Source: Erwinia pyri
Lineage (GTDB): Bacteria > Pseudomonadota > Gammaproteobacteria > Enterobacterales > Enterobacteriaceae
Direction of reading: 5' to 3'
DNA length: 64,000 nt
Assembly: GCF_030758455.1 (NCBI RefSeq)
Contig: NZ_CP132353.1
Location: forward strand, 62,001 to 126,000
The number at the start of each line of letters is the position of its first letter. Position 1 is the stretch's first letter. Made by a program: the position numbers and the translations under genes. The notes beneath the pieces are model-generated. The model worked only from the letters and a program-made list of their open reading frames with translations. It ran no database searches and was not told the origin of the DNA. Below are positions 1-64,000 of the stretch, piece after piece.

Positions 1-40
1 TGCTCAACCACTCTTCTGGCAATCTTTTCTGCTGGCTGGA

Positions 41-352
41 TCATAATTTACCAATTGATTTCAGCCATGCTTCCATTTTATGAGCTTCCTGAGCATTTCC
101 TGCCTGGGCTATCATAGCCAACTGTTCATAGTTTTGTGCCCTATCCAGAGTGGTATTATTCTTATGTGCTTTGAGGATAAGCGGCAGTACCGACGGTTTT
201 GTAGACCACAAGGTATATTCACTCCATGTCATACCAAGATATTGATGAAGTTCCATACCTTGCCCCTCAACACCTTTATGCCACTGCTCTACATAATCAT
301 CAATCTCATCTGACAACACGTCACCAGCGAGGCATTTTTGAATGAAATTCAT
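41..352 (-). CDS. Putative immunity protein for the adjacent E3-type ribonuclease toxin
   Basis: This is a 103-residue, acidic, soluble-looking protein with no signal peptide or membrane segment. Its ATG follows a good ribosome binding site (AGGAGAG). The gene starts 9 bases after the stop of a colicin E3-type nuclease domain on the same strand, which is where an immunity gene normally sits. Known E3/cloacin immunity proteins are about 85 residues and I see no resemblance to them, so the role rests on position alone. The frame is intact although the toxin gene upstream is broken, which suggests selection to keep protection. It could instead be an unrelated small protein of the neighbouring locus. 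Confidence 0.5.
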   Translation of the reverse strand: MNFIQKCLAGDVLSDEIDDYVEQWHKGVEGQGMELHQYLGMTWSEYTLWSTKPSVLPLILKAHKNNTTLDRAQNYEQLAMIAQAGNAQEAHKMEAWLKSIGKL

Positions 353-361
353 TTGTCTCTC

Positions 362-858
362 CTAATTCTGCTTGCTGATTTTTCTGCCGCGTACCGCGGG
401 TTTAATGATAATACCTGTAACAGGATCAACTACACCAAGGTGCATCCCACGTTTATTGAAAACTTCGATCTCACCGTGCATTGAATCCCAAGTGTAATAA
501 AGATTTTCGATATTATCTTTATAAACCTTACGGCCACCTTCGATTCCTGCTACTAACAATCCATCCAGAATGGATGGGACTGGAATGGGCAATCCCCCCA
601 AAACAACCTCCTGGCTTCCTTTCCTGATGTAAGCATTTTCTGGCGCACTATAGTTTCAGTCAAGATGAGTTCTGGCACTAAAGCGGGTGAATAAATGGTT
701 TTACGAGCGCGGTTCCATTTACTGTTTCCTGGGACGTGGTTTACTGAAATGCCCTTGATATCGCTATCATCAGAAAATCGTATACGTTCTGTACAGGCAG
801 TTTTTAAGAGGATGTCATAGCTGGCGAAGCAGAATCTAACTGGATGATTTTTAAATTT
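362..858 (-). pseudogene. Remnant of a bacteriocin or polymorphic toxin ending in a colicin E3-type 16S rRNase domain
   Basis: The last 79 codons (362-601) contain WDSMHGEIE and, near the end, RGRKI. These match the catalytic Asp, His, Glu and Arg of colicin E3 (D510, H513, E517, R545), an RNase that cuts 16S rRNA. The frame is open back to about 650, where a TGA interrupts it. Further upstream, another frame of the same strand (about 655-858) encodes plausible protein text (KGISVN, KWNRARKTIYSPALVPEL), so one frameshift near 630-655 separates a preceding domain from the nuclease. No start codon or receptor-binding or translocation domain remains. The only start for the short 3' frame is a TTG at 599-601, so I treat the whole as a decayed gene with an intact catalytic tip. 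Confidence 0.65.
778..787. promoter_or_regulatory. Upstream copy of a TCGTATACG operator-like palindrome
   Basis: TCGTATACGT at 778-787 matches nine of ten bases of the perfect palindrome at 958-967. It lies about 215 bases upstream of the operon start, inside the toxin remnant. Two copies 180 bases apart would allow looping by a dimeric regulator. It could be chance. Confidence 0.3.
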
Positions 859-942
859 TTAAATCATACCTGCCATGCAATTATCGACCGACATCACCAT
901 ACCAGTAGCGCAAAACCAGACCATCTGGTGAAAATTCGCGCG

Positions 943-971
943 TTGACTTTCGTCTGATCGTATACGAATTT
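943..971 (+). promoter_or_regulatory. Probable operon promoter with GntR/FCD-type operator TCGTATACGA
   Basis: TCGTATACGA at 958-967 is a perfect 10-base palindrome resembling the TTGTATACAA-like operators of several FCD-subfamily GntR regulators. A possible -35 (TTGACT, 943-948) lies just upstream, so a bound regulator would sit in the promoter spacer and repress. The operon carries its own FCD regulator at 8353-9117, the obvious candidate to bind here. The -10 element is weak. Confidence 0.45.
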
Positions 972-1002
972 GGCCTCACTAACTCTTCGGTGAGAGACCT
1001 CA

Positions 1003-1395
1003 ATGAAAAAGGCTATTGCGTACCCTGGTATGAAAGCGGAAGACCGGCCGATGGGACCCGCGCCCCTCTCGGCTGCGGTGCTGCATGAACCGATGCTGTT
1101 TATCTCCGGCCAGGTAGCGATTGATCCTTACACCGCCGCTATCGTTGGCGAGGATATTCAGGCACAGACCCGCCAGGTATTGAAAAACGTGGGCGATCTG
1201 CTCGGTGAAGCGGGGATGACCTTTGACAACGTTGTCCGCGTGACGATTTTTCTGACCGATCTCTCGCTCTTCTCGCAGCTGAACGAGGTTTACGCCGACT
1301 ACTTCTCCTTCCCGTTCCCGGCCCGCGCTACCGTCGGTATCCAGCTCAACCACCCCGATCTGCTGGTTGAGATGGAAGTCACGGCGATGCGCTGA
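1003..1395 (+). CDS. Rid family (RidA/YjgF/UK114-like) protein
   Basis: A 130-residue protein of the normal length for the Rid family, whose archetype RidA hydrolyses reactive enamine/imine intermediates to keto acids plus ammonia. The typical features are present: FISGQVAID at 33-41, the T-R-Q-V-L-K-N-V-G helix near 56-64, the arginine of the FPARATVG segment (R108) equivalent to the catalytic arginine of RidA, and the C-terminal VEMEVTAM strand. It is the first gene of the operon, 12 bases before the dehydrogenase gene. Rid proteins in catabolic operons usually handle imines made by amino-acid or cyclic-nitrogen catabolism, which fits the hydantoinase-like gene downstream. The exact substrate is unknown. 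Confidence 0.9.
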   Translation: MKKAIAYPGMKAEDRPMGPAPLSAAVLHEPMLFISGQVAIDPYTAAIVGEDIQAQTRQVLKNVGDLLGEAGMTFDNVVRVTIFLTDLSLFSQLNEVYADYFSFPFPARATVGIQLNHPDLLVEMEVTAMR

Positions 1396-1407
1396 GGGAG
1401 AAAAACC

Positions 1408-2385
1408 ATGCATATCCATATCGAAAATGACCCCGCTGGCCCGCAGGCGCTGCAACTCTCTGAAACGCTTCTCTGGCAGCGGCTGCAGGCAAATCCGGCG
1501 CTGCAGGGCAAATTTACGCTGTCAGAAAATCACGATCCTCAGCATCTGGCTGAATTTCTTCTGGTGGCGGATATCGTCTGGGCCGGACGTAAGTTTCCGC
1601 TGTATCAGCACGCGGCAGACGCCACCAGGCTGAGGTGGGTGCAGGTTATCTCCGCTGGCGTGGAAAGCTGGCTGGAGAAGTGGCCCGACGCGGTTCAGCT
1701 CACTAACGCCTCCGGCGTGCATGGCGAGAAGGGCGCGGAATTTATTCTGATGTCGGCCCTGATGTTCAACTACGGCATCCCTGGCTTTCTGCAGGATCAG
1801 GCGAACCAGCAGTGGCGTCCGGTCTTTGGCGGCTGCGCACGCGGTAAGAAAGTGCTGCTGCTGGGGCTGGGCGGCATTGGCGCGGCCGCGGCTGCGTTGC
1901 TGACCCGACAGGGGTACGAGGTGGTGGGCGTAACCCGCAGTGGGCAAAGCACTGCCACGGTTGCGCGCTGCATCAGCATCGAAGAGGTGGATGCTGAACT
2001 GGCGGATACCGACGTGCTGGTCTCCACTCTGCCGCTGACGCCGGAAACTGACGGACTGTTCAGCCGCGAAAGGCTGGCGAAACTGCCTTCCCGCGCCGGT
2101 GTGATTATCGTGGGCCGCGCGCGCGTTTTCGATTATGACGCGCTCAGCGAGAGGCTGAACGCCGGAACGCTGGCTGGCGCGGTGCTGGACGTGTTTTACG
2201 AGGAGCCGCTGCCGCAGGGCGACGCGCTCTGGCAGGTGCCGCGGCTGATTATGACCCCGCACTGTAGCCTCGACGATCATGGCGCCTATCTTGAGGGCTG
2301 CCTGACGCTATTTTTGCAAAACCTTGAACGGTATCTGGCCGGAGAGCCGCTTATAAACCGTGTGAGTACACAGAAAGGGTATTGA
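1408..2385 (+). CDS. D-2-hydroxyacid dehydrogenase (NAD(P)-dependent, GhrA-like)
   Basis: A 325-residue oxidoreductase of the D-isomer 2-hydroxyacid dehydrogenase family, which interconverts 2-keto acids and D-2-hydroxy acids. The Rossmann nucleotide motif GLGGIG is at 153-158. The catalytic triad can be followed: arginine in VGRARV (about 237-239), glutamate in YEEPLP (about 266) and histidine in MTPH (285). The arginine segment is V-G-R-A-R rather than the usual N-x-x-R-G, so it is somewhat divergent. The start ATG follows GAGGGAGAAA. Within the operon it would process a 2-keto or 2-hydroxy acid produced from the imported compound; glyoxylate/hydroxypyruvate reduction is the generic activity of close relatives. 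Confidence 0.85.
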   Translation: MHIHIENDPAGPQALQLSETLLWQRLQANPALQGKFTLSENHDPQHLAEFLLVADIVWAGRKFPLYQHAADATRLRWVQVISAGVESWLEKWPDAVQLTNASGVHGEKGAEFILMSALMFNYGIPGFLQDQANQQWRPVFGGCARGKKVLLLGLGGIGAAAAALLTRQGYEVVGVTRSGQSTATVARCISIEEVDAELADTDVLVSTLPLTPETDGLFSRERLAKLPSRAGVIIVGRARVFDYDALSERLNAGTLAGAVLDVFYEEPLPQGDALWQVPRLIMTPHCSLDDHGAYLEGCLTLFLQNLERYLAGEPLINRVSTQKGY

Positions 2386-2465
2386 TCTTACGGCCCAACA
2401 CCAACAGCGGTTCATGACTAACCGGTCATCGCTTATACCTTCAACAGCACCAGGGGATCCTCAGA

Positions 2466-3350
2466 ATGAAATTAGCACGCATCGCTTTGGTAGTATCCGG
2501 TCTGACCGGCGCACTGCTCTCTCTCTCCGCACAGGCGGCGGACACGGTTAAACCTTCCGCCGAAGAGTTCGGTGCGATGGCGCAGTGTAAAACCTTGCAG
2601 GCGAAATATCCTTCGCTGGTTGGCAAGGATGTGGTGGTAGGTCTGGGCGGCTATACCAAGGGATTTGAAGCGCCGTCGGCGGCGGATCCAACGGTGATTG
2701 AAGGTCTGGACCCGTCGCTGTTTGACCGTATCGGCGGCTGTCTCGGCTTTAAGCACACCTACCAGAATGGCTCTTTTAACGTGCTGCTGACCTCCATCTC
2801 CAGCGGCCGCGCCGATATTGGCCCGATGCTCTATGTCACGCCAGAGCGCCTGAAGCAGATTGCGTTTGTGGCTTCCGTGCAGGTGCAGGATGGATCGATT
2901 GTGGCGAAAGGCAATCCGGAAAAAATAATGAGTGCAGACGATCTGTGCGGCAAAACGGTAGCGGCCGCTGCCGGTACTTATGAAGCCACCAAACTGGTGC
3001 CGGAGCAGACCGCTAAATGTAAAGCTGCCGGTAAGCCGGAAGTGAATATGCTGATGGTGCAGAACACCGATAACAGCATTCAGGCGATCAAAAGCGGCCG
3101 TGCCGATATCTATCTGACCGCAGCGGGCTCCGCGCGTGAAATCGCTAAGGCCGATCCAGCTTTTGAGACGGCGTTTACCGTTGACCTGCCGATCATGGTT
3201 GGTTTCCCCATCGCCAAGAACAACACCGTGATGCGTCATGCGGTGCTGGATGCGATGAAAGTGATCCAGGAGAGCGGCGCGCAGAAAAAGCTGCTGGATT
3301 TCTGGGGCCAGGGTGCCAGCGCACAGCGTATCGCTGTCGATAAAGGCTAA
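2466..3350 (+). CDS. Periplasmic solute-binding protein of a polar amino-acid-type ABC transporter
   Basis: A 294-residue protein with a clear Sec signal peptide (MKLARIALVVSG..., cleavage near AQA at 23-25) and a family 3 (SBP_bac_3) fold: the SGRADI segment appears twice (about 116-121 and 210-215), the second copy marking the typical second lobe. Proteins of this family capture amino acids or small carboxylates in the periplasm for a PAAT-type importer, and the permease-ATPase fusion for this system follows 81 bases downstream. Four cysteines (about 42, 93, 160 and 177) could form disulfides. The ligand cannot be read from the sequence. Confidence 0.88.
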   Translation: MKLARIALVVSGLTGALLSLSAQAADTVKPSAEEFGAMAQCKTLQAKYPSLVGKDVVVGLGGYTKGFEAPSAADPTVIEGLDPSLFDRIGGCLGFKHTYQNGSFNVLLTSISSGRADIGPMLYVTPERLKQIAFVASVQVQDGSIVAKGNPEKIMSADDLCGKTVAAAAGTYEATKLVPEQTAKCKAAGKPEVNMLMVQNTDNSIQAIKSGRADIYLTAAGSAREIAKADPAFETAFTVDLPIMVGFPIAKNNTVMRHAVLDAMKVIQESGAQKKLLDFWGQGASAQRIAVDKG

Positions 3351-3431
3351 GTCCGCCACAGCCCTTTTTGCTGGCGTGCCGCTGCGCCAGCAAAAAGGGG
3401 AGAGCAAGCGTCCGACCGCTGGAGAAAGAGC

Positions 3432-4955
3432 GTGGATGATTTTCTTAAGTATCTGACCCTGCCCTATCTGTGGCAGGGCGCCGTTATCGCGCTGCAACTG
3501 CTGGTCGGTGCGCTGGCCGGTGGGGTGATTATCGGCTTCTTCCTGGCGCTGGCCAGCACCTCGCGCCACTGGGTTATCCGTTTTCCGGTGCAGGTCTATA
3601 TCTATATTTTGCGCGGCACGCCGGTGCTGCTGCAGCTGATCCTGCTCTACAACGTGCTGCCGCAGTTTGGCCTGTGCTTCAGTCCCTTTCTCAGCGCCCT
3701 GCTGGCGTTGATGATCAACGAAACGGCATTCTGCGCGGAGATTATTCGTGGCGGCATCCTCGCTACCGACAGGAACCAGCGCACCGCCGCGCAGGCTTTT
3801 GGCTATTCCCGCACCAAAGAGATGATCCATGTGGTTATCCCTCAGGCCCTGCGCGCTATTCTGCCCACCATGGGCAACGAGGCGGTCGGCCTGCTGAAAT
3901 CCACCTCGCTGGCCTCCGTAGTGGGAGTGAACGAGCTGACCATGCGCGGACAGACCATCGTTTCGCAGAACTTCCTGTTTATTCCGGTGCTGGTGGCTTC
4001 AGGCGGCATCTATATGATCCTCTCCTCGCTGCTGGCGGCAGGGCAGTGGTGGCTGGAGCGCCACTACAACCTTGAAGATCGCGCCCGTCGCGCCCGGTTG
4101 CGGCTGGAGAAGCTGCCAGTGCCGGCGGAAGCGGAAGTGGTGACGCTGCCGAAGCAGCGTTGGGAGACCAGCAAAGCCGCGCCGGTGCTGGAAATCGACA
4201 ATCTCTGCGTCGAATATGGCAGCAAGCCGGTACTGAAGGATCTCTCGCTGCACATCCGTCGTGGTGAAGTGGTGGTGCTGCTGGGGCGCTCAGGCTCCGG
4301 CAAGAGTACGCTGCTGAAATCTATCCTGGCGTTGACGCCACGCTCCGGCGGCAGGATTTCTACGGAAGGCCATATTATGGGGTATGACGAAAGCGGACGT
4401 GCGTTGCCGGACCGCCTGCTGCCCCAGAACCGCGCCCGTTCCGGCATTGGTATTGTCTTCCAGCACTTCGCGCTGTTTGACCACCTGACCGCGCTGGATA
4501 ACGCCATGAGTATCCCGCTGCGCGTACAGGGCATGCAGGAGGAGGCGGCGCGAGCCAAAGGTCTCCGTGCCCTGCGCGCTGTAGGTCTGGGTGACTTCGT
4601 CGCCAACCTGCCGCATGAATTGTCAGGCGGCCAGCAACAGCGCGTGGGTATTGCCCGCGCATTAGCGGCGGAGCCGCGTATCCTGCTGTTTGATGAGCCA
4701 ACCTCCGCGCTGGATCCGGAACTGGTGCGTGAAGTGAACCAGACTATCCGTAATCTGGCCCAGACCGGCATCACCATGATTATCAGTACCCACGATATCG
4801 CCTTCGCCGCAAGCGTGGCTGACCGTGTGGTATTCCTGCAGGGTGGTCAGCTGATTGAGCAGGGGCCGCCGGCGATCCTGAAGCAGCCGGAAACCGAAGC
4901 GTTCGCCACCTTCCTGAAAAATGAGCAGGTACATCAGGAGAGTCAGCATGCGTAA
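3432..4955 (+). CDS. Fused ABC permease-ATPase of a polar amino-acid-type importer
   Basis: One 507-residue chain carries both the membrane and ATPase parts of the importer. Residues 1-215 form a HisM/GlnP-like permease with several hydrophobic helices and the EAA loop near 119-145 (AAQAFGYSRTKEM). Residues 250-505 form the ATPase: Walker A GRSGSGKS (285-292), Q-loop FQHF near 343, signature LSGGQQQR (397-404), Walker B ILLFDEP (417-423) and switch His in STHD. It starts at a GTG (3432) preceded by GGAGAAAGAG. Separate permease and ATPase genes are the rule, so the fusion is unusual. A single permease type implies a homodimeric channel. It overlaps the next gene by 8 bases. Confidence 0.92.
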   Translation: MDDFLKYLTLPYLWQGAVIALQLLVGALAGGVIIGFFLALASTSRHWVIRFPVQVYIYILRGTPVLLQLILLYNVLPQFGLCFSPFLSALLALMINETAFCAEIIRGGILATDRNQRTAAQAFGYSRTKEMIHVVIPQALRAILPTMGNEAVGLLKSTSLASVVGVNELTMRGQTIVSQNFLFIPVLVASGGIYMILSSLLAAGQWWLERHYNLEDRARRARLRLEKLPVPAEAEVVTLPKQRWETSKAAPVLEIDNLCVEYGSKPVLKDLSLHIRRGEVVVLLGRSGSGKSTLLKSILALTPRSGGRISTEGHIMGYDESGRALPDRLLPQNRARSGIGIVFQHFALFDHLTALDNAMSIPLRVQGMQEEAARAKGLRALRAVGLGDFVANLPHELSGGQQQRVGIARALAAEPRILLFDEPTSALDPELVREVNQTIRNLAQTGITMIISTHDIAFAASVADRVVFLQGGQLIEQGPPAILKQPETEAFATFLKNEQVHQESQHA

Positions 4956-6006
4956 CGTACTGCCTTTTGAGCAGGAAGCGCGTCAGCGTTTAGGCGAGCC
5001 GCTCTACCGTTACATGATGGGCCAGCCTGCGGATGCGCTGCTGGCCGCCGCAGATGGCAACAGCCAGGATTTGCAACGCTATCGTCTGCTGCCGCGGGTG
5101 ATGCGCGGGAACAACGGCATTGATACCTCGGTCACGTTTGCCGGACATCGCTGGTCTGCCCCGCTTGGTGTGGGCGCCTTTGCCGGGGATGTGGTTTTCC
5201 ATCCCGAAGGATTGCTGCCCATCGCCCGCGCCTGCAGGCGCCTGCAACTGCCGCTGGCTGTCTCGGAAGAGACGGTGACGCCGCTGAGTGAGATTTGCGC
5301 GGAATATCAGGGCTGCTGGTTGCAACTGCGGGCGGCAGGCGAGCTGTCGCGTATTGAAGGATTGATTGCCCATGCGGCGGAATGCGGCGCCAGCGGCATT
5401 ATCCTCACCGTGCTGGCTCCGGTGCATCCGGTGCCGGGCCTGCAACCCGGCGGCTTCTCCATCGGCGATGCCCTGTTGCAGCGCGGCCTGAAAACCATCG
5501 GGTCAACCGGGCCGGGCGTGCAGCCTCTGCCAGCGTTTCCCTGCTGGGGCTGGGATGAGCTGCGTCAGGCGTGTGAATTTGCTGCCAGCCATAAGCTGCC
5601 ACTGCTGGTGAAAGGCGTTTTACATCCGGATGACGCGACTGCGGCGCACAATGCCGGTTGCCAGGGCATCATCGCTTCAAATATCGGTCTGCGTCAGAGC
5701 TCACGCTGGGTTTCTCCCGTGCAGCAGCTGCCTGCGTTGCGCCAGCGCTATGCTGGCGGGCTGGTGCTGGATGGCGGCGTGCGCAGCGGCACCGACGCAG
5801 TGGTGGCGGCCTCTCTCGGCGCCTCGCTGTCGCTGGTGGTCAGGCCGGTGATGGGCGCGCTGGTGGCCGGGGGGGAAGAGGCGGTCTTTGGCCTGCTCTC
5901 CGGCTGGATCAACGAAATCACAGCCCTGAGCCACTGGTGCGGCGTCAGCAGCATCAGCGAACTGAACCCCTCGTTTCTTACCCTCGCCGGAGCCGAATCA
6001 GCATGA
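4948..6006 (+). CDS. FMN-dependent alpha-hydroxyacid dehydrogenase-like protein with altered active site
   Basis: A 352-residue TIM-barrel protein of the lactate dehydrogenase/glycolate oxidase family. The ATG at 4948 has CAGGAG in front and is preferred over 4921, which lies deep inside the previous gene. The FMN-binding parts are recognisable: LPLLVKG (K222), LVLDGGVRSGTD (273-283) and VRP-x-MGALVAGGE (298-310). However, the segment that normally reads SNHGGRQ, with the catalytic histidine, reads SNIGLRQ, so the base is Ile246 while Arg249 is kept. The active-site tyrosine region (usually QLYVY) reads QLRAA. Ordinary hydroxyacid oxidation is therefore doubtful; it may do another flavin reaction or bind a different substrate. 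Confidence 0.8.
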   Translation: MRNVLPFEQEARQRLGEPLYRYMMGQPADALLAAADGNSQDLQRYRLLPRVMRGNNGIDTSVTFAGHRWSAPLGVGAFAGDVVFHPEGLLPIARACRRLQLPLAVSEETVTPLSEICAEYQGCWLQLRAAGELSRIEGLIAHAAECGASGIILTVLAPVHPVPGLQPGGFSIGDALLQRGLKTIGSTGPGVQPLPAFPCWGWDELRQACEFAASHKLPLLVKGVLHPDDATAAHNAGCQGIIASNIGLRQSSRWVSPVQQLPALRQRYAGGLVLDGGVRSGTDAVVAASLGASLSLVVRPVMGALVAGGEEAVFGLLSGWINEITALSHWCGVSSISELNPSFLTLAGAESA

Positions 6007-6941
6007 CTCTCTCTTTAGTTCTCAATCAGGGCGACGCCAGCGAGTCGCGCATCTACTACTGCGCGCACTATCTGGCGGAGAGCCTGGGCCTGTTTGCAAA
6101 GCATGGGCTGGAGGTGATCTTCACCACCGCCGGATCTGGCGGGAAAACGGTGCAGGGCGGGCAGGTGCCTGCGGTGATCGCCGGAGAAGCGGATTTGACC
6201 CTCGGCGGCCCGATGGTGATGATGAAAAATTATCAGGAAAACGGCCCGGCGCTGCTCTGCTTCGCCGCCGCCGTCTCGGCAAATCCGTGGTTCCTGGCGG
6301 CAGGGAAAGTGGACAGCAATTTCACCCTCAGCAGCCTGCGCGGCAAACGCGTGATAGATGTGGGCAACGTCGGTACCGCGACCCTCAGCTTCAACTGGCT
6401 GCTGCGCCAGCATCAGCTGGAAAAGGAGGTTGAGCTGATTGCCGGAAGCGGCGATGAAACGGCCGACTTTGCCGCCGTCGGCCGGGGTGAGGCGGAGTAT
6501 GCGCTGCACTCGATGCATGCGCTGGCACCCTGTATTGCGCGGGGTGAGCTTGAGGCTGTCGCCAGCCTGGCGCCGCTCTGCGGCGCCGTTCCCTGGAGCG
6601 CCTACATTGCCCGCCGTGACGTTATGGCGGAGAAAAAAGCGGCCTTCAGCGCGTTTACTGCGGCGCTGAGCGAGGCGCAGCAGTGGCTGCAGGCTAACGG
6701 TGCCGCGGCGCTGGCGGCGCAGGTTCAGCCCTGGTATCCCGACTATCCGTCAGCGGCGCTGGTTACCGGTCTGGACGCCTACCTTAAAGCAAACGTTTTT
6801 GCACCTTCCCCATTGATGAGGCGTGAGGATTTCGATCGCTTCGCCGTGCTGCTGACTGAAGCAGGCTGGCTCACGCCGGCGATCCCGGTGCCTTTTGCCG
6901 CGCTGGTGGAGCTTTCTTTCGCCACCGGCGTAAAACCGTAA
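6003..6941 (+). CDS. SsuA/THI5-like (NMT1 family) substrate-binding-type protein without signal peptide
   Basis: A 312-residue protein resembling the SsuA/TauA/THI5 group: an N-terminal YYCAHYLAESLGLFAKHGLEV segment (the typical 'becomes-high-affinity' start of these folds), a GEADLTLGG lobe near 61-69 and LRGKRVIDVGNVGT near 112-125. Members are normally secreted binding proteins, but this one has no signal peptide and starts straight into the mature fold. Its ATG overlaps the previous stop (ATGA), so start and translational coupling are clear. It may be a cytoplasmic enzyme or ligand-binding partner, as in the THI5 branch where the fold acts in metabolism. Function in this operon is unknown. 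Confidence 0.75.
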   Translation: MTLSLVLNQGDASESRIYYCAHYLAESLGLFAKHGLEVIFTTAGSGGKTVQGGQVPAVIAGEADLTLGGPMVMMKNYQENGPALLCFAAAVSANPWFLAAGKVDSNFTLSSLRGKRVIDVGNVGTATLSFNWLLRQHQLEKEVELIAGSGDETADFAAVGRGEAEYALHSMHALAPCIARGELEAVASLAPLCGAVPWSAYIARRDVMAEKKAAFSAFTAALSEAQQWLQANGAAALAAQVQPWYPDYPSAALVTGLDAYLKANVFAPSPLMRREDFDRFAVLLTEAGWLTPAIPVPFAALVELSFATGVKP

Positions 6942-6954
6942 CAGGAGAAACGGC

Positions 6955-8331
6955 ATGAAAACGTTAATTATTAATGGCCTGGTGGTGCTGGAAAGCGGGG
7001 AAGTGCAGGCCGACCTGCTGATTGAGCAGGGGAAAATCGCCGGGATCCTGGCGCGCGGCGCGTGCTTGCCCGCCGTTGATGAAATTATCGATGCCAGCGG
7101 GCTGGTGGTGATGCCTGGGGCAATTGATGTGCATACTCACTTTACCGGCTCGCACGACTTCCCGGAGCAGGAGCTGCGTGAGGGCACGCGCGGCGCCGCT
7201 GCACATGGCGTCACCACCATTGTGGAGATGCCGCACTCCTTGCCGCCTGCGACCTCGACAAAAAACTTTATCGCCAAGCGCGAGATGCTGGCCCGCAGCT
7301 GTTCGGTCGATTTCGCGATGTGGGCAGGGCTGGATGGCAGCAATGTCAGCCAGCTTGCGGAGCTGGACGCGCTGGGCGCTATCGCCTTCAAAGCTTTTCT
7401 CTGCAGCGGCGCGGTCAACGGTGAGGCGACCGATGAGAAGGGGCTGCCGCGCCTGAACGATGACGGCCTGCTGCGTGCGATGCGCGAGCTGAAAACCTTT
7501 GATGGCCTGATTGGCGTGCATGCCGAGAACCACGATATTCTGATTGGCGCAGGCAGCGAACTGCGTGAAGCAGGGCGGAAAGATACCCGCGCTCATGCGC
7601 TGGCAGGCCCGGAGATTGCTGAAATCGAAGCCGTTGGCCGCGTGCTGCAAATTGCCAAAGCCACCGGCGCCAGAGCGCATATCGTGCACGTCAGCTCGGC
7701 TGAGGCTGCACAGCAGATTGCTGATGCCCGTCCGGAAGTGCGGGTGACGTTTGAAACCTGTCCTCACTATCTGATGCTTGATGAAGAGGATCTGGTCCGC
7801 ATTGGTCCCAACGCCCGCTGCGGGCCGCCAATCCGCCCGCGGCCGGTGGTGGAAGCGCTCTGGCAGGTGCTGCACAGCGGCGAAATCGATCTGCTCGCCT
7901 CCGACCATTGTCCCTATACGCCGGAGCAGAAGCTGGCTGGCCTGGAAACCATCTGGGAAGCGGGCATGGGGCTGACCGGCGTGGAGACGCTGGGGCCGAT
8001 GTTCTTCAGCGAAGGCCACCTGAAGCGCGGCGTCTCCCTGCAGGATTTCGCCCGCATGACGGCTACCGGCCCGGCAAAGGCTTTCCACCTTTACCCGCAG
8101 AAGGGCGCTATCGCTCTCGGCTTTGATGCTGACCTGGCCTTTTACGATCCCGCCGCGAGCTGGACGGTTGAAGGGGCGAAGTTCCAGGGGCTGGGCAAGT
8201 GGAGCGCCTTTGAAGGCATGGCCTGTCAGGGCAACGTTGTCCGTACCCTGATCCGTGGCGTGACCGTCTTCTCGCAGGGCAAAATGCAGGTTGAACCCGG
8301 ATTTGGTCAGTTCCAGACCCGCACCCATTAA
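6955..8331 (+). CDS. Cyclic amidohydrolase (allantoinase / dihydroorotase / hydantoinase-like)
   Basis: A 458-residue metal-dependent amidohydrolase that opens cyclic amides or ureides. All metal ligands are visible: DVHTHF (H60, H62), a lysine for carboxylation in AFKAFLC (K146), VHAEN (H189), HIVHVSS (H245) and SDHCP (D317). Length and motif layout fit allantoinase (AllB) and L-hydantoinase best, but no other allantoin genes are nearby, so I do not assign that substrate. With the Rid protein and hydroxyacid enzymes it suggests that the operon degrades a ring with an amide or ureido nitrogen. SD CAGGAGAAA precedes the ATG. Confidence 0.88.
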   Translation: MKTLIINGLVVLESGEVQADLLIEQGKIAGILARGACLPAVDEIIDASGLVVMPGAIDVHTHFTGSHDFPEQELREGTRGAAAHGVTTIVEMPHSLPPATSTKNFIAKREMLARSCSVDFAMWAGLDGSNVSQLAELDALGAIAFKAFLCSGAVNGEATDEKGLPRLNDDGLLRAMRELKTFDGLIGVHAENHDILIGAGSELREAGRKDTRAHALAGPEIAEIEAVGRVLQIAKATGARAHIVHVSSAEAAQQIADARPEVRVTFETCPHYLMLDEEDLVRIGPNARCGPPIRPRPVVEALWQVLHSGEIDLLASDHCPYTPEQKLAGLETIWEAGMGLTGVETLGPMFFSEGHLKRGVSLQDFARMTATGPAKAFHLYPQKGAIALGFDADLAFYDPAASWTVEGAKFQGLGKWSAFEGMACQGNVVRTLIRGVTVFSQGKMQVEPGFGQFQTRTH

Positions 8332-8352
8332 TGAGTGAATCAGGAGAGTGCT

Positions 8353-9117
8353 ATGGCCGCTAAACCCGCGACGCCCGCGCGTAAAACGGGCAAATGGGAG
8401 CCGCTTGACCAAGAGAATATAGAAGAGAGCTGGGCACTCGCCAGACCGCGCACGCTGGTCGATCACGCCGTAGACGCCATTCTGTCGGCGGCCTCCCGCG
8501 GGTTGCTGCTGCCTGGCGATCGGGTGTCAGAGCCGGATCTGGTGACCCGTCTGGGCATGAGCCGCGTGCCCATTCGCGAAGCGCTGCGCATTCTGGAAAG
8601 TCAGGGCATTGTCTCCAGCGAGCCCTATAAAGGCATTCGCCTGATGGAGATTTCGCACCAGCGACTGGAGCAGATCATTGATGTGCGGGTGCCGCTGGAG
8701 ACGCTGGCCTGCCGCCGGGCCATAGAGGCGGGGCGTAACGGCCCGCGTGAAATCCGCACTCTTAACCAGAGCGTGGAAGAGCTGCTGCTGATGCAGCAGC
8801 GCAACGACGTATACGGCTTTGCCTCGGCCGATACCGCCTTCCACCGCGTGCTGTGCAGTTTTGCCATGAACCCGGTGCTGAGCAATCTCTGGGAGTCCAT
8901 TGCACGCCAGCTGACGGTAATCTTCGGCCTTTCGACGATGGGCAAATCGATGTCAGCGATCATCGAAGAGCATCAGCGGCTGGTGGATGTGTTTGCCGAA
9001 GGGGATATCCGCAAAATGGCGGAAGAGATTGAACAGCATATCCGCGTGCAGGCGCTGGATGTGGATTATGAAAAAATTATCGCGGAACGCCGCAAAACAC
9101 TTTCGCAGGCAGAGTAG
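8353..9117 (+). CDS. GntR family regulator, FCD subfamily
   Basis: A 254-residue regulator. Residues about 30-100 form the winged helix (LLLPGDRVSEPDLVTRLGMSRVPIREALR is the standard GntR recognition region, split by LGMSRVPIREAL). The C-terminal two-thirds is an all-helical FCD ligand domain with a metal-type pattern (D in ADTAFHRVL, H in FHR, later EEHQRLVD and EQHIR). The ATG at 8353 has AGGAG six bases upstream and is preferred over the GTG at 8335. Being inside the operon, it likely responds to a pathway carboxylate and binds the palindromes near 778 and 958; this last point is inference. Confidence 0.88.
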   Translation: MAAKPATPARKTGKWEPLDQENIEESWALARPRTLVDHAVDAILSAASRGLLLPGDRVSEPDLVTRLGMSRVPIREALRILESQGIVSSEPYKGIRLMEISHQRLEQIIDVRVPLETLACRRAIEAGRNGPREIRTLNQSVEELLLMQQRNDVYGFASADTAFHRVLCSFAMNPVLSNLWESIARQLTVIFGLSTMGKSMSAIIEEHQRLVDVFAEGDIRKMAEEIEQHIRVQALDVDYEKIIAERRKTLSQAE

Positions 9118-9153
9118 ACCTGCTTCAGGATTTCGCCACCAGGAACCGAATTG

Positions 9154-10269
9154 ATGAAAATTACTGATGTAGAAGCCTTTTATTTGCGGCTGCCAAACAT
9201 TGAGAAGCGCACCGACAGTTCTCAGGATGCGTTGCTGATAAAGATCTCCACCGATGCCGGCTACACCGGCTGGGGGGAGGTGGATGGCAGCCCTTACGTG
9301 ACCAAAGCGATCATCGATACGCCCTACTCTCATACCATGGTCACCGGCCTGAAGTCGCTGCTGATTGGCGAGAACCCGCTGGATACCAAACGGCTCTGGA
9401 GCAAAATGCACCGGGCGACGATCTATTACGGGCGCAACGGCGCGGTGATCCAGGCGATGGCCGGGATAGATATCGCGCTGTGGGACATCAAAGGCAAGGC
9501 GCTGGATAAGCCGATTGTGGATCTGCTGGGCGGCGCGATGCGCGACAAAATGCGCGTCTACTCCTCTAACATGTTCCAGTACAGCATTGAAGAGACCGTG
9601 GCCCGCGCCCGCCATGCGGTGGATACCGGGCATACCGGCGTGAAATTTGGCTGGGAACCCTTTGGCGAAAATGAAGCGCTGGATCTGCGCTATCTTGACG
9701 CACTTCGCGACGCGATTGGCGACGATGTTGACCTGATGCTCGATGTTGGTCATGCCTGGGACGCCAAAACCACTATCCGCCGCGCGGAGCGTTTCGATCC
9801 CTTTAACCTGTTCTGGATTGAAGAGCCGCTGCATCCGGATAACTTTGCGGGATATGGCCAGGTTTCTGCAGCCTGCACTCAGCACATTGCGGCGGGCGAA
9901 CAGGAGTGCTCGGTCAGCGGTTTCCAGCGTCTGATAGATGAAGGCGGTATTGATATCGTGCAGATCGATCTGACCCGCACCGGCTTTACTCAGGCGATTG
10001 AGATTGCGGACTATGCCCGCAGCCGTGGACGCAAAGTCTGCAACCACAACTTCACCACCGACATCAATACGGCCGCCTCGCTGCACTTCCTCTGTGCCAT
10101 TGAAAATGCGCTGGTGATGGAGTATTGCGTAGAGCCTGGTGAAATCAGCCGTTCGCTGGCGAAAAATCCGGTGCGGATTGAAGAGGGCTTTGCCTGGCTG
10201 CCCTCCGGGCCGGGCCTGGGCGTGGAGCCGCGTGAAGAGATTATTGAGAAGTTTCTGGTCCGGGAGTGA
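9154..10269 (+). CDS. Mandelate racemase/muconate lactonizing enzyme family protein (enolase superfamily)
   Basis: A 371-residue protein with the capping domain (1-125) and TIM barrel of the enolase superfamily, whose members abstract a proton next to a carboxylate. Metal ligands can be placed at D197 (LMLDVGH), E223 (WIEEP) and E249 (AAGEQE). Candidate acid/base residues are K164 (TGVKFGW) and H298 (CNHNF), as in the mandelate racemase and sugar-acid dehydratase branch. The ATG at 9154 is preferred to the TTG at 9151. It ends the operon and is followed by a terminator. It would racemise or dehydrate a hydroxyacid in the pathway; the substrate is not readable. Confidence 0.88.
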   Translation: MKITDVEAFYLRLPNIEKRTDSSQDALLIKISTDAGYTGWGEVDGSPYVTKAIIDTPYSHTMVTGLKSLLIGENPLDTKRLWSKMHRATIYYGRNGAVIQAMAGIDIALWDIKGKALDKPIVDLLGGAMRDKMRVYSSNMFQYSIEETVARARHAVDTGHTGVKFGWEPFGENEALDLRYLDALRDAIGDDVDLMLDVGHAWDAKTTIRRAERFDPFNLFWIEEPLHPDNFAGYGQVSAACTQHIAAGEQECSVSGFQRLIDEGGIDIVQIDLTRTGFTQAIEIADYARSRGRKVCNHNFTTDINTAASLHFLCAIENALVMEYCVEPGEISRSLAKNPVRIEEGFAWLPSGPGLGVEPREEIIEKFLVRE

Positions 10270-10306
10270 TCCCCGACTTCAGGCCTTTGCCGGATAAAGA
10301 TTTCAG

Positions 10307-10330
10307 GGCTGCTCACGGGCAGCCTTTTTT
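10307..10330 (+). terminator. Intrinsic terminator of the catabolic operon
   Basis: Stem GGCTGC / GCAGCC (10307-10312 with 10319-10324), six-base loop, followed directly by six Ts. It lies 38 bases after the last operon gene. Confidence 0.8.
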
Positions 10331-10408
10331 CATGAGGCAAAGGCTTGTTGAACATTCGCCACCTGGCTACGCTCTGGTACGCGTTGAAGTAGGGTGAATG
10401 AGGGTGAA

Positions 10409-11404
10409 ATGAAGGAAAAGATTGGCTGGATTGATAATTTACGTGCTTTGGCCTGCCTGATGGTCATTATGATCCACACCACGACCTGGTATGTAACTAA
10501 CAGCACGGCAGTGGGCGAACATACCTGGGATGTCTCTAACCTGCTGAATTCAGCCTCACGCGTCTGCGTGCCGCTTTTCTTTATGATTTCGGGTTATCTC
10601 TTTTATGGTGAACGGAGCGCGCAGGGGCGCCATTTTCTGCGCATTGTGCTTTGCCTGGCCTTTTACAGTGCGGTTGCTCTGGCCTATATCACCCTGCTGA
10701 CGCCAATCAATGAAATGATTTCAGTCAGGCATCTGTTTCAAAAACCGGTGTTTTATCATTTGTGGTTTTTCTTCGCGATTATCCCCGTCTATCTGCTTTC
10801 ACCGCTTATTCAGGTCAGTGCTGTGCGGGCAGGCTATCTGGCGGCCGTCACGCTGGTGCTGGCGGTGTTGGCCAATCCCAATACCGTCGATCAATCCGCA
10901 GGAGCTTTTCACTGGCTGCCGCTGAACCTTTATCTCAGCGGGGACAGCTTCTATTACGTGCTCTACGCGCTGTTCGGGCGGGCGATCGGAATGATGGACA
11001 CCAGTAAACGCGGCGTCAGTTGGGTGGCAGGAGCCGTGTTTATTGCCAGCGTGGCAGGCATTGCGATGGGAACCAAAAAGCAGCTGGCGATCAACGGCGC
11101 TTTTGCCGATACCTGGTATCTTTACTGCGGCCCGGTGGTATTTATCGCCGCGGTCAGCCTGCTGATCCTGTTCAAGAACTGCCTGAATCAACGCCCATTA
11201 CCTTTTTTAGCGCTGATCTCGCGTAATTCCCTGCCTGTTTACGGTTTTCACGCGCTGTTTATCCATTTTATCCGCACTCATCATCTTGATAACACCGATC
11301 ATCCGTTTATCGATATTCCGCTGGTGTTTACGGTAACGCTGTTTGGCAGCCTGCTGCTGGCGCTGGGGCTACGTCGGCTGGATAAGGCGCATCTGGTGAG
11401 TTGA
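10409..11404 (+). CDS. Membrane acyltransferase (acyltransferase_3 family, OafA/WecH-like)
   Basis: A 331-residue integral membrane protein with about ten hydrophobic segments. It opens with IGWIDNLRALACLMVIMIHT, containing the family signature R-A-x-A and the catalytic-type histidine of the first helix (MIHTTTW). Such enzymes transfer acetyl or succinyl groups to sugars, lipopolysaccharide or peptides at the inner membrane; WecH, which O-acetylates enterobacterial common antigen, is of this size. The ATG at 10409 follows GAGGGTG and is preferred to the GTG at 10394. It stands alone between two terminators and its acceptor is unknown. Confidence 0.8.
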   Translation: MKEKIGWIDNLRALACLMVIMIHTTTWYVTNSTAVGEHTWDVSNLLNSASRVCVPLFFMISGYLFYGERSAQGRHFLRIVLCLAFYSAVALAYITLLTPINEMISVRHLFQKPVFYHLWFFFAIIPVYLLSPLIQVSAVRAGYLAAVTLVLAVLANPNTVDQSAGAFHWLPLNLYLSGDSFYYVLYALFGRAIGMMDTSKRGVSWVAGAVFIASVAGIAMGTKKQLAINGAFADTWYLYCGPVVFIAAVSLLILFKNCLNQRPLPFLALISRNSLPVYGFHALFIHFIRTHHLDNTDHPFIDIPLVFTVTLFGSLLLALGLRRLDKAHLVS

Positions 11405-11439
11405 CTGGTTTAAGCCTGATAAACTGTAAATAGTAAAAA

Positions 11440-11461
11440 AGCCCTGTTAAGGGCTTTTTTA
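11440..11461. terminator. Bidirectional terminator between acyltransferase and antitoxin genes
   Basis: AGCCCT / AGGGCT stem (11440-11445 with 11450-11455) flanked by A6 on the left and T6 on the right, so it can stop transcription from both convergent genes. Confidence 0.8.
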
Positions 11462-11471
11462 CATCAGGGAG

Positions 11472-11801
11472 TTAACGGGTAAAAACCTCTGGTCCTCTGG
11501 CATCGATAATATTCAGCAATCTCAGGGCAGGGCCGCTTGGACGGATCTGGCCACGCTCCCATTTAGAGACGCTTTCTACCGACATACTCAGGGTATAAGC
11601 CAGTGCTGACTGTGACATGCCATAGCGATTACGCATCGCTTTGATTTGCTCACCGTTCATTACCTGAACCTCTCCGATGCGATCGCGCCATTCACGCACC
11701 CTGACCCGGGCATTAATGCGTTGCAGCGTTTCATCAGGCATTGCACCGAGCTCGTTTAACTCCTGAGCCATTTGCTGGAGTTCAAGCAGATTTGCCGCCA
11801 T
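11472..11801 (-). CDS. Xre-type antitoxin of a RelE-like toxin-antitoxin pair
   Basis: A 109-residue protein whose C-terminal half is a lambda-repressor-type helix-turn-helix (IKAMRNRYGMSQSALAYTLSMS, then VSKWERG at about 81-87). The N-terminal half is helical and probably wraps the toxin. Its ATG lies 20 bases inside the 3' end of the toxin gene, so the two are translationally coupled, toxin first. It would neutralise the toxin and repress the pair's promoter upstream of 12177. Confidence 0.85.
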   Translation of the reverse strand: MAANLLELQQMAQELNELGAMPDETLQRINARVRVREWRDRIGEVQVMNGEQIKAMRNRYGMSQSALAYTLSMSVESVSKWERGQIRPSGPALRLLNIIDARGPEVFTR

Positions 11802-12177
11802 TACAGATAACCTCTCTGAGAAATTTGTGCGATATCAGGCGAAGCAACAGAGTGAGATCGTAGCGAAAGAACTCTTTCGCCAGATCCTTATAGGTAGCCA
11901 GTTCATCCTCTTCTATTTCTCTTTTCGCACTGGAGGTAGAACTCTTTTTCCAGGCATCGACAAAGAAGAGATGCTTACCCGTTTTGAAAAAAATAATTGT
12001 ACGGGCGCCGCCGCTTTTTCCTGCTTTGAGGGGAAGACGTTTTTTTATTACCCCGCCACCAAGATTTGCCTCGTACTGACCTGCCATAACCTCGGACGCC
12101 GCAAGACATAAATCGTCATCCTGGAGATCGGATTTGCTGAAAGCCCGATCGACTTTTCGTGTCACATAAATAGCCAT
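11782..12177 (-). CDS. RelE/HigB-like toxin (PF06296-type)
   Basis: A 131-residue basic protein starting MAIYVTRKVDRAF. The segments LGGGVIKKRLPL, GGARTIIFF and HLFFVDAWKKS are typical of the RelE-related family that sits upstream of an Xre antitoxin, with conserved basic residues K-K-R and R of GGARTI. Members are mRNA interferases that act with the ribosome. The ATG at 12177 is preferred to a TTG at 12204. The pair lies downstream of malT, convergent with the acyltransferase gene, and has its own AT-richer composition, so it is a likely acquired module. Confidence 0.85.
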   Translation of the reverse strand: MAIYVTRKVDRAFSKSDLQDDDLCLAASEVMAGQYEANLGGGVIKKRLPLKAGKSGGARTIIFFKTGKHLFFVDAWKKSSTSSAKREIEEDELATYKDLAKEFFRYDLTLLLRLISHKFLREVICNGGKSA

Positions 12178-12282
12178 TCCATTAGCCTTATTATTAACCC
12201 GCAATGATTACTGTAGTATTCATTACGGTAGTTTTCAACGCAAGCAGTAGGGGAAATTTCTGCCAGCGTGTCGTTAAAAAAC

Positions 12283-15009
12283 TTATGCCCCATACCCCAT
12301 CACGGCAAGCAGGTGATGCGCCTGCTGCACGGCGTCCTGACGGTGCGCAATACCCATCTTCTGATAGAGATTACGGATATGCGTCTTGATGGTTGTGGCC
12401 GCTACCGCCAGCTCTTCAGCAATCTGTTCATTGCTGTAGCCGGAGTAGATCAGTCCCAGAACCTGCCATTCGCGCTGGGTTAACGGGCTGGTGCGGATCA
12501 GTTCCGGCACCTGCGGGTGCGTCAGCAATTTCGTCACAAATCCTTCGTCAAAATGAGCAAACTTATGCCGGTGGTGCTGATTCAACTCGCGCAGGATCTG
12601 CTGCGCCCGGCGCTGCTCAAGCTCTGGCAACAGATTCAGCTGTAACAGCTGCCTTAACTGTTGCGCCATCATCTCGCCTTCAATCACAAAATGGCTGATA
12701 AAGCCCGTGCGGTTCGCCAGCCCCAGCGCCTCTATCAGCACCTGCTGCGCCTCGCTTTTCCTGCCGGTGTGCCAGTAGACCAGATTGCTCAGCAGCAGGT
12801 TACGGTTGAGATCGCTGAGCAGCCGGAACTGGCGGGCATTGCTGTTGAGTTCATCCAGCACCACTTCCGCTTCGTTAAACTGTTCTAATAATATCTGCGC
12901 GCGGGCAATGGTGCGCCACTGTCCCTGCTGAAAATGGTTGTCTGCCACGTCCGGTTTCCGCGCCTGCTGCATCCACTGGCGTGCGGCCGCTTTATTGCCG
13001 GTAATCTGCCAGTAAATCACCCGGGTTTTATCGGTATTGGTCAGCCAGTCGATATGATACTGGCCGGTTTTTAGCAGCCCTTCGCAACGCTGCAGATAGT
13101 GGTGAGCGTTATCAAGCTGGCCGCGGGCCAGCGAGCATTTCGCCAGCATCGTCAGGCACTGTAACTGCTGCTGGGGCTGGAAATTGGTCAGTACAGCCAG
13201 TCCCTGGCGGGCAGCGGCCTCGGCATCATCGAGCCGGGACCAGGACCAGAGAACCTGGGCGCGCAAACGCAGCAGGAACTCATGCATCGGCAGCTGCTCC
13301 AGATGCTGTTCCCGCACCAGTTCAAAGCCGCGATCCTGCATCTCATAAGCCGCCTGCAAAAAGCCCTGGGCTATCAGGATCTCGCTCTGCTGCAGCAGCG
13401 CCCAGAGCGCATAGTGATAAACCTGATAACGCCTGGCGATCTGCTCTGTCTGCTGCATCAGCGGCAGCGCGCGCGCCAGATCGCCTTTACAGTGCTGGAT
13501 CTCTCCCGTTACCGACGTCGCCACAATACGGCTGTAGTAGCTGTCGTGCGGCAAAAAGCGCAGCGCTTCCAGCGCCAGCCGTTCCGCCTCCTCCTGGCGG
13601 CCATCGTTAATTGCTACCTGCGCGCGCAGCGCATCAAACTCGGCGGCCAGATCCTGCGCCATCGAGATATCCCGCCGCTGCATCTCCGCCTGAGCGCGCG
13701 AAAGCAGGAGGTCCACCTCCGCGTAGCGATGCTGACTCTGCGCCAGCCAGGCCTGTAACAGGACCAGCTTAGGGTTGAGGATCATCTGATCGTAGGGCAG
13801 CGCGTTCAGACACTCTTCAAGCAGCGCCAGTTCGCTCTGATTAAACAGCGCCCAGGCGTGCTGCAGCATAATATCGCGCAGCATGTCGGTATCTTTAGCG
13901 CCTAACGCATGATGAATGGCCTCCGCCGGGAAGCCCTGCGCCAGCCAGCCCTCAGCGGCGGCGCGGTGAATGGCGGGCAGCTCGCTGGCTCGCTCCCACT
14001 GGCAGCGCTGACGCAGGAAAGAGGCAAACAGCGGATGGAAGTTGAACCACTCCCCGGTGTCATCCATGCGATGAATAAACAGCCCCTGACTCTCCAGCGA
14101 CTCCAGCCGCTGCTGGCCGTTTTCACCCCCCATCAGGCGCACTATCAGCGAGTCGTTCATCGAGCGTAACAGAGAGCAGCGCAGCAGGAATTCGCGGGTC
14201 TGGCTATCCACCCTGTCGAGCACCTCTTCCACCAGATAGTGGGAGAGATGGCTGGCGTTGACCCCTGCCAGCTTACGGGCAGATTGTTGCGTTGACTGCT
14301 GCGCTGGCGTGCTGGACTGCCGGGCGGAAAGGGCGATCAGCTGCAGAGCCGTCGCCCAGCCCGCCACCTCGTCACAAAGCCGGTGGCTGTCAGCCTGGTC
14401 GATAGGCTCATTCAGGCGGAAATCAAAAAACTGCTGCGTCTCGCTGTGGGTAAAGGCGAGCTGGGTTGAATTAAGTTCCAGCAGCTGGTCGCGCACGCGT
14501 AAGTTAGCAATGCCTAGCGAAGGTAGCGTCCTTGAGAGGATCAGCAGTGAGACATTTTCAGGCTGGTGCCGCAGGAAAAACCGCATGCCTTCGTCAATCG
14601 CGGCATTGGTGATCAGGTGATAGTCATCTATCACCAGCATCAACGGCTGATGCCAGTCCGACAGCTCGACAAACAGCTGCGCGAACAGGGCGGAGAGGCT
14701 GGCGTACTGATGCTTCTGACTTAACGCTTCGCTCTTGACGCAGTGACCGCCGGTGGCGTGCTGCACCGCCGCAATCAGGTAGCTGACGAAGCGTTCGGGC
14801 TGATTGTCGCTTTCGTCAAGCGAGTACCAGCCCAGATAATTTTTGCCGGAGGCCCAGTGCGCCATCAGCGTGGTTTTGCCGTAGCCAGCCGGGCTGGTTA
14901 CCAGCGTCAGCCGGTAATTTTGCGCAGCGGAAAGTTTCGTCAGCAAACGCTCGCGCACCACCGTATTTTGCAGCCGCACAGGGCGGCTCAGTTTCGAAGG
15001 GATCAGCAT
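12283..15009 (-). CDS. malT: MalT, transcriptional activator of the maltose regulon
   Basis: A 908-residue STAND-family activator, near the E. coli length (901). It opens [13 protein letters not shown] exactly like known MalT proteins, which fixes the start at 15009 rather than the ATG seven codons upstream. Walker A is SPAGYGKTT near 39-47 and Walker B-like LMLVIDDYH near 124. A long helical repeat region follows, and a LuxR-type helix-turn-helix lies at the C-terminus ([22 protein letters not shown] region). ATP and maltotriose make it multimerise and bind MalT boxes. It is divergent from malPQ, as in E. coli. Confidence 0.97.
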
Positions 15010-15299
15010 AGTTTCGTTTCTTATGACCAAGGCAGAGGGGGGACTATCTTTATTTTAGTGTGCGTAATTAATCAGTTTTCCTTAAGGTCTGCCTTCAAGG
15101 TATTGATTGCAAGCTGGATTGAAATCTTTGTTTCATTTAGTCGCACTTCATCACATTTTTAAAAATCGGAGTTTCCGCGTTTGCTTTTCCACGCGCGCTA
15201 CGCCCCATTTCTCCTCCCTCTCTAATTTTCTGCAGGAGGATGTTGAGCCCTTGCTGAAGCGGCAGCATGGAGGAAATTTATGGAAATTAAGGAAAAGTG
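15010..15299. promoter_or_regulatory. malT / malP divergent control region with MalT-box-like sites
   Basis: This 290-base gap separates divergent malT and malP. It holds GGAGGA cores of the MalT box (GGGGAKGAGG) on the plus strand at 15235-15240 and on the minus strand at 15212-15217 (read as TCCTCC on plus). A TCACA half-site at 15151-15155 could be part of a CRP site, but its partner half is poor. The malP ribosome site is AAGGAAAAG at about 15290-15298. Confidence 0.6.
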
Positions 15300-17702
15300 A
15301 TGCAGGTTCAGTTTAATAAATCGCTGTTTCTGGCCGCGCTGACCCGTCAGTGGCAGGGCTTTGGATTGCACCAGGCGCAGGAGATGACGCCGCATCAGTG
15401 GTGGCAGGCGACCAGCGCGGCGCTTTCTGAACAGCTGAATGCGCAGCCAGTCCCCCCGGCGGCACCGTTGTCACAGCGCCACGTGAATTACCTTTCAATG
15501 GAGTTTCTGATTGGCCGCCTGACCGCCAGCAACCTGATCAATCTTGGCTGGGCTGATGAGGTGAAAGCGGTGCTGAAGCAGCAGGGCGTAGAGCTGGCTG
15601 ATGTGCTGGAGCAGGAGGTGGATCCGGCACTGGGTAACGGCGGGCTGGGCAGGCTCGCCGCCTGTTTCCTCGACTCGATGGCTACCGTGGGCCAGCCCGC
15701 TACCGGCTACGGGCTGAACTATCAGTACGGGCTTTTCCGCCAGTCGTTCCGTGACGGCGAGCAGCAGGAAGCGCCCGATAACTGGCATCGCGAAAGTTAT
15801 CCCTGGTTCAGCCACAACAGCGCCCTGGCGGTGGAAGTGAGCTTTGGCGGGGAGTTGATCAAACACGAGGATGGCCGTGAGCAGTGGCAACCCGCTTTCA
15901 CAATCCGCGGTGAAGCCTGGGACCTGCCGGTCATTGGCTATCAGAATGGCGTCACGCAGCCGCTGCGCCTGTGGCAGGCGGGGGCGCTTCAGCCTTTCGA
16001 TCTGGCGCTGTTTAATGACGGCGAGTTCCTGAAAGCGGAACGGCAGGGCATTGAAGCGGCAAAACTCACCAAAGTGCTCTATCCCAACGACAATCACCAG
16101 GCGGGAAAACGTCTGCGGCTGATGCAGCAATATTTCCAGTGCGCCTGTTCAGTGGCGGATATTTTACGCCGCCATCACTTCCTGGGGCGGAAGATTGAGG
16201 ATCTGCCGCGTTTTGAAGTTATTCAGCTTAACGATACTCACCCGACCATCGCGATCCCTGAGTTACTGCGCATCCTGCTGGATGAGCATCAGCTGACGTG
16301 GGACGCCGCCTGGGCGATAGTCAGCCAGACCTTTGCCTACACCAACCACACGCTGATGCCGGAAGCGCTGGAATGCTGGGATGAGAAGCTGGTGCGCAGC
16401 CTGCTGCCGCGCCACTTCTCGCTGATTAAGCAGATCAACGCCCGTTTTAAAAAGCTCGTTGAACAGCGCTGGCCGGGCGATAAGGCGGTCTGGGGAAAAC
16501 TGGCCGTACACCATAATAAACAGGTGCGCATGGCTAACCTCTGCGTGGTCAGCGGCTTTGCGGTAAACGGGGTGGCGGCGCTGCACTCTGAACTGGTGGT
16601 GAAAGATCTCTTCCCGGAATATCACCAGCTGTGGCCGCAAAAATTCCATAACGTCACCAACGGCATCACGCCGCGCCGCTGGCTGAAGCAGTGTAACCCT
16701 GCGCTCTCTGCGCTGATAGACAGTAAGCTGAACAGCGACTGGGTGACCGACCTGAACGCGCTGAAAGGGCTGGAAGCCTTTGCTGACGATAGCGATTTCC
16801 AGCAGCGATATCAGCAAATCAAGCGGGAAAACAAGCTGAAGCTGGTGAGCTGGGTTCAGCACCATATGGGGATTACGCTGGATCCGGAGGCGATTTTCGA
16901 TGTGCAGATCAAACGTCTTCACGAGTACAAACGTCAGCACCTCAATCTGCTGCATATTCTCTCGCTCTATCGCCAGATCCGCGATAACCCGGAGAAAGAA
17001 ACGGTGCCGCGCGTCTTCCTGTTCGGGGCAAAAGCCGCGCCGGGCTATTACCTGGCCAAAAACATTATTCACGCCATCAACAAGGTGGCTGAGAAGATCA
17101 ATAACGACCCGCTGGTGGGCGACCGCCTGAAAGTGGTGTTTATCCCTGACTACCGCGTCTCGGTAGCGGAGCTGATGATCCCCGCGGCGGACGTATCGGA
17201 ACAGATCTCCACCGCAGGCAAAGAGGCTTCCGGCACCGGCAATATGAAGCTGGCGCTGAATGGCGCGCTCACCGTCGGCACGCTGGATGGCGCAAACGTT
17301 GAGATAGCTGAAGAGGTAGGCAATGAGCATATCTTTATCTTTGGTCACACCGTTGACGAGGTAAAAGCGCTGCTGAGCAAAGGCTACGATCCGCTTAAGC
17401 TGCGTAAAAAAGATAAGCATCTGCACAGCCTGCTGAAAGAGCTGGAGAACGGCTTCTTCAGCGGCGGAGATAAGCACGCCTTCGCCCCGCTGCTGGAAAG
17501 CCTGCTTCAGGGCGGCGATCCCTACCTGGTGCTGGCTGACTTTGCCGATTACTGCGCCGCCCAGCAAAGCGTGGAGGCGTTGTACCGTGACGCCACGCAG
17601 TGGACGCGCAGCGCCATACTCAACACGGCAAGGGTAGGCATGTTCAGTTCTGACCGGTCGATTCGTGACTATCAACAGCGGATTTGGCAGGCGAAGCGCT
17701 GA
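15300..17702 (+). CDS. malP: MalP, maltodextrin phosphorylase
   Basis: An 800-residue glycogen-phosphorylase-family enzyme that releases glucose-1-phosphate from maltodextrins in the cytoplasm. Family text is nearly complete: [32 protein letters not shown], and the pyridoxal-phosphate lysine in [13 protein letters not shown]. Its length and start (ATG 15300, just after a GTG at 15297) fit E. coli MalP (797). It is followed 9 bases later by malQ, giving the conserved malPQ operon controlled by MalT. Confidence 0.97.
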
Positions 17703-17711
17703 GGGGAAGAT

Positions 17712-19799
17712 ATGGAAAATAATGCACTTGAGCAGGCGGCCATGGAGGCGGGCATCGCCTCCGGTTTTATCAATGCGCACGGCAAGCCGCAGGCTATAGC
17801 GGCTGAAACCAAGCGCGATCTGCTCCAGGCGATGGGGTGGAGCGACGAGCGTCGCACGCTGGTCAGCCCTGTTCCCACGGTGAAGGTCTTTACAGAAGGC
17901 CGCCGGTTTGCGCTTTCCGTCAGCGGCGAGGGGGATTACGGCTGGCTGTTCACGCAGGAAAATGGCAGCTCGCAGCAGGGTAAGGTCAAAGGCAGAATGA
18001 CGCTGGCGCTGCCTGAGCGGGTTCCCTGCGGCTACCACCGGTTGACGCTCTCTCAGGGAAATCAAAGCTGGGAATGCAGGGTGATTATCGCCCCCAAGCG
18101 TTGCTTTGAACCGGAGCCGCTGCTGGCGGGGAAAAAGCTCTGGGGCAGCTGCGTCCAGCTTTATACCTTACGGTCGGCGCGCAACTGGGGGATTGGCGAT
18201 TTCGGCGATCTGGCGCTGCTGGTGGAGAATATCGCCTCGCGCGGGGGTGCTTTCGTCGGCCTGAACCCGATCCATGCGCTTTTTCCCGGCGATCCCGATG
18301 CGGCCAGCCCTTACAGCCCCTCCTCCCGCCGCTGGCTGAACGTGATTTATATCGACGTTGCGGCGGTTGAAGACTTCTCTCTGAGCGAGGCTGCACAGCA
18401 GTGGTGGGCAGCGCCGGCAACCCAACAGGCGCTGCAATCTGCGCGGGCTACCGACTGGGTTGATTACCAACAGGTGATGGCCCTGAAATTAGAGGGGCTG
18501 CGGCTGGCTTATGCCCATTTCCTGGCGCGTAAGCCCAGGGAAGCTTCCCGCCAGGCTTTTGACCGCTTTGTGAAGCAGGGCGGGGAAAGTCTCTGGCTGC
18601 AGGCCGCTTATGATGCCTTATACGCCCATCTTGCCCGGCAGAGCGGTAAGGCACAGGGGTGGAACCAGTGGCCGGAAGCCTGGCGCAACGCACGCGGGCC
18701 AGCCGTTCGCGCCTTTTGCGAGCAGCAGGCACCGGAGGTGGAGTTTTATCTCTGGTTGCAGTGGCTGGCCGAAACGCAGCTGGCGAACTGCTATCAGCTC
18801 AGCCAGCAGCAGGCGATGCCGATCGGCCTCTACCGCGACCTGGCCGTTGGCGTAGTGGAAGGGGGCGCGGAAACCTGGGGCGATGGCGAGCTTTACTGCC
18901 TGAAAGCCTCGGTGGGCGCGCCGCCCGATATTCTTGGGCCTCAGGGGCAGAACTGGGATTTGCGGCCGATGGATCCCTGGGCGATGGTCAGCCGTGGCTA
19001 TCAGCCCTTTATCGATCTGTTGCGATCGAACATGATCCACTGCGGCGCGTTGCGCATCGATCATGTGATGGCGCTGTTGCGTTTGTGGTGGATCCCGGCG
19101 GGAGAAACGGCGGACAGGGGCGCTTACGTGCAGTATCCGGTTGATGACCTGCTGGCCATTCTGGCACTGGAAAGCCAGCGGCACCGCTGCATGGTGATTG
19201 GCGAAGATCTTGGCATCGTTCCGGTTGAAATCGTCAGCAAACTGCGTGAAGGCGGCATCTACTCCTACAAGGTGCTCTATTTTGAGCGTGATGCGGAAAA
19301 GAGCTTCCGTGCGCCGCAATCTTATCCGGTACAGGCGATGGCCACCCTGACCACGCACGATCTGCCCACCCTGCGCAGCTACTGGCAGGGGGATGATTTA
19401 ACGCTGGGGAAAACACTGGGGCTGTACCGGGATGAAGCGGTACTCAAAGCGCTTTATGCCGATCGGGCTGCCGCAAGGCAAAGCCTGCTGGATGGGCTGC
19501 ATCACTACGGTTGCGTGCCGAAGAGAACCGGCAGGCGGGCGGCCTTAACGCCGCTCTCGCCGGTGATCCGTCGCGGCTTACAGCGTTACGTCGCCGACAG
19601 CGCCAGCGCGCTGCTGGGACTTCAGCCGGAGGACTGGCTCGATATGGAGACGCCGGTAAACGTGCCCGGCACCAGCAGCGAATATCCCAACTGGCGCCGC
19701 AAGCTCACCCGGACGCTGGAGGCGATGTTTGCCGACCCGGAAGTAAACGCGTTAATTAAGGATCTCGATAACCGGCGCAGAAAGGTTTCGGTCAGGTAG
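17712..19799 (+). CDS. malQ: MalQ, 4-alpha-glucanotransferase (amylomaltase)
   Basis: A 695-residue GH77 enzyme of the enterobacterial length. It disproportionates maltose and maltodextrins, freeing glucose and making longer chains for MalP. GH77 signatures include GSCVQLYTLRS, NWGIGDFGDL, ALRIDHVMALLR with the nucleophile aspartate, IGEDLGIVP with the acid/base glutamate, and TTHDLPTLRSYW with the third carboxylate. Start ATG 17712 has GAGGGGAAG in front. It is the second gene of malPQ and ends before a terminator. Confidence 0.97.
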   Translation: MENNALEQAAMEAGIASGFINAHGKPQAIAAETKRDLLQAMGWSDERRTLVSPVPTVKVFTEGRRFALSVSGEGDYGWLFTQENGSSQQGKVKGRMTLALPERVPCGYHRLTLSQGNQSWECRVIIAPKRCFEPEPLLAGKKLWGSCVQLYTLRSARNWGIGDFGDLALLVENIASRGGAFVGLNPIHALFPGDPDAASPYSPSSRRWLNVIYIDVAAVEDFSLSEAAQQWWAAPATQQALQSARATDWVDYQQVMALKLEGLRLAYAHFLARKPREASRQAFDRFVKQGGESLWLQAAYDALYAHLARQSGKAQGWNQWPEAWRNARGPAVRAFCEQQAPEVEFYLWLQWLAETQLANCYQLSQQQAMPIGLYRDLAVGVVEGGAETWGDGELYCLKASVGAPPDILGPQGQNWDLRPMDPWAMVSRGYQPFIDLLRSNMIHCGALRIDHVMALLRLWWIPAGETADRGAYVQYPVDDLLAILALESQRHRCMVIGEDLGIVPVEIVSKLREGGIYSYKVLYFERDAEKSFRAPQSYPVQAMATLTTHDLPTLRSYWQGDDLTLGKTLGLYRDEAVLKALYADRAAARQSLLDGLHHYGCVPKRTGRRAALTPLSPVIRRGLQRYVADSASALLGLQPEDWLDMETPVNVPGTSSEYPNWRRKLTRTLEAMFADPEVNALIKDLDNRRRKVSVR

Positions 19800-19841
19800 A
19801 GGCCGGTACGTTGATACTACTCTGGATAATTTATGGCTGAG

Positions 19842-19870
19842 TGCTGCCCCTGAACCCGGGCAGCATTTTT
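19842..19870 (+). terminator. Intrinsic terminator of malPQ
   Basis: TGCTGCCC / GGGCAGCA stem (19842-19849 with 19858-19865) followed by a T-rich run, 42 bases after the malQ stop. Confidence 0.8.
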
Positions 19871-19883
19871 ACTCTGCCGTCGC

Positions 19884-20711
19884 TTATTTCTGGGAAATAA
19901 CCGAGGTTCGCTTCTCTGCAAACAGCTCGGGCAAGGTGCTGCGCTGCCGGAACCACATCGCAAAGAAGGCGATTATCAGCAGCAGTTCCGCCAGATCGCC
20001 GCCGTAATACATCCATTGTGCCGCGGCCTGGATCTCGCTGAGGCTGGCTGAAGTCCCCTGCGGATAGCCGTAACCGAACATCAGTTTACCGAGAATACCG
20101 TGTGTTGCTGTCGCCAGAAAAAGCACCACAAGCCGCACAGCTCTGCCAGGACGGCCTGGCGCAGGATCGGGGCCGGCGATTGACCAGGTAAACAGATAAC
20201 CTGAAAGAACAAAATGGAGGTGAAGAAAAACAAACAGGGCAGGATGGGTCATGGTCAGGGTATAAAGCGGCGTCAGGTAGAGAAGGTACATTCCGCCAAT
20301 ATCGAGCAGCGCGGCTGTCACCGGATGGATCAGAAACCGGACCGGCGGCGTCTTAAGAAAGTTCATAATACGGCGCGCTGCCGGAGCGGAGACGTTGCGC
20401 AGCAACAGAGTGCCGGGAGCGCCAAAAACCAGCCCGAGCGGGCCGAACATGCCCAGCATCAGATGCTGAACCATATGGCCACGCAGATCCTGATGCGCCC
20501 AGTCCGCCACGGGCGGCACTATGGCCGTGATAATCAGCCCTGTGCCGAGCGTGAAACTGACGATGCGCCAGAGACGCCATCCGGCGGTTTTGCGCAGCCT
20601 GAAAGCGGCAGCCAGATAGAGGCAGAGCAGCACCGCAGGCAGGATCGCCAACAGAACAAACAGCACGGTTTGTCCTCCCATACCGCCGTGCTGTGACATG
20701 TGATCCATCAC
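19884..20711 (-). CDS. CtaG-like (caa3-type) cytochrome oxidase assembly membrane protein
   Basis: A 275-residue membrane protein with about seven transmembrane helices and the family pattern of the caa3_CtaG group: the H-M-V-Q-H-L-x-L-G-M-F-G-P-L stretch near 92-105, HLHFVLSGYLFTW near 164-176 with conserved histidines, and AQWMYYGGDLAELLL near the end. Such proteins deliver copper to heme-copper oxidases in other bacteria. The start is GTG 20711 or ATG 20708, abutting the DUF2243 stop, so the two genes form an operon. No cytochrome c oxidase genes are in the window, so its partner here is unknown. Confidence 0.85.
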   Translation of the reverse strand: MMDHMSQHGGMGGQTVLFVLLAILPAVLLCLYLAAAFRLRKTAGWRLWRIVSFTLGTGLIITAIVPPVADWAHQDLRGHMVQHLMLGMFGPLGLVFGAPGTLLLRNVSAPAARRIMNFLKTPPVRFLIHPVTAALLDIGGMYLLYLTPLYTLTMTHPALFVFLHLHFVLSGYLFTWSIAGPDPAPGRPGRAVRLVVLFLATATHGILGKLMFGYGYPQGTSASLSEIQAAAQWMYYGGDLAELLLIIAFFAMWFRQRSTLPELFAEKRTSVISQK

Positions 20712-21188
20712 TTATCTCCCCGCAGTGTGCCGCACAGTAACCCCTGATCGCCGGTAAAACAGGTATCCCGTTAACAGTAAAAGGAGACCAAACCCATTCC
20801 AGGCCAAATCGTAGGGTAAAAGGTTTTCGACGTAGCGGATCTGGTGCAGCCCGAGCAGTTTGTGGTCGATAATCCCGTCAAAGAGCTGAAAGCTGCCCAT
20901 GCCAAAAAAGAATCCCGCCCAGGCGCGGTGCCGATCAAGTGCACCCCGGGCGCGCAGATCCATAAACATAAAAAAGCCCAGCACAAAAAATATCAGCTCA
21001 CCCGAATGCAGTAACCCGTCAGAGAAGAGGCCGAAGGCGGGCGTGGACCAGTCAAAAAAATGGTGCCAGCCGAGCATCTGGTGAAACACAATTTCATCGA
21101 CAGCAGCCATCATACCGACACCCAGTGGGAAGGTAGCGAGCAGCGTGCGCCGTAGATCTGGCTTGAGAACAGGTTCAGAAGAGGGCAC
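20712..21188 (-). CDS. DUF2243 family membrane protein
   Basis: A 158-residue protein with four hydrophobic segments. Features typical of DUF2243 are DEIVFHQMLGWHHF near 26-39, GLLHSGELIFF near 58-68 and FQLFDGIIDHKLLGLHQIR near 100-118, rich in histidines that could bind metal or heme. It is translated just before the CtaG-like gene. The pairing of DUF2243 with CtaG is a recurring arrangement and suggests a shared role in copper or oxidase maturation, but the biochemical function is not known. Confidence 0.85.
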   Translation of the reverse strand: MPSSEPVLKPDLRRTLLATFPLGVGMMAAVDEIVFHQMLGWHHFFDWSTPAFGLFSDGLLHSGELIFFVLGFFMFMDLRARGALDRHRAWAGFFFGMGSFQLFDGIIDHKLLGLHQIRYVENLLPYDLAWNGFGLLLLLTGYLFYRRSGVTVRHTAGR

Positions 21189-21336
21189 AGATGTCTCCTT
21201 TTAAAATGAAGTTGCGGTTTCTCTCTCTTACAAGCGTAGCTAAAACAGGCGTCAGCTCCATGCCGATAACGAAAGCAATCACCCTGGACCCTGTACAGGG
21301 CCGGATAATCAGCCGTGTCGGCAGCTTATCTGCCAT
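21189..21336. other. Intergenic space between the DUF2243 and malG genes
   Basis: No gene is seen. This stretch must carry the promoter for the DUF2243-ctaG operon, but no clear -35/-10 pair stands out. Confidence 0.4.
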
Positions 21337-21362
21337 AAAAAAGGGTGGCCGTAAGGCCACCC
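21337..21362 (-). terminator. Intrinsic terminator of malEFG
   Basis: Perfect 8-bp stem GGGTGGCC / GGCCACCC with a 4-base loop. On the minus strand it is followed by six Ts (A6 at 21337-21342 on plus), ending the malEFG transcript. Confidence 0.85.
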
Positions 21363-21406
21363 AGGACACAGGACTGACTGTAATAACCCTATTACAGGTA
21401 AAAAAT

Positions 21407-22297
21407 TTAGCCTTTTACGCCTCCGGCGGTAAGCCCGCCCACCAGCCAGCGTTGCGCTATCAGGAAGACGGCGGTAATCGGAATGGCAGAGAGAATGGCC
21501 GCGGCGGCAAAGTCTCCCCACAGGTAGTTCTGCGGATTAAGGTATTGCTGCATTCCCACCGCCAGCGTGTAGTTGTTCACATCCCGTAGCAGCAGTGAAG
21601 CCACCGGAACTTCGGTAATCGCTGCGATAAACGACAGAATAAACACCACGGCCAGAATCGGCACTGAGAGCGGCAGCAGCACCAGCCGGAACGCCTGCCA
21701 CGGCGAGGCGCCATCCAGCGCCGCCGCCTCCTCCAGCGAATTATCAATGGTTTCGAAGTAGCCCTTGATGGTCCAGACATGCAGCGCGATGCCGCCCATA
21801 TAGGCAAAAATCACCCCGCCGTGGGTGTTCAGGCCGAGGAACGGCACGTACATGCCCAGCCGGTCAAACAGGGCATAGAGCGCAACCAGCGACAGCACCG
21901 CCGGGAACATCTGAAAAATCAGCATGCCCTTCAGCAGCGAGCTTTTGCCGCGAAACTTCATACGGGCAAAGGCATAAGCGCAGGTGGTGGAGAGCGCAAC
22001 AATGCCGATGGCGGTGATCACCGCTATCTTGACGGAGTTCCACAGCCAGAGCATCACCGGGAAGGGCGGCGGCGTAAGGCTGCCGTCACTGTTGGTGACG
22101 CTGATGCCGAGCGCCAGCTTCCAGTGATCCCAGGAGACACTCTCCGGGATCAGGCTGCCGGTGGCGAAGTTACCTGGCCGCAGCGAGATAGCAAACACCA
22201 TCAGCAGCGGGAAGAGGATCAGCGCAACAAAACTCAGCAGTAACAGATGAGTCACCAGCAGCCTGACGCGCTGGGATTTTGGTTTTACCATCGCCAT
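21407..22297 (-). CDS. malG: MalG, maltose ABC transporter permease
   Basis: A 296-residue inner-membrane protein, the same length as E. coli MalG. Six hydrophobic segments are seen. The EAA loop [21 protein letters not shown] contacts the MalK ATPase. It ends [10 protein letters not shown] as expected. Gene order malE-malF-malG on the minus strand is conserved; it starts 9 bases after malF and is followed by a terminator. Confidence 0.97.
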
Positions 22298-22306
22298 AAC
22301 GCTTCC

Positions 22307-23866
22307 TTAATCAAATTTCATTCGTGAGGCTTTAAGGTTGATTGCCGCCAGCGCGCCAACCAGCAGGAAGATCAGCGTGGCGATGGCGGCAGCCAGGCCA
22401 AAGTCCTGCCCGCCGCCGCCCTCAAAGGCGATGCGCCAGGTATAGCTGACCAGCAGATCGGTATGCCCGGCGGGCGTGGTGGTGCCCAGCCGATCGGGGC
22501 CGCCGTTGGTCAGCAGCTGAATTAGCACAAAGTTATTAAAATTAAAGGCAAAGCTGGCGATCATCAGCGGCGTCAGCGGCTTAATCAGCAGCGGCAGCGT
22601 GATGCGGAAGAAGTTCTGCACCGGCGTGGCACCGTCCATTGCGGAAGCCTCGTAGAGATCGTCCGGGATAGCTTTCAGCAGGCCCATACACAAAATCATC
22701 ATGTAGGGATAGCCAAGCCAGGTATTGACGATCACCAGCATGGTTCTGGCCGTCAGCGGGTCGCTGAACCAGGCGGGTTTGATGCCGAACAGCGCGCTCA
22801 GCATCAGGTTGATTTCACCAAAGCTCTGGTTAAATAACCCTTTGAAAATCAGGATTGAGATAAAAGCGGGGACGGCATAAGGCAGGATCAGCAGCAGGCG
22901 ATAGGCGGCCTTACCCTTCAGCTCATCCCACTGCACGACACATGCCAGCACCATGCCCACCGCCGTGGTGAAGAGCACCGTGAGCAGCGAAAACAGCACC
23001 GTCCAGACAAAGATTGCCAGGAAAGGTTTCTGGATCCCCTCATCCTGAAACACGCGCAGGAAGTTTTTCCAGCCGATGCCTACCGTAAAGCCGGGGCTGA
23101 GGGTTTCCGTTTCCCAGTCGCCATGCGTATCAATCAGCTGATAGAACCCGCTGCTCATGTTGGGACTGTAGACTTTCCCGTTCTGACTGTTGGTCAGCAT
23201 TCTGCCGTCATCGCCCAGTTTATACAGCGGCTGGGTGCCGGAAAACTGTCGCAGAGAGCTCATCCGTAACGCCGTGCCGTCTGCCAGCTGTGCGGAAAGC
23301 TGGCCAAGCGCCTGGCGATTCTGGGTAATGATCCGCAGTCCGGCTTTAGCGCTTTCCGGTGCGGTCTGGGGTGCCATTTCCAGCGTCTGCGGAGTGGCGG
23401 GATCCAGAGTAAAGGGTCTGGAGACCAGCACTTCACTACTCTCGGGCGACGTCAGCGCCAGCTGCCACTGCTTTCCAGCGGGGTAGAGCGCAAAGTTCCA
23501 GGCTTTGTCGGCGCGGAATTGTCTCTCCATCAGCACGCTCTGGGCGCGCTCAAAACTCAGCTGATGAACGCTGCTGTAGTTGGTGAAGGCGATGGCAATG
23601 GTACAGACCAGCGGGAACAGCACAAACAGCGCCATACCGGCGAGGCCGGGATAAACGTAGCGCCAGGAGTAGGCCCGGCGATTACCATAAATAAACAGGC
23701 CGACACTGGAGAGGATCAGCGTCAGGATGGCAAACAGGTATTCGCCCTGCGCGTACATCAACACAATTAAATAACCAGCCACCAGAGCACACAGGCCGAT
23801 AAGAGCCCAGGCGAGCAGGGGGCGGCCTTTGTTTCTGGCAGGCAGGCTGGTCTGAGCTACGGACAT
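22307..23866 (-). CDS. malF: MalF, maltose ABC transporter permease
   Basis: A 519-residue membrane permease close to the E. coli length (514), including the large periplasmic P2 loop (about 95-275) found in enterobacterial MalF. The GYLIVLMYAQGEYLFAILTL region near 25-45 and EASAMDGATPVQNFFRITLPLL (EAA loop) near the C-terminal third are diagnostic. The ATG at 23866 has AAGGAT in front and is preferred to an in-frame start 45 bases upstream. It forms the transmembrane core with MalG. Confidence 0.97.
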   Translation of the reverse strand: MSVAQTSLPARNKGRPLLAWALIGLCALVAGYLIVLMYAQGEYLFAILTLILSSVGLFIYGNRRAYSWRYVYPGLAGMALFVLFPLVCTIAIAFTNYSSVHQLSFERAQSVLMERQFRADKAWNFALYPAGKQWQLALTSPESSEVLVSRPFTLDPATPQTLEMAPQTAPESAKAGLRIITQNRQALGQLSAQLADGTALRMSSLRQFSGTQPLYKLGDDGRMLTNSQNGKVYSPNMSSGFYQLIDTHGDWETETLSPGFTVGIGWKNFLRVFQDEGIQKPFLAIFVWTVLFSLLTVLFTTAVGMVLACVVQWDELKGKAAYRLLLILPYAVPAFISILIFKGLFNQSFGEINLMLSALFGIKPAWFSDPLTARTMLVIVNTWLGYPYMMILCMGLLKAIPDDLYEASAMDGATPVQNFFRITLPLLIKPLTPLMIASFAFNFNNFVLIQLLTNGGPDRLGTTTPAGHTDLLVSYTWRIAFEGGGGQDFGLAAAIATLIFLLVGALAAINLKASRMKFD

Positions 23867-23932
23867 AGCAATAATCCTTTTTGGCACGGTGCAGCCGCAC
23901 AGCGGCTGCACCGTAAGTCGCGGAAGAAACGA

Positions 23933-25132
23933 TTATTTGGTCACGCGGGTTTCCACATCTTTCAGCGCCTGAGGCACGGTCTGACGACCATTAACCGCAT
24001 TGACGATGGCGCTGCGCTCGGCATACCAGAAGGCGCTCATTTGCGGGATGTTCGGCATGATTTCGCCGTTCTTCGAGTTCGCCATGGTGGCGGCAATACG
24101 CGGATCTTTTTCCAGCTTAGACTGGTACGATTTCAGCGCTACGGCGCCCAGCGGCTTATCTTTATTTACCACCGCCAGGCCCTCATCGGTGATCAGATAA
24201 TTTTCCAGGAACTCCTTCGCCAGCTCTTTGTTCGGGCTGGCCGCATTGATGCCCGCCGTCAGCACGCCAACAAAGGGTTTAGAGGGCTTACCGTGGAAGG
24301 TCGGCAGCGGCGCAACGCCGTAGTTGATTTTGCTCTTGTCGAGGTTAGCCCAGGCCCAGGGACCGTCAATGGTCAGCGCCGTCTGGCCTTTGTTGAAGGC
24401 TGCTTCCGCAATGGAGTAGTCGGTGTCGGCACTGATATGTTTGTTTTTCACTAAATCGACAATGAACTGCAGGCCAGCCTGCGATCCGGCGTTATTCACG
24501 CCTGTGTCTTTGGTGTCATATTTTCCTGCAACATACTTAAAGGCATAACCGCCATCCGCGGCAATGATGGGCCAGGTAAAGTAGGGTTCCTGCAGGTTCC
24601 ACATGATGGCGCTTTTGCCTTTGCCCCGCAGCGTTTTATCCAGCGCCGGGATCTCTTCCCAGGTTTTCGGCGGAGTCTTGATCAGGTCTTTGTTGTAAAT
24701 CAGCGACAGGGATTCCACCGCTACCGGGTAACCAATCAGTTTGCCGTCGAAGGTGACCGCATCCCAGGTAAACGGGAACAGCTTATCTTTGAAAGCCTGG
24801 TCAGGAGCGATCTCTGCCACCAGACCGGACTGGGCATAACCGCCGAAACGGTCGTGGGCCCAGAAAATGATATCGGGTCCGTCACCGGTCGCGGCCACCT
24901 GCGGATACTTCTCTTCCAGCTTGTCCGGGTGCTCGACGGTGACTTTAATGCCGGTATCCTGCTCAAACTTTTTACCGACTTCCGCCAGGCCGTTATAGCC
25001 TTTGTCACCGTTGATCCAGATCACCAGCTTGCCTTCTTCTATTTTGGCAAAGGCGGCAGAGGAGAGAACCAGCGTTGCCAGTGCGGAGATCTTCACGGTG
25101 TGTCTGAGGATGTTCTTCATGCTGAGAGCCAT
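23933..25132 (-). CDS. malE: MalE, periplasmic maltose-binding protein
   Basis: A 399-residue precursor. A signal peptide ends at AAFA, and the mature protein begins [20 protein letters not shown], almost the same as E. coli maltose-binding protein. Ligand-contact residues such as W in [16 protein letters not shown] and the C-terminal MSAFWYA are retained. The ATG at 25132 has AAGGACTGG upstream, matching the E. coli arrangement, and is preferred over the ATG four codons later. It binds maltose and maltodextrins for MalFGK2 and is the first gene of malEFG. Confidence 0.97.
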
Positions 25133-25505
25133 AATCCAGTCCTTATAGTGCTGTGAGGCAGCAGATTTCTCTCTACATCGAGGGTGAGAGGGTACGTTGC
25201 CAGTGTGGAGTTAACCCCCCGGAGCTTCATCCTCCCCCCGCCTACGCCCCCACCTCTCAGACTGTGATGCCCCTAACACTCTGGGCGGTAATGACAGCTG
25301 ACTCGCAAAATTCACCATCAGTTTTTGCCAGGTGCGTCACGAAATTGGCTTTTAGCCTGAACTTTTCTTCGCTGCGCGTGGCGGCTCATCCTCCCTGCTC
25401 CTCCCCCGTGAAAAACCCGCTGCCGGAGGATTACGCCCGCCGCGCTTGTCGGCATCCTTCCTGACATTCAATTTCCTCTGCATGTGGCAGAGAGAGGAGT
25501 TCAGG
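25133..25505. promoter_or_regulatory. malE / malK divergent control region with MalT boxes and a CRP site
   Basis: This 373-base gap lies between divergent malEFG and malK-lamB-malM. GGAGGA cores of MalT boxes occur on the minus strand at 25230-25235 (full box GGGGAGGATG), 25389-25394 and 25399-25404, and on the plus strand at 25425-25430. TGTGA-N6-TAACA at 25263-25278 is a good CRP-site candidate. Tandem boxes near malK and CRP sites in the middle match the E. coli malEp-malKp layout, where CRP repositions MalT. Confidence 0.7.
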
Positions 25506-27940
<2,435 letters not shown>

Positions 27941-27985
27941 GTGTCCCCTCATCTGCGGCAAGTTGAGTCGTAAAGAAGATGTGCT

Positions 27986-28016
27986 GGCTGGCGGCAGGCG
28001 TGAATGGCTGCCAGCC
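27986..28016 (+). terminator. Hairpin between lamB and malM
   Basis: GGCTGGCGGC (27986-27995) pairs with GCTGCCAGCC (28007-28016) with one G-U pair and an 11-base loop. There is no T run, so it is more likely an mRNA stabiliser or attenuator that lowers malM expression than a full terminator. Confidence 0.55.
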
Positions 28017-28043
28017 TTCATGGTGATTTCAAAGGAAACAACA

Positions 28044-28934
28044 ATGAAAAAGAAACTGCTGTCACTGTGTCTCTCCCTGAGCCTGCTGGCTGCTGCGCCT
28101 GCAGTGGTCTCTGCGGCCCAGCAGGATGCTGCTAAGGCCCCCACTATTTCCAGCGAGCAGTTACGCAAACTCTCCTGGACACCGCTGGTTCCGCCGGTGA
28201 CGCAGGAGGTGCAGCTTGGTAGCGGCGGCTCGCAGATCAATCAGGGCGAGATCCAGGGCGCCGTGGGTGCCTTTGCCCTGCCGGCTGACCGTGGTTCGCT
28301 GGAGATCGTATTAACCAGCGTGGTGGCAGGCAAAACGGTTTATGCCCCGAACGTGCTGGTACTGGATGAACAGATGCGTCCGGCAGCGTTCTATCCCAGC
28401 AACTATTTCCCCTATGAGAAGCCCGGCATCGTCTCCAGCGATCGCCTTGAAGGCACGCTGAAGCTCACTCCGGCGCTGGGGCAGAAGCAGATCTACCTGC
28501 TGGTTTATACCACCAGTAAAGATCTGAGCGAGACCACGCAAATGGTTAACCCCGCCAAAGCCTATGCGGCTGGCGTGGGCAATGCCGTACCCGATATTCC
28601 CGATCCGGTTGCCCGTCACACCGCAACCGGCACGCTCAGTCTGAAAGTCACCGCAGAGCAGAAGGCGGGGAACGTGATGATTGGGCAGCTCTTCCCATCA
28701 TCCGACGCCCCGGCGGCCGCCCCTGCGGTGGTAGGCAGTACCCAGGCTGCGGCACCTGCGCCAGCCAAACCTACTGAGCCGATGCTGGATGACTCCGACG
28801 CCTGGTTTAACAACGCCATTAAGAAGGCGGTTAAGGCCGGGGATGTGGACAAGGCGCTGAAACTGCTGGATGAAGCTGAGCGGCTTGGCTCGAAAACGGC
28901 CCGTAAAACCTTTATCGAGAGCGTGAAGCAGTAA
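28044..28934 (+). CDS. malM: MalM, periplasmic maltose-operon protein
   Basis: A 296-residue protein with a signal peptide (MKKKLLSLCLSLSLLAAAPAVVSA). The body matches the MalM family: an Ala/Pro-rich linker near 225-248 joins the main domain to a helical C-terminal tail (DDSDAWFNNAIKKAVKAGDVD). The ATG at 28044 has AAAGGAAAC in front. It is the last gene of malK-lamB-malM. MalM is a conserved periplasmic protein of the regulon without an established biochemical role. Confidence 0.92.
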   Translation: MKKKLLSLCLSLSLLAAAPAVVSAAQQDAAKAPTISSEQLRKLSWTPLVPPVTQEVQLGSGGSQINQGEIQGAVGAFALPADRGSLEIVLTSVVAGKTVYAPNVLVLDEQMRPAAFYPSNYFPYEKPGIVSSDRLEGTLKLTPALGQKQIYLLVYTTSKDLSETTQMVNPAKAYAAGVGNAVPDIPDPVARHTATGTLSLKVTAEQKAGNVMIGQLFPSSDAPAAAPAVVGSTQAAAPAPAKPTEPMLDDSDAWFNNAIKKAVKAGDVDKALKLLDEAERLGSKTARKTFIESVKQ

Positions 28935-28965
28935 ACGGCTGTGATTCAGGGGCCAGGCAGGGGCT

Positions 28966-29895
28966 TTACCAGCCTGTGTCCCCTAACATTTTCTGAATAT
29001 TAAGTACGGCCTGATTATTTTCATTGAGTCGGATAGCGGCGTAGACATCAATATTTAACTGCTGCGACTCCTCATCAGTTAACGCACGGTAGCATAACCC
29101 TTCCTGATTAAAGGTACATTTTGACTGCGGCATCAGAGCAAAGCCCTTACCTCTGGCGATATGCGTCAGCATAACGAGGGAATCATCAGGCTCTTTGACT
29201 TTTTTAAGCGTGACGTTGAGCCTGCTGAAATAGTCTTCGCACTTATCATAAAATGAAGGGTTTGCGCTTCTGGCAAACCAGAAAAGCGGTAAATCACTCA
29301 CTTCCTGTAGGGAAACCTTCTCGTTGAGACTGGCCGGATGCAGGGCCGGCATAGCCATCAGCAGGGGTTCACGGCAGACCCAGCGGTATTGCACAACATC
29401 TTCATGACCCGTGCCTTTCTCTCCCGTCAGGACAAGGTCAAGCGTGTTTTTAGCCAGGCACTGCAGCAGCTGGGCAGAGGTCAGGTTGGGCGTTTCCACG
29501 TCATCTTCAGCATTGAGTTTGGTCAGCTGCTTATTTAATGGCTCTACAAATTCAAAGTTCAGCGTGCGGGTAAGGCCGATGCGCAGACGCCCTTCGGTTG
29601 CCAGCGAGTCCGCTTTTAATCCATAGAGTTCCGCCAGAATGTTCTCTGCTCTTACCACAAGGGCGCGCCCTGCTTCCGTCAGGCTCACATCGTGCGTACT
29701 GCGGCTGAACAGCTGTTCTCCCAGCACGGCTTCCAGACATTTGACCTGGCGAGTTAGCGGCGGCTGGGTCATGCTGAGCCGCTCAGCCGCCCGGCGAAAG
29801 TTAAGTTCATGGGCCACAGCCAGAAAGCACTGAAGTTGCTTCACGCTGGGAAGATTGCTGCTGATAAGGTGCGCTGCTGTAGCCATAGAGTCCAT
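28966..29895 (-). CDS. LysR-type regulator divergent from the AfsA operon
   Basis: A LysR protein of about 310 residues. The N-terminal winged helix is clear (VKQLQCFLAVAHELNFRRAAERL, then TQPPLTRQVKCLE), followed by a LysR substrate domain. The start is uncertain: ATG 29895 is chosen, with ATG 29886 and TTG 29907 as alternatives. It reads away from the eight-gene operon that starts at 30076, with a TAAT-N11-ATTA site between them, so it is probably that operon's regulator. It is convergent with malM. Confidence 0.88.
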   Translation of the reverse strand: MDSMATAAHLISSNLPSVKQLQCFLAVAHELNFRRAAERLSMTQPPLTRQVKCLEAVLGEQLFSRSTHDVSLTEAGRALVVRAENILAELYGLKADSLATEGRLRIGLTRTLNFEFVEPLNKQLTKLNAEDDVETPNLTSAQLLQCLAKNTLDLVLTGEKGTGHEDVVQYRWVCREPLLMAMPALHPASLNEKVSLQEVSDLPLFWFARSANPSFYDKCEDYFSRLNVTLKKVKEPDDSLVMLTHIARGKGFALMPQSKCTFNQEGLCYRALTDEESQQLNIDVYAAIRLNENNQAVLNIQKMLGDTGW

Positions 29896-29980
29896 CCCGC
29901 CATTCAAAGGCGCATTTTAGCCTTTTTTATCTGTGCAGATAAATCACCAATATCACTATCAGAAAAACACCCATTCACAG

Positions 29981-29999
29981 TAATTCAAAAATTGTATTA
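29981..29999. promoter_or_regulatory. LysR-type box TAAT-N11-ATTA
   Basis: TAAT (29981-29984) and ATTA (29996-29999) are separated by exactly 11 bases, the classic T-N11-A LysR site with extended symmetry. It sits in the AT-rich divergent gap, 77 bases before the first operon gene. Binding by the LysR protein at 28966-29895 is inferred. Confidence 0.5.
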
Positions 30000-30075
30000 C
30001 ACATTTAATAATTCCATCTTCTCACCATATTGCTAAATTCCTCCCGAAATTAAGCACACATCTCAGGAGAGAAAA

Positions 30076-30687
30076 ATGTCATCAAACTATGTTCTGGTAT
30101 CGCGCTTCCCGCTTAAAAATAAGTTTTCCACTGAAGATTTCTCAGCATTAAAAAACAGTGAAAACACACGTTATTATTTTTGTGAAGAGCAGGGGTTTAA
30201 TGAACTGCTTGAACTGCGGTCGTTTAAAGATATTAAAGAAATCTCATGGGCAGAAGAGGAAATGGCGTCAATGTTCCATCGTTTCTCTGAAGTTATTGCC
30301 GCCGATATCCGTAGAGAACTTCTTAAGTTTGTAGAATCACCCATTGACAACGAAAAAAATCTGCCTGAAACCGCTTATATTCAGTTAAGACATGTTGAGG
30401 TTCCGTCTCACAATTATCAAAAATACCGTCAATGGCGCGATGAGACCATTTTCAATGTTGTGAGGGAAAATAAAGATAAAATTAAAAGCTTCGAAGCGTT
30501 CCATTCTCTTATCAGCGGCGTTCCGGGCGTGATGTTTATCTCTTCTTTCGATGGAAATAAAGAAGAATACAAAGAGGCCTTTACCAATGCACGGTATCAG
30601 GAAATTATTAAACAGGCCGGGGATAATTTTATTACTGGGGGTAATGAAGGTCTTTATACCCGCATCTATCGTGCTTGTTGTTGCTGA
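30076..30687 (+). CDS. Unknown protein, probable double dimeric alpha/beta-barrel (ABM/EthD-like)
   Basis: A 203-residue cytoplasmic protein with AGGAGAG before its ATG. The C-terminal half reads like a ferredoxin-like dimeric barrel of the antibiotic-biosynthesis-monooxygenase type: AYIQLRHVEV (strand), YRQWRDETIFNVV (helix), a segment ending GVPGVMFISSFDG (strands), then a helix EYKEAFTNARYQEII. The N-terminal half seems to repeat the pattern (YVLVSRFPL, later helix SWAEEEMASMFHRF). It ends with three cysteines in a row (ACCC), which is odd. Such folds often act on small hydrophobic metabolites or bind heme. It is the first gene of the AfsA operon, and its codon use is AT-rich compared with the mal block. 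Confidence 0.55.
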   Translation: MSSNYVLVSRFPLKNKFSTEDFSALKNSENTRYYFCEEQGFNELLELRSFKDIKEISWAEEEMASMFHRFSEVIAADIRRELLKFVESPIDNEKNLPETAYIQLRHVEVPSHNYQKYRQWRDETIFNVVRENKDKIKSFEAFHSLISGVPGVMFISSFDGNKEEYKEAFTNARYQEIIKQAGDNFITGGNEGLYTRIYRACCC

Positions 30688-30697
30688 GGAAAATTAA

Positions 30698-31474
30698 ATG
30701 AACTGTAAGAAACTGGTTGTTGTCGGCGATAAATTCAATGAATTCGCTAACGGGAAAGATGTTTTGACTATTTCTCAGCTTGAGTTATTGACGCAGATTC
30801 CTGCTAATATTATCGATAAAGAACATGAAATTATTATCGGCCAAGGCGTCCGTAAAGATTTTGCCGGGAAAGTGATTTCAAATCATGCAAGAAATGCGAT
30901 TCATGGTAACAAGCTCAAAATGTATTCGCTGGAAAAAATGGTCAATGATAAAAAAAATGTGCATTGCCATAAGAGACTTGAGCAAAACGTCCTTATAGGC
31001 TCAGCGGAACAAACTGACCATAACAGCAACCTTTATGCCATGCCCCTGTTGATTGATGAGCGCTGTGAACTCATGTCAGACCATCAGACCGGTCAGCATA
31101 TTCAGGGCATGTTATTGGTAGAGGCAAGTCGTCAGGCCTTTATTGCCATTACTGAAGAGTTTATTTATAAACAGGACTCCGGACGTTATTACGTCATCAA
31201 CAGTATGGCGATTAACTTTTCCAGCTTTCTCTTTCCCTTACCGGCCCTCGTCCATTTTGAGTTCCTTGAACAGGATATCAACAATCACCGGGGACGTTTT
31301 AAGGCGCAGGTCCGTGTTACTCAGCACCAGACGCTTTGTGCAAGCATGGATGTAGAGTTCACCGTCTACCCTTCAGGATTGATCTCCGAAAAGGAAAAGT
31401 CACTGGCTGAAGCGGCCATGCAGGCGGCAGTGGTGGAACAGCAGACACCGGCACAGGAAATGATCCATGCCTGA
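30698..31474 (+). CDS. AfsA-type (A-factor biosynthesis) hotdog-domain protein
   Basis: A 258-residue protein whose central part is an A-factor biosynthesis hotdog domain: HCHKRLEQNVLI near 90-101 and the signature SDHQTGQHIQGMLLVEASRQAF near 127-148. AfsA-family enzymes such as AfsA and MmfL condense a beta-ketoacyl thioester with dihydroxyacetone phosphate to make the precursor of gamma-butyrolactone or furan signals. Streptomyces AfsA is about 300 residues with two hotdog repeats; here only one clear signature is seen, with a divergent N-terminal part. It overlaps the next gene by 8 bases. A phosphatase and a thiolase in the same operon fit such a pathway. Confidence 0.82.
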   Translation: MNCKKLVVVGDKFNEFANGKDVLTISQLELLTQIPANIIDKEHEIIIGQGVRKDFAGKVISNHARNAIHGNKLKMYSLEKMVNDKKNVHCHKRLEQNVLIGSAEQTDHNSNLYAMPLLIDERCELMSDHQTGQHIQGMLLVEASRQAFIAITEEFIYKQDSGRYYVINSMAINFSSFLFPLPALVHFEFLEQDINNHRGRFKAQVRVTQHQTLCASMDVEFTVYPSGLISEKEKSLAEAAMQAAVVEQQTPAQEMIHA

Positions 31475-32300
31475 AATCAGTAGCCAGAAATACCGTTTGG
31501 CTGCTACCACGCAGGGGCCGCTTTACCCCCCTGCGGAGGTAATGGACGACAAAGGTAACTTCGTGGTGGTGGGGATGGTCCCCGGGGATAACGGGCTGGC
31601 GTGGCGCAAAGTGATTGTTTCGGCAGAGAGTCCGCTTCCTGAGTTCGGTACCACAGCGCCTTACAAAATAGTCCGCGATATTGAAGAGATGTCAGAGGAT
31701 GAATTGAAGGCAACACTTCTGTACACGCTTCCTCTGCCTGTCCCTGCAAATAATTACGGCATGGTGTTTGCCCCGGAGCAGCGACCGCAGGCAAACAGTG
31801 AAACCCGGCCAAGTCTGCCGTTGCATGAAGGATACATTGCTGATTACCGCAGCAGTGATGGCAAACGTCAGATCCCTCCGGTGACGCTGGCAGCCTGGAT
31901 ACAGGCTGAGGGAGAGCTGGAGATAAGGCTTTCGGAAGATCAAAAGCGCGCGCGATTTACGTTTACCTTTCGCAAGCTTGTTCCGGATAGCGTCTATACG
32001 GTGATGAGTCTTCGAGAGAATGATTTAGCGGTTGAAGATCCCAGCCGACCAGGCCCGCTGGGGATCCCCAACCTGTTTATTACCGATAGTGAAGGTAACG
32101 CAGACTACTGGGCGGAACTGCCCGATCCGTTTCCGGCACATGAACGGCAGGGAAACCGGATTATCAATGTCGTGGTCCTTTATATGAGCACCCGTCAAAG
32201 CTACGGCGGCGCTATTGGACTCTATGGCCTAGGTGGCGATATCCATGCCCATTTAAAACTTAAATGCCGTTCTTTTGATGAATTGATTACTTTTGGGTAA
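31467..32300 (+). CDS. Unknown protein in the AfsA operon
   Basis: A 277-residue soluble protein that I do not recognise. It has no signal peptide or membrane segment and no obvious nucleotide motif. Its composition is rich in beta-strand-forming residues and prolines (LPLPVPANNYG, PGPLGIPNLFI), and the C-terminal third contains GNADYWAELPDPFPA and a glycine-rich GGAIGLYGLGGDIHAHLKL with histidines at about 260-264. It resembles a beta-sandwich. The start overlaps the AfsA-like stop by 8 bases, so it is translated with it and probably works in the same step or complex. Confidence 0.5.
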   Translation: MPEISSQKYRLAATTQGPLYPPAEVMDDKGNFVVVGMVPGDNGLAWRKVIVSAESPLPEFGTTAPYKIVRDIEEMSEDELKATLLYTLPLPVPANNYGMVFAPEQRPQANSETRPSLPLHEGYIADYRSSDGKRQIPPVTLAAWIQAEGELEIRLSEDQKRARFTFTFRKLVPDSVYTVMSLRENDLAVEDPSRPGPLGIPNLFITDSEGNADYWAELPDPFPAHERQGNRIINVVVLYMSTRQSYGGAIGLYGLGGDIHAHLKLKCRSFDELITFG

Positions 32301-32309
32301 GGAGATTAT

Positions 32310-32534
32310 ATGCCCTTTGTTCACGTTACGACCTGGCCTGCTAAAAGTGAAAGCGAAATTATAAAATTGCAGGAAGATATTACTTTTGCTGTGCATAAAA
32401 ATACCGGTGCACCGCTGGATAAAATTTCAGTTGTGATCGTTGAAATTGAGCCTTCGCGCTGGGCAGATGCCGGCGTGCCCGGAAATAATAAGGACTTCCC
32501 GACTAAAAGTCGCAGAAAAAATTATGAGGAGTGA
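32310..32534 (+). CDS. 4-oxalocrotonate tautomerase family protein
   Basis: A 74-residue protein beginning MPFVHV, so removal of Met leaves the N-terminal proline that is the catalytic base of this family. The beta-alpha-beta layout (strand 2-8, helix 13-31, strand 38-46 with VSVVIVEIEP-like text) is as expected. The arginine at position 11 of classical 4-OT is not present, so the activity may differ from muconate tautomerisation. Tautomerases isomerise enols, useful when an AfsA product is rearranged to a lactone or furan. It follows the unknown gene by 9 bases. Confidence 0.8.
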   Translation: MPFVHVTTWPAKSESEIIKLQEDITFAVHKNTGAPLDKISVVIVEIEPSRWADAGVPGNNKDFPTKSRRKNYEE

Positions 32535-32537
32535 ATT

Positions 32538-33188
32538 TTGAAAAATTCAGCCGCTTTTTTTGATGTGGATGAGACAATCATAAATATAAAAAGCATGTTT
32601 GATTTTTTTGCCTTCTGGTGTCGGGAAAGAAAAGACCCTGACAAGCTTGACGTTTATATGATGCATTTTCGGAGTGAAGTGAAAAATGGCACCCCCCGGG
32701 AAAAAATTAACAGAGATTATTATCGGCAGTTTTCAGGTGTTCGCTATCGTGAGTTAGAAGAGGCTGGAGAAAGGTGGTTCAGTGATAAGTTGAAATCAGG
32801 TGTATTTATAGAAAGTGCGGTTTCGGCTTTGAAAAAACACCAGGCCGGGAGTAGACGCGTTGTTTTCATTTCCGGATCTATGCTTCCTGTTCTTTCTCCT
32901 GTCGCGAAATATCTTGGTGTAAAAGATATTCTTTGCGCCCCGTTGAAATTAACGGCTGCGGGGATGCTGACTGGTGAAATAGATACGCCACAAACTATTG
33001 GTTTCGGGAAAAGGGAAGCGCTAATGACGTTTTGCAATGAAAAAGGCATCGCGCCTGCGGATTGTTATGCCTATGGCGACGATCTCTCGGATATTCCCAT
33101 GCTCGAAGCAACCGGTCACCCTATTTGTGTGGGGAGATCTACAAACCTTGCCAGTTATGCAACTACACATCGTTGGCCGATTATTTAA
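32538..33188 (+). CDS. HAD-IB family phosphatase (SerB-like)
   Basis: A 216-residue haloacid-dehalogenase phosphatase of subfamily IB. Motif I is FFDVDETI (nucleophile D9, acid D11), motif II VFISGSM with the serine near 114, a lysine in GFGKREAL as motif III, and motif IV YGDDLSDIPML near 178-188. Relatives dephosphorylate small phosphate esters. In methylenomycin-furan biosynthesis a HAD phosphatase (MmfP) removes the phosphate left from dihydroxyacetone phosphate after the AfsA-like MmfL step; this gene is the natural counterpart. Start TTG at 32538 follows GAGGAGTG. Confidence 0.85.
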   Translation: MKNSAAFFDVDETIINIKSMFDFFAFWCRERKDPDKLDVYMMHFRSEVKNGTPREKINRDYYRQFSGVRYRELEEAGERWFSDKLKSGVFIESAVSALKKHQAGSRRVVFISGSMLPVLSPVAKYLGVKDILCAPLKLTAAGMLTGEIDTPQTIGFGKREALMTFCNEKGIAPADCYAYGDDLSDIPMLEATGHPICVGRSTNLASYATTHRWPII

Positions 33189-33208
33189 ATCATTGTTGAG
33201 GTAAAAAC

Positions 33209-34429
33209 ATGACTTCAGAAAACATTCCGCAAAATATGACCCTGAGGTCATGGCTTGCCCTATTTATCCTGGCTCTTTCAACGTTTACTATCGTCACGAC
33301 TGAACTTGCCCCCGTTGGTCTGCTGACGCCAATTGCGAAAGGACTCAGCTCCTCTGAATCAGCGGTGGGCATGACGGTTTCACTTTACGCCTGGATTGGC
33401 GCACTGAGCGCGCTCTTTGCCTCTGTTTTCCTGGGCAACGTGGCTAAAAAACGCCTGCTGCTAACGCTTACGGTAGTGCTCTTTTTATCGAACGTGCTTG
33501 CCGCTACGGTAAGCACCTATACGGCGCTGCTGGCCGCGCGGGTAGTGGGTGCTCTTGCCCATGGGGCATTCTGGGCGATGATCGGTGCGACTGCCGTAGC
33601 CATGGTGCCCGCCAGATACATTGGTGCCGCAACCTCAATAGTATTTGGCGGCGTCTCGGCAGCCAGCGTGTTTGGGGTGCCGGTAGCAAACTATATTGGT
33701 CTTCACTTTGGCTGGCGACAGGCGTTCTGGCTTATGGCCGTGCTTAGTGTTGTTGCCTTTATCGGCATCACGTTACTCGTTCCCCAAATTACCAGCAAAA
33801 GCGCTATTGGGCTGGGGGCATTAAAAAGCGTACTGAAATCATCCACGCTATGGAAAATCTATTCAGCCACTTTACTGACGGTCACAGCACATTTTGCAGC
33901 ATTCACTTACATTGAACCCTGGCTGCATACGCAACATTCGCTGACCACCTCAATTATTCCGGTTGTTCTTTTCGTTTACGGCATCGCAGGTCTTGCCGGT
34001 AATCTCCTTACTGGCATGGTGATCGATAAATATCTCAAGGTAACGGTATCAGCCTCGGTCCTGCTTATTTGCATAGTCCTGGTCTCTCTGGGTTTATCTG
34101 GCCCTTCACTCTCAGGCTCTGCTATTTTTGCGGCAATGGTTCTCTGGGGTGTGGCGGTCTCGGGAATATTCGTGGGCTTCCAGACATGGGTTTTGCGGAT
34201 GGCTGAAGAGAAAACCTTCCCGGCTTCTGCGGTTTACGTCTCATTTTTCAATACTGCAATAGGAATTGGTGCGTCAGCCGGGGCCTGGATGGTATCGGCA
34301 TTTTCCGTCTCGCTTCTTTATATTGTAGCTGGCGCAGCGATTGGACTCTCCGTGCTGCTGGTTGCCGCTATTCCTGCCCGCGTCACGTCCACACAAACCA
34401 TTCTGGAGAAATCTTATGAGTCAAACTGA
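33209..34429 (+). CDS. MFS efflux transporter (DHA1 / SotB-like)
   Basis: A 406-residue protein with 12 predicted transmembrane helices, of the drug:H+ antiporter-1 group close to sugar-efflux SotB/YdeA and arabinose exporters. Typical text includes TTELAPVGLLTPIA in helix 1 and the ARVVGALAHGAFWAMIGA segment in helix 4. It sits inside the biosynthetic operon and overlaps the next gene by 14 bases, so it probably exports the small product or protects the producer. Confidence 0.88.
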   Translation: MTSENIPQNMTLRSWLALFILALSTFTIVTTELAPVGLLTPIAKGLSSSESAVGMTVSLYAWIGALSALFASVFLGNVAKKRLLLTLTVVLFLSNVLAATVSTYTALLAARVVGALAHGAFWAMIGATAVAMVPARYIGAATSIVFGGVSAASVFGVPVANYIGLHFGWRQAFWLMAVLSVVAFIGITLLVPQITSKSAIGLGALKSVLKSSTLWKIYSATLLTVTAHFAAFTYIEPWLHTQHSLTTSIIPVVLFVYGIAGLAGNLLTGMVIDKYLKVTVSASVLLICIVLVSLGLSGPSLSGSAIFAAMVLWGVAVSGIFVGFQTWVLRMAEEKTFPASAVYVSFFNTAIGIGASAGAWMVSAFSVSLLYIVAGAAIGLSVLLVAAIPARVTSTQTILEKSYESN

Positions 34430-34829
34430 TGATCTGACCCGTAATGGCAGAGAGATCATGGACCGCCTTGAGTCAGGACTTGCCGATAAAGTCACCGGGC
34501 GATTAAGCGAATTGGATCCCACTCTTCCGGCTTTGATTACCGATTATGCTTTTGGGGCTGTGGTAGGCCGTCCGGGGTTGGATCTTAAAACAAGAGAAAT
34601 GCTGACCGTGGCCTCGCTGGTGACGCTGGGTAATGCCATGCCCCAGCTCGAATTGCATATGAGGGCGGCGCTGAACACCGGCGTTACCCCGCAAGAGCTG
34701 CTGGAAGTCGTGATTCAAATGGCTGTTTATGCTGGTGTTCCGGCCTGTATGAATGGGTTGACGGCGTATCGAGCCGCTATGGCTGCAACCGGACAGACCT
34801 TACCCGGACTTAAAAAGGAAAACCCATGA
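34416..34829 (+). CDS. Carboxymuconolactone decarboxylase family protein
   Basis: A 137-residue all-helical protein of the CMD/AhpD superfamily. The text DLKTREMLTVASLVTLGNAMPQLELHMRAALNTGVTPQELLEVVIQMAVYAGVPA (read across 57-112) is typical of the gamma-carboxymuconolactone decarboxylase branch; there is no CxxC, so it is not an AhpD-type peroxidase partner. These enzymes decarboxylate or isomerise lactones. In this operon it may act on a butenolide or lactone. Start ATG 34416 lies inside the MFS gene with GGAGAAA upstream, and it overlaps the thiolase start (ATGA). Confidence 0.85.
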   Translation: MSQTDDLTRNGREIMDRLESGLADKVTGRLSELDPTLPALITDYAFGAVVGRPGLDLKTREMLTVASLVTLGNAMPQLELHMRAALNTGVTPQELLEVVIQMAVYAGVPACMNGLTAYRAAMAATGQTLPGLKKENP

Positions 34830-36001
34830 ATGAAGTTGTGATTGTTTCTGCAAAGCGCACGGCAACCGGGGCCTTCCTGGGCGCACTGGCCGATCGTTCC
34901 GCAGCAGAGCTTGGAAGTCGTGTTATTCGTGCGCTGCTTGCAGACTCTGGCGTGGCGGCCAGTGACATTTCTCAGGTCATTATGGGGCAGGTTTTGACCG
35001 CGGGCTGCGGGCAGAATCCCGCACGCCAGTCAGCGCTGAACGCCGGATTACCTGTTAACACGCAGTGCCTGACGGTGAATAAGGTGTGTGGTTCCGGCCT
35101 CAAGTCAGTGCATCTGGGCATGCAGGCGCTACAGACTGGTGAAGCAGAGTTTGTGATTGCGGGTGGACAGGAAAGCATGTCCAACGCGCCACATCTGCTG
35201 ATGTCTTCGCGCACAGGGAAACGCATCGGTGACAATAATATGAAAGACAGCCTGATCTCTGACGGACTCTGGGATGTCTTCAATGATTATCATATGGGTA
35301 TTACCGCAGAAAACGTGGCAACCCGATTCAATATCAGCCGCGAAATGCAGGATGAATACGCTCTTCTGTCCCATATCAAAGCGCTTGATGCACAAACTCA
35401 GGGTATTTTTGAGAGTGAAATCGTTCCTGTAGAATGGCTGACCCCGAAAGGGGAGCCGCGGAGAGTGGACAAGGATGAAGGCCCACGCCAGTCCAGCATC
35501 GAAAAACTGATGCAGCTGAAACCGGTCTTTAAAAAGGGCGGCACGGTCACGGCAGGTAATGCTTCCTCTCTTAATGATGGCGCTGCCGCAGTCCTGCTCT
35601 GTACCCGAGACACGGCAGTGCTACGCGGGTTACCGATCCTGGCTTCTCTGGGCGCGTTTGCTAACTCTGGAATCGAGCCGGCATTGATGGGAGCTGCGCC
35701 GGTACAGGCGATCGCCGACTGTCTCTCCCGTTCGGGCTGGAAACCTGAACAGGTTGAACAACTTGAATCTAATGAGGCATTTGCCGCGCAGGCGCTGGCA
35801 GTGATTGCCGGGTCAGGTATCCCCTCTGAACGCATCAATCCGTATGGCGGCGCGATTGCACTTGGCCATGCAATTGGCGCCTCAGGATGCAGGATACTGG
35901 TAACGCTGGTACATGGACTGATTCGTAATAATCAAAAGCGCGGCGTGGCGGCGTTGTGCGTTGGCGGCGGGGAAGGTGTGGCGTTGAGCGTCAGTCGTTA
36001 A
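34826..36001 (+). CDS. Acetyl-CoA C-acetyltransferase (biosynthetic thiolase)
   Basis: A 391-residue thiolase, the usual length. The acyl-accepting cysteine is in NKVCGSGLKS (near 88), NEAFAAQAL near 315 and the histidine in GGAIALGHAIGASG near 348 are in place, and the second cysteine is in CVGGGEGVAL near 378. It joins two acetyl-CoA to acetoacetyl-CoA or extends a short acyl-CoA, which would give the beta-ketoacyl thioester that an AfsA-type enzyme uses. It is the last gene of the operon and has higher GC than the first genes. Confidence 0.93.
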   Translation: MNEVVIVSAKRTATGAFLGALADRSAAELGSRVIRALLADSGVAASDISQVIMGQVLTAGCGQNPARQSALNAGLPVNTQCLTVNKVCGSGLKSVHLGMQALQTGEAEFVIAGGQESMSNAPHLLMSSRTGKRIGDNNMKDSLISDGLWDVFNDYHMGITAENVATRFNISREMQDEYALLSHIKALDAQTQGIFESEIVPVEWLTPKGEPRRVDKDEGPRQSSIEKLMQLKPVFKKGGTVTAGNASSLNDGAAAVLLCTRDTAVLRGLPILASLGAFANSGIEPALMGAAPVQAIADCLSRSGWKPEQVEQLESNEAFAAQALAVIAGSGIPSERINPYGGAIALGHAIGASGCRILVTLVHGLIRNNQKRGVAALCVGGGEGVALSVSR

Positions 36002-36005
36002 AACA

Positions 36006-36038
36006 GAAAACGCCCGATGAGCTTCATCGGGCGTTTTC
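36006..36038. terminator. Strong bidirectional terminator
   Basis: A perfect 15-bp stem (GAAAACGCCCGATGA paired with its complement, 3-base loop) with A-rich left and T-rich right arms. It ends the AfsA operon and the convergent aldo/keto reductase gene. Confidence 0.9.
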
Positions 36039-36085
36039 TTACTGAAAGTTTTCAGCCTTTAGCCGGTCTGGCCAGAAGGCCATTA

Positions 36086-37084
36086 TCAGGCATTCACCCC
36101 TTTCATCCCCTCCTCAGAGTAACGTCCGCCTTTTATCTCCACGCGCTGATGAATGCCGTTCAGTAACGCAACGTCTGCTTTATCCAGCACGATATCAGCG
36201 GCAGCGGCATTTTCAGCCAGATAATGGCTGTGCTTAGTGCCAGGGATAGGGACCAGCTTGTCATACTGCGCCAGCAGCCAGGCCAGCGCAATCTGCCCGG
36301 CAGTGGCGCTGTATTTCTCCGCCAGCGGCCGGATAACCTCAAGCAGCTGAGCGTTATGATCCAGGCTGGCCTGCGCAAAGCGCTCATTGTTTTTGCGGAA
36401 ATCACCCTCTGCAAAATCGCTGTTCTTAAGGTATTTACCGGTCAGGAAGCCTCTGCCGAGCGGCGAGTAAGGAACCAGTCCGATATCCAGCTCTTTCAAA
36501 GCTGGAAGGATTTCCTCTTCGATATCGCGGGTCCATAACGAATATTCTGTCTGTAGCGCACTCAGCGGATGCACGGCATGCGCCCGGCGTAGTGTGGATG
36601 CAGAGACCTCGCAAAGCCCGATATGGTTTATCTTCCCCTCTTGCACGAGCTGGCTCAGGCACGCCATGCTCTCTTCGATGGGAGTCGCCTGATTTACCCT
36701 GTGCAGGTAAAATAGATCGATTCGCTCCACGCCAAGCCGTTTAAGGGAGTCGTTACAGCAGCGGGTAATGTAGTCGGGCTGATTATTGATGGTGCGGGCA
36801 TAGGCTTTGTCAGGCGAGCGGTCGATGCCGCACTTGGTGGCAATTTTAAACTTTTCCCGTGTCGCCTTATCCAGACCGGCCAGAAAGTGGCCAATCAGCC
36901 GCTCGTTATGGCCGCGCCCATAGAGGTCCGCCGTATCGATAAAGGTGATATCCAGATCGATAAGTTTGTGCAGGAGTTGCAGGGAGTTCTGGTCATCTGT
37001 TTCGCCATAAAATTCGCTGAGCCCCATGGCGCCATAGCCAACATCACTCACGGTCAGATCCTGAGAAAGATTTCGGGTTTTCAT
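36086..37084 (-). CDS. Aldo/keto reductase
   Basis: A 332-residue NADPH-dependent reductase of the aldo/keto reductase superfamily (AKR13/YajO-like group). The catalytic tetrad is visible: D and Y in DTADLYGRGHNE (about 51-62), K in KIATKCG (near 84) and H in FYLHRVN (near 123). The cofactor-binding text LVPIPGTKHSHYLAENAAA is near 280. ATG 37084 follows AGGAGA; the open frame further upstream is not coding. Downstream of the GlxA-type regulator and isochorismatase genes on the same strand. Confidence 0.9.
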   Translation of the reverse strand: MKTRNLSQDLTVSDVGYGAMGLSEFYGETDDQNSLQLLHKLIDLDITFIDTADLYGRGHNERLIGHFLAGLDKATREKFKIATKCGIDRSPDKAYARTINNQPDYITRCCNDSLKRLGVERIDLFYLHRVNQATPIEESMACLSQLVQEGKINHIGLCEVSASTLRRAHAVHPLSALQTEYSLWTRDIEEEILPALKELDIGLVPYSPLGRGFLTGKYLKNSDFAEGDFRKNNERFAQASLDHNAQLLEVIRPLAEKYSATAGQIALAWLLAQYDKLVPIPGTKHSHYLAENAAAADIVLDKADVALLNGIHQRVEIKGGRYSEEGMKGVNA

Positions 37085-37181
37085 CGTGTCTCCTTTTGTT
37101 GAGTCCCCCGATTGTTCCACTCCGCTGACCGTGACTGAATTCCCATTTTCGTGATGCCAAAAAGGTATCACCCCACTGAAA

Positions 37182-38102
37182 TTACGCCTGCCAGCGCTGC
37201 AACGCGCGGCGAAGCTGGCGTGAAGAGGAGAAACCGGCGGAAAGGGCGGCTTTCTCAGCGCCTTCCCCCTGCTGTAAACGCTGCTGCGCAACCGCTATCC
37301 GCAGCTGCTCGTGATAATCCCGCACGCTGATCCCCAGATGCTGCCTGAACAGGCGCGTCAGATGGCGCGGGCTGACATGCACCCGCCCGGCTATTTCCTC
37401 CAGTTGCCACTCCTGCTCGGGATGCACTACCAGCAGGTCCTGCGTGCGATGGATAGCGGGATGCATATGGTTGCGGTAGCGCAGCCACGGCGAAAGCTGC
37501 GGATCGTCTCCCGAGCGGCGGAAGTAGATCACCATTTCCCGCGCCACGTTCAGCGCCGTTTGCGAGCCGCAGAGCTGGTGGATAAGGTGCAGGGAGAGGT
37601 CGATGCCTGCGGTGATCCCGGCGCTGGTCCAGATGCCGCGATCTTCCACAAAGATGCGGTTTTCCTTAACGATAGCGGCAGGATCGATCTTTTTCAGCCG
37701 CTCCGTCACTTCATGGTGGCTGGTGCACTGCACGCCGCTCAGCAGACCCGCTTTAGCCGCAAGAATGGCCCCTGAACAGATGCAGATCAGCGTGATGCGC
37801 TGCGCATGGATATCCGGCTGCTGCCGCATCAGCCAGTGACGCGCCGCGATGCCCTGCGGCGTGTCAAAGCAGGTAACCGAGTCATGCACGCCGGGCACCA
37901 CCAGCAGACTGCCTGCGGGAAGCCTGTCGGGCAGCGGCTCGATGCGGCTGATGGTCATATCGGTGGAGGTGGTGATGCTCTCCTCCGGGCCGAAATAGCG
38001 CAGCGCAAAGGCGCCGCCTGCCAGCTTCAGCGTCTCTGCCGGGCCGGTCACATCCAGCGAGACAACGCCGGGCACCAGCAAAAACCACACCTGGACACTC
38101 AT
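37182..38102 (-). CDS. GlxA-type AraC family regulator (DJ-1/PfpI sensor domain)
   Basis: A 306-residue regulator with an N-terminal DJ-1/PfpI domain (VWFLLVPGVVSLDVTGPAE start; nucleophile-elbow-like ICICSGAILAAKAGLL near 107-122, cysteine present) and two AraC helix-turn-helix motifs at the C-terminus (LEEIAGRVHVSPRHLTRLFRQHLG, then the second helix ALSAGFSSSRQLRRALQ). Such proteins usually activate nearby metabolic genes. Its start is one base after the isochorismatase stop, so it is co-transcribed with it and probably controls it. Confidence 0.9.
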   Translation of the reverse strand: MSVQVWFLLVPGVVSLDVTGPAETLKLAGGAFALRYFGPEESITTSTDMTISRIEPLPDRLPAGSLLVVPGVHDSVTCFDTPQGIAARHWLMRQQPDIHAQRITLICICSGAILAAKAGLLSGVQCTSHHEVTERLKKIDPAAIVKENRIFVEDRGIWTSAGITAGIDLSLHLIHQLCGSQTALNVAREMVIYFRRSGDDPQLSPWLRYRNHMHPAIHRTQDLLVVHPEQEWQLEEIAGRVHVSPRHLTRLFRQHLGISVRDYHEQLRIAVAQQRLQQGEGAEKAALSAGFSSSRQLRRALQRWQA

Positions 38103-38103
38103 A

Positions 38104-38646
38104 TTATGGCAGCTCCTGCAGGCACTCCTCCACGCTCTGAACGGAGGCGAAACGGTTGATCAGCACCGCTTCAGTACGGTGACGGATGTCAGCGATACTT
38201 AACGTGATGCGGTTATGGCAAATCGGGAAGGTTAGCGTCGCTTCGGTCACAAACGTCACCTTATAGCCAAGATCTGACGCGACGCGGGCGGTGGTTTCAC
38301 AGCACTGTTCGGTGCGCAGGCCGCAGATAATCAGATGATCCACCTGCTGTTCCTGTAACCACGCCTGTAGCCCGGATTCGGTCAGGGCATTGTGAACGCG
38401 CTTATGCACCGTCTTCACCGCTTTATGGTTCAGAAAAGGCAGGCGCACCACCAGACCGGAGTCCCGCGAGAACGGACCCTCTTCCTCCTCATGGAACACA
38501 TCCACAATCGGGATACCGCGCACGTGGCAGCCGCCGATCAGCGCGGAGAGGCTGCGTTCAAAGGCGGGCATCTCGACGGTTTCCTGATAGCCACGATGAT
38601 AGAACGACTGCTGGGCGTCAATCACTAAAAGCACGCTGTTGGACAT
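38104..38646 (-). CDS. Isochorismatase family cysteine hydrolase
   Basis: A 180-residue hydrolase of the isochorismatase/nicotinamidase superfamily. The catalytic triad can be placed: Asp in LLVIDAQQSF (D10), Lys in the VHKRVHNAL region (near 90) and Cys in GLRTEQCCETTARVA (near 125). Substrate could be a nicotinamide-, ureido- or N-carbamoyl-type amide. ATG 38646 follows AGGAGT. It is the first gene of a three-gene run with the GlxA-type regulator and the aldo/keto reductase. Confidence 0.87.
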   Translation of the reverse strand: MSNSVLLVIDAQQSFYHRGYQETVEMPAFERSLSALIGGCHVRGIPIVDVFHEEEEGPFSRDSGLVVRLPFLNHKAVKTVHKRVHNALTESGLQAWLQEQQVDHLIICGLRTEQCCETTARVASDLGYKVTFVTEATLTFPICHNRITLSIADIRHRTEAVLINRFASVQSVEECLQELP

Positions 38647-39038
38647 TTCTGGACTCCTGACTGAGTGGGTGTAACCCAATGATGGCGGGAAACAGCAGGG
38701 CAAAGAAGGCCAAAAACGGACATCATGGTGTCGGGGCGGGACGAGTGTGTGCATAGTGCTGACGCCTCTGAGGCATAAGGGCAACCAGCCAGATTACATC
38801 CATGATCATCTTCTTGCAGCCACAGATAAACTCCATACAGGGATACTTACATCCTGGCTACACAGCCTACTTGCGACGCGCTGTTGCAGCACGCGAACAA
38901 TACCCCCACATTTGTTATCTCTATTGTTCCTGTGCTGAATATCCTGCAGGATAGTGTGTAAAGGAATTGACCGGCGGTTTACTGACATTCCGCCTATAGC
39001 TCCCACCAGCAATTGTCAGGGAACAGGAAATCCGACCC
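38647..39038. other. Divergent intergenic region, no gene seen
   Basis: This 392-base gap separates the divergent isochorismatase and YrdC-like genes and must hold both promoters. Short open frames here have no ribosome sites or family resemblance. TTGTTCCTG...CTGAAT near 38920-38945 is not a convincing promoter. Confidence 0.4.
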
Positions 39039-39641
39039 ATGTCTTTTATTGATTTAGCTGTAGATTGTCTGAAGCGGGATGGTGTGATCCTCGTGCCCAC
39101 CGATACCCATTATGCGCTGGCCGCCAGTCCCTTCAGCGCTTCAGCTGCGCAGCGTTTAAGTGAGATGAAGGCGCAGAAGACGGAGCAGGCTACCCTGTGC
39201 GTGACCGGCATCAATAACCTGCTGCCGTGGGTGACGCTGAATGGCTGGCAGCGCGAACAGCTACACTTTTTCGCACAGCGCTACTGGCCTGGTCCGTTAA
39301 AATTCCTGCTACCGAAGTCCGACCGAGTGCCCGAGAACCCGCTAATGTCGGGGTCGTCTGTGGCTGTGCTGTGCAATCACAATAGCTTGTTGAATGCGAC
39401 CATCGACGCGCTGGGACATCCCCTGATGGTGCTTCCCGCCAGTGTAACGACTGCCTCTGACGGGCTGGTCAGCATGACGGCCGCGCGTGACAATTTTGGC
39501 GCACTGGTGGATATGGTAATCCCGTCCAATAATCGCAACCAGTGTTCCCACGCAACGACCTTTGTCAGCCTGCTGGACAATCGCGTCGAGCTTTTACGCC
39601 GTGGCGATGTGATTATCGAACCTGAAATGTCGATGGCTTAA
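39039..39641 (+). CDS. Divergent YrdC/Sua5/YciO family protein
   Basis: A 200-residue protein with the YrdC fold start DGVILVPTDTHYALAASPFS (near 14-33) and RYWPGPLKFLLPKS (near 86-99), both standard for the family that makes threonylcarbamoyl-AMP for tRNA t6A. Several key positions are changed: the K-x-R motif after the first helix reads KAQK, the conserved R-x-P strand reads AVLCNHN, and the S-A-N motif reads PASVTT. It is therefore unlikely to be the housekeeping TsaC and may bind a related nucleotide or carbamoyl ligand. It overlaps the convergent LysR gene by 4 bases. Confidence 0.7.
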   Translation: MSFIDLAVDCLKRDGVILVPTDTHYALAASPFSASAAQRLSEMKAQKTEQATLCVTGINNLLPWVTLNGWQREQLHFFAQRYWPGPLKFLLPKSDRVPENPLMSGSSVAVLCNHNSLLNATIDALGHPLMVLPASVTTASDGLVSMTAARDNFGALVDMVIPSNNRNQCSHATTFVSLLDNRVELLRRGDVIIEPEMSMA

Positions 39642-40540
39642 GCCAGTTCGCGTAGCAGGCCGGCCTGTAAATCGTTAGCAAAATGTCGCACCCGCGAAGA
39701 GAGCGTTTTTTCTGACTTGAAAACCATCCATGCCTGATACGTATCCATGCGCCAGCCGGGCAGCAGGCGTACCAGTTTGCCGCTGCCGACCGGCTCGCGC
39801 GCCATATAATCAGGGAGATAAACAATCCCGGTGCCCGCCAGCGCGCAGCTCATCAACGCCATGCTATTATTGGCGCGAAAACGGCTTCTTACCTCAATAT
39901 CGATTTTTTGTTTTTCTTTGCGGAAAGGAAGCGAAATTGTATGGGCCGAACCCCGGAATAAAATATAGTCGTAGCGCGGCAGATCCTCGGGGTTTTCAAT
40001 TGCATCATACTGGCTGATATATTCCGGAGTGGCATATAATCCCCAGCTGATATCAGTTAATAGCTTAATAAATGGATGGTCAGGCGGCTGACGACTGATA
40101 ATAATACCAATATCATACTGATCTTCAGTAATGTTTAACGGACGGTCGGTTAAATCCAGGTCGGCACTGACATGAATATTGCCGGAAATAAAGTGATTCA
40201 ACGCCGGAACCACACACTGATAGCCAAAGGTGAACGGGGCAATGATATGCAGGTTACCAATAGGCTCTTCATGAAAGTTTCGAATAAACCGTTCGGCGCT
40301 GTTCAGCTCATTAAGTATGCGATAGCAATATTGATAATAACTCATCCCTAATTCAGTCACTTCAATGCTCCGCGTTGTGCGGTTAAGCAATTGCGCGCCC
40401 AGGCGTACTTCCAGCTGAGCGATTTCACGGCTGACGGATGACTTAGATAATTGAAGCAGGCGGGCGGCTTCAGTAAAACTTAATGTCTCTACGACGCGGG
40501 CGAAGGCAGCCATAGAAACCAGATTTTCGACATTATTCAT
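39638..40540 (-). CDS. LysR-type regulator
   Basis: A 300-residue LysR protein: the winged helix covers 5-65 (MAAFARVVETLSFTEAARLLQLSKSSVSREIAQLE), of the type found in the DhcR/YafC/CrgA-like branch, and the ligand domain follows (LHIIAPFTFGYQCV, LDLTDRPLNI). ATG 40540. It is divergent from the PEBP-family gene at 40768, so that gene is its likely target. Confidence 0.9.
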   Translation of the reverse strand: MNNVENLVSMAAFARVVETLSFTEAARLLQLSKSSVSREIAQLEVRLGAQLLNRTTRSIEVTELGMSYYQYCYRILNELNSAERFIRNFHEEPIGNLHIIAPFTFGYQCVVPALNHFISGNIHVSADLDLTDRPLNITEDQYDIGIIISRQPPDHPFIKLLTDISWGLYATPEYISQYDAIENPEDLPRYDYILFRGSAHTISLPFRKEKQKIDIEVRSRFRANNSMALMSCALAGTGIVYLPDYMAREPVGSGKLVRLLPGWRMDTYQAWMVFKSEKTLSSRVRHFANDLQAGLLRELA

Positions 40541-40767
40541 CAGAAAAATTGATTATTGTCATCAGATTGTGCAGGTACATTAGCACAAAATTCCTCTGCT
40601 ATCTGTGCGTTTTTGCAGAAGTAAACAGAGTTTTTCACTGTCTTTTCATCGTAAGCTGATAGCTTCTGATTGTTTCATTACTGAAATAATGCTGAACACT
40701 TGCCCGATGGGCTAGGAAGATAAAATCCCACTGGTTAGGATGTATTTCCCCAACCAGAGGTGAAAGT

Positions 40768-41250
40768 ATGAAAATAATTTCCAGCGACTTTAAAGATCAA
40801 GAGACATTGAGCAAGAAACAAGAATTTAATGGCTTTGGCGGCAGCGGAGATAATATCTCTCCCCAGCTGAGCTGGGAAAACATTCCGGCAGGTACTCAAA
40901 GTTTTGCCGTTACGGCTTACGACCCCGATGCGCCAACCGGCAGTGGTTTCTGGCACTGGGTGGCATTTGATATTCCCACCGAAGTTAAATCACTGGCCGA
41001 AAATAGCGGAAATACGGCAGAAGAAAACCCGTACTCATTTACGCAAAGTCATAATGACTTTGGCCTGCCGGGTTACGGTGGGGCTTGCCCGCCAGAAGGA
41101 GATAACGCCCACCCCTATATTTTCACTGTTCATGCACTGGGTGTGGATAAATTAGGCATTGATCAGCACACACCTAATGCCGTGGCGCGTTTTTTGATTC
41201 ACGCCAATAGTCTGGCAAGTGCTTCTTTAACGGGTTTTTATCAGCGCTAA
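40768..41250 (+). CDS. YbhB/YbcL family Raf-kinase-inhibitor-like (PEBP) protein
   Basis: A 160-residue cytoplasmic protein of the phosphatidylethanolamine-binding fold. Family text: NISPQLSWENIPAGTQSFAVTAYDPDAPTGSGFWHW (read across 30-65) with the D-P-D-A-P ligand-site motif, and GYGGACPPEGDNAHPYIFTVHAL near 110-132. E. coli YbhB and YbcL are about this size. YbcL acts on host signalling when secreted, but here no signal peptide is present. Divergent from the LysR gene. Confidence 0.92.
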   Translation: MKIISSDFKDQETLSKKQEFNGFGGSGDNISPQLSWENIPAGTQSFAVTAYDPDAPTGSGFWHWVAFDIPTEVKSLAENSGNTAEENPYSFTQSHNDFGLPGYGGACPPEGDNAHPYIFTVHALGVDKLGIDQHTPNAVARFLIHANSLASASLTGFYQR

Positions 41251-41291
41251 TCAGGTAAAACTATTGTGAAACGTTTTTTACTCACCGGGCT

Positions 41292-41733
41292 ATGGGTGAT
41301 TACCGTAAAGCCGGAAAATATCTGTTAATCGCGGTGTTGTTACTGGCTTTACTTTGGTTATTTACCCGAAAAGTGACCAGTAAAGAGGCGTTTATTAATG
41401 CCAGCGTCACGCAAATTGCCTCCCCGATCCCAGGTACGCTGGCCTGGCGACCGGGACAATATCCCGGTGCCGGGGTGACCAAATCCCAGCTGCTGGTCGC
41501 CATTGATGCCTTCACGGCAGGTCAGGACGGCGGCGGAAACGGGTACGCGCAGAAGGAAGGCCAGCCGAAGGGGATCACCTTTGATGCCCTGTCCCGATTG
41601 AATTAACACGCGCCAGAAAGCCCACTGTTGTCATTCTGGAACAATAAGCCGCCAGACGGGATTAAACGCGGTCCGGCGTCGGGAACGTATCTGCCCATGG
41701 TAATCTTTAACCCTGATTTTAGTGATTATTAAG
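41292..41733 (+). pseudogene. Chimeric remnant: HlyD/EmrA-like N-terminus joined to an unknown C-terminus
   Basis: The first 50 codons read like the start of a membrane-fusion protein of an efflux pump: one transmembrane helix (YLLIAVLLLALLWLFTRK), then SKEAFINASVTQIASPIPGTL. The sequence then changes character (GGNGYAQKEGQPKGITFDALSRLN), reaches a TAA at about 41604-41606, and continues in the same frame to 41733 (ending PMVIFNPDFSDY). So a larger gene has lost its middle and gained a stop. No complete gene is supported. It lies just before the LeuC-like gene. Confidence 0.55.
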
Positions 41734-41744
41734 AGGCCAGAGAG

Positions 41745-43043
41745 ATGGGACAAACCATTACACAAAAAATTCTCGCACGCGCCTGTGGACGTGAAAGTGT
41801 GACGCCGGGTGAAGTGGTTTGGGCAAAAGTGGATATTCTGATGTCACACGATCCCTGCACTCCCGGCGTTGCCAGCGTATTTAAAAAAGAGTTTGGTGCC
41901 GATGCCCGCGTATGGGACCCACGCCGTTTTATTATGATCCCGGATCATTTTGTCTATTCTGCCGACCCGCAGGCCAATCAGAATATTCGCGTGATGCGTG
42001 AGTTCGCCGCCGAGCAGAATATTCACTACTTCTATGATGTTGGCACGCCGGAATATAAAGGCGTCTGCCATATTGGCCTGGCCGAAGGCGGCCATGCACG
42101 TCCGGGCGAAGTATTACTCGGCACGGACTCACATACTGTCACCTCCGGCGCGTTCGGCGCGTTCGCCATTGGTCTGGGGATCACGGATGCCGCTTATGCG
42201 CTCGGTACCGGTGAAATTCCGCTGAAAGTGCCTTCCAGCATCCGGGTGAACTTCACCGGTGTTCGTCCTGCCAGCCTGTTGGCTAAAGATATGATCCTGG
42301 CGCTGCTGGCCGAGTTAACGGTGGACGGTGCCACCTATGAAACTATTGAGTTTGGCGGTAACGCCACTGATGAACTCTCTGTCGAAGAGCGGATGACACT
42401 CTGCAATATGGTGGTCGAGTGTGGCGCCAAGAATGGAATCATGGTGCCGAATCAGGCCACGCTGGACTATCTGGCAAAGCGTACGGATGTGCCTTTTACC
42501 GTGGTCAGGCCGGATGAAGATGCTGTCTACAGCCGGGTAGTGAACATTGACGTCACCAGGATGCAGCCGAGAATTGCCCGTCCGCATTCGCCTGATAATG
42601 TCGTCGCCATCGAGCGGGTGACCAACGTGGCGATTTCTCAGGCTTATATTGGCTCCTGCACGGGCGGCAAGCTGGAAGATTTTATTGCGGCGGCAAGGGT
42701 GATCAAAGGCAATAAGGTAAAGATTCCGACCTATGCCGTCCCGGCCACCAAAGAGGTGTTTCACAATATTATCACCACGCAAATTGACGGCGTTTCGGTC
42801 TACCAAATCCTTAGCGATGCCGGGGTCAAGTTGTCAGCAGAAGCGGGCTGTGCCGCCTGCTGCGGCGGACCGGCGGACACCTTTGGCCGCATTAACGATC
42901 CGATTTCGGTGATTTCCACCACAAACCGTAATTTTATCGGTCGTATGGGGCACAAACGGGCCAGCATCTATCTGGGCTCACCTTATTCCGTGGCTGCCGC
43001 CGCCGTAAATGGCTATATCACTCACCCGGAGATTTACTTATGA
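41745..43043 (+). CDS. LeuC-like hydratase large subunit (aconitase family)
   Basis: A 432-residue protein of the 3-isopropylmalate / (R)-2-methylmalate / dimethylmalate dehydratase large-subunit group. The [4Fe-4S] cysteines are in YIGSCTGG (near 302) and GCAACCGG (near 366-369). DSHTVTSGAFGAFAIGLG near 127-144 is the other family hallmark. It is shorter than classical LeuC (about 466), like the archaeal and fermentative hydratases. It overlaps the small-subunit gene by 4 bases. No leuA or leuB is nearby, so the substrate is probably not isopropylmalate. Confidence 0.88.
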   Translation: MGQTITQKILARACGRESVTPGEVVWAKVDILMSHDPCTPGVASVFKKEFGADARVWDPRRFIMIPDHFVYSADPQANQNIRVMREFAAEQNIHYFYDVGTPEYKGVCHIGLAEGGHARPGEVLLGTDSHTVTSGAFGAFAIGLGITDAAYALGTGEIPLKVPSSIRVNFTGVRPASLLAKDMILALLAELTVDGATYETIEFGGNATDELSVEERMTLCNMVVECGAKNGIMVPNQATLDYLAKRTDVPFTVVRPDEDAVYSRVVNIDVTRMQPRIARPHSPDNVVAIERVTNVAISQAYIGSCTGGKLEDFIAAARVIKGNKVKIPTYAVPATKEVFHNIITTQIDGVSVYQILSDAGVKLSAEAGCAACCGGPADTFGRINDPISVISTTNRNFIGRMGHKRASIYLGSPYSVAAAAVNGYITHPEIYL

Positions 43044-43591
43044 GTGCATCAACCACAGGCACCATCAGCGGCGTTGTTTATGTGTTGCAGGATAACATCG
43101 ATACCGATCAGATCCTGACCGCCGAATACCTTAAGGTCAATCCTTCTACATCGGAAGGTTATGCACAATTGGCGACGCTGGCGATGTGCGGATTGCCCGA
43201 GGATGCCTTACCCTTCATTGACGAGCAGAGTGGGAAATCGAAGTATCCAATTATTGTTGCCGGTAAGAATTTCGGCTGTGGTTCCTCGCGCGAGCACGCC
43301 GTCGTGGCATTAGGCGCTTCCGGTGTAAAAGCGGTACTGGCCCAGTCCTATGCACGTATCTTTTTCCGCAACTGCGTGTCCACCGGACAGGTATTGCCGG
43401 TCGCCACCGCAGAACGTTTATGCGATGAATTGCAAACAGGCGATGAAATCGCGATTGATATTGAACAGCAAACCATCACCGTGTTGAAGAATGACCGCAG
43501 AGTCGCCAGCGAACCGGTGGGAGAACTGGCCAATATTGTCGCTGCAGGCGGACTATTTTCCTATGCTCGTGCAACCGGCCGTATTAAATAA
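43040..43591 (+). CDS. LeuD-like hydratase small subunit (aconitase swivel domain)
   Basis: A 183-residue swivel-domain subunit. NIDTDQILTAEYLK near 18-31 and GKNFGCGSSREHAVVAL near 77-93, with the substrate-binding S-S-R-E-H, are the expected motifs, then YARIFFRNCVSTG near 108-120. It pairs with the large subunit encoded just upstream (ATGA overlap) to form an isomerising hydro-lyase. It resembles the DmdB/HacB-sized small subunits. A hairpin terminator follows. Confidence 0.88.
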   Translation: MSASTTGTISGVVYVLQDNIDTDQILTAEYLKVNPSTSEGYAQLATLAMCGLPEDALPFIDEQSGKSKYPIIVAGKNFGCGSSREHAVVALGASGVKAVLAQSYARIFFRNCVSTGQVLPVATAERLCDELQTGDEIAIDIEQQTITVLKNDRRVASEPVGELANIVAAGGLFSYARATGRIK

Positions 43592-43601
43592 TAATAATCT
43601 T

Positions 43602-43626
43602 TAGCCATCAATCGATGGCTATTTTA
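43602..43626 (+). terminator. Terminator after the LeuCD-like genes
   Basis: TAGCCATC / GATGGCTA stem (43602-43609 with 43614-43621), 4-base loop, followed by TTTTAT. Confidence 0.75.
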
Positions 43627-44378
43627 TATCAATAGTCGCGAGTTGAATTTTCTTATTGCTGGATTTAAAGCCAAGCAAAATTTATGGGCATCTGCGCTAA
43701 GATTAAAAATGAAAGCACTTATAATTTCCGTAACGAAGACGCGATGAAGAATTATTCGGAATACTTCACTGTTATTGTGCCGGGCTTTGTTACCGAGGTT
43801 TAAAATTAAACACTTTTGGTAGCCATTCACGGTTAGCTGTACAGGGTACTTAAATTAATTAAACTATGCCGATTTAATGGCAGGTCTTTCTGCACCTGCC
43901 ATTTGCTTTTCCTGTCGTCAGGAAAGCCAGTAAGTAGCGATAAACTAAATAATGTCAGCTATCCTCCGACATAACGAGCAAAGATCCTGCAACAACGATA
44001 ACCTCAATGCACTCACAGGAATGCCAGGTACCGCAGTAGTGCCGACAAAACTACCTGACGAGAGAAAACGTCATTTCCCATCAAATCAGGGTTTCGAAAA
44101 GGCATTCTTTGCTGCCTTCTGATAATCGATGGTGATAACGCTAATCTCCGCTGCTGGCACTTGGTAGCCCCGGATGATTGCATGTCCGCTTAGAGCGAAG
44201 AATGGACGTTAGCCTTGAAAAAGTATTCTAAAGACTATTTGGCAATGGTCTGTCAAATTTCTATACGTAGTGCACGGCATGGCTATGCCTGAGGCGGCCG
44301 CTAAACACTTTTGGCTGGAAAACAGAGCATTATCCCGTTAAATTCATTTAAACAATTTCAAGTTCATTTGAGGTTACC
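43627..44378. other. Intergenic region with one dispersed repeat; no gene supported
   Basis: About 750 bases of AT-rich DNA. A 39-codon open frame at 43684-43803 (+) has no ribosome site and may be a remnant. The only clear structure is the GTCCGCT-type repeat at 44142-44212. This marks the start of the patchy accessory region. Confidence 0.4.
44142..44212. repeat. Dispersed GTCCGCT palindromic repeat, copy 1 (degenerate)
   Basis: Left arm TCCGCTGCTGGCAC, right arm TGTCCGCTTAGAGCGAAGAATGGAC. The paired half-hairpins and spacing match the other copies to the right, with mismatches in the first arm. Confidence 0.7.
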
Positions 44379-45023
44379 GTGCTGGACATCACTAATTTTG
44401 GATTCTTCGCCTTATCCGTTTTTCTGCTTTCTGTTACTCCCGGACCTGATATGGCCTATGTAATCGGGCAGAGCGTGGCTAACGGCCGCCGCGCCGGTAT
44501 TGTGTCAGCCTCTGGCGTAGCCCTTGGGAGTTGTACCCATGCTATTGCAAGCACTTTAGGGCTGACTGCTCTGATTACCGCTTCTCCGGTGATGTTTATG
44601 GTTATCAAGTACATTGGCGCGGCATACCTTATGTATCTAGGCGGGAAAATGTTCTTAGACACATTCATAAGAAAACAGGACCAGAAAGACATTGAATCTC
44701 AGAGCGTTAAGAAGGTAAGCGCTTACGGTCTTCTGTCTAAGGGTTTCATTACTACGTTAACCAATCCCAAGGTGCTCCTTTTCTTTATTTCTTTTTTCCC
44801 ACAGTTTGTAACGCCTGAAGGCGAGCAACATGCGGCATCATTTTTGCTGCTGGGGCTGACTTATGCCCTCATAGCATTTTTAACCGATGTCACATTCGCC
44901 ATATTGGCTGGCAGCGCAGCAGGCGCTGTTTCAGCAAATCGGAAATTACAGAATTTACTGGATCGAATTGTTGGAGCCGCATTCATTGCGTTGGGAATAA
45001 GGTTAGCCCTAACTCGCCGATGA
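44379..45023 (+). CDS. LysE/RhtB family amino-acid exporter
   Basis: A 214-residue membrane protein with about six hydrophobic segments and the RhtB-family opening SVTPGPDMAYVIGQS near 18-32, then VSASGVALGS and a conserved YLMYLGGKMF segment. Such proteins export homoserine lactone, threonine or other amino acids. Start GTG 44379 has TGAGGT upstream. It stands alone among repeats and pseudogenes. Confidence 0.9.
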   Translation: MLDITNFGFFALSVFLLSVTPGPDMAYVIGQSVANGRRAGIVSASGVALGSCTHAIASTLGLTALITASPVMFMVIKYIGAAYLMYLGGKMFLDTFIRKQDQKDIESQSVKKVSAYGLLSKGFITTLTNPKVLLFFISFFPQFVTPEGEQHAASFLLLGLTYALIAFLTDVTFAILAGSAAGAVSANRKLQNLLDRIVGAAFIALGIRLALTRR

Positions 45024-45438
45024 TTGGCATACATTGCGGGATTGTAAGAAATAGTTGTAATTCCATTGGTTAAAAGCAAAGTATTCAACATGGAAAAGCA
45101 GGATTTTTTATATTCTAAAAGCAAGTGGAACAACTATTCGACAGCATAAGTAATATAATAATGGCCCAACCCTGCTGGCCTCTCCGCCTTCCGGACAGGC
45201 CGCGTCGCGGCCTGCTACGCTAACCAGCGAAAGCCAATAGGCTTCTCTGGATCACGCGGACGCGTTTCGGGCCTCTGCTGGGGCCTGATGGTAACAACCA
45301 GGCCAACTGGTGTAGTCGGCTGGTGCCGGCGCTTTCACTGTCCATACAAATACGCGGTCGCTTTGAGCGATAAGCGGACATAGATAATCTACGATTAAGG
45401 CTGAGGTCTACCTACATAATGTCAGAAAGACCTTTCCC
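45024..45438. other. Intergenic region, no gene supported
   Basis: About 400 bases. The left half is AT-rich. The middle is GC-rich with inverted stretches (GGACAGGCCGCG / CGCGGCCTG near 45195-45215, a hairpin). The right part holds one half of the dispersed repeat at 45356-45384. Confidence 0.4.
45356..45384. repeat. Dispersed GTCCGCT palindromic repeat, copy 2 (right half only)
   Basis: GGTCGCTTTGAGCGATAAGC followed by GGACATAG matches the right hairpin of the repeat; the left hairpin is not recognisable. Confidence 0.65.
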
Positions 45439-45931
45439 TTAAGGTTTGCAGAGTGAAACAATCCCTAAAGCAGCGATATAAAGCCCAACACCCTATGACA
45501 GGTGTGTGAGAACACTTAACAGGCGTGTCAGCCAGGGGTGCGGTGTGCGTGAAGCAGCTACGCCAAAACCAAATGCGGGTTGCATAATCAGCACAGGGGC
45601 AGATAAAGTTAACAGGCCTGTCAGCAAAGCCGTCAGGAACGAAGGTTCCCTGAGCCATGCCACCCCATTCAAACGGTATGAAGGCAAAAAGTATCCCGGT
45701 CAGATAATGAAACGCCCAACCAGTAAACCTCTCGCCACGCATCATGATTGTAGTGATGATAGTGTGATGGCAGAACTTTCCCCGGGGTAACCATAATAAC
45801 CAGCGACCAACCAGTGCATAATTCAGCGGCTGAATATTCAGTATATGCTTCTGAAACAGGGACCATAAATCCATAGTAAATGTTGCACTAATGCCTGTTA
45901 TAACTGTCTGGAGAATCGAAATTTTATCCAA
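45439..45931 (-). pseudogene. Frameshifted DUF2938-like membrane protein
   Basis: The first 85 codons (TTG 45931 with AGGACG upstream) encode a membrane protein opening VITGISATFTMDLWSLFQ and continuing to GWAFHYLTGILFAFIPF, typical of DUF2938. Near 45680 the reading continues naturally in another frame (FLTALLTGLLTLSAPVLIMQPAFGFGVAAS, split here), and near 45510 a further shift or stop interrupts before GVGLYIAALGIVSL. So two lesions disrupt an otherwise recognisable gene. It is divergent from a MerR gene whose operator lies between them. Confidence 0.75.
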
Positions 45932-45980
45932 TCTATACGTCCTTTTTTGAGCGAATGTCAGGGCTTATAATCAGTGTGCA

Positions 45981-46000
45981 ACTTAAAGTAAGGTTCAAGT
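45981..46000. promoter_or_regulatory. MerR-type operator in a long-spacer promoter
   Basis: ACTTAAAGTAAGGTTCAAGT is an imperfect dyad (ACTTRAA-N6-TTYAAGT). On the minus strand TTGAAC within it can act as -35, followed after about 19-20 bases by TGATTATAA as -10, the stretched spacing activated by MerR proteins. It faces the DUF2938 remnant. Confidence 0.6.
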
Positions 46001-46002
46001 CA

Positions 46003-46404
46003 ATGGGTAAAGAACTGGATATAAGAGAGATAGCTGACCTTTCAGGTGTTCAGCCTTCAGCACTGAGATTTTATGAAAAGAAAGGTTTAATCAGGCCAGT
46101 AGGACGCAATGGCCTGAGAAGGCAATATCATGAAAATGTACTGAATAAGCTGCGGCTTATTGCGATTGGTCAGGCTGCAGGTTTTTCTCTGGATGAAATG
46201 GCAGCAATGTTAAATACTGAGGGGCGGATAGCTCTGGACCGTAAGCTGCTATATAAACGCTCTCAAGAGATTGACGATACTGTTCGCAGGCTGCAGCTGT
46301 TCAGTCAGGGGCTTAAACACGCTGCCCGTTGCAAGGAACAGGAACATACCAACTGTGATGAATTTCAAAAAATTATCGATCGGGGACTTCGTCTTATAAA
46401 GTAA
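46003..46404 (+). CDS. MerR family regulator
   Basis: A 133-residue protein. The winged helix is at the start (DIREIADLSGVQPSALRFYEKKGLI near 5-29), followed by the R-x-Y linker (RRQYHENVLNKLRLI) and a dimerisation coil. CARCKEQEH-type text near 112-120 (AARCKEQEHTNCDEF) contains two cysteines that could bind a metal or sense redox. ATG 46003 with AAGG upstream; the operator lies immediately before. It probably controls the divergent DUF2938 gene, now broken, and itself. Confidence 0.85.
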   Translation: MGKELDIREIADLSGVQPSALRFYEKKGLIRPVGRNGLRRQYHENVLNKLRLIAIGQAAGFSLDEMAAMLNTEGRIALDRKLLYKRSQEIDDTVRRLQLFSQGLKHAARCKEQEHTNCDEFQKIIDRGLRLIK

Positions 46405-46468
46405 GCCTTATCCAGCCATTACCCCTTACGACCTGCTGTCTGTTATTTGGTATATTGCGATTTCGCTC

Positions 46469-46539
46469 ATGTCCGCCTCTGGCACACAGCAGACTGACGC
46501 GGGAGTGAGGTTTGCTAAGAGCCAGAAGCGGACATTGTG
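46469..46539. repeat. Dispersed GTCCGCT palindromic repeat, copy 3 (two hairpins)
   Basis: Left arm ATGTCCGCCTCTGGCACA, then CAGCAGACTG; right arm ending AGAGCCAGAAGCGGACATTG. The left and right parts are about 40 bases apart. Confidence 0.75.
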
Positions 46540-46584
46540 TTGGGCCGATTATGTATAGTTAACCTGACCCTCAGAGCTTTTGTT

Positions 46585-46980
46585 TTACCTGTTCTGATAG
46601 AGATCCCAACGGTTGCCGTAGATGTCTTCAAACACAACGACCAACCCGTATTCTTCCTCTCGCGGCTCCTGGCAGAAGTGAACACCCTTTTCCTTCATAG
46701 CGTTATAGTCGCGCCAAAAGTCGTCAGTCTGCAGGAACAGGAATACCCTTCCTCCGCACTGGTTACCAATAAAACTCTCCTGTCTGTCATTTGAAGCACG
46801 AGCCAGAAGAAGATTACAGTCGCTTTCCGGATTGGGTGTCACAACGACCCAGCGCTTACCCGGTTGTGGCGTGTCTTCAACCAACGTAAAACCCAGCTTG
46901 TGGGTGTAATACTCAATTGCGCGGTCATAGTCGTCGACAACGATGGCCACATAACCCATGCATCGCTTTTGCGTTCTCAT
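46585..46980 (-). CDS. VOC superfamily protein (glyoxalase/bleomycin-resistance fold)
   Basis: A 131-residue protein with paired beta-alpha-beta-beta-beta modules: MGYVAIVVDDYDRAIEYYTHKLGF near 8-31 and VVVFEDIYGNRWDLYQ near the end with the metal-type glutamate/aspartate. No second catalytic set proves a substrate. ATG 46980. It lies between two copies of the dispersed repeat and is a typical accessory gene, perhaps for detoxification. Confidence 0.88.
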   Translation of the reverse strand: MRTQKRCMGYVAIVVDDYDRAIEYYTHKLGFTLVEDTPQPGKRWVVVTPNPESDCNLLLARASNDRQESFIGNQCGGRVFLFLQTDDFWRDYNAMKEKGVHFCQEPREEEYGLVVVFEDIYGNRWDLYQNR

Positions 46981-47074
46981 TTTTGTTCCATTAGGTTTTA
47001 AACACAGCTCGCTTGAAACAACTTTTTAACACAATCTAAAGCCACTCGCCGCATTGATGAATCAAAAGTAAACA

Positions 47075-47145
47075 ACGTCCGCTGTTGGCACACAGCAGCC
47101 CGATGCGAACGGACGGTCCGCCATGAGCGAGAAGCGGACAGTACA
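47075..47145. repeat. Dispersed GTCCGCT palindromic repeat, copy 4 (two hairpins)
   Basis: Left arm GTCCGCTGTTGGCACACAGC, right arm GGTCCGCCATGAGCGAGAAG then CGGACAGT. It is one of the best complete copies. Confidence 0.8.
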
Positions 47146-47222
47146 GCTTAAAATACGGCTTGCTGTAAGATTAAAAAGCACGACAATCAATGAGCTTGAT
47201 CTGCAACCGGGAGCGATGTCAG

Positions 47223-48122
47223 ATGGAAATTATGCTCAGATTTATGCTTTCCCAATATGCAGAGCTACCTTTGCCGCATAAAACCCTTCATAACTGGCTT
47301 GAAAAATGGATTTATGAGCAGGAGGAAAGATGCGCAGACGATGCTTTTGCAGCAAGGTTTCCGTGGAAAGAAACGGGTTTGCCCCAATCCTATTTTTTAC
47401 AGCGAAAACTCTGTATTGATGGTCAATATTTTTTGACAGGTCCGCGTTATAGAGGAGGCGATATTAACCGCCCTTTTATTGATATAGTAGCTTCGAGCGC
47501 TGGTATCGATGATTCTGTGCTCAAAGCTGTCAGCCGGGAATGGGCGGAATTAAAACCACAACACATTCGCCAGCTTACGCCTGGTAACAATACCGTACAG
47601 GGTGTGACTGATCAGCTTATATATGCATCCTGCCTGGCTAATGAGCCAAAATATTATGACGATGCCCTTACCCTAAAGCCCGCCGCAAGCGCCGATTTTG
47701 AATGGTGCCGACTGGGGCTGCTGGAGGCCTACCAGCATTCATGGTCTACAATTCCTGCCTTATCAGGCAGCCTGTACTCTGTAGATAATGAAGACCTCGG
47801 CAACCATATTCTTAAAGGCCATGTGTATATTGTTCACGAGCAAGGCGATAGGGTCGGACTAATCATTTGTGAGCAAGGGGAAGTGGCTTTTTTAAAGGGT
47901 TGCCGCATTTCAGAAGAAGTCATCCTTCCCGCGTTTCACGGACGCTCTCTGGCTTCACGGGCACAGCGTTTACTGCGTAACCATCTTTACTACTTTAGCC
48001 AGAAAGCTTGCTTGATTACAGGAACCATTCTTCCGGAAAATTTTCCGTCTATAAGAACAGCTGAAAAAGCGGGACGTACCTGTGTTCTCAGATACGAGTT
48101 TTTGCCTGTAATTTTTGATTGA
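47223..48122 (+). CDS. Protein with a C-terminal GNAT-like acetyltransferase domain
   Basis: A 299-residue protein. The C-terminal third (about 160-299) looks like a GNAT fold: a helix FEWCRLGLLEAYQHSW, strands HVYIVHEQGDRVGLIICEQG, and the acyl-CoA-type region FHGRSLASRAQRLLRNHLY, then NFPSIRTAEKAGR. The N-terminal 150 residues are not recognised. ATG 47223 has GGGAG upstream and is preferred to 47190. Substrate unknown. Flanked by repeat copies 4 and 5. Confidence 0.65.
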   Translation: MEIMLRFMLSQYAELPLPHKTLHNWLEKWIYEQEERCADDAFAARFPWKETGLPQSYFLQRKLCIDGQYFLTGPRYRGGDINRPFIDIVASSAGIDDSVLKAVSREWAELKPQHIRQLTPGNNTVQGVTDQLIYASCLANEPKYYDDALTLKPAASADFEWCRLGLLEAYQHSWSTIPALSGSLYSVDNEDLGNHILKGHVYIVHEQGDRVGLIICEQGEVAFLKGCRISEEVILPAFHGRSLASRAQRLLRNHLYYFSQKACLITGTILPENFPSIRTAEKAGRTCVLRYEFLPVIFD

Positions 48123-48144
48123 GCGGCACATCGTCATAAAGCGC

Positions 48145-48212
48145 CAATGTCCGCTCCTGGCACAAAGCGGACTGACGGCAGGCCAGGGTCCGCTATGAGC
48201 GAGAAGCATAAG
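48145..48212. repeat. Dispersed GTCCGCT palindromic repeat, copy 5
   Basis: AATGTCCGCTCCTGGCACAA followed by AGCGGACTG forms the complete left hairpin; GGTCCGCTATGAGCGAGAAG starts the right one, whose end is altered (CATAAG instead of CGGACA). Confidence 0.8.
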
Positions 48213-48236
48213 TCGCTGCTGCGTCAGATGGAATAG

Positions 48237-48329
48237 AGCTTTGGTGGTGCGGCGGGCGAGAAGAACAGTCCGCATTCAAAAAGCTTTTTCGATGGCGTCA
48301 AAAAGTTCTTCGACGATTTGACTCGCTAA
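48237..48329 (+). pseudogene. C-terminal remnant of an unknown gene
   Basis: Thirty codons ending [15 protein letters not shown], then TAA, immediately before a terminator. The frame is closed by a TAG just upstream, beyond which KSLLRQME-like text continues. It looks like the surviving 3' tail of a gene; I do not recognise the protein. Confidence 0.35.
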
Positions 48330-48352
48330 GCGGAAACGCTGCGGTAAACATA

Positions 48353-48382
48353 AAAAGCCCTTGCTGTGCAGGGGCTTTTTTT
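48353..48382 (+). terminator. Intrinsic terminator
   Basis: AAAAGCCCTTGC / GCAGGGGCTTTT stem with one G-U pair and TGT loop, followed by seven Ts. It ends the remnant at 48237-48329. Confidence 0.8.
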
Positions 48383-48530
48383 ATTGCTGTACTATTCAGC
48401 AAAACGTATCCGTTAGGCGTACTTAAAAATCTTTCTCATGTTTCCGCTTTCGTTGTCGATAACCTGATTGCTGGCTGAGTGATGATTTCACTCAGCATTT
48501 ATTTTTTCATTTCAGGCGATAAGGATAGTT

Positions 48531-48821
48531 ATGAACAAGCTTTGTGTTGCGGCGTTGTTGGCTCTGAGTTTAACCGGCTGTGCGCAGCAGACTTTCGTAA
48601 TGAAACAGAATCAAGTTGGCGCGGCGACGAAAACCACCAGCCAGCCGTTCTTTGTTTCAGGTATCGGTCAGCGTAAGAGCATTGATGCGGCGCAGGTGTG
48701 CGGCGGCCAGGAAAAAGTTAGTCGGGTTGAAGTGCAGCAGACGTTTGTTAATGGCTTACTGAGCGTGGTGACGTTTGGTATCTACACGCCACGTGAAGCG
48801 CGCGTTTATTGCGCCATCTGA
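48531..48821 (+). CDS. Bor/Iss family lipoprotein
   Basis: A 96-residue outer-membrane lipoprotein precursor: signal peptide with lipobox LTGC (C17) and the Bor-family text FFVSGIGQ, AAQVCGG and QQTFVNGLLSVVTFGIYTPREARVYC. Lambda Bor and plasmid Iss raise serum resistance. Both conserved cysteines of the mature part are kept. ATG follows AAGGATAG. It often travels on phages and plasmids, which fits the remnants around it. Confidence 0.88.
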   Translation: MNKLCVAALLALSLTGCAQQTFVMKQNQVGAATKTTSQPFFVSGIGQRKSIDAAQVCGGQEKVSRVEVQQTFVNGLLSVVTFGIYTPREARVYCAI

Positions 48822-48830
48822 TAATGCCTC

Positions 48831-48848
48831 AGGCCGGTTCGCCGGCCT
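48831..48848. terminator. Hairpin after the bor-like gene
   Basis: AGGCCGG-TTCG-CCGGCCT, a perfect 7-bp stem closed by a stable UUCG loop, nine bases after the stop. The following T run is poor, so termination may be partial. Confidence 0.6.
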
Positions 48849-49000
48849 AATCCTGCGCCTGTTATTAAATCGCATTAGTATATTGTAACTATTAAATTCT
48901 GCTGTCGCACCGCTGCGCGGCTTGCCTGCTGACGACGATATCCGAAACGAGTTCAGGCAACGTGGTCCAGCCTGGTAAAAGCAGTGGTAAGCTGTTGAGG

Positions 49001-49039
49001 CATGTCAGTCCGCTTTGAACGAAAAGCGGACATTGAGTG
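49001..49039. repeat. Dispersed GTCCGCT palindromic repeat, copy 6 (right half)
   Basis: AGTCCGCTTTGAACGAAAAG then CGGACATTG is the right hairpin; the left half is missing. Confidence 0.75.
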
Positions 49040-49083
49040 CAAAAGAACGGCAATGCCCACCTTTATTCTTAATACTGACTTGT

Positions 49084-50121
49084 CTACAGCTGCTGGGTTA
49101 CGGAACTACCATTTTCTGCGAAAAATACCGTCGCATTGGCTCCATTTACCAGTGAAATTTGAGGAGGTATGTGTCCAATATCCACATCATACAGTACGGG
49201 TACGGCAACATTCTCAAAAGCGGCTTTAAGGGCATCCAGATAATTATGTTTAGTCGGGTCGCTTATATCGGGTGCAGCACTTCTGCCTATAAGAACACCA
49301 TTTAAGCTATCAAACCAACCCTGTAATCGTAAGCTAAATAATGCGCGTGTTAATTCACAGGGAGCCATTTCCACGTTTTCAAAATAGAGGATTATTCCTT
49401 GATCGCTATTTTTCGCCTTGTACAAAGGTAAGTTCCCGAATGGTGTACCTCCTAATCTCGATATTATTTCGAGGCAGCCGCCAATCAGTTTTCCACTAAA
49501 GCTGAGAGAAGATATAACACCATCAAGGCGTTTCCACTGTGTTTTTTGGGTCAGATTGAAACCTTCGTCTGCCGCTGTTCCCCATTGATTTTCATCAACT
49601 TGGAATACTGTTGAAGAGTACTGTTTGATTACAGTTCCCCGATTCGATTCCAGAATCTCCCATACAGCCTGAGTGGTGGCATCTAACTTTTGAGCACCAA
49701 GATCCATTAGGTTTGGTCCATGCAGAGTAGCCCAGCCCGAAATCGTAGTCAGTGGAAAATGAAGTGTACTAAGATCTGAAAAACCTACAAACCATTTTGG
49801 TTTAGACCGAGCTAACAGCTTAAAATCAATCAACTCAAGCAATTCCATAGCTAGGTCACCGCCCCACGGTGGCATAACAGCTTTTATTTCTGGGTCAGTA
49901 AGATAAGACATTAATTCTTCAGCGCGAGAAAGCTTACTGGAACTTTTATTTTTGTGCTGCGAGCGTAAGCAACTTCCTTCGCGGACTTGGAAACCTTTTT
50001 TCTTTAGGTTTTTGATGGCGAGTTCCAACCTGGGGTGCAGGTGCTGAGGTACGCCAGAAGATGGAGCTGTTACACCAATAACATCTCCCGGAACCAGCCT
50101 GGGTGGAAAGAGGACACTCAT
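49084..50121 (-). CDS. S66 family LD-carboxypeptidase / MccF-like serine peptidase
   Basis: A 345-residue cytoplasmic peptidase. The nucleophile serine is in VGFSDLSTLHF (near 116), preceded by the AVMPPWGGDLAMELLELID segment; the glutamate of the triad lies in GKLIGGCLEII (near 211) and the histidine in DVDIGHIPPQISL near 320. S66 members cut the LD bond of tetrapeptides in peptidoglycan recycling (LdcA) or inactivate microcin C (MccF). The longer C-terminal part and start MSVLFPPRLVPGDVIGVTAPSS fit the MccF branch. ATG 50121 with AAGGAT upstream. It may confer self-immunity to an aminoacyl-nucleotide antibiotic. Confidence 0.82.
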   Translation of the reverse strand: MSVLFPPRLVPGDVIGVTAPSSGVPQHLHPRLELAIKNLKKKGFQVREGSCLRSQHKNKSSSKLSRAEELMSYLTDPEIKAVMPPWGGDLAMELLELIDFKLLARSKPKWFVGFSDLSTLHFPLTTISGWATLHGPNLMDLGAQKLDATTQAVWEILESNRGTVIKQYSSTVFQVDENQWGTAADEGFNLTQKTQWKRLDGVISSLSFSGKLIGGCLEIISRLGGTPFGNLPLYKAKNSDQGIILYFENVEMAPCELTRALFSLRLQGWFDSLNGVLIGRSAAPDISDPTKHNYLDALKAAFENVAVPVLYDVDIGHIPPQISLVNGANATVFFAENGSSVTQQL

Positions 50122-50227
50122 GTATAAATCCTTTTCAGAACATGTGGAAATCCATAATCCATAAATAAAGCCTGGATGTAAAATCAGCAGGCGTGCACTC
50201 CGCTTATTCTTTCCATGAACCTTAGTA

Positions 50228-50258
50228 AGGTCCGTTTCTGGCGCAGAGCGGACGTTAG
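50228..50258. repeat. Dispersed GTCCGCT palindromic repeat, copy 7 (left half)
   Basis: GGTCCGTTTCTGGCGCAGAG then CGGACGTTAG is the left hairpin only, upstream of the MccF-like gene. Confidence 0.75.
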
Positions 50259-50614
50259 TATCTGGCTTTTTCCGTCCTCCATTAGTTTTTAGCCGGGCAC
50301 TGGCACGAAACCACAATCTAAAGGGGGTCGCTTTCGCCTTGATGGAGAAGCGCAGCTGGCATTTGCCGAATAAATGTCTTGTTTAGTTTGCGGGATAGGT
50401 TTTAGTGAGCAGGCGCGTGGATCACTTGTCGTTATGATTTTGACGTCGAAACGGCGCAGTCTGCCGGGCAGAGCCATGTTCATTTAATGGAAAAATGCGG
50501 CCAGTTTGTTATTCATAAGCTGGAGCACTCAAACCAGTAGTTGAAAAAACGGTCAGCAAATGGTTCTATAAAACATCAATAATTATTAACTATTCCTGCA
50601 CTGGGTCAGATACG
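50259..50614. other. Intergenic region, no gene seen
   Basis: About 350 bases between the MccF-like and AraC genes without a supported gene. Short minus-strand frames have no ribosome site. Confidence 0.4.
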
Positions 50615-51433
50615 TTGTCACTACAGTCTACAGAGTGGTTTAGCCGGAATGGCATGGAGTGTTCCAGGGTCAAAGCTCTTAATTCTGGCTTTCCGAAACA
50701 TCTTCACGATGAATATGTCATCAGCGCAAACCTGACGGGGGTTGAGGAAATCTGGCTGGCAGGGAAAACCGCATATGTTAAAAGTGGTCAGGTTACCATA
50801 TATAATCCGGGTACCATTCAGGCGTCACGCTTTGACACTCAGTCTGTGGAATTCATCAGCGTACACATGCCCCAGTCAGTGATGAAGATGCTTGCAGATG
50901 AGGATAATATCCGCAGCGATCGCGAAGCGCCGGTACTGCGTGAAGGCATAATAAATAATGCGCGCCTGTTTGACGCGCTGTACCGTTTTGCAACATCAGC
51001 CCGGCTAGAGCAGGGCATGAATGAGGAGCAGGAACTGATTTTACTCTGTGGTGAGCTGCTTGAGACGTCCGCTGTGCTTCAGAGAGATGATGAACAGAGA
51101 ATCAACGTAGTCATTGAGTACCTCCGGGATCACCTCAGCGTAAAACCGCAGCTGGAGGTGCTCGCGCAGATGGCGGGGATGAGCAAATATCATCTTGTTC
51201 GATTCTTTACCCGGCATACGGGGATGCCGCCTCTGCAGTATCACATGCAGCTTCGCCTGCACCATGCCCGTGACTTGCTTCGCAGAAACGTGCATCCGCT
51301 CGACGCGGCGATGCTGCTGGGGTTTTACGATCAGAGTCATTTCATCAACGCGTTTCGCAAAGTGATGGGAACAACACCCCATCACTATGCTTCGCAGGTC
51401 AGATCAGGTCACCATAAACTCCCGGTACCCTGA
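50615..51433 (+). CDS. AraC family regulator with N-terminal cupin
   Basis: A 272-residue regulator. The N-terminal cupin contains FPKHLHDEYVISANLTG (near 27-43) with metal/ligand-type histidines, and the C-terminal AraC double helix-turn-helix is at about 170-265 (LEVLAQMAGMSKYHLVRFFTRHTG, then AMLLGFYDQSHFINAFRKVMG). The TTG start at 50615 is uncertain; ATG 50654 is possible but would trim the cupin. It overlaps the convergent LysE-family gene by 30 bases. Neighbouring position suggests it regulates that exporter pair. Confidence 0.85.
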   Translation: MSLQSTEWFSRNGMECSRVKALNSGFPKHLHDEYVISANLTGVEEIWLAGKTAYVKSGQVTIYNPGTIQASRFDTQSVEFISVHMPQSVMKMLADEDNIRSDREAPVLREGIINNARLFDALYRFATSARLEQGMNEEQELILLCGELLETSAVLQRDDEQRINVVIEYLRDHLSVKPQLEVLAQMAGMSKYHLVRFFTRHTGMPPLQYHMQLRLHHARDLLRRNVHPLDAAMLLGFYDQSHFINAFRKVMGTTPHHYASQVRSGHHKLPVP

Positions 51434-52042
51434 TACGATCACGTAAAGCGCAAAGTAGCTGAATATGAGGGCTGAGGCTATGTAGGAATATTTAAGCAGA
51501 CGGTGACCAAGCAGTTTGCCCCCAAAACTTCCCACCAGGCACAGTACACAGGTCCAGAACATTCCCGCAATGAAGAAGCCACTCAGAAACCAGGACGTTG
51601 CCGTAACGCTGTGCTGACCCATTCGGGATATCAGCGCACCTCCCACTGTCGCAAACCACAGAATAGCCGTGGGAGAGGACATAGCAAGCACCACGCCCCG
51701 CCCAAATTCACGCAAAAGCGGGCGATACTCGTGGGTTTCGCTGACGTTAAGTTCTGCAGCCCTCCGGAAAGCGGCCACCAGCATTTTACTGGCGAACCAT
51801 AACAGCATTGCGCCACCGCCAATCCACAGCCCCAAGCGTACGGCTTCATACTGAAGCAGTACGGCCATTCCCGCCAGCGCCAGTAATGCATACGCAAGGT
51901 CACCCACGCAGGTCCCAATCCCCAGCCAGAAACCATGGAAATATCCACGTTGCATGGCAAGGGTAATCATGGCGATATTGGCAATCCCGATATCAAGACA
52001 CAGCGAAAGGCTCAGTAAGAAACCGTTTGAAAACTCGATCAT
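51404..52042 (-). CDS. LysE family exporter
   Basis: A 212-residue membrane protein with about six helices: NGFLLSLSLCLDIGIANIAMITLAMQRGY (read across 6-34) then GIGTCVGDLAYALLALAGMAVLL. The usual P-G-P of helix 1 is replaced by D-I-G, which is a variant seen in the LysE superfamily. Its start overlaps the stop of the 52039-53340 gene by 4 bases, so both are one operon, opposite an AraC regulator. Confidence 0.85.
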   Translation of the reverse strand: MIEFSNGFLLSLSLCLDIGIANIAMITLAMQRGYFHGFWLGIGTCVGDLAYALLALAGMAVLLQYEAVRLGLWIGGGAMLLWFASKMLVAAFRRAAELNVSETHEYRPLLREFGRGVVLAMSSPTAILWFATVGGALISRMGQHSVTATSWFLSGFFIAGMFWTCVLCLVGSFGGKLLGHRLLKYSYIASALIFSYFALYVIVSGYREFMVT

Positions 52043-53340
52043 AGCGTAAAGCCTTTGATTTTCTGGTCGTACTCGATCATGTCGACAGTTTTACCAAGCC
52101 GGTTTAGCAGCAGCTCAGCCTCTTCGCGCTGATAATGTGGTGAATAGCATTGCAGAAACGCTATGGCTGCGTCTGTATCACCCTGCAATACAGAGCGGGT
52201 CATTGCCGTTGCTAGTTTAGTCAGAGCAGGCTTTACCGCACTGAGTTCCACCACATAATGAGTTCCACTCCATTTCAGGCACTGGTGTTCGGTCAACCAC
52301 TTGAGTTGTATATAGGCCGCCCCTGCATCAGGATAATCGCATGGGCCACGGCGCAGATATCGCAGCATTTCAAGCAGGAACACTTTTAACTGCAACGTCT
52401 CATTCAGTTGCAGGGCCTGTCTTGATGGTTCTGTCAGGCACATCAGCAGCCCAAACACATCGGCCAGTGCTTCCTGCACAACCATTGATCCCCATCGGTC
52501 CTGTTTACTCAGTTTGCCAAACATCATCTTTTCAAGGATAACGGAATGCCCCAGGTCATGACCGCGAAACCATGCAATAAGGTGCCGGGCGCAGACAGCG
52601 CTTTCCGGGATAGCGTCATGGTGCCAGCCAAGCAGGGAAGCTTGGGTGCGGGCGAACCGTTCAAAAAGATTCAGATAGGTATTCGCAAACACGATGGTGC
52701 GCTTCTGAGGTGCATATTTCACGCCTTCATCTTCGGGAAAAAAATAAGCGAAATGTTTCGGGTAGCTGTTAGCTTCTCCGGCAATGGCAAACAAGTCGAC
52801 AATTTTGTAGCGGCATCCGGGGAGAGCAACCAGCCGCTGGTCGATATGGTTTTGCAACCAGCAGAGGTTGTCAGGAAAAAGGTTATCCATCACATCCGAA
52901 ACTTCCTGCAACCCGCGACTGGGTAACCCAAACCAGGCGGAATAATGTTGCGTGCGGGACTTGCCCACCCACGTCGACATGTGACCTATTCCCTGCACCA
53001 GCTCCTGTTCATCAAGTCCTGCTATCTGCGGGAGAAGTTCTTCTGCTGTGCTGGCGTCAGAGAGGATTTCTGCGCGCAGCTGCAACGCTTTGCGGGTATC
53101 CGGATCGTCAAATTCCTGTGCAAGCTTGAAACAAATAATGCTGAGTTTTTCTTCAACAGACTGTAGCAGCGTGCTTCCGGTTCGTGTGGCAACTGGGTGA
53201 ATATGACTGGCCGCCTCTGCGAGACGTGTAGCCTGGTGGATAAGGTCCAGCGCAGCGGGCGAAAGTGAGCCAGGCAGAGGGATATCCATCATGTGGATAT
53301 GATATGAGTCAGCAGCAGGCCAGAACGGTGTCGTAAACAT
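52039..53340 (-). CDS. Unknown 433-residue protein with a gluzincin-like HDLGH...EALAD motif (DUF6421-like)
   Basis: A 433-residue soluble protein. WFRGHDLGHSVILEKM near 264-279 and, about 27 residues on, VVQEALADVFGLLMCL near 293-308 give an H-x3-H plus E-A-x-A-D pattern like the zinc site of gluzincin peptidases such as dipeptidyl peptidase III. Other text (KIVDLFAIAGEANSYPKHFAYFFPEDEG) is not assigned. I believe it belongs to a DUF6421-type family but cannot confirm. ATG 53340 with AAGGGA six bases upstream is preferred to 53355. Translationally coupled to a LysE-type exporter, suggesting modification and export of an amino-acid-like compound. Confidence 0.6.
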   Translation of the reverse strand: MFTTPFWPAADSYHIHMMDIPLPGSLSPAALDLIHQATRLAEAASHIHPVATRTGSTLLQSVEEKLSIICFKLAQEFDDPDTRKALQLRAEILSDASTAEELLPQIAGLDEQELVQGIGHMSTWVGKSRTQHYSAWFGLPSRGLQEVSDVMDNLFPDNLCWLQNHIDQRLVALPGCRYKIVDLFAIAGEANSYPKHFAYFFPEDEGVKYAPQKRTIVFANTYLNLFERFARTQASLLGWHHDAIPESAVCARHLIAWFRGHDLGHSVILEKMMFGKLSKQDRWGSMVVQEALADVFGLLMCLTEPSRQALQLNETLQLKVFLLEMLRYLRRGPCDYPDAGAAYIQLKWLTEHQCLKWSGTHYVVELSAVKPALTKLATAMTRSVLQGDTDAAIAFLQCYSPHYQREEAELLLNRLGKTVDMIEYDQKIKGFTL

Positions 53341-53824
53341 GAAATTCCCTTCCATTATGAATAACGAGACGCTTACTTAACCATTGCATGCGTTATTGGT
53401 ATTGGAAAGAATTGCGCAGTACTGCTGAAAGCGAGATGTATTTCAGACTTATAACAGATTACTTTGCTTTCCAGGGGATGGACAAATTGCCGTGGCGGGG
53501 AACTTAACTAAGCGGGACAACGCAATCCTACATCTTGATAGAATCACAAGGTCTGCATTACACTCGCGTGGATTAATCTGCCCCCCATAAATTGACATTG
53601 TTCGATGTTAGCAATATCCGCTCTGGCACTCAGTTGCCGCAGGTAAAGCCCTTAGAGCAGCTTTGAGCGAGAAGCTGATGCCCCCCGTTCACGTCCGGGC
53701 GATGCACCATACTTGCTGGTAATCTGCAGAACCACCCAGATTGAACATAACATCCGTGTTGTGCAGCGTAGTCTGGAGGCTGCGGTTCCAGGCAGGCGGG
53801 TCATCTGATCGCATAAGATGGCCG
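53341..53824. other. Intergenic region with one repeat; no gene seen
   Basis: About 480 bases. It holds the dispersed repeat at 53612-53680 and otherwise no supported gene or clear promoter. Confidence 0.4.
53612..53680. repeat. Dispersed GTCCGCT palindromic repeat, copy 8 (degenerate)
   Basis: Left arm ATATCCGCTCTGGCACTCAG, right arm AGCAGCTTTGAGCGAGAAGC. Both hairpins are recognisable but their outer bases have changed. Confidence 0.65.
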
Positions 53825-54277
53825 CTAGGGCACGAGCTTAAGCATGTGGATTGCTAAGCCGCCGTTTCGTTCTTCAGTACGTTCAACTTCATAACCCAAT
53901 GATGCGTAGAGGCGAAGGTTCACCTCAAACAGCGAGTTTGTATAGAGTCGGACGACATCTAAGCCGGCTTGAACGGCCAGTTTCTCTGCATGGGCCATCA
54001 TCTTTTTTCCGTAACCGCGCTTCTGGAAACGCGGGTCAACGGCCACGTTTTCAATCAGGATATCGTCCTTGCGCTGAATTGTTTCCACGAGCGCGGCCAA
54101 ATCTGCGCCACAGAACAAAAGATCGACTCTGTTCTCCTGGATGAACGCAGCATGATCTGCCTTCATCGGAAGAGGTTCCCGGCCAATCACGGGTACCCAC
54201 TTTGCGTAAGCCATTCTTGTGAGTTTCGTAACGGCCTCGGCATCGCTAATCGTTGCAATTCGCATCGTCTCGATCAT
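53825..54277 (-). CDS. GNAT family N-acetyltransferase
   Basis: A 150-residue acetyltransferase. The acetyl-CoA site is VAVDPRFQKRGYGKKMMAHAEKL (near 84-106; Q/R-x-x-G-x-G/K pattern), followed by GLDVVRLYTNSLFEVNLRLYASLGYE, the usual last strands. N-terminal IATISDAEAVTKLTRMAY is a typical GNAT helix 1. Start 54277 overlaps the stop of a small GNAT fragment; ATG 54265 is an alternative. Substrate unknown. Confidence 0.9.
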   Translation of the reverse strand: MIETMRIATISDAEAVTKLTRMAYAKWVPVIGREPLPMKADHAAFIQENRVDLLFCGADLAALVETIQRKDDILIENVAVDPRFQKRGYGKKMMAHAEKLAVQAGLDVVRLYTNSLFEVNLRLYASLGYEVERTEERNGGLAIHMLKLVP

Positions 54278-54411
54278 GTTATTACCATCACATCTGTTGC
54301 GAGCCCCTTAGAAATGCGCTCAGCACGTTTCTGGTCTAAAAACTCCAGATAACTGTTCCACAACACTTTCCATGTCTGCACATCCTTCTCTTTCAATGCC
54401 CAAAAAGGCAT
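54274..54411 (-). pseudogene. N-terminal fragment of another GNAT acetyltransferase
   Basis: Forty-five residues, MPFWALKEKDVQTWKVLWNS then YLEFLDQK, match the first helix of a different GNAT family, but no acetyl-CoA motif follows. It overlaps the next GNAT gene by 4 bases (ATGA). It may be a deletion remnant whose C-terminal part was replaced, or a new small protein. Confidence 0.5.
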
Positions 54412-54549
54412 AAAATCACCTCTTAAATTTTTTAAAGTTAACCCTGTATAAAGCATAAGCATTTGTAGCTAATGTATATAGAGTTTTAAAAATAACAGAG
54501 GCATTGAATAATTACTCATTTTTAATGAATACCCAGTCAGGAGGAGCTA

Positions 54550-55446
54550 ATGAAAAGACGCTATGTGATTGCCGATGTGTTTACTGACAAACCTTTTAGC
54601 GGTAATCCGGTTGCAGTCGTTCTGGATGCCGAGGGACTGACCACTGAGCAAATGCAGTTGCTTGCCGTTGAGTTTGGCTACAGCGAAACGACCTTTGTAT
54701 TGCCTCCTGAAGATTCCTCAAATACTGCTCAGCTCCGTATTTTTACACCGTCTCGTGAAATTCCTTTTGCCGGTCATCCCAATGTGGGGATCGCTTTCGT
54801 ACTGGCAAACCAGGCCATACGGAATGGAGGACCACTGCCTGAGACTCTGCTTTTCGAAGAGGCCGCCGGGCTGGTGCCGGTCAGGCTCATTAAAGAGAAT
54901 GAGGCTGTAACCGGCGCAGAGCTTCTTGTGCCAGAAGTATTATCATGTCGCTCAGAGGTCTGCCCGGAAAAGGTTGCTGCATGTCTGTCCCTGGAAGCCA
55001 GTGATGTTCGTACAGAAATACATATGCCTCTCGTCGCCTCGGTTGGCCTGCCTTTTCTTATTGTCGAACTCGCAACCCGGGATGTGCTTCGCCGTTGCAT
55101 CCCTAATTTACAGGGGTTCCGGGCTGTTCTACCTCTCGACGGTGAGGTTTCTGTTTATGCCTATACGCTGGAAACTGCTCCCGAAGAGCAGTGTGATTTG
55201 CATGCCCGCATGTTTACGCCACGAATGAGCGAAGATCCGGCAACAGGCAGTGCGACAGCGGCAGTTACGGCCCTGCTGGCAAAGCTTCGCAATGAAAAAG
55301 TGCTTACGCTCCGAATAAGCCAGGGCGTAGACATGGGACGGGCCAGCATATTGTATTCACGCTGTGACGGCACGTCAGAAATACCGTCCGTCCGGGTGGG
55401 CGGAAAAACCGTTATTGTAATGGAGGGGGCATTTAACCTGCCCTGA
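54550..55446 (+). CDS. PhzF family isomerase/epimerase
   Basis: A 298-residue diaminopimelate-epimerase-fold protein. It opens YVIADVFTDKPFSGNPVAVVLDA with the PhzF signature, the catalytic glutamate in YSETTFVLP (near 45), IFTPSREIPFAGHPNVG near 66-82 and ARMFTPRMSEDPATGSATAAV near 222-242. PhzF itself isomerises a phenazine precursor, but most members have unknown substrates and no other phenazine gene is here. SD AGGAGGAG. Confidence 0.92.
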   Translation: MKRRYVIADVFTDKPFSGNPVAVVLDAEGLTTEQMQLLAVEFGYSETTFVLPPEDSSNTAQLRIFTPSREIPFAGHPNVGIAFVLANQAIRNGGPLPETLLFEEAAGLVPVRLIKENEAVTGAELLVPEVLSCRSEVCPEKVAACLSLEASDVRTEIHMPLVASVGLPFLIVELATRDVLRRCIPNLQGFRAVLPLDGEVSVYAYTLETAPEEQCDLHARMFTPRMSEDPATGSATAAVTALLAKLRNEKVLTLRISQGVDMGRASILYSRCDGTSEIPSVRVGGKTVIVMEGAFNLP

Positions 55447-55457
55447 GACGCGCTCAT

Positions 55458-55490
55458 ACGGTCCGCTTTGAGCGAGGAGCGGACTTAGCA
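55458..55490. repeat. Dispersed GTCCGCT palindromic repeat, copy 9 (right half)
   Basis: GGTCCGCTTTGAGCGAGGAG then CGGACTTAG gives a perfect right hairpin eleven bases after the phzF-like stop, where it could act as a 3' mRNA hairpin. Confidence 0.8.
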
Positions 55491-55546
55491 CAAAGGCGCA
55501 ATGGATCGACTTCAAATTTTGTCCTTTTAAATAATCAAGCAAAGCT

Positions 55547-56536
55547 TCAAAAAAAAGGGTTCTTCTTTTTATATCTCTGACCCAAGCAATTTTTATAAGG
55601 AAGAAGAACCTCCTCAGTATTTCCGATAATATGTACCATAGCTTGCATGGTTATCTTAGTATTCAGCTCATCCACAGCTGATTCATCGATACGATTTATA
55701 CCGGGAGCAAAGCGTCTTGAATTACATATAATATAGGCAATACGTGGTGAAATTGGGTAGTATAGGTCAGCATATTCAGGTGCGATCAATTCTGTCTCTG
55801 AGACACATGGATGAACGTTGACGACTGGATGATCTGATGTAATGAAAGGTATCGCGGTATCGTTTAGCAACAAGGCATGCGCGTCTTCATTTCGACTTGA
55901 ATATAAACTCCATCCAATATTCATTCCAAACATATAGCTCATAAACCACCACGCATGAACAATCGTGTCGGCAACTTTGATTTCAAGATCGTTACGGCGA
56001 GGCTGAGCATGAAATACTGCGTCCCTGAATGTCTTCGTACGCGTGATTTGATGACCGAAGAACATCATGAACTCTATCATGTGCTGCTTATCATGAAGTA
56101 TATCAAGATTTTCATTAACGAGCGCTTCCAATATCGGTAGTGCCTTCATTTCGTGAGAAGAATGGAGATTCTCCATTAGGTTGCACTTTGTAGCATGAAT
56201 GAGTTTTTCAGCATCGTGATCTTGTATACCGAAAGTCCTATAAATATTTTCCCAACTTTGTATTTTAAGAATGTCTTTTAAATAGGACATATGTTGTGTA
56301 TGGAGGTGGTGGGGGCTTTTTTGAGAGAAGGCCTTGATTATGGCAACGTGTTGGTTAGTAAATGTTGTTGTTTTGTAGAAAAAATCGTCAACGGCTATTG
56401 CACGCACACTGTCATAGGCAATTTTCCCAGTTTTCGTTGTATAGAAAACATTTTTCGTATTATTACCCCAGCGTGTAAGGTACTTCGCCCATACGTGATG
56501 GTGTCTCTTCTTAGCTTCTAGCATTTTTCGTGACAT
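55547..56536 (-). CDS. DUF4238 family protein
   Basis: A 329-residue soluble protein with the DUF4238 layout: N-terminal HHHVWAKYLTRWG near 12-24 (the family's H-x-V-P-x-x-Y-L-x-x-F/W pattern), a helical middle and the conserved FITSDHPVVNVHP near 240-252, then YPISPRIAYIICN. The S-D-H-P-V-V motif suggests a catalytic or metal role, but the function of the family is not established. AT-rich, unlike its neighbours, and alone between repeats, hence probably acquired. Confidence 0.78.
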   Translation of the reverse strand: MSRKMLEAKKRHHHVWAKYLTRWGNNTKNVFYTTKTGKIAYDSVRAIAVDDFFYKTTTFTNQHVAIIKAFSQKSPHHLHTQHMSYLKDILKIQSWENIYRTFGIQDHDAEKLIHATKCNLMENLHSSHEMKALPILEALVNENLDILHDKQHMIEFMMFFGHQITRTKTFRDAVFHAQPRRNDLEIKVADTIVHAWWFMSYMFGMNIGWSLYSSRNEDAHALLLNDTAIPFITSDHPVVNVHPCVSETELIAPEYADLYYPISPRIAYIICNSRRFAPGINRIDESAVDELNTKITMQAMVHIIGNTEEVLLPYKNCLGQRYKKKNPFF

Positions 56537-56665
56537 GAGAATCTATTCTCTAAAAGGTTATCCTCAAAGCTTCTATGTTTACAAAAATATAGTCAACCAC
56601 GTGATTTTTTGTCAGGCTGTGTTTGTCAAAACTTGGATGCGGCATCTGAGTTTTTAGAACCACTT

Positions 56666-56697
56666 AATGTCCACTTCTGGCACCGAGCGGACTATCA
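56666..56697. repeat. Dispersed GTCCGCT palindromic repeat, copy 10 (left half)
   Basis: AATGTCCACTTCTGGCACCG then AGCGGACTATCA is the left hairpin with one mismatch (CCACT for CCGCT). Confidence 0.75.
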
Positions 56698-56753
56698 AAT
56701 AAGCTTTTGCGCTATTCATCAAACGCCTCAAATCACCCATGAGCCAGTACAAT

Positions 56754-56945
56754 CTACTTCTTTTCTTCAACCCTCAACCGCTCCAACTCTTTCCGTCCAA
56801 GCGTTTTCAACCAGTTCCCAAGACTCATACCCGCCTCTTTCGCTGCAACTTCAAACTGCGCTTTCAGCTCAGGTGCGATCCGGATCTGAAATGTTGGAGA
56901 AAGCCCGTTTCCCTTGGGGTTTTTGTCATGCTTGATCGTTGACAT
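56754..56945 (-). CDS. Small Arc/CopG-like ribbon-helix-helix protein
   Basis: A 63-residue basic protein. FQIRIAPELKAQFEVAAKEAGMSLGNWLKTLG (residues about 19-50) is the strand-helix-helix DNA-binding core of HicB/Arc-type regulators. ATG 56945 with GAGGAG about 11 bases upstream is preferred over the GTG at 56957. No toxin partner is next to it, so it is an orphan regulator. Confidence 0.75.
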   Translation of the reverse strand: MSTIKHDKNPKGNGLSPTFQIRIAPELKAQFEVAAKEAGMSLGNWLKTLGRKELERLRVEEKK

Positions 56946-57077
56946 ACAGCAGCGCACTCCTCAATATAATATCCGTATCGTACGTACACTTAGACGATAT
57001 TTATTCTTGAGCAACGCCCCGGTAGTGATGCAACACATACCGAGGCGTTTAACCAAAACGTTAAAGGAGCTAACGCA

Positions 57078-57608
57078 ATGGCTGTTTCCGATAGTACCAC
57101 AACTACCTGTCATGAAATCATCTGCCCGGTGCCAGAATGTGAGCCATCTTTCGACACGCTTCTGAAAATTCCCCTTGGCACGACGATGGATCTCTTCCAG
57201 ATACTTGACTGCTGCCAGAACCTTGTCGATACGCTCATTGATACCAGCGATAACAACAGCCGCATGGCGCTTTGTGGCAGGTTGTACGCTGCGCTGAAGG
57301 TATTAGAGGTCGTGCTGAAGGCACCGCTACCTGCATATCTGATTGAACGCTTAACTGTAGAGATAGCGGAAGCAGAGGGTTATCACTGCCCGCTTTCTAC
57401 AGACTCTGAAACCCTGCGGCAATATTGCGCGGCGTTAACCCTGCTGCTGTTACAGCGTCAGCAGTCGCCAGAGCAGGAAGAGCAGATCGCCGGTTTGCTG
57501 TATGAGTTGATCGGTGTGCTGACGGAGGATTTAAAAGCACCGCGCTTTGTCCGGACCGCAGATGGAATAACCATGATAAGCAGCGGTATAAAAGCTGAGG
57601 TTCATTAA
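57078..57608 (+). CDS. Unknown helical protein (176 residues)
   Basis: I do not recognise this protein. It has AAAGGAGC before its ATG, so expression is likely. It is mostly alpha-helical (MDLFQILDCCQNLVDTLID, YAALKVLEVVLKAPLP, QYCAALTLLLLQRQQSPEQEEQIAGLLYELI split), with several cysteines near the N-terminus (11, 16, 21, 45, 46). Its last 15 codons lie inside a direct repeat that reappears about 5.6 kb to the right. Similar small helical proteins occur in mobile regions next to Arc-type regulators such as the one at 56754; that link is inference. Confidence 0.55.
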   Translation: MAVSDSTTTTCHEIICPVPECEPSFDTLLKIPLGTTMDLFQILDCCQNLVDTLIDTSDNNSRMALCGRLYAALKVLEVVLKAPLPAYLIERLTVEIAEAEGYHCPLSTDSETLRQYCAALTLLLLQRQQSPEQEEQIAGLLYELIGVLTEDLKAPRFVRTADGITMISSGIKAEVH

Positions 57609-57643
57609 CCGGGAGCAGGGCGGGTGAATTTGCTTCATCCGCC
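57563..57643 (+). repeat. Direct repeat A (partner at 63148-63226)
   Basis: ATAACCATGATAAGCAGCGG and the following AGCTGAGGT-CATTAAC and GCAGGGCGGGT segments recur at 63148-63226 in the same orientation with a few substitutions. This copy covers the 3' end of the 176-residue gene. Confidence 0.85.
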
Positions 57644-57674
57644 TTATGCAAATCCATGTATCTCCAGGAAATGA

Positions 57675-57749
57675 CATAAGAATTCATATAAAGAGATGAT
57701 CAGGCTTGCGGATAGTGAATTTCGTAAGCATCTGAATGAGGAAAAATAA
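57675..57749 (+). pseudogene. 3' remnant of a HigB-like toxin gene
   Basis: Twenty-four codons (KNSYKEMIRLADSEFRKHL then NEEK) ending at a TAA that overlaps the higA-like ATG. This is the normal C-terminal end of a HigB/RelE-type toxin; a TGA at 57672-57674 closes the frame upstream and the rest of the toxin is gone. Confidence 0.65.
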
Positions 57750-58048
57750 TGGCTAACCTGAAAGAACTGATGGCAAAACAGAGCCCGGAAAGCCGGGAGC
57801 GCATCGCCGGAAAAGTTGAGGCAATGCGGCAGGTTATCGCTCTGAATATGTTGCGTGAAGAACTTAATCTGTCTCAAACCGAGATGGCGCAGGCAATGGG
57901 CGTGAAACAGCCAACCATCGCTAAAATGGAGCAAGCAGACAATGATCCCCGCCTTTCTACGCTGAAGCGTTACGTTACAGCATTGGGAGGCGAATTAAGT
58001 ATCGACGTTAAACTGCCTTCAGGTAAAAGAGTGACCTTTGATCTTTGA
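57749..58048 (+). CDS. HigA-like Xre antitoxin, orphan
   Basis: A 99-residue protein with a central Xre helix-turn-helix: LREELNLSQTEMAQAMGVKQPTIAKMEQ (about 33-60) and RLSTLKRYVTALGGELSIDVKLP at the C-terminus, typical of HigA antitoxins of the phage-related type. Its toxin partner upstream survives only as a 24-codon tail. It may still act as a repressor or as an anti-addiction factor against related toxins. Confidence 0.85.
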   Translation: MANLKELMAKQSPESRERIAGKVEAMRQVIALNMLREELNLSQTEMAQAMGVKQPTIAKMEQADNDPRLSTLKRYVTALGGELSIDVKLPSGKRVTFDL

Positions 58049-58050
58049 TT

Positions 58051-58080
58051 AAAAAAAAGAGCAAGTCCCTGCGGGCTTGC
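58051..58080 (-). terminator. Hairpin with minus-strand T run
   Basis: GCAAG-T-CCC / GGG-CTTGC (58061-58069 with 58073-58080) preceded on plus by an A8 run, so on the minus strand it is a terminator for the small remnant at 58114-58316. On plus it may also shorten the higA-like transcript. Confidence 0.55.
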
Positions 58081-58113
58081 CTGAAATCCGATTTATTTTT
58101 TTCAGAACGTAAG

Positions 58114-58316
58114 TTATTTATTTAGCAGGATTCTGGCTTCATCAAGCTCAGCCTGAGCCTCTTCAAGTTTCCGCTGTGTTATCCATGCGGCTCTCAGTTT
58201 GAGCTTCTGCCAGCGTCTGGCTTCGCAGCCGGTGCTGCCTGAGGAGCAGCCAGTGCAGAAAAAACGGGACCATTACCAACAGACCAGCCAACTGTGTTTG
58301 AATCTGTTTCATAATT
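58114..58316 (-). pseudogene. Decayed small gene with Ala/Pro linker and helical tail
   Basis: On the minus strand two frames carry protein-like text: SVGNGPVFSALAAPQAAPAAKPDAG, interrupted, then in the next frame AAWITQRKLEEAQAELDEARILLNK (each read in parts), ending at 58114. The Ala/Pro linker followed by a charged amphipathic helix suggests the tail of a small envelope or phage protein with a frameshift in the middle. I cannot name it. Confidence 0.35.
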
Positions 58317-58372
58317 TTAACGGTGTAAAAGTAATATCTTTTATTTCAGTCACTTTCTTTCCTGCGAAAAAA

Positions 58373-58394
58373 CCCATAACCTTTCGGTTATGGG
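58373..58394. terminator. Perfect hairpin upstream of the PAS-LuxR pair
   Basis: CCCATAACC-TTTC-GGTTATGGG, a 9-bp perfect stem. A-rich on the left and T-rich further right (58400-58415), so it could end transcripts in either direction. Confidence 0.55.
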
Positions 58395-58537
58395 CATGTT
58401 ATTATTTTTAATTATGTCGTGCTTTCCCTGATATTGGCGATGCAGGGTTTTTTTTATAGTATTTTCGTTGTTATCTATAGGTAGATATAAGGTACGGCAT
58501 ATTTTATGTAGGGTAATTTAAATGTAGGGATACGATT

Positions 58538-59221
58538 ATGAAAGAAATTACATTACCTTCAAAGTTAATCGCGATGTTCGAAAGCGATCCTGTTGTAGGC
58601 TGGGCAGTAAAAGACAATAACTCCCGCTTTATCTACGTCAATAACACGTTTAAAGCCTGGCAAACTATCTCAACAAGTTATGATTACGAAGGCCTGAACA
58701 TCAGGGATATTCCTGTTCCTGTGTCTGAGTTTGCAGATATCTTTAACCAGCAGGAACGGGAGATAGAGCGCACAGGTAAGCCGGTGAAAGCGATCACTAC
58801 GCACATTCAGGGCAGAGAGAAGATAATGCAGCCTGCCTACAATATTCAGGAGCCGCTCTATGATGAACATCATAACTGTACAGGCACGGTTATCAGCGTC
58901 AGACCCGTCAGGATCATCACGCCAACCTCGTTGCTTAATGGAAAAATAATCCAGCACGCTACCTTCCAGTCCCCTTCTGAAGTATTTACCGAAAAAGAAT
59001 GGGAAGTTGTTTACCTGCTGGACTGTGGCATGCGGCTCAAAGAGATAAGCAGTATTCTCTCAATCACCGTCGATGCCGTTAACGGCAGACTCCGGAGCTG
59101 CTACAGAAAAACAGGTTTGAATTCCCTGTCAGGTTTGAAGCAATACTGCAGGGATAACAGATTTGATAACTACATCCCGCAGTTCTTTCTCAAAAAAGGA
59201 CATATCATAATCAGAGGCTGA
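58538..59221 (+). CDS. PAS domain LuxR-type regulator, first of a tandem pair
   Basis: A 227-residue protein. Residues 1-125 look like a PAS sensor (DPVVGWAVKDNNSRFIYVNNTF near 17-38). Residues 145-205 form a LuxR-like helix-turn-helix (FTEKEWEVVYLLDCGMRLKEISSIL, then VDAVNGRLRSCYRKTG). ATG with GGGATACG upstream is a weak ribosome site. It ends four bases before a paralogue with the same layout and the same C-terminal motif (D-N-Y-I-P-x-F-F-L-x-K-G-H). Likely a sensor-regulator of nearby genes; ligand unknown. Confidence 0.78.
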   Translation: MKEITLPSKLIAMFESDPVVGWAVKDNNSRFIYVNNTFKAWQTISTSYDYEGLNIRDIPVPVSEFADIFNQQEREIERTGKPVKAITTHIQGREKIMQPAYNIQEPLYDEHHNCTGTVISVRPVRIITPTSLLNGKIIQHATFQSPSEVFTEKEWEVVYLLDCGMRLKEISSILSITVDAVNGRLRSCYRKTGLNSLSGLKQYCRDNRFDNYIPQFFLKKGHIIIRG

Positions 59222-59225
59222 CCTG

Positions 59226-59891
59226 ATGGACAGAGACCTGACTCCTGTTGAATATTACTTTGATCACTCTCTTTTTGGCTGGGCCATAAAGGACAGCGAC
59301 TCCCGCTATGTTTATGGTAATAAGATCCTCTGTCACTATTTTGGTGTAACCGAAAATCAACTTCCGGGCCTTCTCGACACGGAACTTACGCCCGATATCA
59401 GCGAGTACTATGACCATATCCTCTGTGACGACCAGAAAATCCTGACCACAAATGAAATGAGCATAGTTCTCAAAACGTTCGATTACGGAAGACGAAACAG
59501 GCTCAGATCCTTTCTGGTTGAGAAGCGTCCCTGGCAGCTCGATAATGGCAGCGACGGCATTGTCTGTACTTACACAGAGATTACCAATGTCTACTTTTCC
59601 ACCTTTCTTATGCCATGTGAAAGGAAGCCCTTTGTATTCACCCGACCGGCAAATATTTTTACAGACAAAGAGTGGGAAGTGATCCTGCTGTTGCAGTGTG
59701 GGGTAAAGCAGAACGCTATGCCGGACATACTCGGTATCAGCGCTTCAGCGCTTCGCAACCGGATAACACGTTGCTGTGATAAAACAGGCGTGACGAGCAC
59801 CACCACGCTGCTGCAGCACTGCAATCAGAATGGATGGGATAACTACATTCCTCCTTTTTTTCTGACCAAGGGCCATGTGTCGGTTTCCTGA
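59226..59891 (+). CDS. PAS domain LuxR-type regulator, second of a tandem pair
   Basis: A 221-residue paralogue of the preceding gene: HSLFGWAIKDSDSRYVYGNKIL near 14-35 mirrors its PAS start, IFTDKEWEVILLLQCGVKQNAMPDILGIS mirrors the helix-turn-helix, and both end NYIPxFFLxKGH. The PAS core differs more than the DNA-binding part, so the two probably sense different ligands but may bind similar sites. Convergent with the PQQ dehydrogenase gene, with a terminator between. Confidence 0.78.
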   Translation: MDRDLTPVEYYFDHSLFGWAIKDSDSRYVYGNKILCHYFGVTENQLPGLLDTELTPDISEYYDHILCDDQKILTTNEMSIVLKTFDYGRRNRLRSFLVEKRPWQLDNGSDGIVCTYTEITNVYFSTFLMPCERKPFVFTRPANIFTDKEWEVILLLQCGVKQNAMPDILGISASALRNRITRCCDKTGVTSTTTLLQHCNQNGWDNYIPPFFLTKGHVSVS

Positions 59892-59951
59892 GTGGCTGCG
59901 GTTCTGGCCTCTGAGCCGGGGCCGGGCAGCTTAAAAAGCCTGACCGAAGAT

Positions 59952-59977
59952 AAAAAAGTGGGGCGCTAAGGCCCCAC
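59952..59977 (-). terminator. Intrinsic terminator of the PQQ dehydrogenase operon
   Basis: GTGGGGC / GCCCCAC stem (59958-59964 with 59971-59977); on minus it is followed by six Ts (A6 at 59952-59957). Confidence 0.8.
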
Positions 59978-60005
59978 ATTGTTTCACGACTCGCTGTATG
60001 AACGA

Positions 60006-62102
60006 CTATTCAGGCAGAGCGTAAACCACCACCTGGTCGCCTACCTGATCCTTCAGGATAGTATTACCGCCCGCGACGAACGCCACATATTGACGGCCTT
60101 TATACTCATAGACTGACGGATTCGCTACCGCAGGTGCCTCAACCTGATCGGACCATAGCTCTTCGCCATTATCCACTGAGTAGGCGCGAACTTTGGCATC
60201 CATTGAAGCGCCGATAAAGATCACGCCGCCCGCCGTCACTGCCGGGCCGCCGATAGTTGGTGAGCCCCAGCTTTCCGGCATAAAGAAGCCATACTGCTGC
60301 GATGCGCCAACCGGACGACGCCATTTCACGTCACCCGTATGCATATCCAGCGCCACGATTTCACCAAATGGCGGCTGCCAGCACGGCATGCCAAGCCAGT
60401 TATTCGCTACCATCAGACGCAGGCCGTAAGGAGCGCCTTCCTGCGGAGCAAAGCCGCTCTCGTTGCCGGAACCACTATCCGCTTTTTCATAATCTTCGCG
60501 GCTGTAGAGCTTCACATACTGCACAATGTGCGAGGTGTTGACGATCGCAATCTGTTTTTGCGGATCGTACGCCACGCCGCCCCACTGGACGCCACCGGCA
60601 CTGTCCGGATAGGTTAACGCCCCTTCGCCTTTCGTGGTTGGCGGCGTGTACATACCTTCATAGCTCAGTTTATCCCACAGCCGTGAACACTGGCCGGCAC
60701 CCACCATATCCGCCAGTTTCCAGATTTCAGGCTTTTTCGATTGATCGAGCAGCGGCGCCGGTTTTGTCGGGAATGGCTGCGTTGGCGAGAGCACTTCCCC
60801 CTGCACCGAACCATCGCCCTGCGGCACAGGACGCTCTTCAATAGGCCAGACATCCTCACCTGTCAGACGGTTCACTACAAACAGAAAGCCCTGCTTGGTA
60901 GCCTGAATCAACGCCGGGATCTGTTTGCCGTTTACTGTGATATCCATCAGCGTCGGCGCCGAGTTGATATCGTAATCCCACACATCGTGATGCACCCACT
61001 GGCGAGACCAGACCACTTTACCGGTGTTGATATCCAGCGCGGTGGTAGAGGTGCCAAGCGGAACAGGATCGACACGGTTACCGCCCCAGTAGTTGGGGGA
61101 CGGGGAGGAGACCGGCAGATAGACCAGGCCATGAGCCTCATCGGCAGACATATGTGTCCAGACGTTGGCCGTACCGGTGCGTTTGCGGATTTCCGCCGGA
61201 ATCGCTTCAAAGGTCCATTCGCGCTCGCCGGTCTGCGCATTGATGGAAAATACGGTGCCCGCAGGTGCTTCAGCATATGCCCAGTCTTTGCCGGCCCAGC
61301 CAACAAGCAGATGGTTACCGACTACGGTAGGCGGCTGCAGCACAGATAGCGGGTATTTGGCGTTAACCTTGTTCCACTGATTGAGATTCAGAACACCATT
61401 GTCGGCAAAGCTACGGCACGGCTTACCTGAATCGGCGTCCAGCGCATAGAGGTTGCCATCAACGGTGCCCATATAGACAATCTTCTGACACGCTTCTCCG
61501 GCAACCGGATTTTTTGCCTGCCAGTAGGAGACGCCACGGTTTTTCAGTACCGGCTGCGTCAACGCTTTGCGCGAGGATTTAGTATCGTATTGCCACTTCT
61601 CTTTACCTGTACCGGGATCCAGCGCAATCAGGCGATCAAAAGGTGTACCGATGTAGATCGTCTCGTTGGCAAAAACAGGCGTCGCTGACCAGACGGTGGC
61701 AGGGATATCACCTTTGCCATCCGAGACATCGCCGGTATGAAACTCCCAGATTTTCTTTAACTTGCTGACATTATCAGTGGTGATCTGTTTCAGCGGGCTG
61801 TATTTCTGTGCGTTAAGCTGACCATGAAAGCTGTCCCAGGTGGCAGAAGAGGGTACCAATGAAATTGCCGGATTACTGGCAGATTCGACTTTCTGGTCTT
61901 GGTGCTTGCCAGTTGACGCATCGTCAGTGGTTTTAGTGGTTCCCGGCTCTTGTTGATTGGCCGCATCCACACTGAGCTCTTCCCGTGCCCCCATAGAGGC
62001 TTCAGCGGCTTTATCCTGCGCCTGCAGCGTCAGCGGCGTGACCAGTAACGCCAGCGCCGTCATGCTGACTTTCATTAATGGAGAGTGTTTATCGTTATGC
62101 AC
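60006..62102 (-). CDS. PQQ-dependent polyol/sugar dehydrogenase large subunit (SldA-like)
   Basis: A 698-residue periplasmic quinoprotein with a signal peptide ending near LQAQD. Eight-bladed propeller text is clear: SFHGQLNAQKYSPLKQI, KIWEFHTGD, TPFDRLIALDPGTGKEKW, WVHHDVWDYDI, GASMDAKVRAYSVDNGEELW. It resembles the C-terminal domain of glucose dehydrogenase (Gcd), but the five-helix anchor is absent and encoded separately at 62113-62490, as in Gluconobacter sldBA. A low-complexity acidic linker (about 32-70) follows the signal. It oxidises a polyol or sugar in the periplasm and passes electrons to ubiquinone. PQQ synthesis genes are not in this window. Confidence 0.85.
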   Translation of the reverse strand: MHNDKHSPLMKVSMTALALLVTPLTLQAQDKAAEASMGAREELSVDAANQQEPGTTKTTDDASTGKHQDQKVESASNPAISLVPSSATWDSFHGQLNAQKYSPLKQITTDNVSKLKKIWEFHTGDVSDGKGDIPATVWSATPVFANETIYIGTPFDRLIALDPGTGKEKWQYDTKSSRKALTQPVLKNRGVSYWQAKNPVAGEACQKIVYMGTVDGNLYALDADSGKPCRSFADNGVLNLNQWNKVNAKYPLSVLQPPTVVGNHLLVGWAGKDWAYAEAPAGTVFSINAQTGEREWTFEAIPAEIRKRTGTANVWTHMSADEAHGLVYLPVSSPSPNYWGGNRVDPVPLGTSTTALDINTGKVVWSRQWVHHDVWDYDINSAPTLMDITVNGKQIPALIQATKQGFLFVVNRLTGEDVWPIEERPVPQGDGSVQGEVLSPTQPFPTKPAPLLDQSKKPEIWKLADMVGAGQCSRLWDKLSYEGMYTPPTTKGEGALTYPDSAGGVQWGGVAYDPQKQIAIVNTSHIVQYVKLYSREDYEKADSGSGNESGFAPQEGAPYGLRLMVANNWLGMPCWQPPFGEIVALDMHTGDVKWRRPVGASQQYGFFMPESWGSPTIGGPAVTAGGVIFIGASMDAKVRAYSVDNGEELWSDQVEAPAVANPSVYEYKGRQYVAFVAGGNTILKDQVGDQVVVYALPE

Positions 62103-62112
62103 AGGCGGCTCC

Positions 62113-62490
62113 TCAGGCTTTGACGCGATGATCGTGACGAACGGAATTGCTGCTCAGCGCAATCAGACCAATCAGGCCGACCACCATTGCTGCCGTAATG
62201 ATGTACTGATGCAGCAGCGCGGCCGCAAAACCAATACCGAACAACATTAACAAAGTGACAATAATCAGGAAAATGCGTGCACCGCGACGGGAGGCGCCCC
62301 GTAAAATAAAGGTCAGTAGCGCCAGCACCGCGCTGGCGATAGCTACACCCAGCGCACCGATTGTACCGGTGACACCGGTGAGTGGCGTCAGCCAGGCGTA
62401 TAAAGCCACCGCGAAGCCGATCACGGCTGCCAGTAGCAACAGTAAGCTGCCCAGGCGTGAGGGTTGAGATTGCAGCATGTCAGGAAGCAC
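62113..62490 (-). CDS. PQQ dehydrogenase membrane subunit (SldB-like)
   Basis: A 125-residue protein with four to five transmembrane segments (GSLLLLLAAVIGFAVALYAW, TIGALGVAIASAVLALLTFIL, IFLIIVTLLMLFGIGFAAALL, IITAAMVVGLIGLIAL). It corresponds to the membrane anchor of glucose dehydrogenases and to SldB (126 residues), which is needed for the activity of SldA. The SldA-like gene follows after 10 bases, the same order as in sldBA. It probably supplies the quinone contact. Confidence 0.82.
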   Translation of the reverse strand: MLPDMLQSQPSRLGSLLLLLAAVIGFAVALYAWLTPLTGVTGTIGALGVAIASAVLALLTFILRGASRRGARIFLIIVTLLMLFGIGFAAALLHQYIITAAMVVGLIGLIALSSNSVRHDHRVKA

Positions 62491-62732
62491 CTTATGAAAA
62501 ATGAACAGGTAATAAATATGGAGTATCGGTGAATTTATGCGCCAGTTGTTCGCGCAAGACGAAGATTAAAAAACCAGTGCAGCGCGAGAAACAGCGGCAT
62601 AGTTCACTAAACGTAACAGAGTATAGAAGATGGTTTTTTAAATGGAGCGTTCTGCATTGGACAGCATCCGGGTTATTAACTTGTCGTGATGTTGGCAATT
62701 TGTGGTTCTGGCACAGCACGCATCAAAGAAAT

Positions 62733-63065
62733 TTAATGAGGTGAGGACTTTGAAAAAATATTAATTACCAGAACGCCAGCTAAAATCAGCAACATGCCTG
62801 CTATCGCCGGGAAATCAAGCTTTTGCCCACTGACCAACCAGCCCAGAAGGCTAATTAATACGATCCCAGCACCTGACCAAATTGCGTACGCAATACCTGT
62901 AGGGATGTTCGACAGCGTCTGGGCAAGAAGATAGAAAGCAGCACAGTAGCAAACAATGGTTGCTACAGATGGCCACAGGCGTGTAAATCCTTCAGAGTAT
63001 TTCATCAGGGTTGTACCAATAACTTCAGCTATGATGGCCCCACCAAGCAAAATGTATGTATTCAC
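62733..63065 (-). CDS. Small multidrug resistance (SMR) transporter, EmrE-like
   Basis: A 110-residue protein with four helices. The essential glutamate is at position 14 in AIIAEVIGTTLMK, as in EmrE E14. YLLAQTLSNIPTGIAYAIWSGAGIVLISLLGW covers helices 2-3 with the family signature. It exports lipophilic cations in exchange for protons. ATG 63065; divergent space on the right holds direct repeat B. Confidence 0.92.
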   Translation of the reverse strand: MNTYILLGGAIIAEVIGTTLMKYSEGFTRLWPSVATIVCYCAAFYLLAQTLSNIPTGIAYAIWSGAGIVLISLLGWLVSGQKLDFPAIAGMLLILAGVLVINIFSKSSPH

Positions 63066-63147
63066 GCCCTGACCTCATATAACAAATGTAAACATTCATT
63101 ATATCACCCAGGGTCAGGTGTGTCTGAAGGCAGCGAATACTCCCTGT

Positions 63148-63226
63148 TGAATAACCATGATCAGCAGCGGTATAAAAGCTGAGGTCCATTAACTGATAGC
63201 AGGGCGGGTAGGTTTTCTCATCCGCC
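63148..63226 (+). repeat. Direct repeat B (partner at 57563-57643)
   Basis: ATAACCATGATCAGCAGCGG and following AGCTGAGGTCCATTAAC and AGCAGGGCGGGTAGG correspond to the 3' end of the 176-residue gene at 57078. Only the tail is copied here and no gene body precedes it. It ends just before the murP-like stop. Confidence 0.85.
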
Positions 63227-63232
63227 CACCCC

Positions 63233-64000
63233 TCAGCTCAAATCCACATCCTTATACCCAAAGAACCAGGTGACGGCGAAGCCCGCGATCCAGGAAATCA
63301 CCACGCCTGCAGCGTACACCGCCATCCCGGCGTAGATCCCCTGGCCTGAGGTCATCAGCGGCAGCGCCACCAGACCGGAAGGGCCAAACACGGTGTTCAG
63401 CCCGACAGGCAAGCCCAGCCAGGCAACCAGACCGAGAAAGAAGCCGCCGCAGGCCCCACCGATACAGGCGGTGACGAATGGCTTAACGCGCGGCAGCGTC
63501 ACAGCGTAAATCAGCGGTTCGCCCACGCCAAGCAGGCCGGGGATAATCGCGCCTTTTACCTGATTACGCGTCATGGAATGTTTTGCCGAGCGGTAGTAAA
63601 GCGCCAGCGCGGCGCCCACCTGGCCACCGCCAGCCATCGCCAGAATCGGGAACAGCGAGTTAAAGCCCTGCACATCCATCAGCGCAAAGTAGACCGGAAT
63701 AAAGCCCTGATGCACGCCAAACACCACCGCAATCAGGAATAATCCCGCCAGGATCGCCGTGCCAAACGGGTTGCCGTTCAGGTGCAGGAACAGCCAGGAC
63801 ATCCCCTTAAACAGCTCGCCGCCAAGCGGCATGATCACCGTAAAAGTCAGCGCGCCGGTAATCAGCAGCGTCAGCAGCGAGGTCAGGATCATATCCAGAT
63901 TATCGGGAACGATCCTGCGGATCTGCCGCTCAACCCGGGCGCCGAGGATCGAAGCCAGCAACACGCCAATAATATTGCCGCGCGGATCGATGCCCATGCC
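63233..64000 (-). CDS. murP: PTS IIC component, MurP-like (partial, 5' end outside the window)
   Basis: The visible 255 residues are the C-terminal part of a PTS EIIC of the glucose superfamily; text such as [48 protein letters not shown] and [22 protein letters not shown] (the substrate-site GE motif) closely follows E. coli MurP, the N-acetylmuramic acid permease (about 474 residues), and it ends CNVNLD-like (YKDVDLS). The apparent ATG at 63997 is internal. MurP-like assignment is likely but other EIIBC proteins are similar. Confidence 0.75.

Follow-up and report, generated by a model that had tools for sequence, protein, structure and literature searches.

AfsA chemistry is known mostly from hormone biosynthesis in Streptomyces, where AfsA systems are accompanied by a TetR-type receptor. 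For the SAB butenolides, phosphatase and ketoreductase partners have been named (PMC7756379), and in the methylenomycin system (mmy/mmf), an acetoacetyl thioester was proposed to enter butenolide formation (PMC12593393). Salinipostin-type GBL clusters occur across 12 phyla, as cited in PMC12114271, and may already include loci such as the one described below. According to the same paper, a set of AfsA, HAD-IB and DUF2165 genes in Chromobacterium subtsugae rises strongly from the QS- to the QS+ sampling point (rows 8.93 and 9.18, apparently log2) and is coexpressed with the cdeAB-oprM efflux genes. The mcr-8.6 genomic island of Klebsiella michiganensis F731 ends with genes 35-42, given as AKR, acetyl-CoA C-acetyltransferase, CMD, MFS, HAD-IB, tautomerase, AfsA-related and LysR genes (PMC12708576, figure legend). 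This is the sole paper found that lists the set, and the legend gives no function for it.

In this study, a window of 64,000 nucleotides from Erwinia pyri (contig NZ_CP132353.1, positions 62,001 to 126,000) was analysed, and the coordinates below refer to this window. In this plant-associated enteric bacterium, the gene set described here most likely serves to make a small butenolide-type molecule out of common compounds of sugar and acetate metabolism and to export it. On balance, the locus is probably a horizontally moving pathway that leads from a thiolase through AfsA, acting with dihydroxyacetone phosphate (DHAP), and a HAD phosphatase to an exported small butenolide-type metabolite.

The LysR-to-AKR unit in Erwinia

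Positions 28966-37084 carry a divergent LysR gene, an eight-gene operon in the order ABM-like, AfsA, UNK, 4-OT, HAD-IB, MFS, CMD and thiolase, and a convergent aldo/keto reductase (AKR) gene; UNK stands for an unannotated conserved family. The intergenic gaps inside the operon range from -14 to +20 bp. The run of overlapping or near-touching genes described in the earlier note is real, and it behaves as a heritable unit.

The AKR gene (36086..37084, minus strand; Pfam 259 bits) lies 84 bp past the end of the thiolase gene; it is convergent and not co-transcribed with the operon. UNK was present in 7 of 37 Erwinia genomes, a patchy distribution. The AKR gene stood beside the operon in all seven of these genomes and was found in two of the 30 UNK-negative genomes, both of which are operon-deletion scars (L108 and L109) keeping LysR and AKR. 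AKR belongs to the same heritable unit as the operon and thus provides the set with a reductase partner whose action on a butenolide is putative; it also appears in the Klebsiella gene list (PMC12708576). The earlier note had stated that no reductase was present and had on this ground favoured a furan or an unsaturated butenolide. Since AKR is part of the unit and travels with the set, both the statement and the argument for a furan were rejected.

Core enzymes and the proposed pathway

The AfsA protein (30698..31474, plus strand), a putative phosphorylated-butenolide synthase, scored 50.1 bits against Pfam PF03756 (cut-off 24) and 51.4 bits in the whole-genome search, and none of 14 control genomes contained a match to this family. 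Pfam recognised a single hotdog stretch (residues 91-222) in it, not the two tandem AfsA domains of classical AfsA; a conserved N-terminal domain of approximately 90 aa precedes the hotdog, and a second AfsA protein of the E. pyri genome has two AfsA domains. D128, H129, H134, E142, R145 and Q146 were invariant among the 26 aligned sequences (alignment A1, 26 of 129 matches taken) and form a DH...H...E..RQ motif, whose residues we take to be catalytic as in FabZ-like enzymes. This motif agrees with the one in the C-terminal half of two AfsA proteins that have two domains. In a PDB sequence search, hotdog dehydratases took the first three places (best E 1.2e-4), and from E 0.0027 onwards the matches were spectrins of a chance-like kind. 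The score against the ScbA/BarX family model NF041195 was 20.2 bits, below its cut-off of 200. The PF03756 score and the three PDB matches bear out the earlier assignment of an AfsA-type hotdog.

The homologue search and neighbourhood comparison suggested for this protein kept 80 of 103 confirmed relatives as loci with this AfsA, 38 with UNK and 42 without. A gene was counted as present when tblastn found a match anywhere in the fetched stretch; the loci are related, which means that Fisher values for these counts overstate their independence, and contig ends clip some of them, as in L061, where the contig stops just after AfsA. The HAD-IB phosphatase gene (32538..33188, plus strand; TTG start) has intact DVDET, SGS and GDDLSD motifs, and a HAD match was found in 76 of the 80 loci, the AfsA-HAD pair being kept amid very different neighbour genes. 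The phosphatase partner that had been proposed beside AfsA is thus a nearly constant companion.

The thiolase (34826..36001, plus strand) scored 418 bits against TIGR01930 (cut-off 240.55) with its Cys88, His348 and Cys378 motifs intact, and acetyl-CoA acetyltransferases made up most of its top-scoring models and PDB relatives. Thiolases of this biosynthetic type form acetoacetyl-CoA, and the proposed role as acetoacetyl-CoA supplier is consistent with these NCBIfam and PDB relatives. In the proposed pathway, AfsA would condense acetoacetyl-CoA with DHAP to give 2-acetyl-3-(phosphooxymethyl)butenolide, as AfsA-family chemistry suggests, and HAD-IB would strip the phosphate to leave a C7 acyl-hydroxymethyl-butenolide. 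The ABM-like protein, 4-OT and AKR may then oxidise, isomerise and reduce this compound to a hydroxy/methyl- or hydroxyethyl-butenolide-type product, which MFS would export; a furan would not be required as the product. CMD and UNK might serve in a late step or in self-protection. The product may act as a signal or as an antibiotic.

A thiolase match was found in 19 of the 38 UNK-positive loci and in none of the 42 others, so many versions must draw their thioester from elsewhere. In E. pyri itself, two further thiolases scored over the family cut-off, and the operon thiolase is therefore not the sole candidate source. The single hotdog of AfsA, its low ScbA/BarX score and the convergent position of AKR also weigh against the pathway. 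The Streptomyces plasmid L085 has KASIII and ACP genes, and none of its 19 listed features is a thiolase; in L128 a KAS gene adjoins a two-domain AfsA gene, with a 229-aa HAD-like ORF named by eye that had no Pfam match. The sets thus differ in where the 3-ketoacyl unit comes from and share AfsA, a HAD-type gene and AKR. The half of the UNK-positive loci with no thiolase match would also fit the same pathway logic with a different 3-ketoacyl thioester or phosphorylated ketose as partner, whose product would not be a C7 acetyl-derived butenolide; the AvrD-like methylenomycin synthase, proposed to use a pentulose and acetoacetyl-ACP (PMC12593393), points in the same direction. Given the near-universal HAD phosphatase, and a thiolase of acetyl-CoA acetyltransferase affinity inside the operon, we regard such a change of partner as unlikely for E. 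pyri.

Accessory proteins, distribution and regulation

The ABM/EthD-like protein (30076..30687, plus strand) has the fold of a fused two-domain dimeric alpha-beta barrel and is a putative cofactor-independent oxygenase, with H106, H143, W120 and R121 invariant (alignment A3, 28 of 37 clustered ORFs). Its best Pfam score was 15.1 bits (cut-off 22), no NCBIfam model matched it, and its profile gave three matches among PDB sequences, all at chance level. UNK (31467..32300, plus strand) is highly conserved: over 61 aligned sequences (alignment A2, 61 of 415 matches taken), among them ones from Streptomyces, Kitasatospora and Nocardia, the mean column identity was 55% and 54 positions did not vary. 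It had no Pfam or NCBIfam match, and its profile found no PDB sequence at E ≤ 5. Structure prediction gave a beta-sandwich, tentatively similar to Cu,Zn SOD, that carries long insertions and lacks the conserved metal histidines; H260 was conserved in 60 of the 61 sequences, H120 in 49 and H262 in 31. A Cu,Zn SOD function was dropped because the metal ligands are absent, H260 being the sole near-invariant histidine, and an intradiol dioxygenase, suggested by the TTQGPLYPP start, was dropped in view of the same model and histidine.

The 4-oxalocrotonate tautomerase-like protein (4-OT; 32310..32534, plus strand; Pfam PF01361 27.2 bits) has the N-terminal Pro. The predicted MFS exporter (33209..34429, plus strand) scored best with the NCBIfam models PRK03545 'sugar transporter', Cmx/CmrA efflux and NepI, all below cut-off. 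The carboxymuconolactone decarboxylase family protein (CMD; 34416..34829, plus strand; PDB 2af7) gave 71.6 bits in Pfam, obtained on a longer ORF, and its best-scoring models were of the PcaC type. This affinity, the 4-OT and thiolase genes, which recall beta-ketoadipate genes, and the resemblance of the thiolase to pcaF as well (328 bits, cut-off 597) could indicate that the operon degrades or detoxifies a lactone or a ring compound, in which case AfsA would be an odd hotdog thioesterase or dehydratase. Genome G156 fits this too: it keeps 4OT-UNK-CMD-MFS-AKR beside a MarR gene and has no AfsA domain anywhere, so these five genes need not serve synthesis. However, the top MFS models include several efflux pumps, AfsA and HAD stay paired in loci whose other genes differ widely, and the KASIII and ACP genes of L085 are anabolic; catabolism is therefore very unlikely in our view, and the butenolide pathway is preferred.

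ABM was found in all 38 UNK-positive loci and in two of the 42 UNK-negative ones (L061 and L023, in the latter of which the AfsA match itself is short). The gene combination recurs in Enterobacterales, in Alphaproteobacteria and in what we take to be Vibrionaceae, Orbaceae and Halomonadaceae, and partly on one Streptomyces plasmid (L085), the one plasmid covered among Actinomycetota UNK neighbourhoods. The earlier view of such sets as a Streptomyces matter was too narrow, given this recurrence across Gram-negative groups; that scope and the furan argument are the parts of the earlier interpretation that failed, while its reading of AfsA, HAD, thiolase and the LysR gap held. In a thin phylum-wide sample of 398 genomes, UNK was found in two, including E. 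pyri itself and one weak case, and PF03756 in three, including E. pyri itself and one case below cut-off. Megablast with the operon gave no match in the E. coli genomes or in the plasmids searched. There are signs that the unit may spread horizontally, in a comparison based on one core protein, MalF. We tentatively suggest that Enterobacterales, Vibrio, Orbaceae, Alphaproteobacteria and one or more Streptomyces could use single-hotdog AfsA proteins to make a so far unrecognised class of short-chain C7 butenolides derived from acetoacetate, whose genes spread horizontally. In this view, UNK would be a new family of enzymes or binding proteins, and 4OT-UNK-CMD-MFS-AKR would be a separable module for self-protection or processing that the non-producer G156 also keeps.

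The LysR-type regulator (28966..29907, minus strand; Pfam HTH_1 73.8 bits, LysR_substrate 67.2 bits) is listed with a TTG start, and a shorter ATG start is possible. The gap between LysR and ABM, for which a regulatory role had been proposed, holds a conserved element (29980..30014) in which an inverted repeat GTRATWC-N7-RTATTAC is followed by an A/T spacer and then a box of the TTAAYAATTC type. In 14 hand-picked gaps with LysR facing ABM, from Erwinia to Vibrio (L012, L018, L021 and L026 were among those left out), 20 of the 35 positions were identical in at least 13 gaps; the strict inverted repeat matched in nine and failed in L006, L007, L102, L013 and Vibrio L016. Because of this conservation, LysR may control the operon through the element, a candidate LysR site with a promoter element. 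No TetR-type (ArpA-like) receptor gene was present among the 12 scanned genes of 28966-38784. A LysR gene with a conserved element would also suit a product that works as a dedicated signal between cells and is detected by the neighbouring LysR protein, as with A-factor and its receptor, and so would the QS-phase induction of the related C. subtsugae set (PMC12114271) and the Gilvimarinus-type loci, where AfsA-HAD adjoins sensor kinase and GGDEF/EAL genes. This LysR was matched by tblastn in just 20 of the 38 UNK-positive loci, with a different LysR group in others; this, the patchy occurrence in Erwinia and the separable module, which looks more like processing or self-protection, make a dedicated signal rather doubtful.

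Comparison with known systems

The set is already in print as a Klebsiella gene list, and its functional reading as an AfsA-type metabolite pathway is proposed here from gene content. Genes 35-42 of the F731 island have the same order as the E. pyri LysR-to-AKR unit, a likeness of gene lists in which the hypothetical proteins are gray and unnumbered, which leaves UNK and ABM unconfirmed for the island (PMC12708576). This is an independent sign that LysR and AKR mark the two ends of the unit and that a mobile island carries it. The Ruegeria pomeroyi DSS-3 megaplasmid (SPO_RS21595-SPO_RS21555) shares the order ABM-like (annotated as hypothetical), AfsA, UNK, tautomerase and HAD-IB with E. pyri and has MFS-CMD-AKR in divergent orientation; it differs in that no thiolase is among the 20 listed features and its LysR gave no match to that of E. 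pyri. In C. subtsugae, HAD-IB directly follows AfsA (PMC12114271). Another strain of this species (L076) likewise showed AfsA and then HAD matches but, unlike E. pyri, no ABM, UNK, 4-OT, CMD or thiolase match; DUF2165 was confirmed in L049, clusters with those of L057, L075, L083 and L084, and is not in L076. The methylenomycin system resembles the proposal in the entry of an acetoacetyl thioester into a butenolide, and differs in its AvrD-like MmyD, for which pentulose and acetoacetyl-ACP are proposed, and in the later enzymes (PMC12593393).

The locus offers a genetic handle both on the strongly conserved UNK family and on the subfamily of single-hotdog AfsA proteins that, in Proteobacteria, goes with HAD-IB. 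Here AfsA chemistry comes in a compact form in enteric hosts that grow fast, and the thioester source, phosphatase, reductase, exporter and regulator are all encoded with it; expressing the set in E. coli would therefore be a way to look for the product. With A-factor, SCB, virginiae butanolides, MmfL-MmfP, SabA-SabP-SabD and the gladiostatin PBS domain, the E. pyri set has in common a PF03756 hotdog with the H..E and EAxRQ motif; such systems likewise have a HAD-type phosphatase neighbour, a reductase, an exporter and a regulator nearby (chemistry in PMC7756379). In contrast to them, the E. pyri AfsA has, in place of two hotdogs, a single one together with a conserved N-terminal domain, and its set adds ABM-like, 4-OT, CMD and UNK genes and a thiolase as the thioester source. 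The E. pyri set is accompanied by a LysR-type regulator, whereas those of Streptomyces have the TetR-type receptor.

Organisation of the gene run and a candidate regulatory element

The earlier note had read this region as a LysR-controlled AfsA-type operon, a candidate butenolide/furan signal or metabolite pathway, and its open reading frames from LysR through the thiolase (28966..36001) were borne out by the ORF check. The LysR gene (28966-29907, minus strand) is divergent from a plus-strand run encoding an ABM-like protein (30076-30687), a single-hotdog AfsA (30698-31474), a conserved protein family without annotation (UNK, 31467-32300), a 4-OT tautomerase (32310-32534), HAD-IB (32538-33188), MFS (33209-34429), CMD (34416-34829) and a thiolase (34826-36001). 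The successive spacings from ABM-like to thiolase were 10, -8, 9, 3, 20, -14 and -4 bp. An aldo/keto reductase gene (AKR, 36086-37084; profile 259 bits) lies 84 bp beyond the thiolase on the opposite, minus strand. AfsA matched its profile at 50.1 bits (cut-off 24), and profile matches were also obtained for LysR, 4-OT, HAD-IB, MFS, CMD and thiolase. For the ABM-like and UNK proteins, neither Pfam nor NCBIfam gave a family above cut-off. The window belongs to a 4.76-Mb genome and lies next to malK-lamB-malM (named by eye); a LeuC/LeuD-like gene pair of the aconitase family (named by eye) is located at 41745-43591.

Fourteen LysR/ABM gaps, Vibrio included, were aligned. The best conserved stretch 5' of the start codon was 29980-30014, in which 20 of 35 positions were identical in at least 13 of the 14 gaps. 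It contains an inverted repeat, GTRATWC-N7-RTATTAC (strict form in 9/14 gaps), an A/T spacer and then a TTAAYAATTC-type box. This arrangement fits a candidate LysR site that a promoter element overlaps.

Conservation of the set among AfsA loci

The comparison covered 80 of the 103 loci at which a relative of the single-domain AfsA was confirmed, and the presence counts depend on the match thresholds of that analysis. HAD-IB was found in 76 loci (37/38 UNK-positive and 39/42 UNK-negative), and UNK in 38. The 38 UNK-positive loci contained ABM (38), 4-OT (29), MFS (23), CMD (30), thiolase (19), AKR (26) and LysR (20); the corresponding numbers for the 42 UNK-negative loci were 2, 0, 1, 1, 0, 7 and 3. 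The genes are not arranged alike in all loci. Those from Alphaproteobacteria and from Halomonas relatives carry ABM-AfsA-UNK-4OT-HAD divergent from MFS-CMD-AKR. Locus L112 has AfsA-HAD-AKR-ABM-UNK-MarR-MFS-CMD-4OT on one strand (MarR from profile scan), and L113 has ABM-AfsA-UNK-4OT-HAD-thiolase-MFS-SDR-NHL-AKR (SDR and NHL labelled via L021 relatives). A plasmid of Streptomyces sp. YIM 121038 (L085) encodes KASIII, ACP, TauD, AfsA, HAD-IB, UNK and AKR, and a hypothetical protein there has a 32% match to ABM; no thiolase was among its 19 listed features, in a collection whose gene table is incomplete.

Genome G156 carries a 4-OT-UNK-CMD-MFS-AKR set (L111:9081-13527) with a convergent MarR gene, and the domain search found no AfsA domain in this genome. 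We read these five genes, from one genome, as a separable module for processing or self-protection. Distant UNK relatives at L114:9266-10471 and L115:8873-9808 had signal-peptide-like starts (by eye) and no Pfam match. The fetched L114 stretch contained no AfsA, and the L115 relative lies ca. 5 kb from an AfsA-HAD-AKR set.

UNK-negative AfsA-HAD pairs of the Gilvimarinus type have genes for a PAS-GGDEF-EAL protein and a sensor kinase as neighbours; others adjoin flavin monooxygenases (labelled by eye) or DUF2165. In the Gilvimarinus/Marinimicrobium-type genomes (L053, L054, L056, L062, L063, L065-L068, L072 and L079), the genes flanking AfsA-HAD encode a CHASE5 histidine kinase and a response regulator-PAS-GGDEF-EAL protein, both assigned by a domain scan of L067 only, as well as a periplasmic binding-like protein labelled by eye. 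These loci are possibly a butenolide-to-c-di-GMP signalling unit.

Inheritance and probable horizontal transfer of the locus

UNK was found in 7/37 same-genus genomes, 8/394 genomes of the order sample (two matches weak) and 2/398 of the phylum sample (one weak), own genome included in each; its distribution is patchy. An AKR at least 73% identical lay beside the operon in all seven UNK-positive same-genus genomes. Among the 30 UNK-negative ones, two had an AKR of 72% identity, and the other 28 had one of at most 56% or none over the limit (hypergeometric, 3.5e-6). In those two genomes (G015 and G033), AKR and LysR are adjacent and the middle genes are gone (deletion scars L108 and L109); G015 also retains an MFS remnant. 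The LysR-operon-AKR locus is one heritable unit.

The proteins of the locus (ten compared; nine for L106) were 81-82% identical to those of the Buttiauxella, Cedecea, Enterobacter and Lelliottia sets and 81-83% to two Erwinia sets (L103 and L104), but only 66-69% to four further Erwinia sets (L102 and L105-L107). MalF, a neighbouring core protein, showed the opposite order: of the six queried Erwinia genomes, five gave 80-81% and G032 had no match over the limit, and the other five genomes gave 75-76%. In those five Erwinia genomes, malF and the operon were on separate contigs in four and at least 0.7 Mb apart in G020; the fetched loci L102-L107 contained no mal genes except a malK-like match at 30%. 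Horizontal transfer is the simplest explanation, for which MalF served as the single core-gene yardstick. Both unity and mobility are strengthened by an independent set of the same order, which a figure legend numbers 35-42 among the genes of a 61.6-kb genomic island in Klebsiella michiganensis: AKR, acetyl-CoA C-acetyltransferase, CMD, MFS, HAD-IB, tautomerase, AfsA and LysR (PMC12708576).

Proposed chemistry and relation to known AfsA systems

The AfsA-like domain of the gladiostatin system couples a 3-ketooctanoyl thioester with DHAP in vitro, and DHAP also releases 3-ketobutyryl from the ACP that carries it; SAB butenolides have known phosphatase and ketoreductase partners (PMC7756379). 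Because the operon contains a thiolase, acetoacetyl-CoA would be the simplest AfsA input, which after HAD would give a C7 acetyl-hydroxymethyl-butenolide. This product may be tailored by ABM, 4-OT and AKR and then exported by MFS. The best independent hints of a 3-ketoacyl thioester input are KASIII and ACP replacing the thiolase on the Streptomyces plasmid and the beta-ketoacyl synthase beside a two-domain AfsA in genome G013.

The latter locus (L128:3935-9317) encodes the two-domain AfsA, then the synthase, a 229-aa HAD-like ORF (without Pfam match, labelled by eye), an AKR and an MFS-like protein, and is a further AfsA set that carries a thioester source of its own. The host genome also has a second, two-domain AfsA outside the window (L004:4071-8480; G000:C1 ca. 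3,260,070-3,264,479), in a single-strand run that also encodes HAD, an MFS exporter and a cytochrome P450. That run sits among type III secretion genes, with an FlhB/HrpN/YscU/SpaS family protein ca. 1.3 kb upstream and the others named by eye.

A related Chromobacterium AfsA-HAD set goes up in the quorum-sensing phase (PMC12114271). At least one genome paper had already printed the set, in the Klebsiella michiganensis island legend, which lists the genes without chemistry (PMC12708576). The gene set is real, conserved and functionally coherent; it is of the AfsA-type biosynthetic kind and not categorically new.
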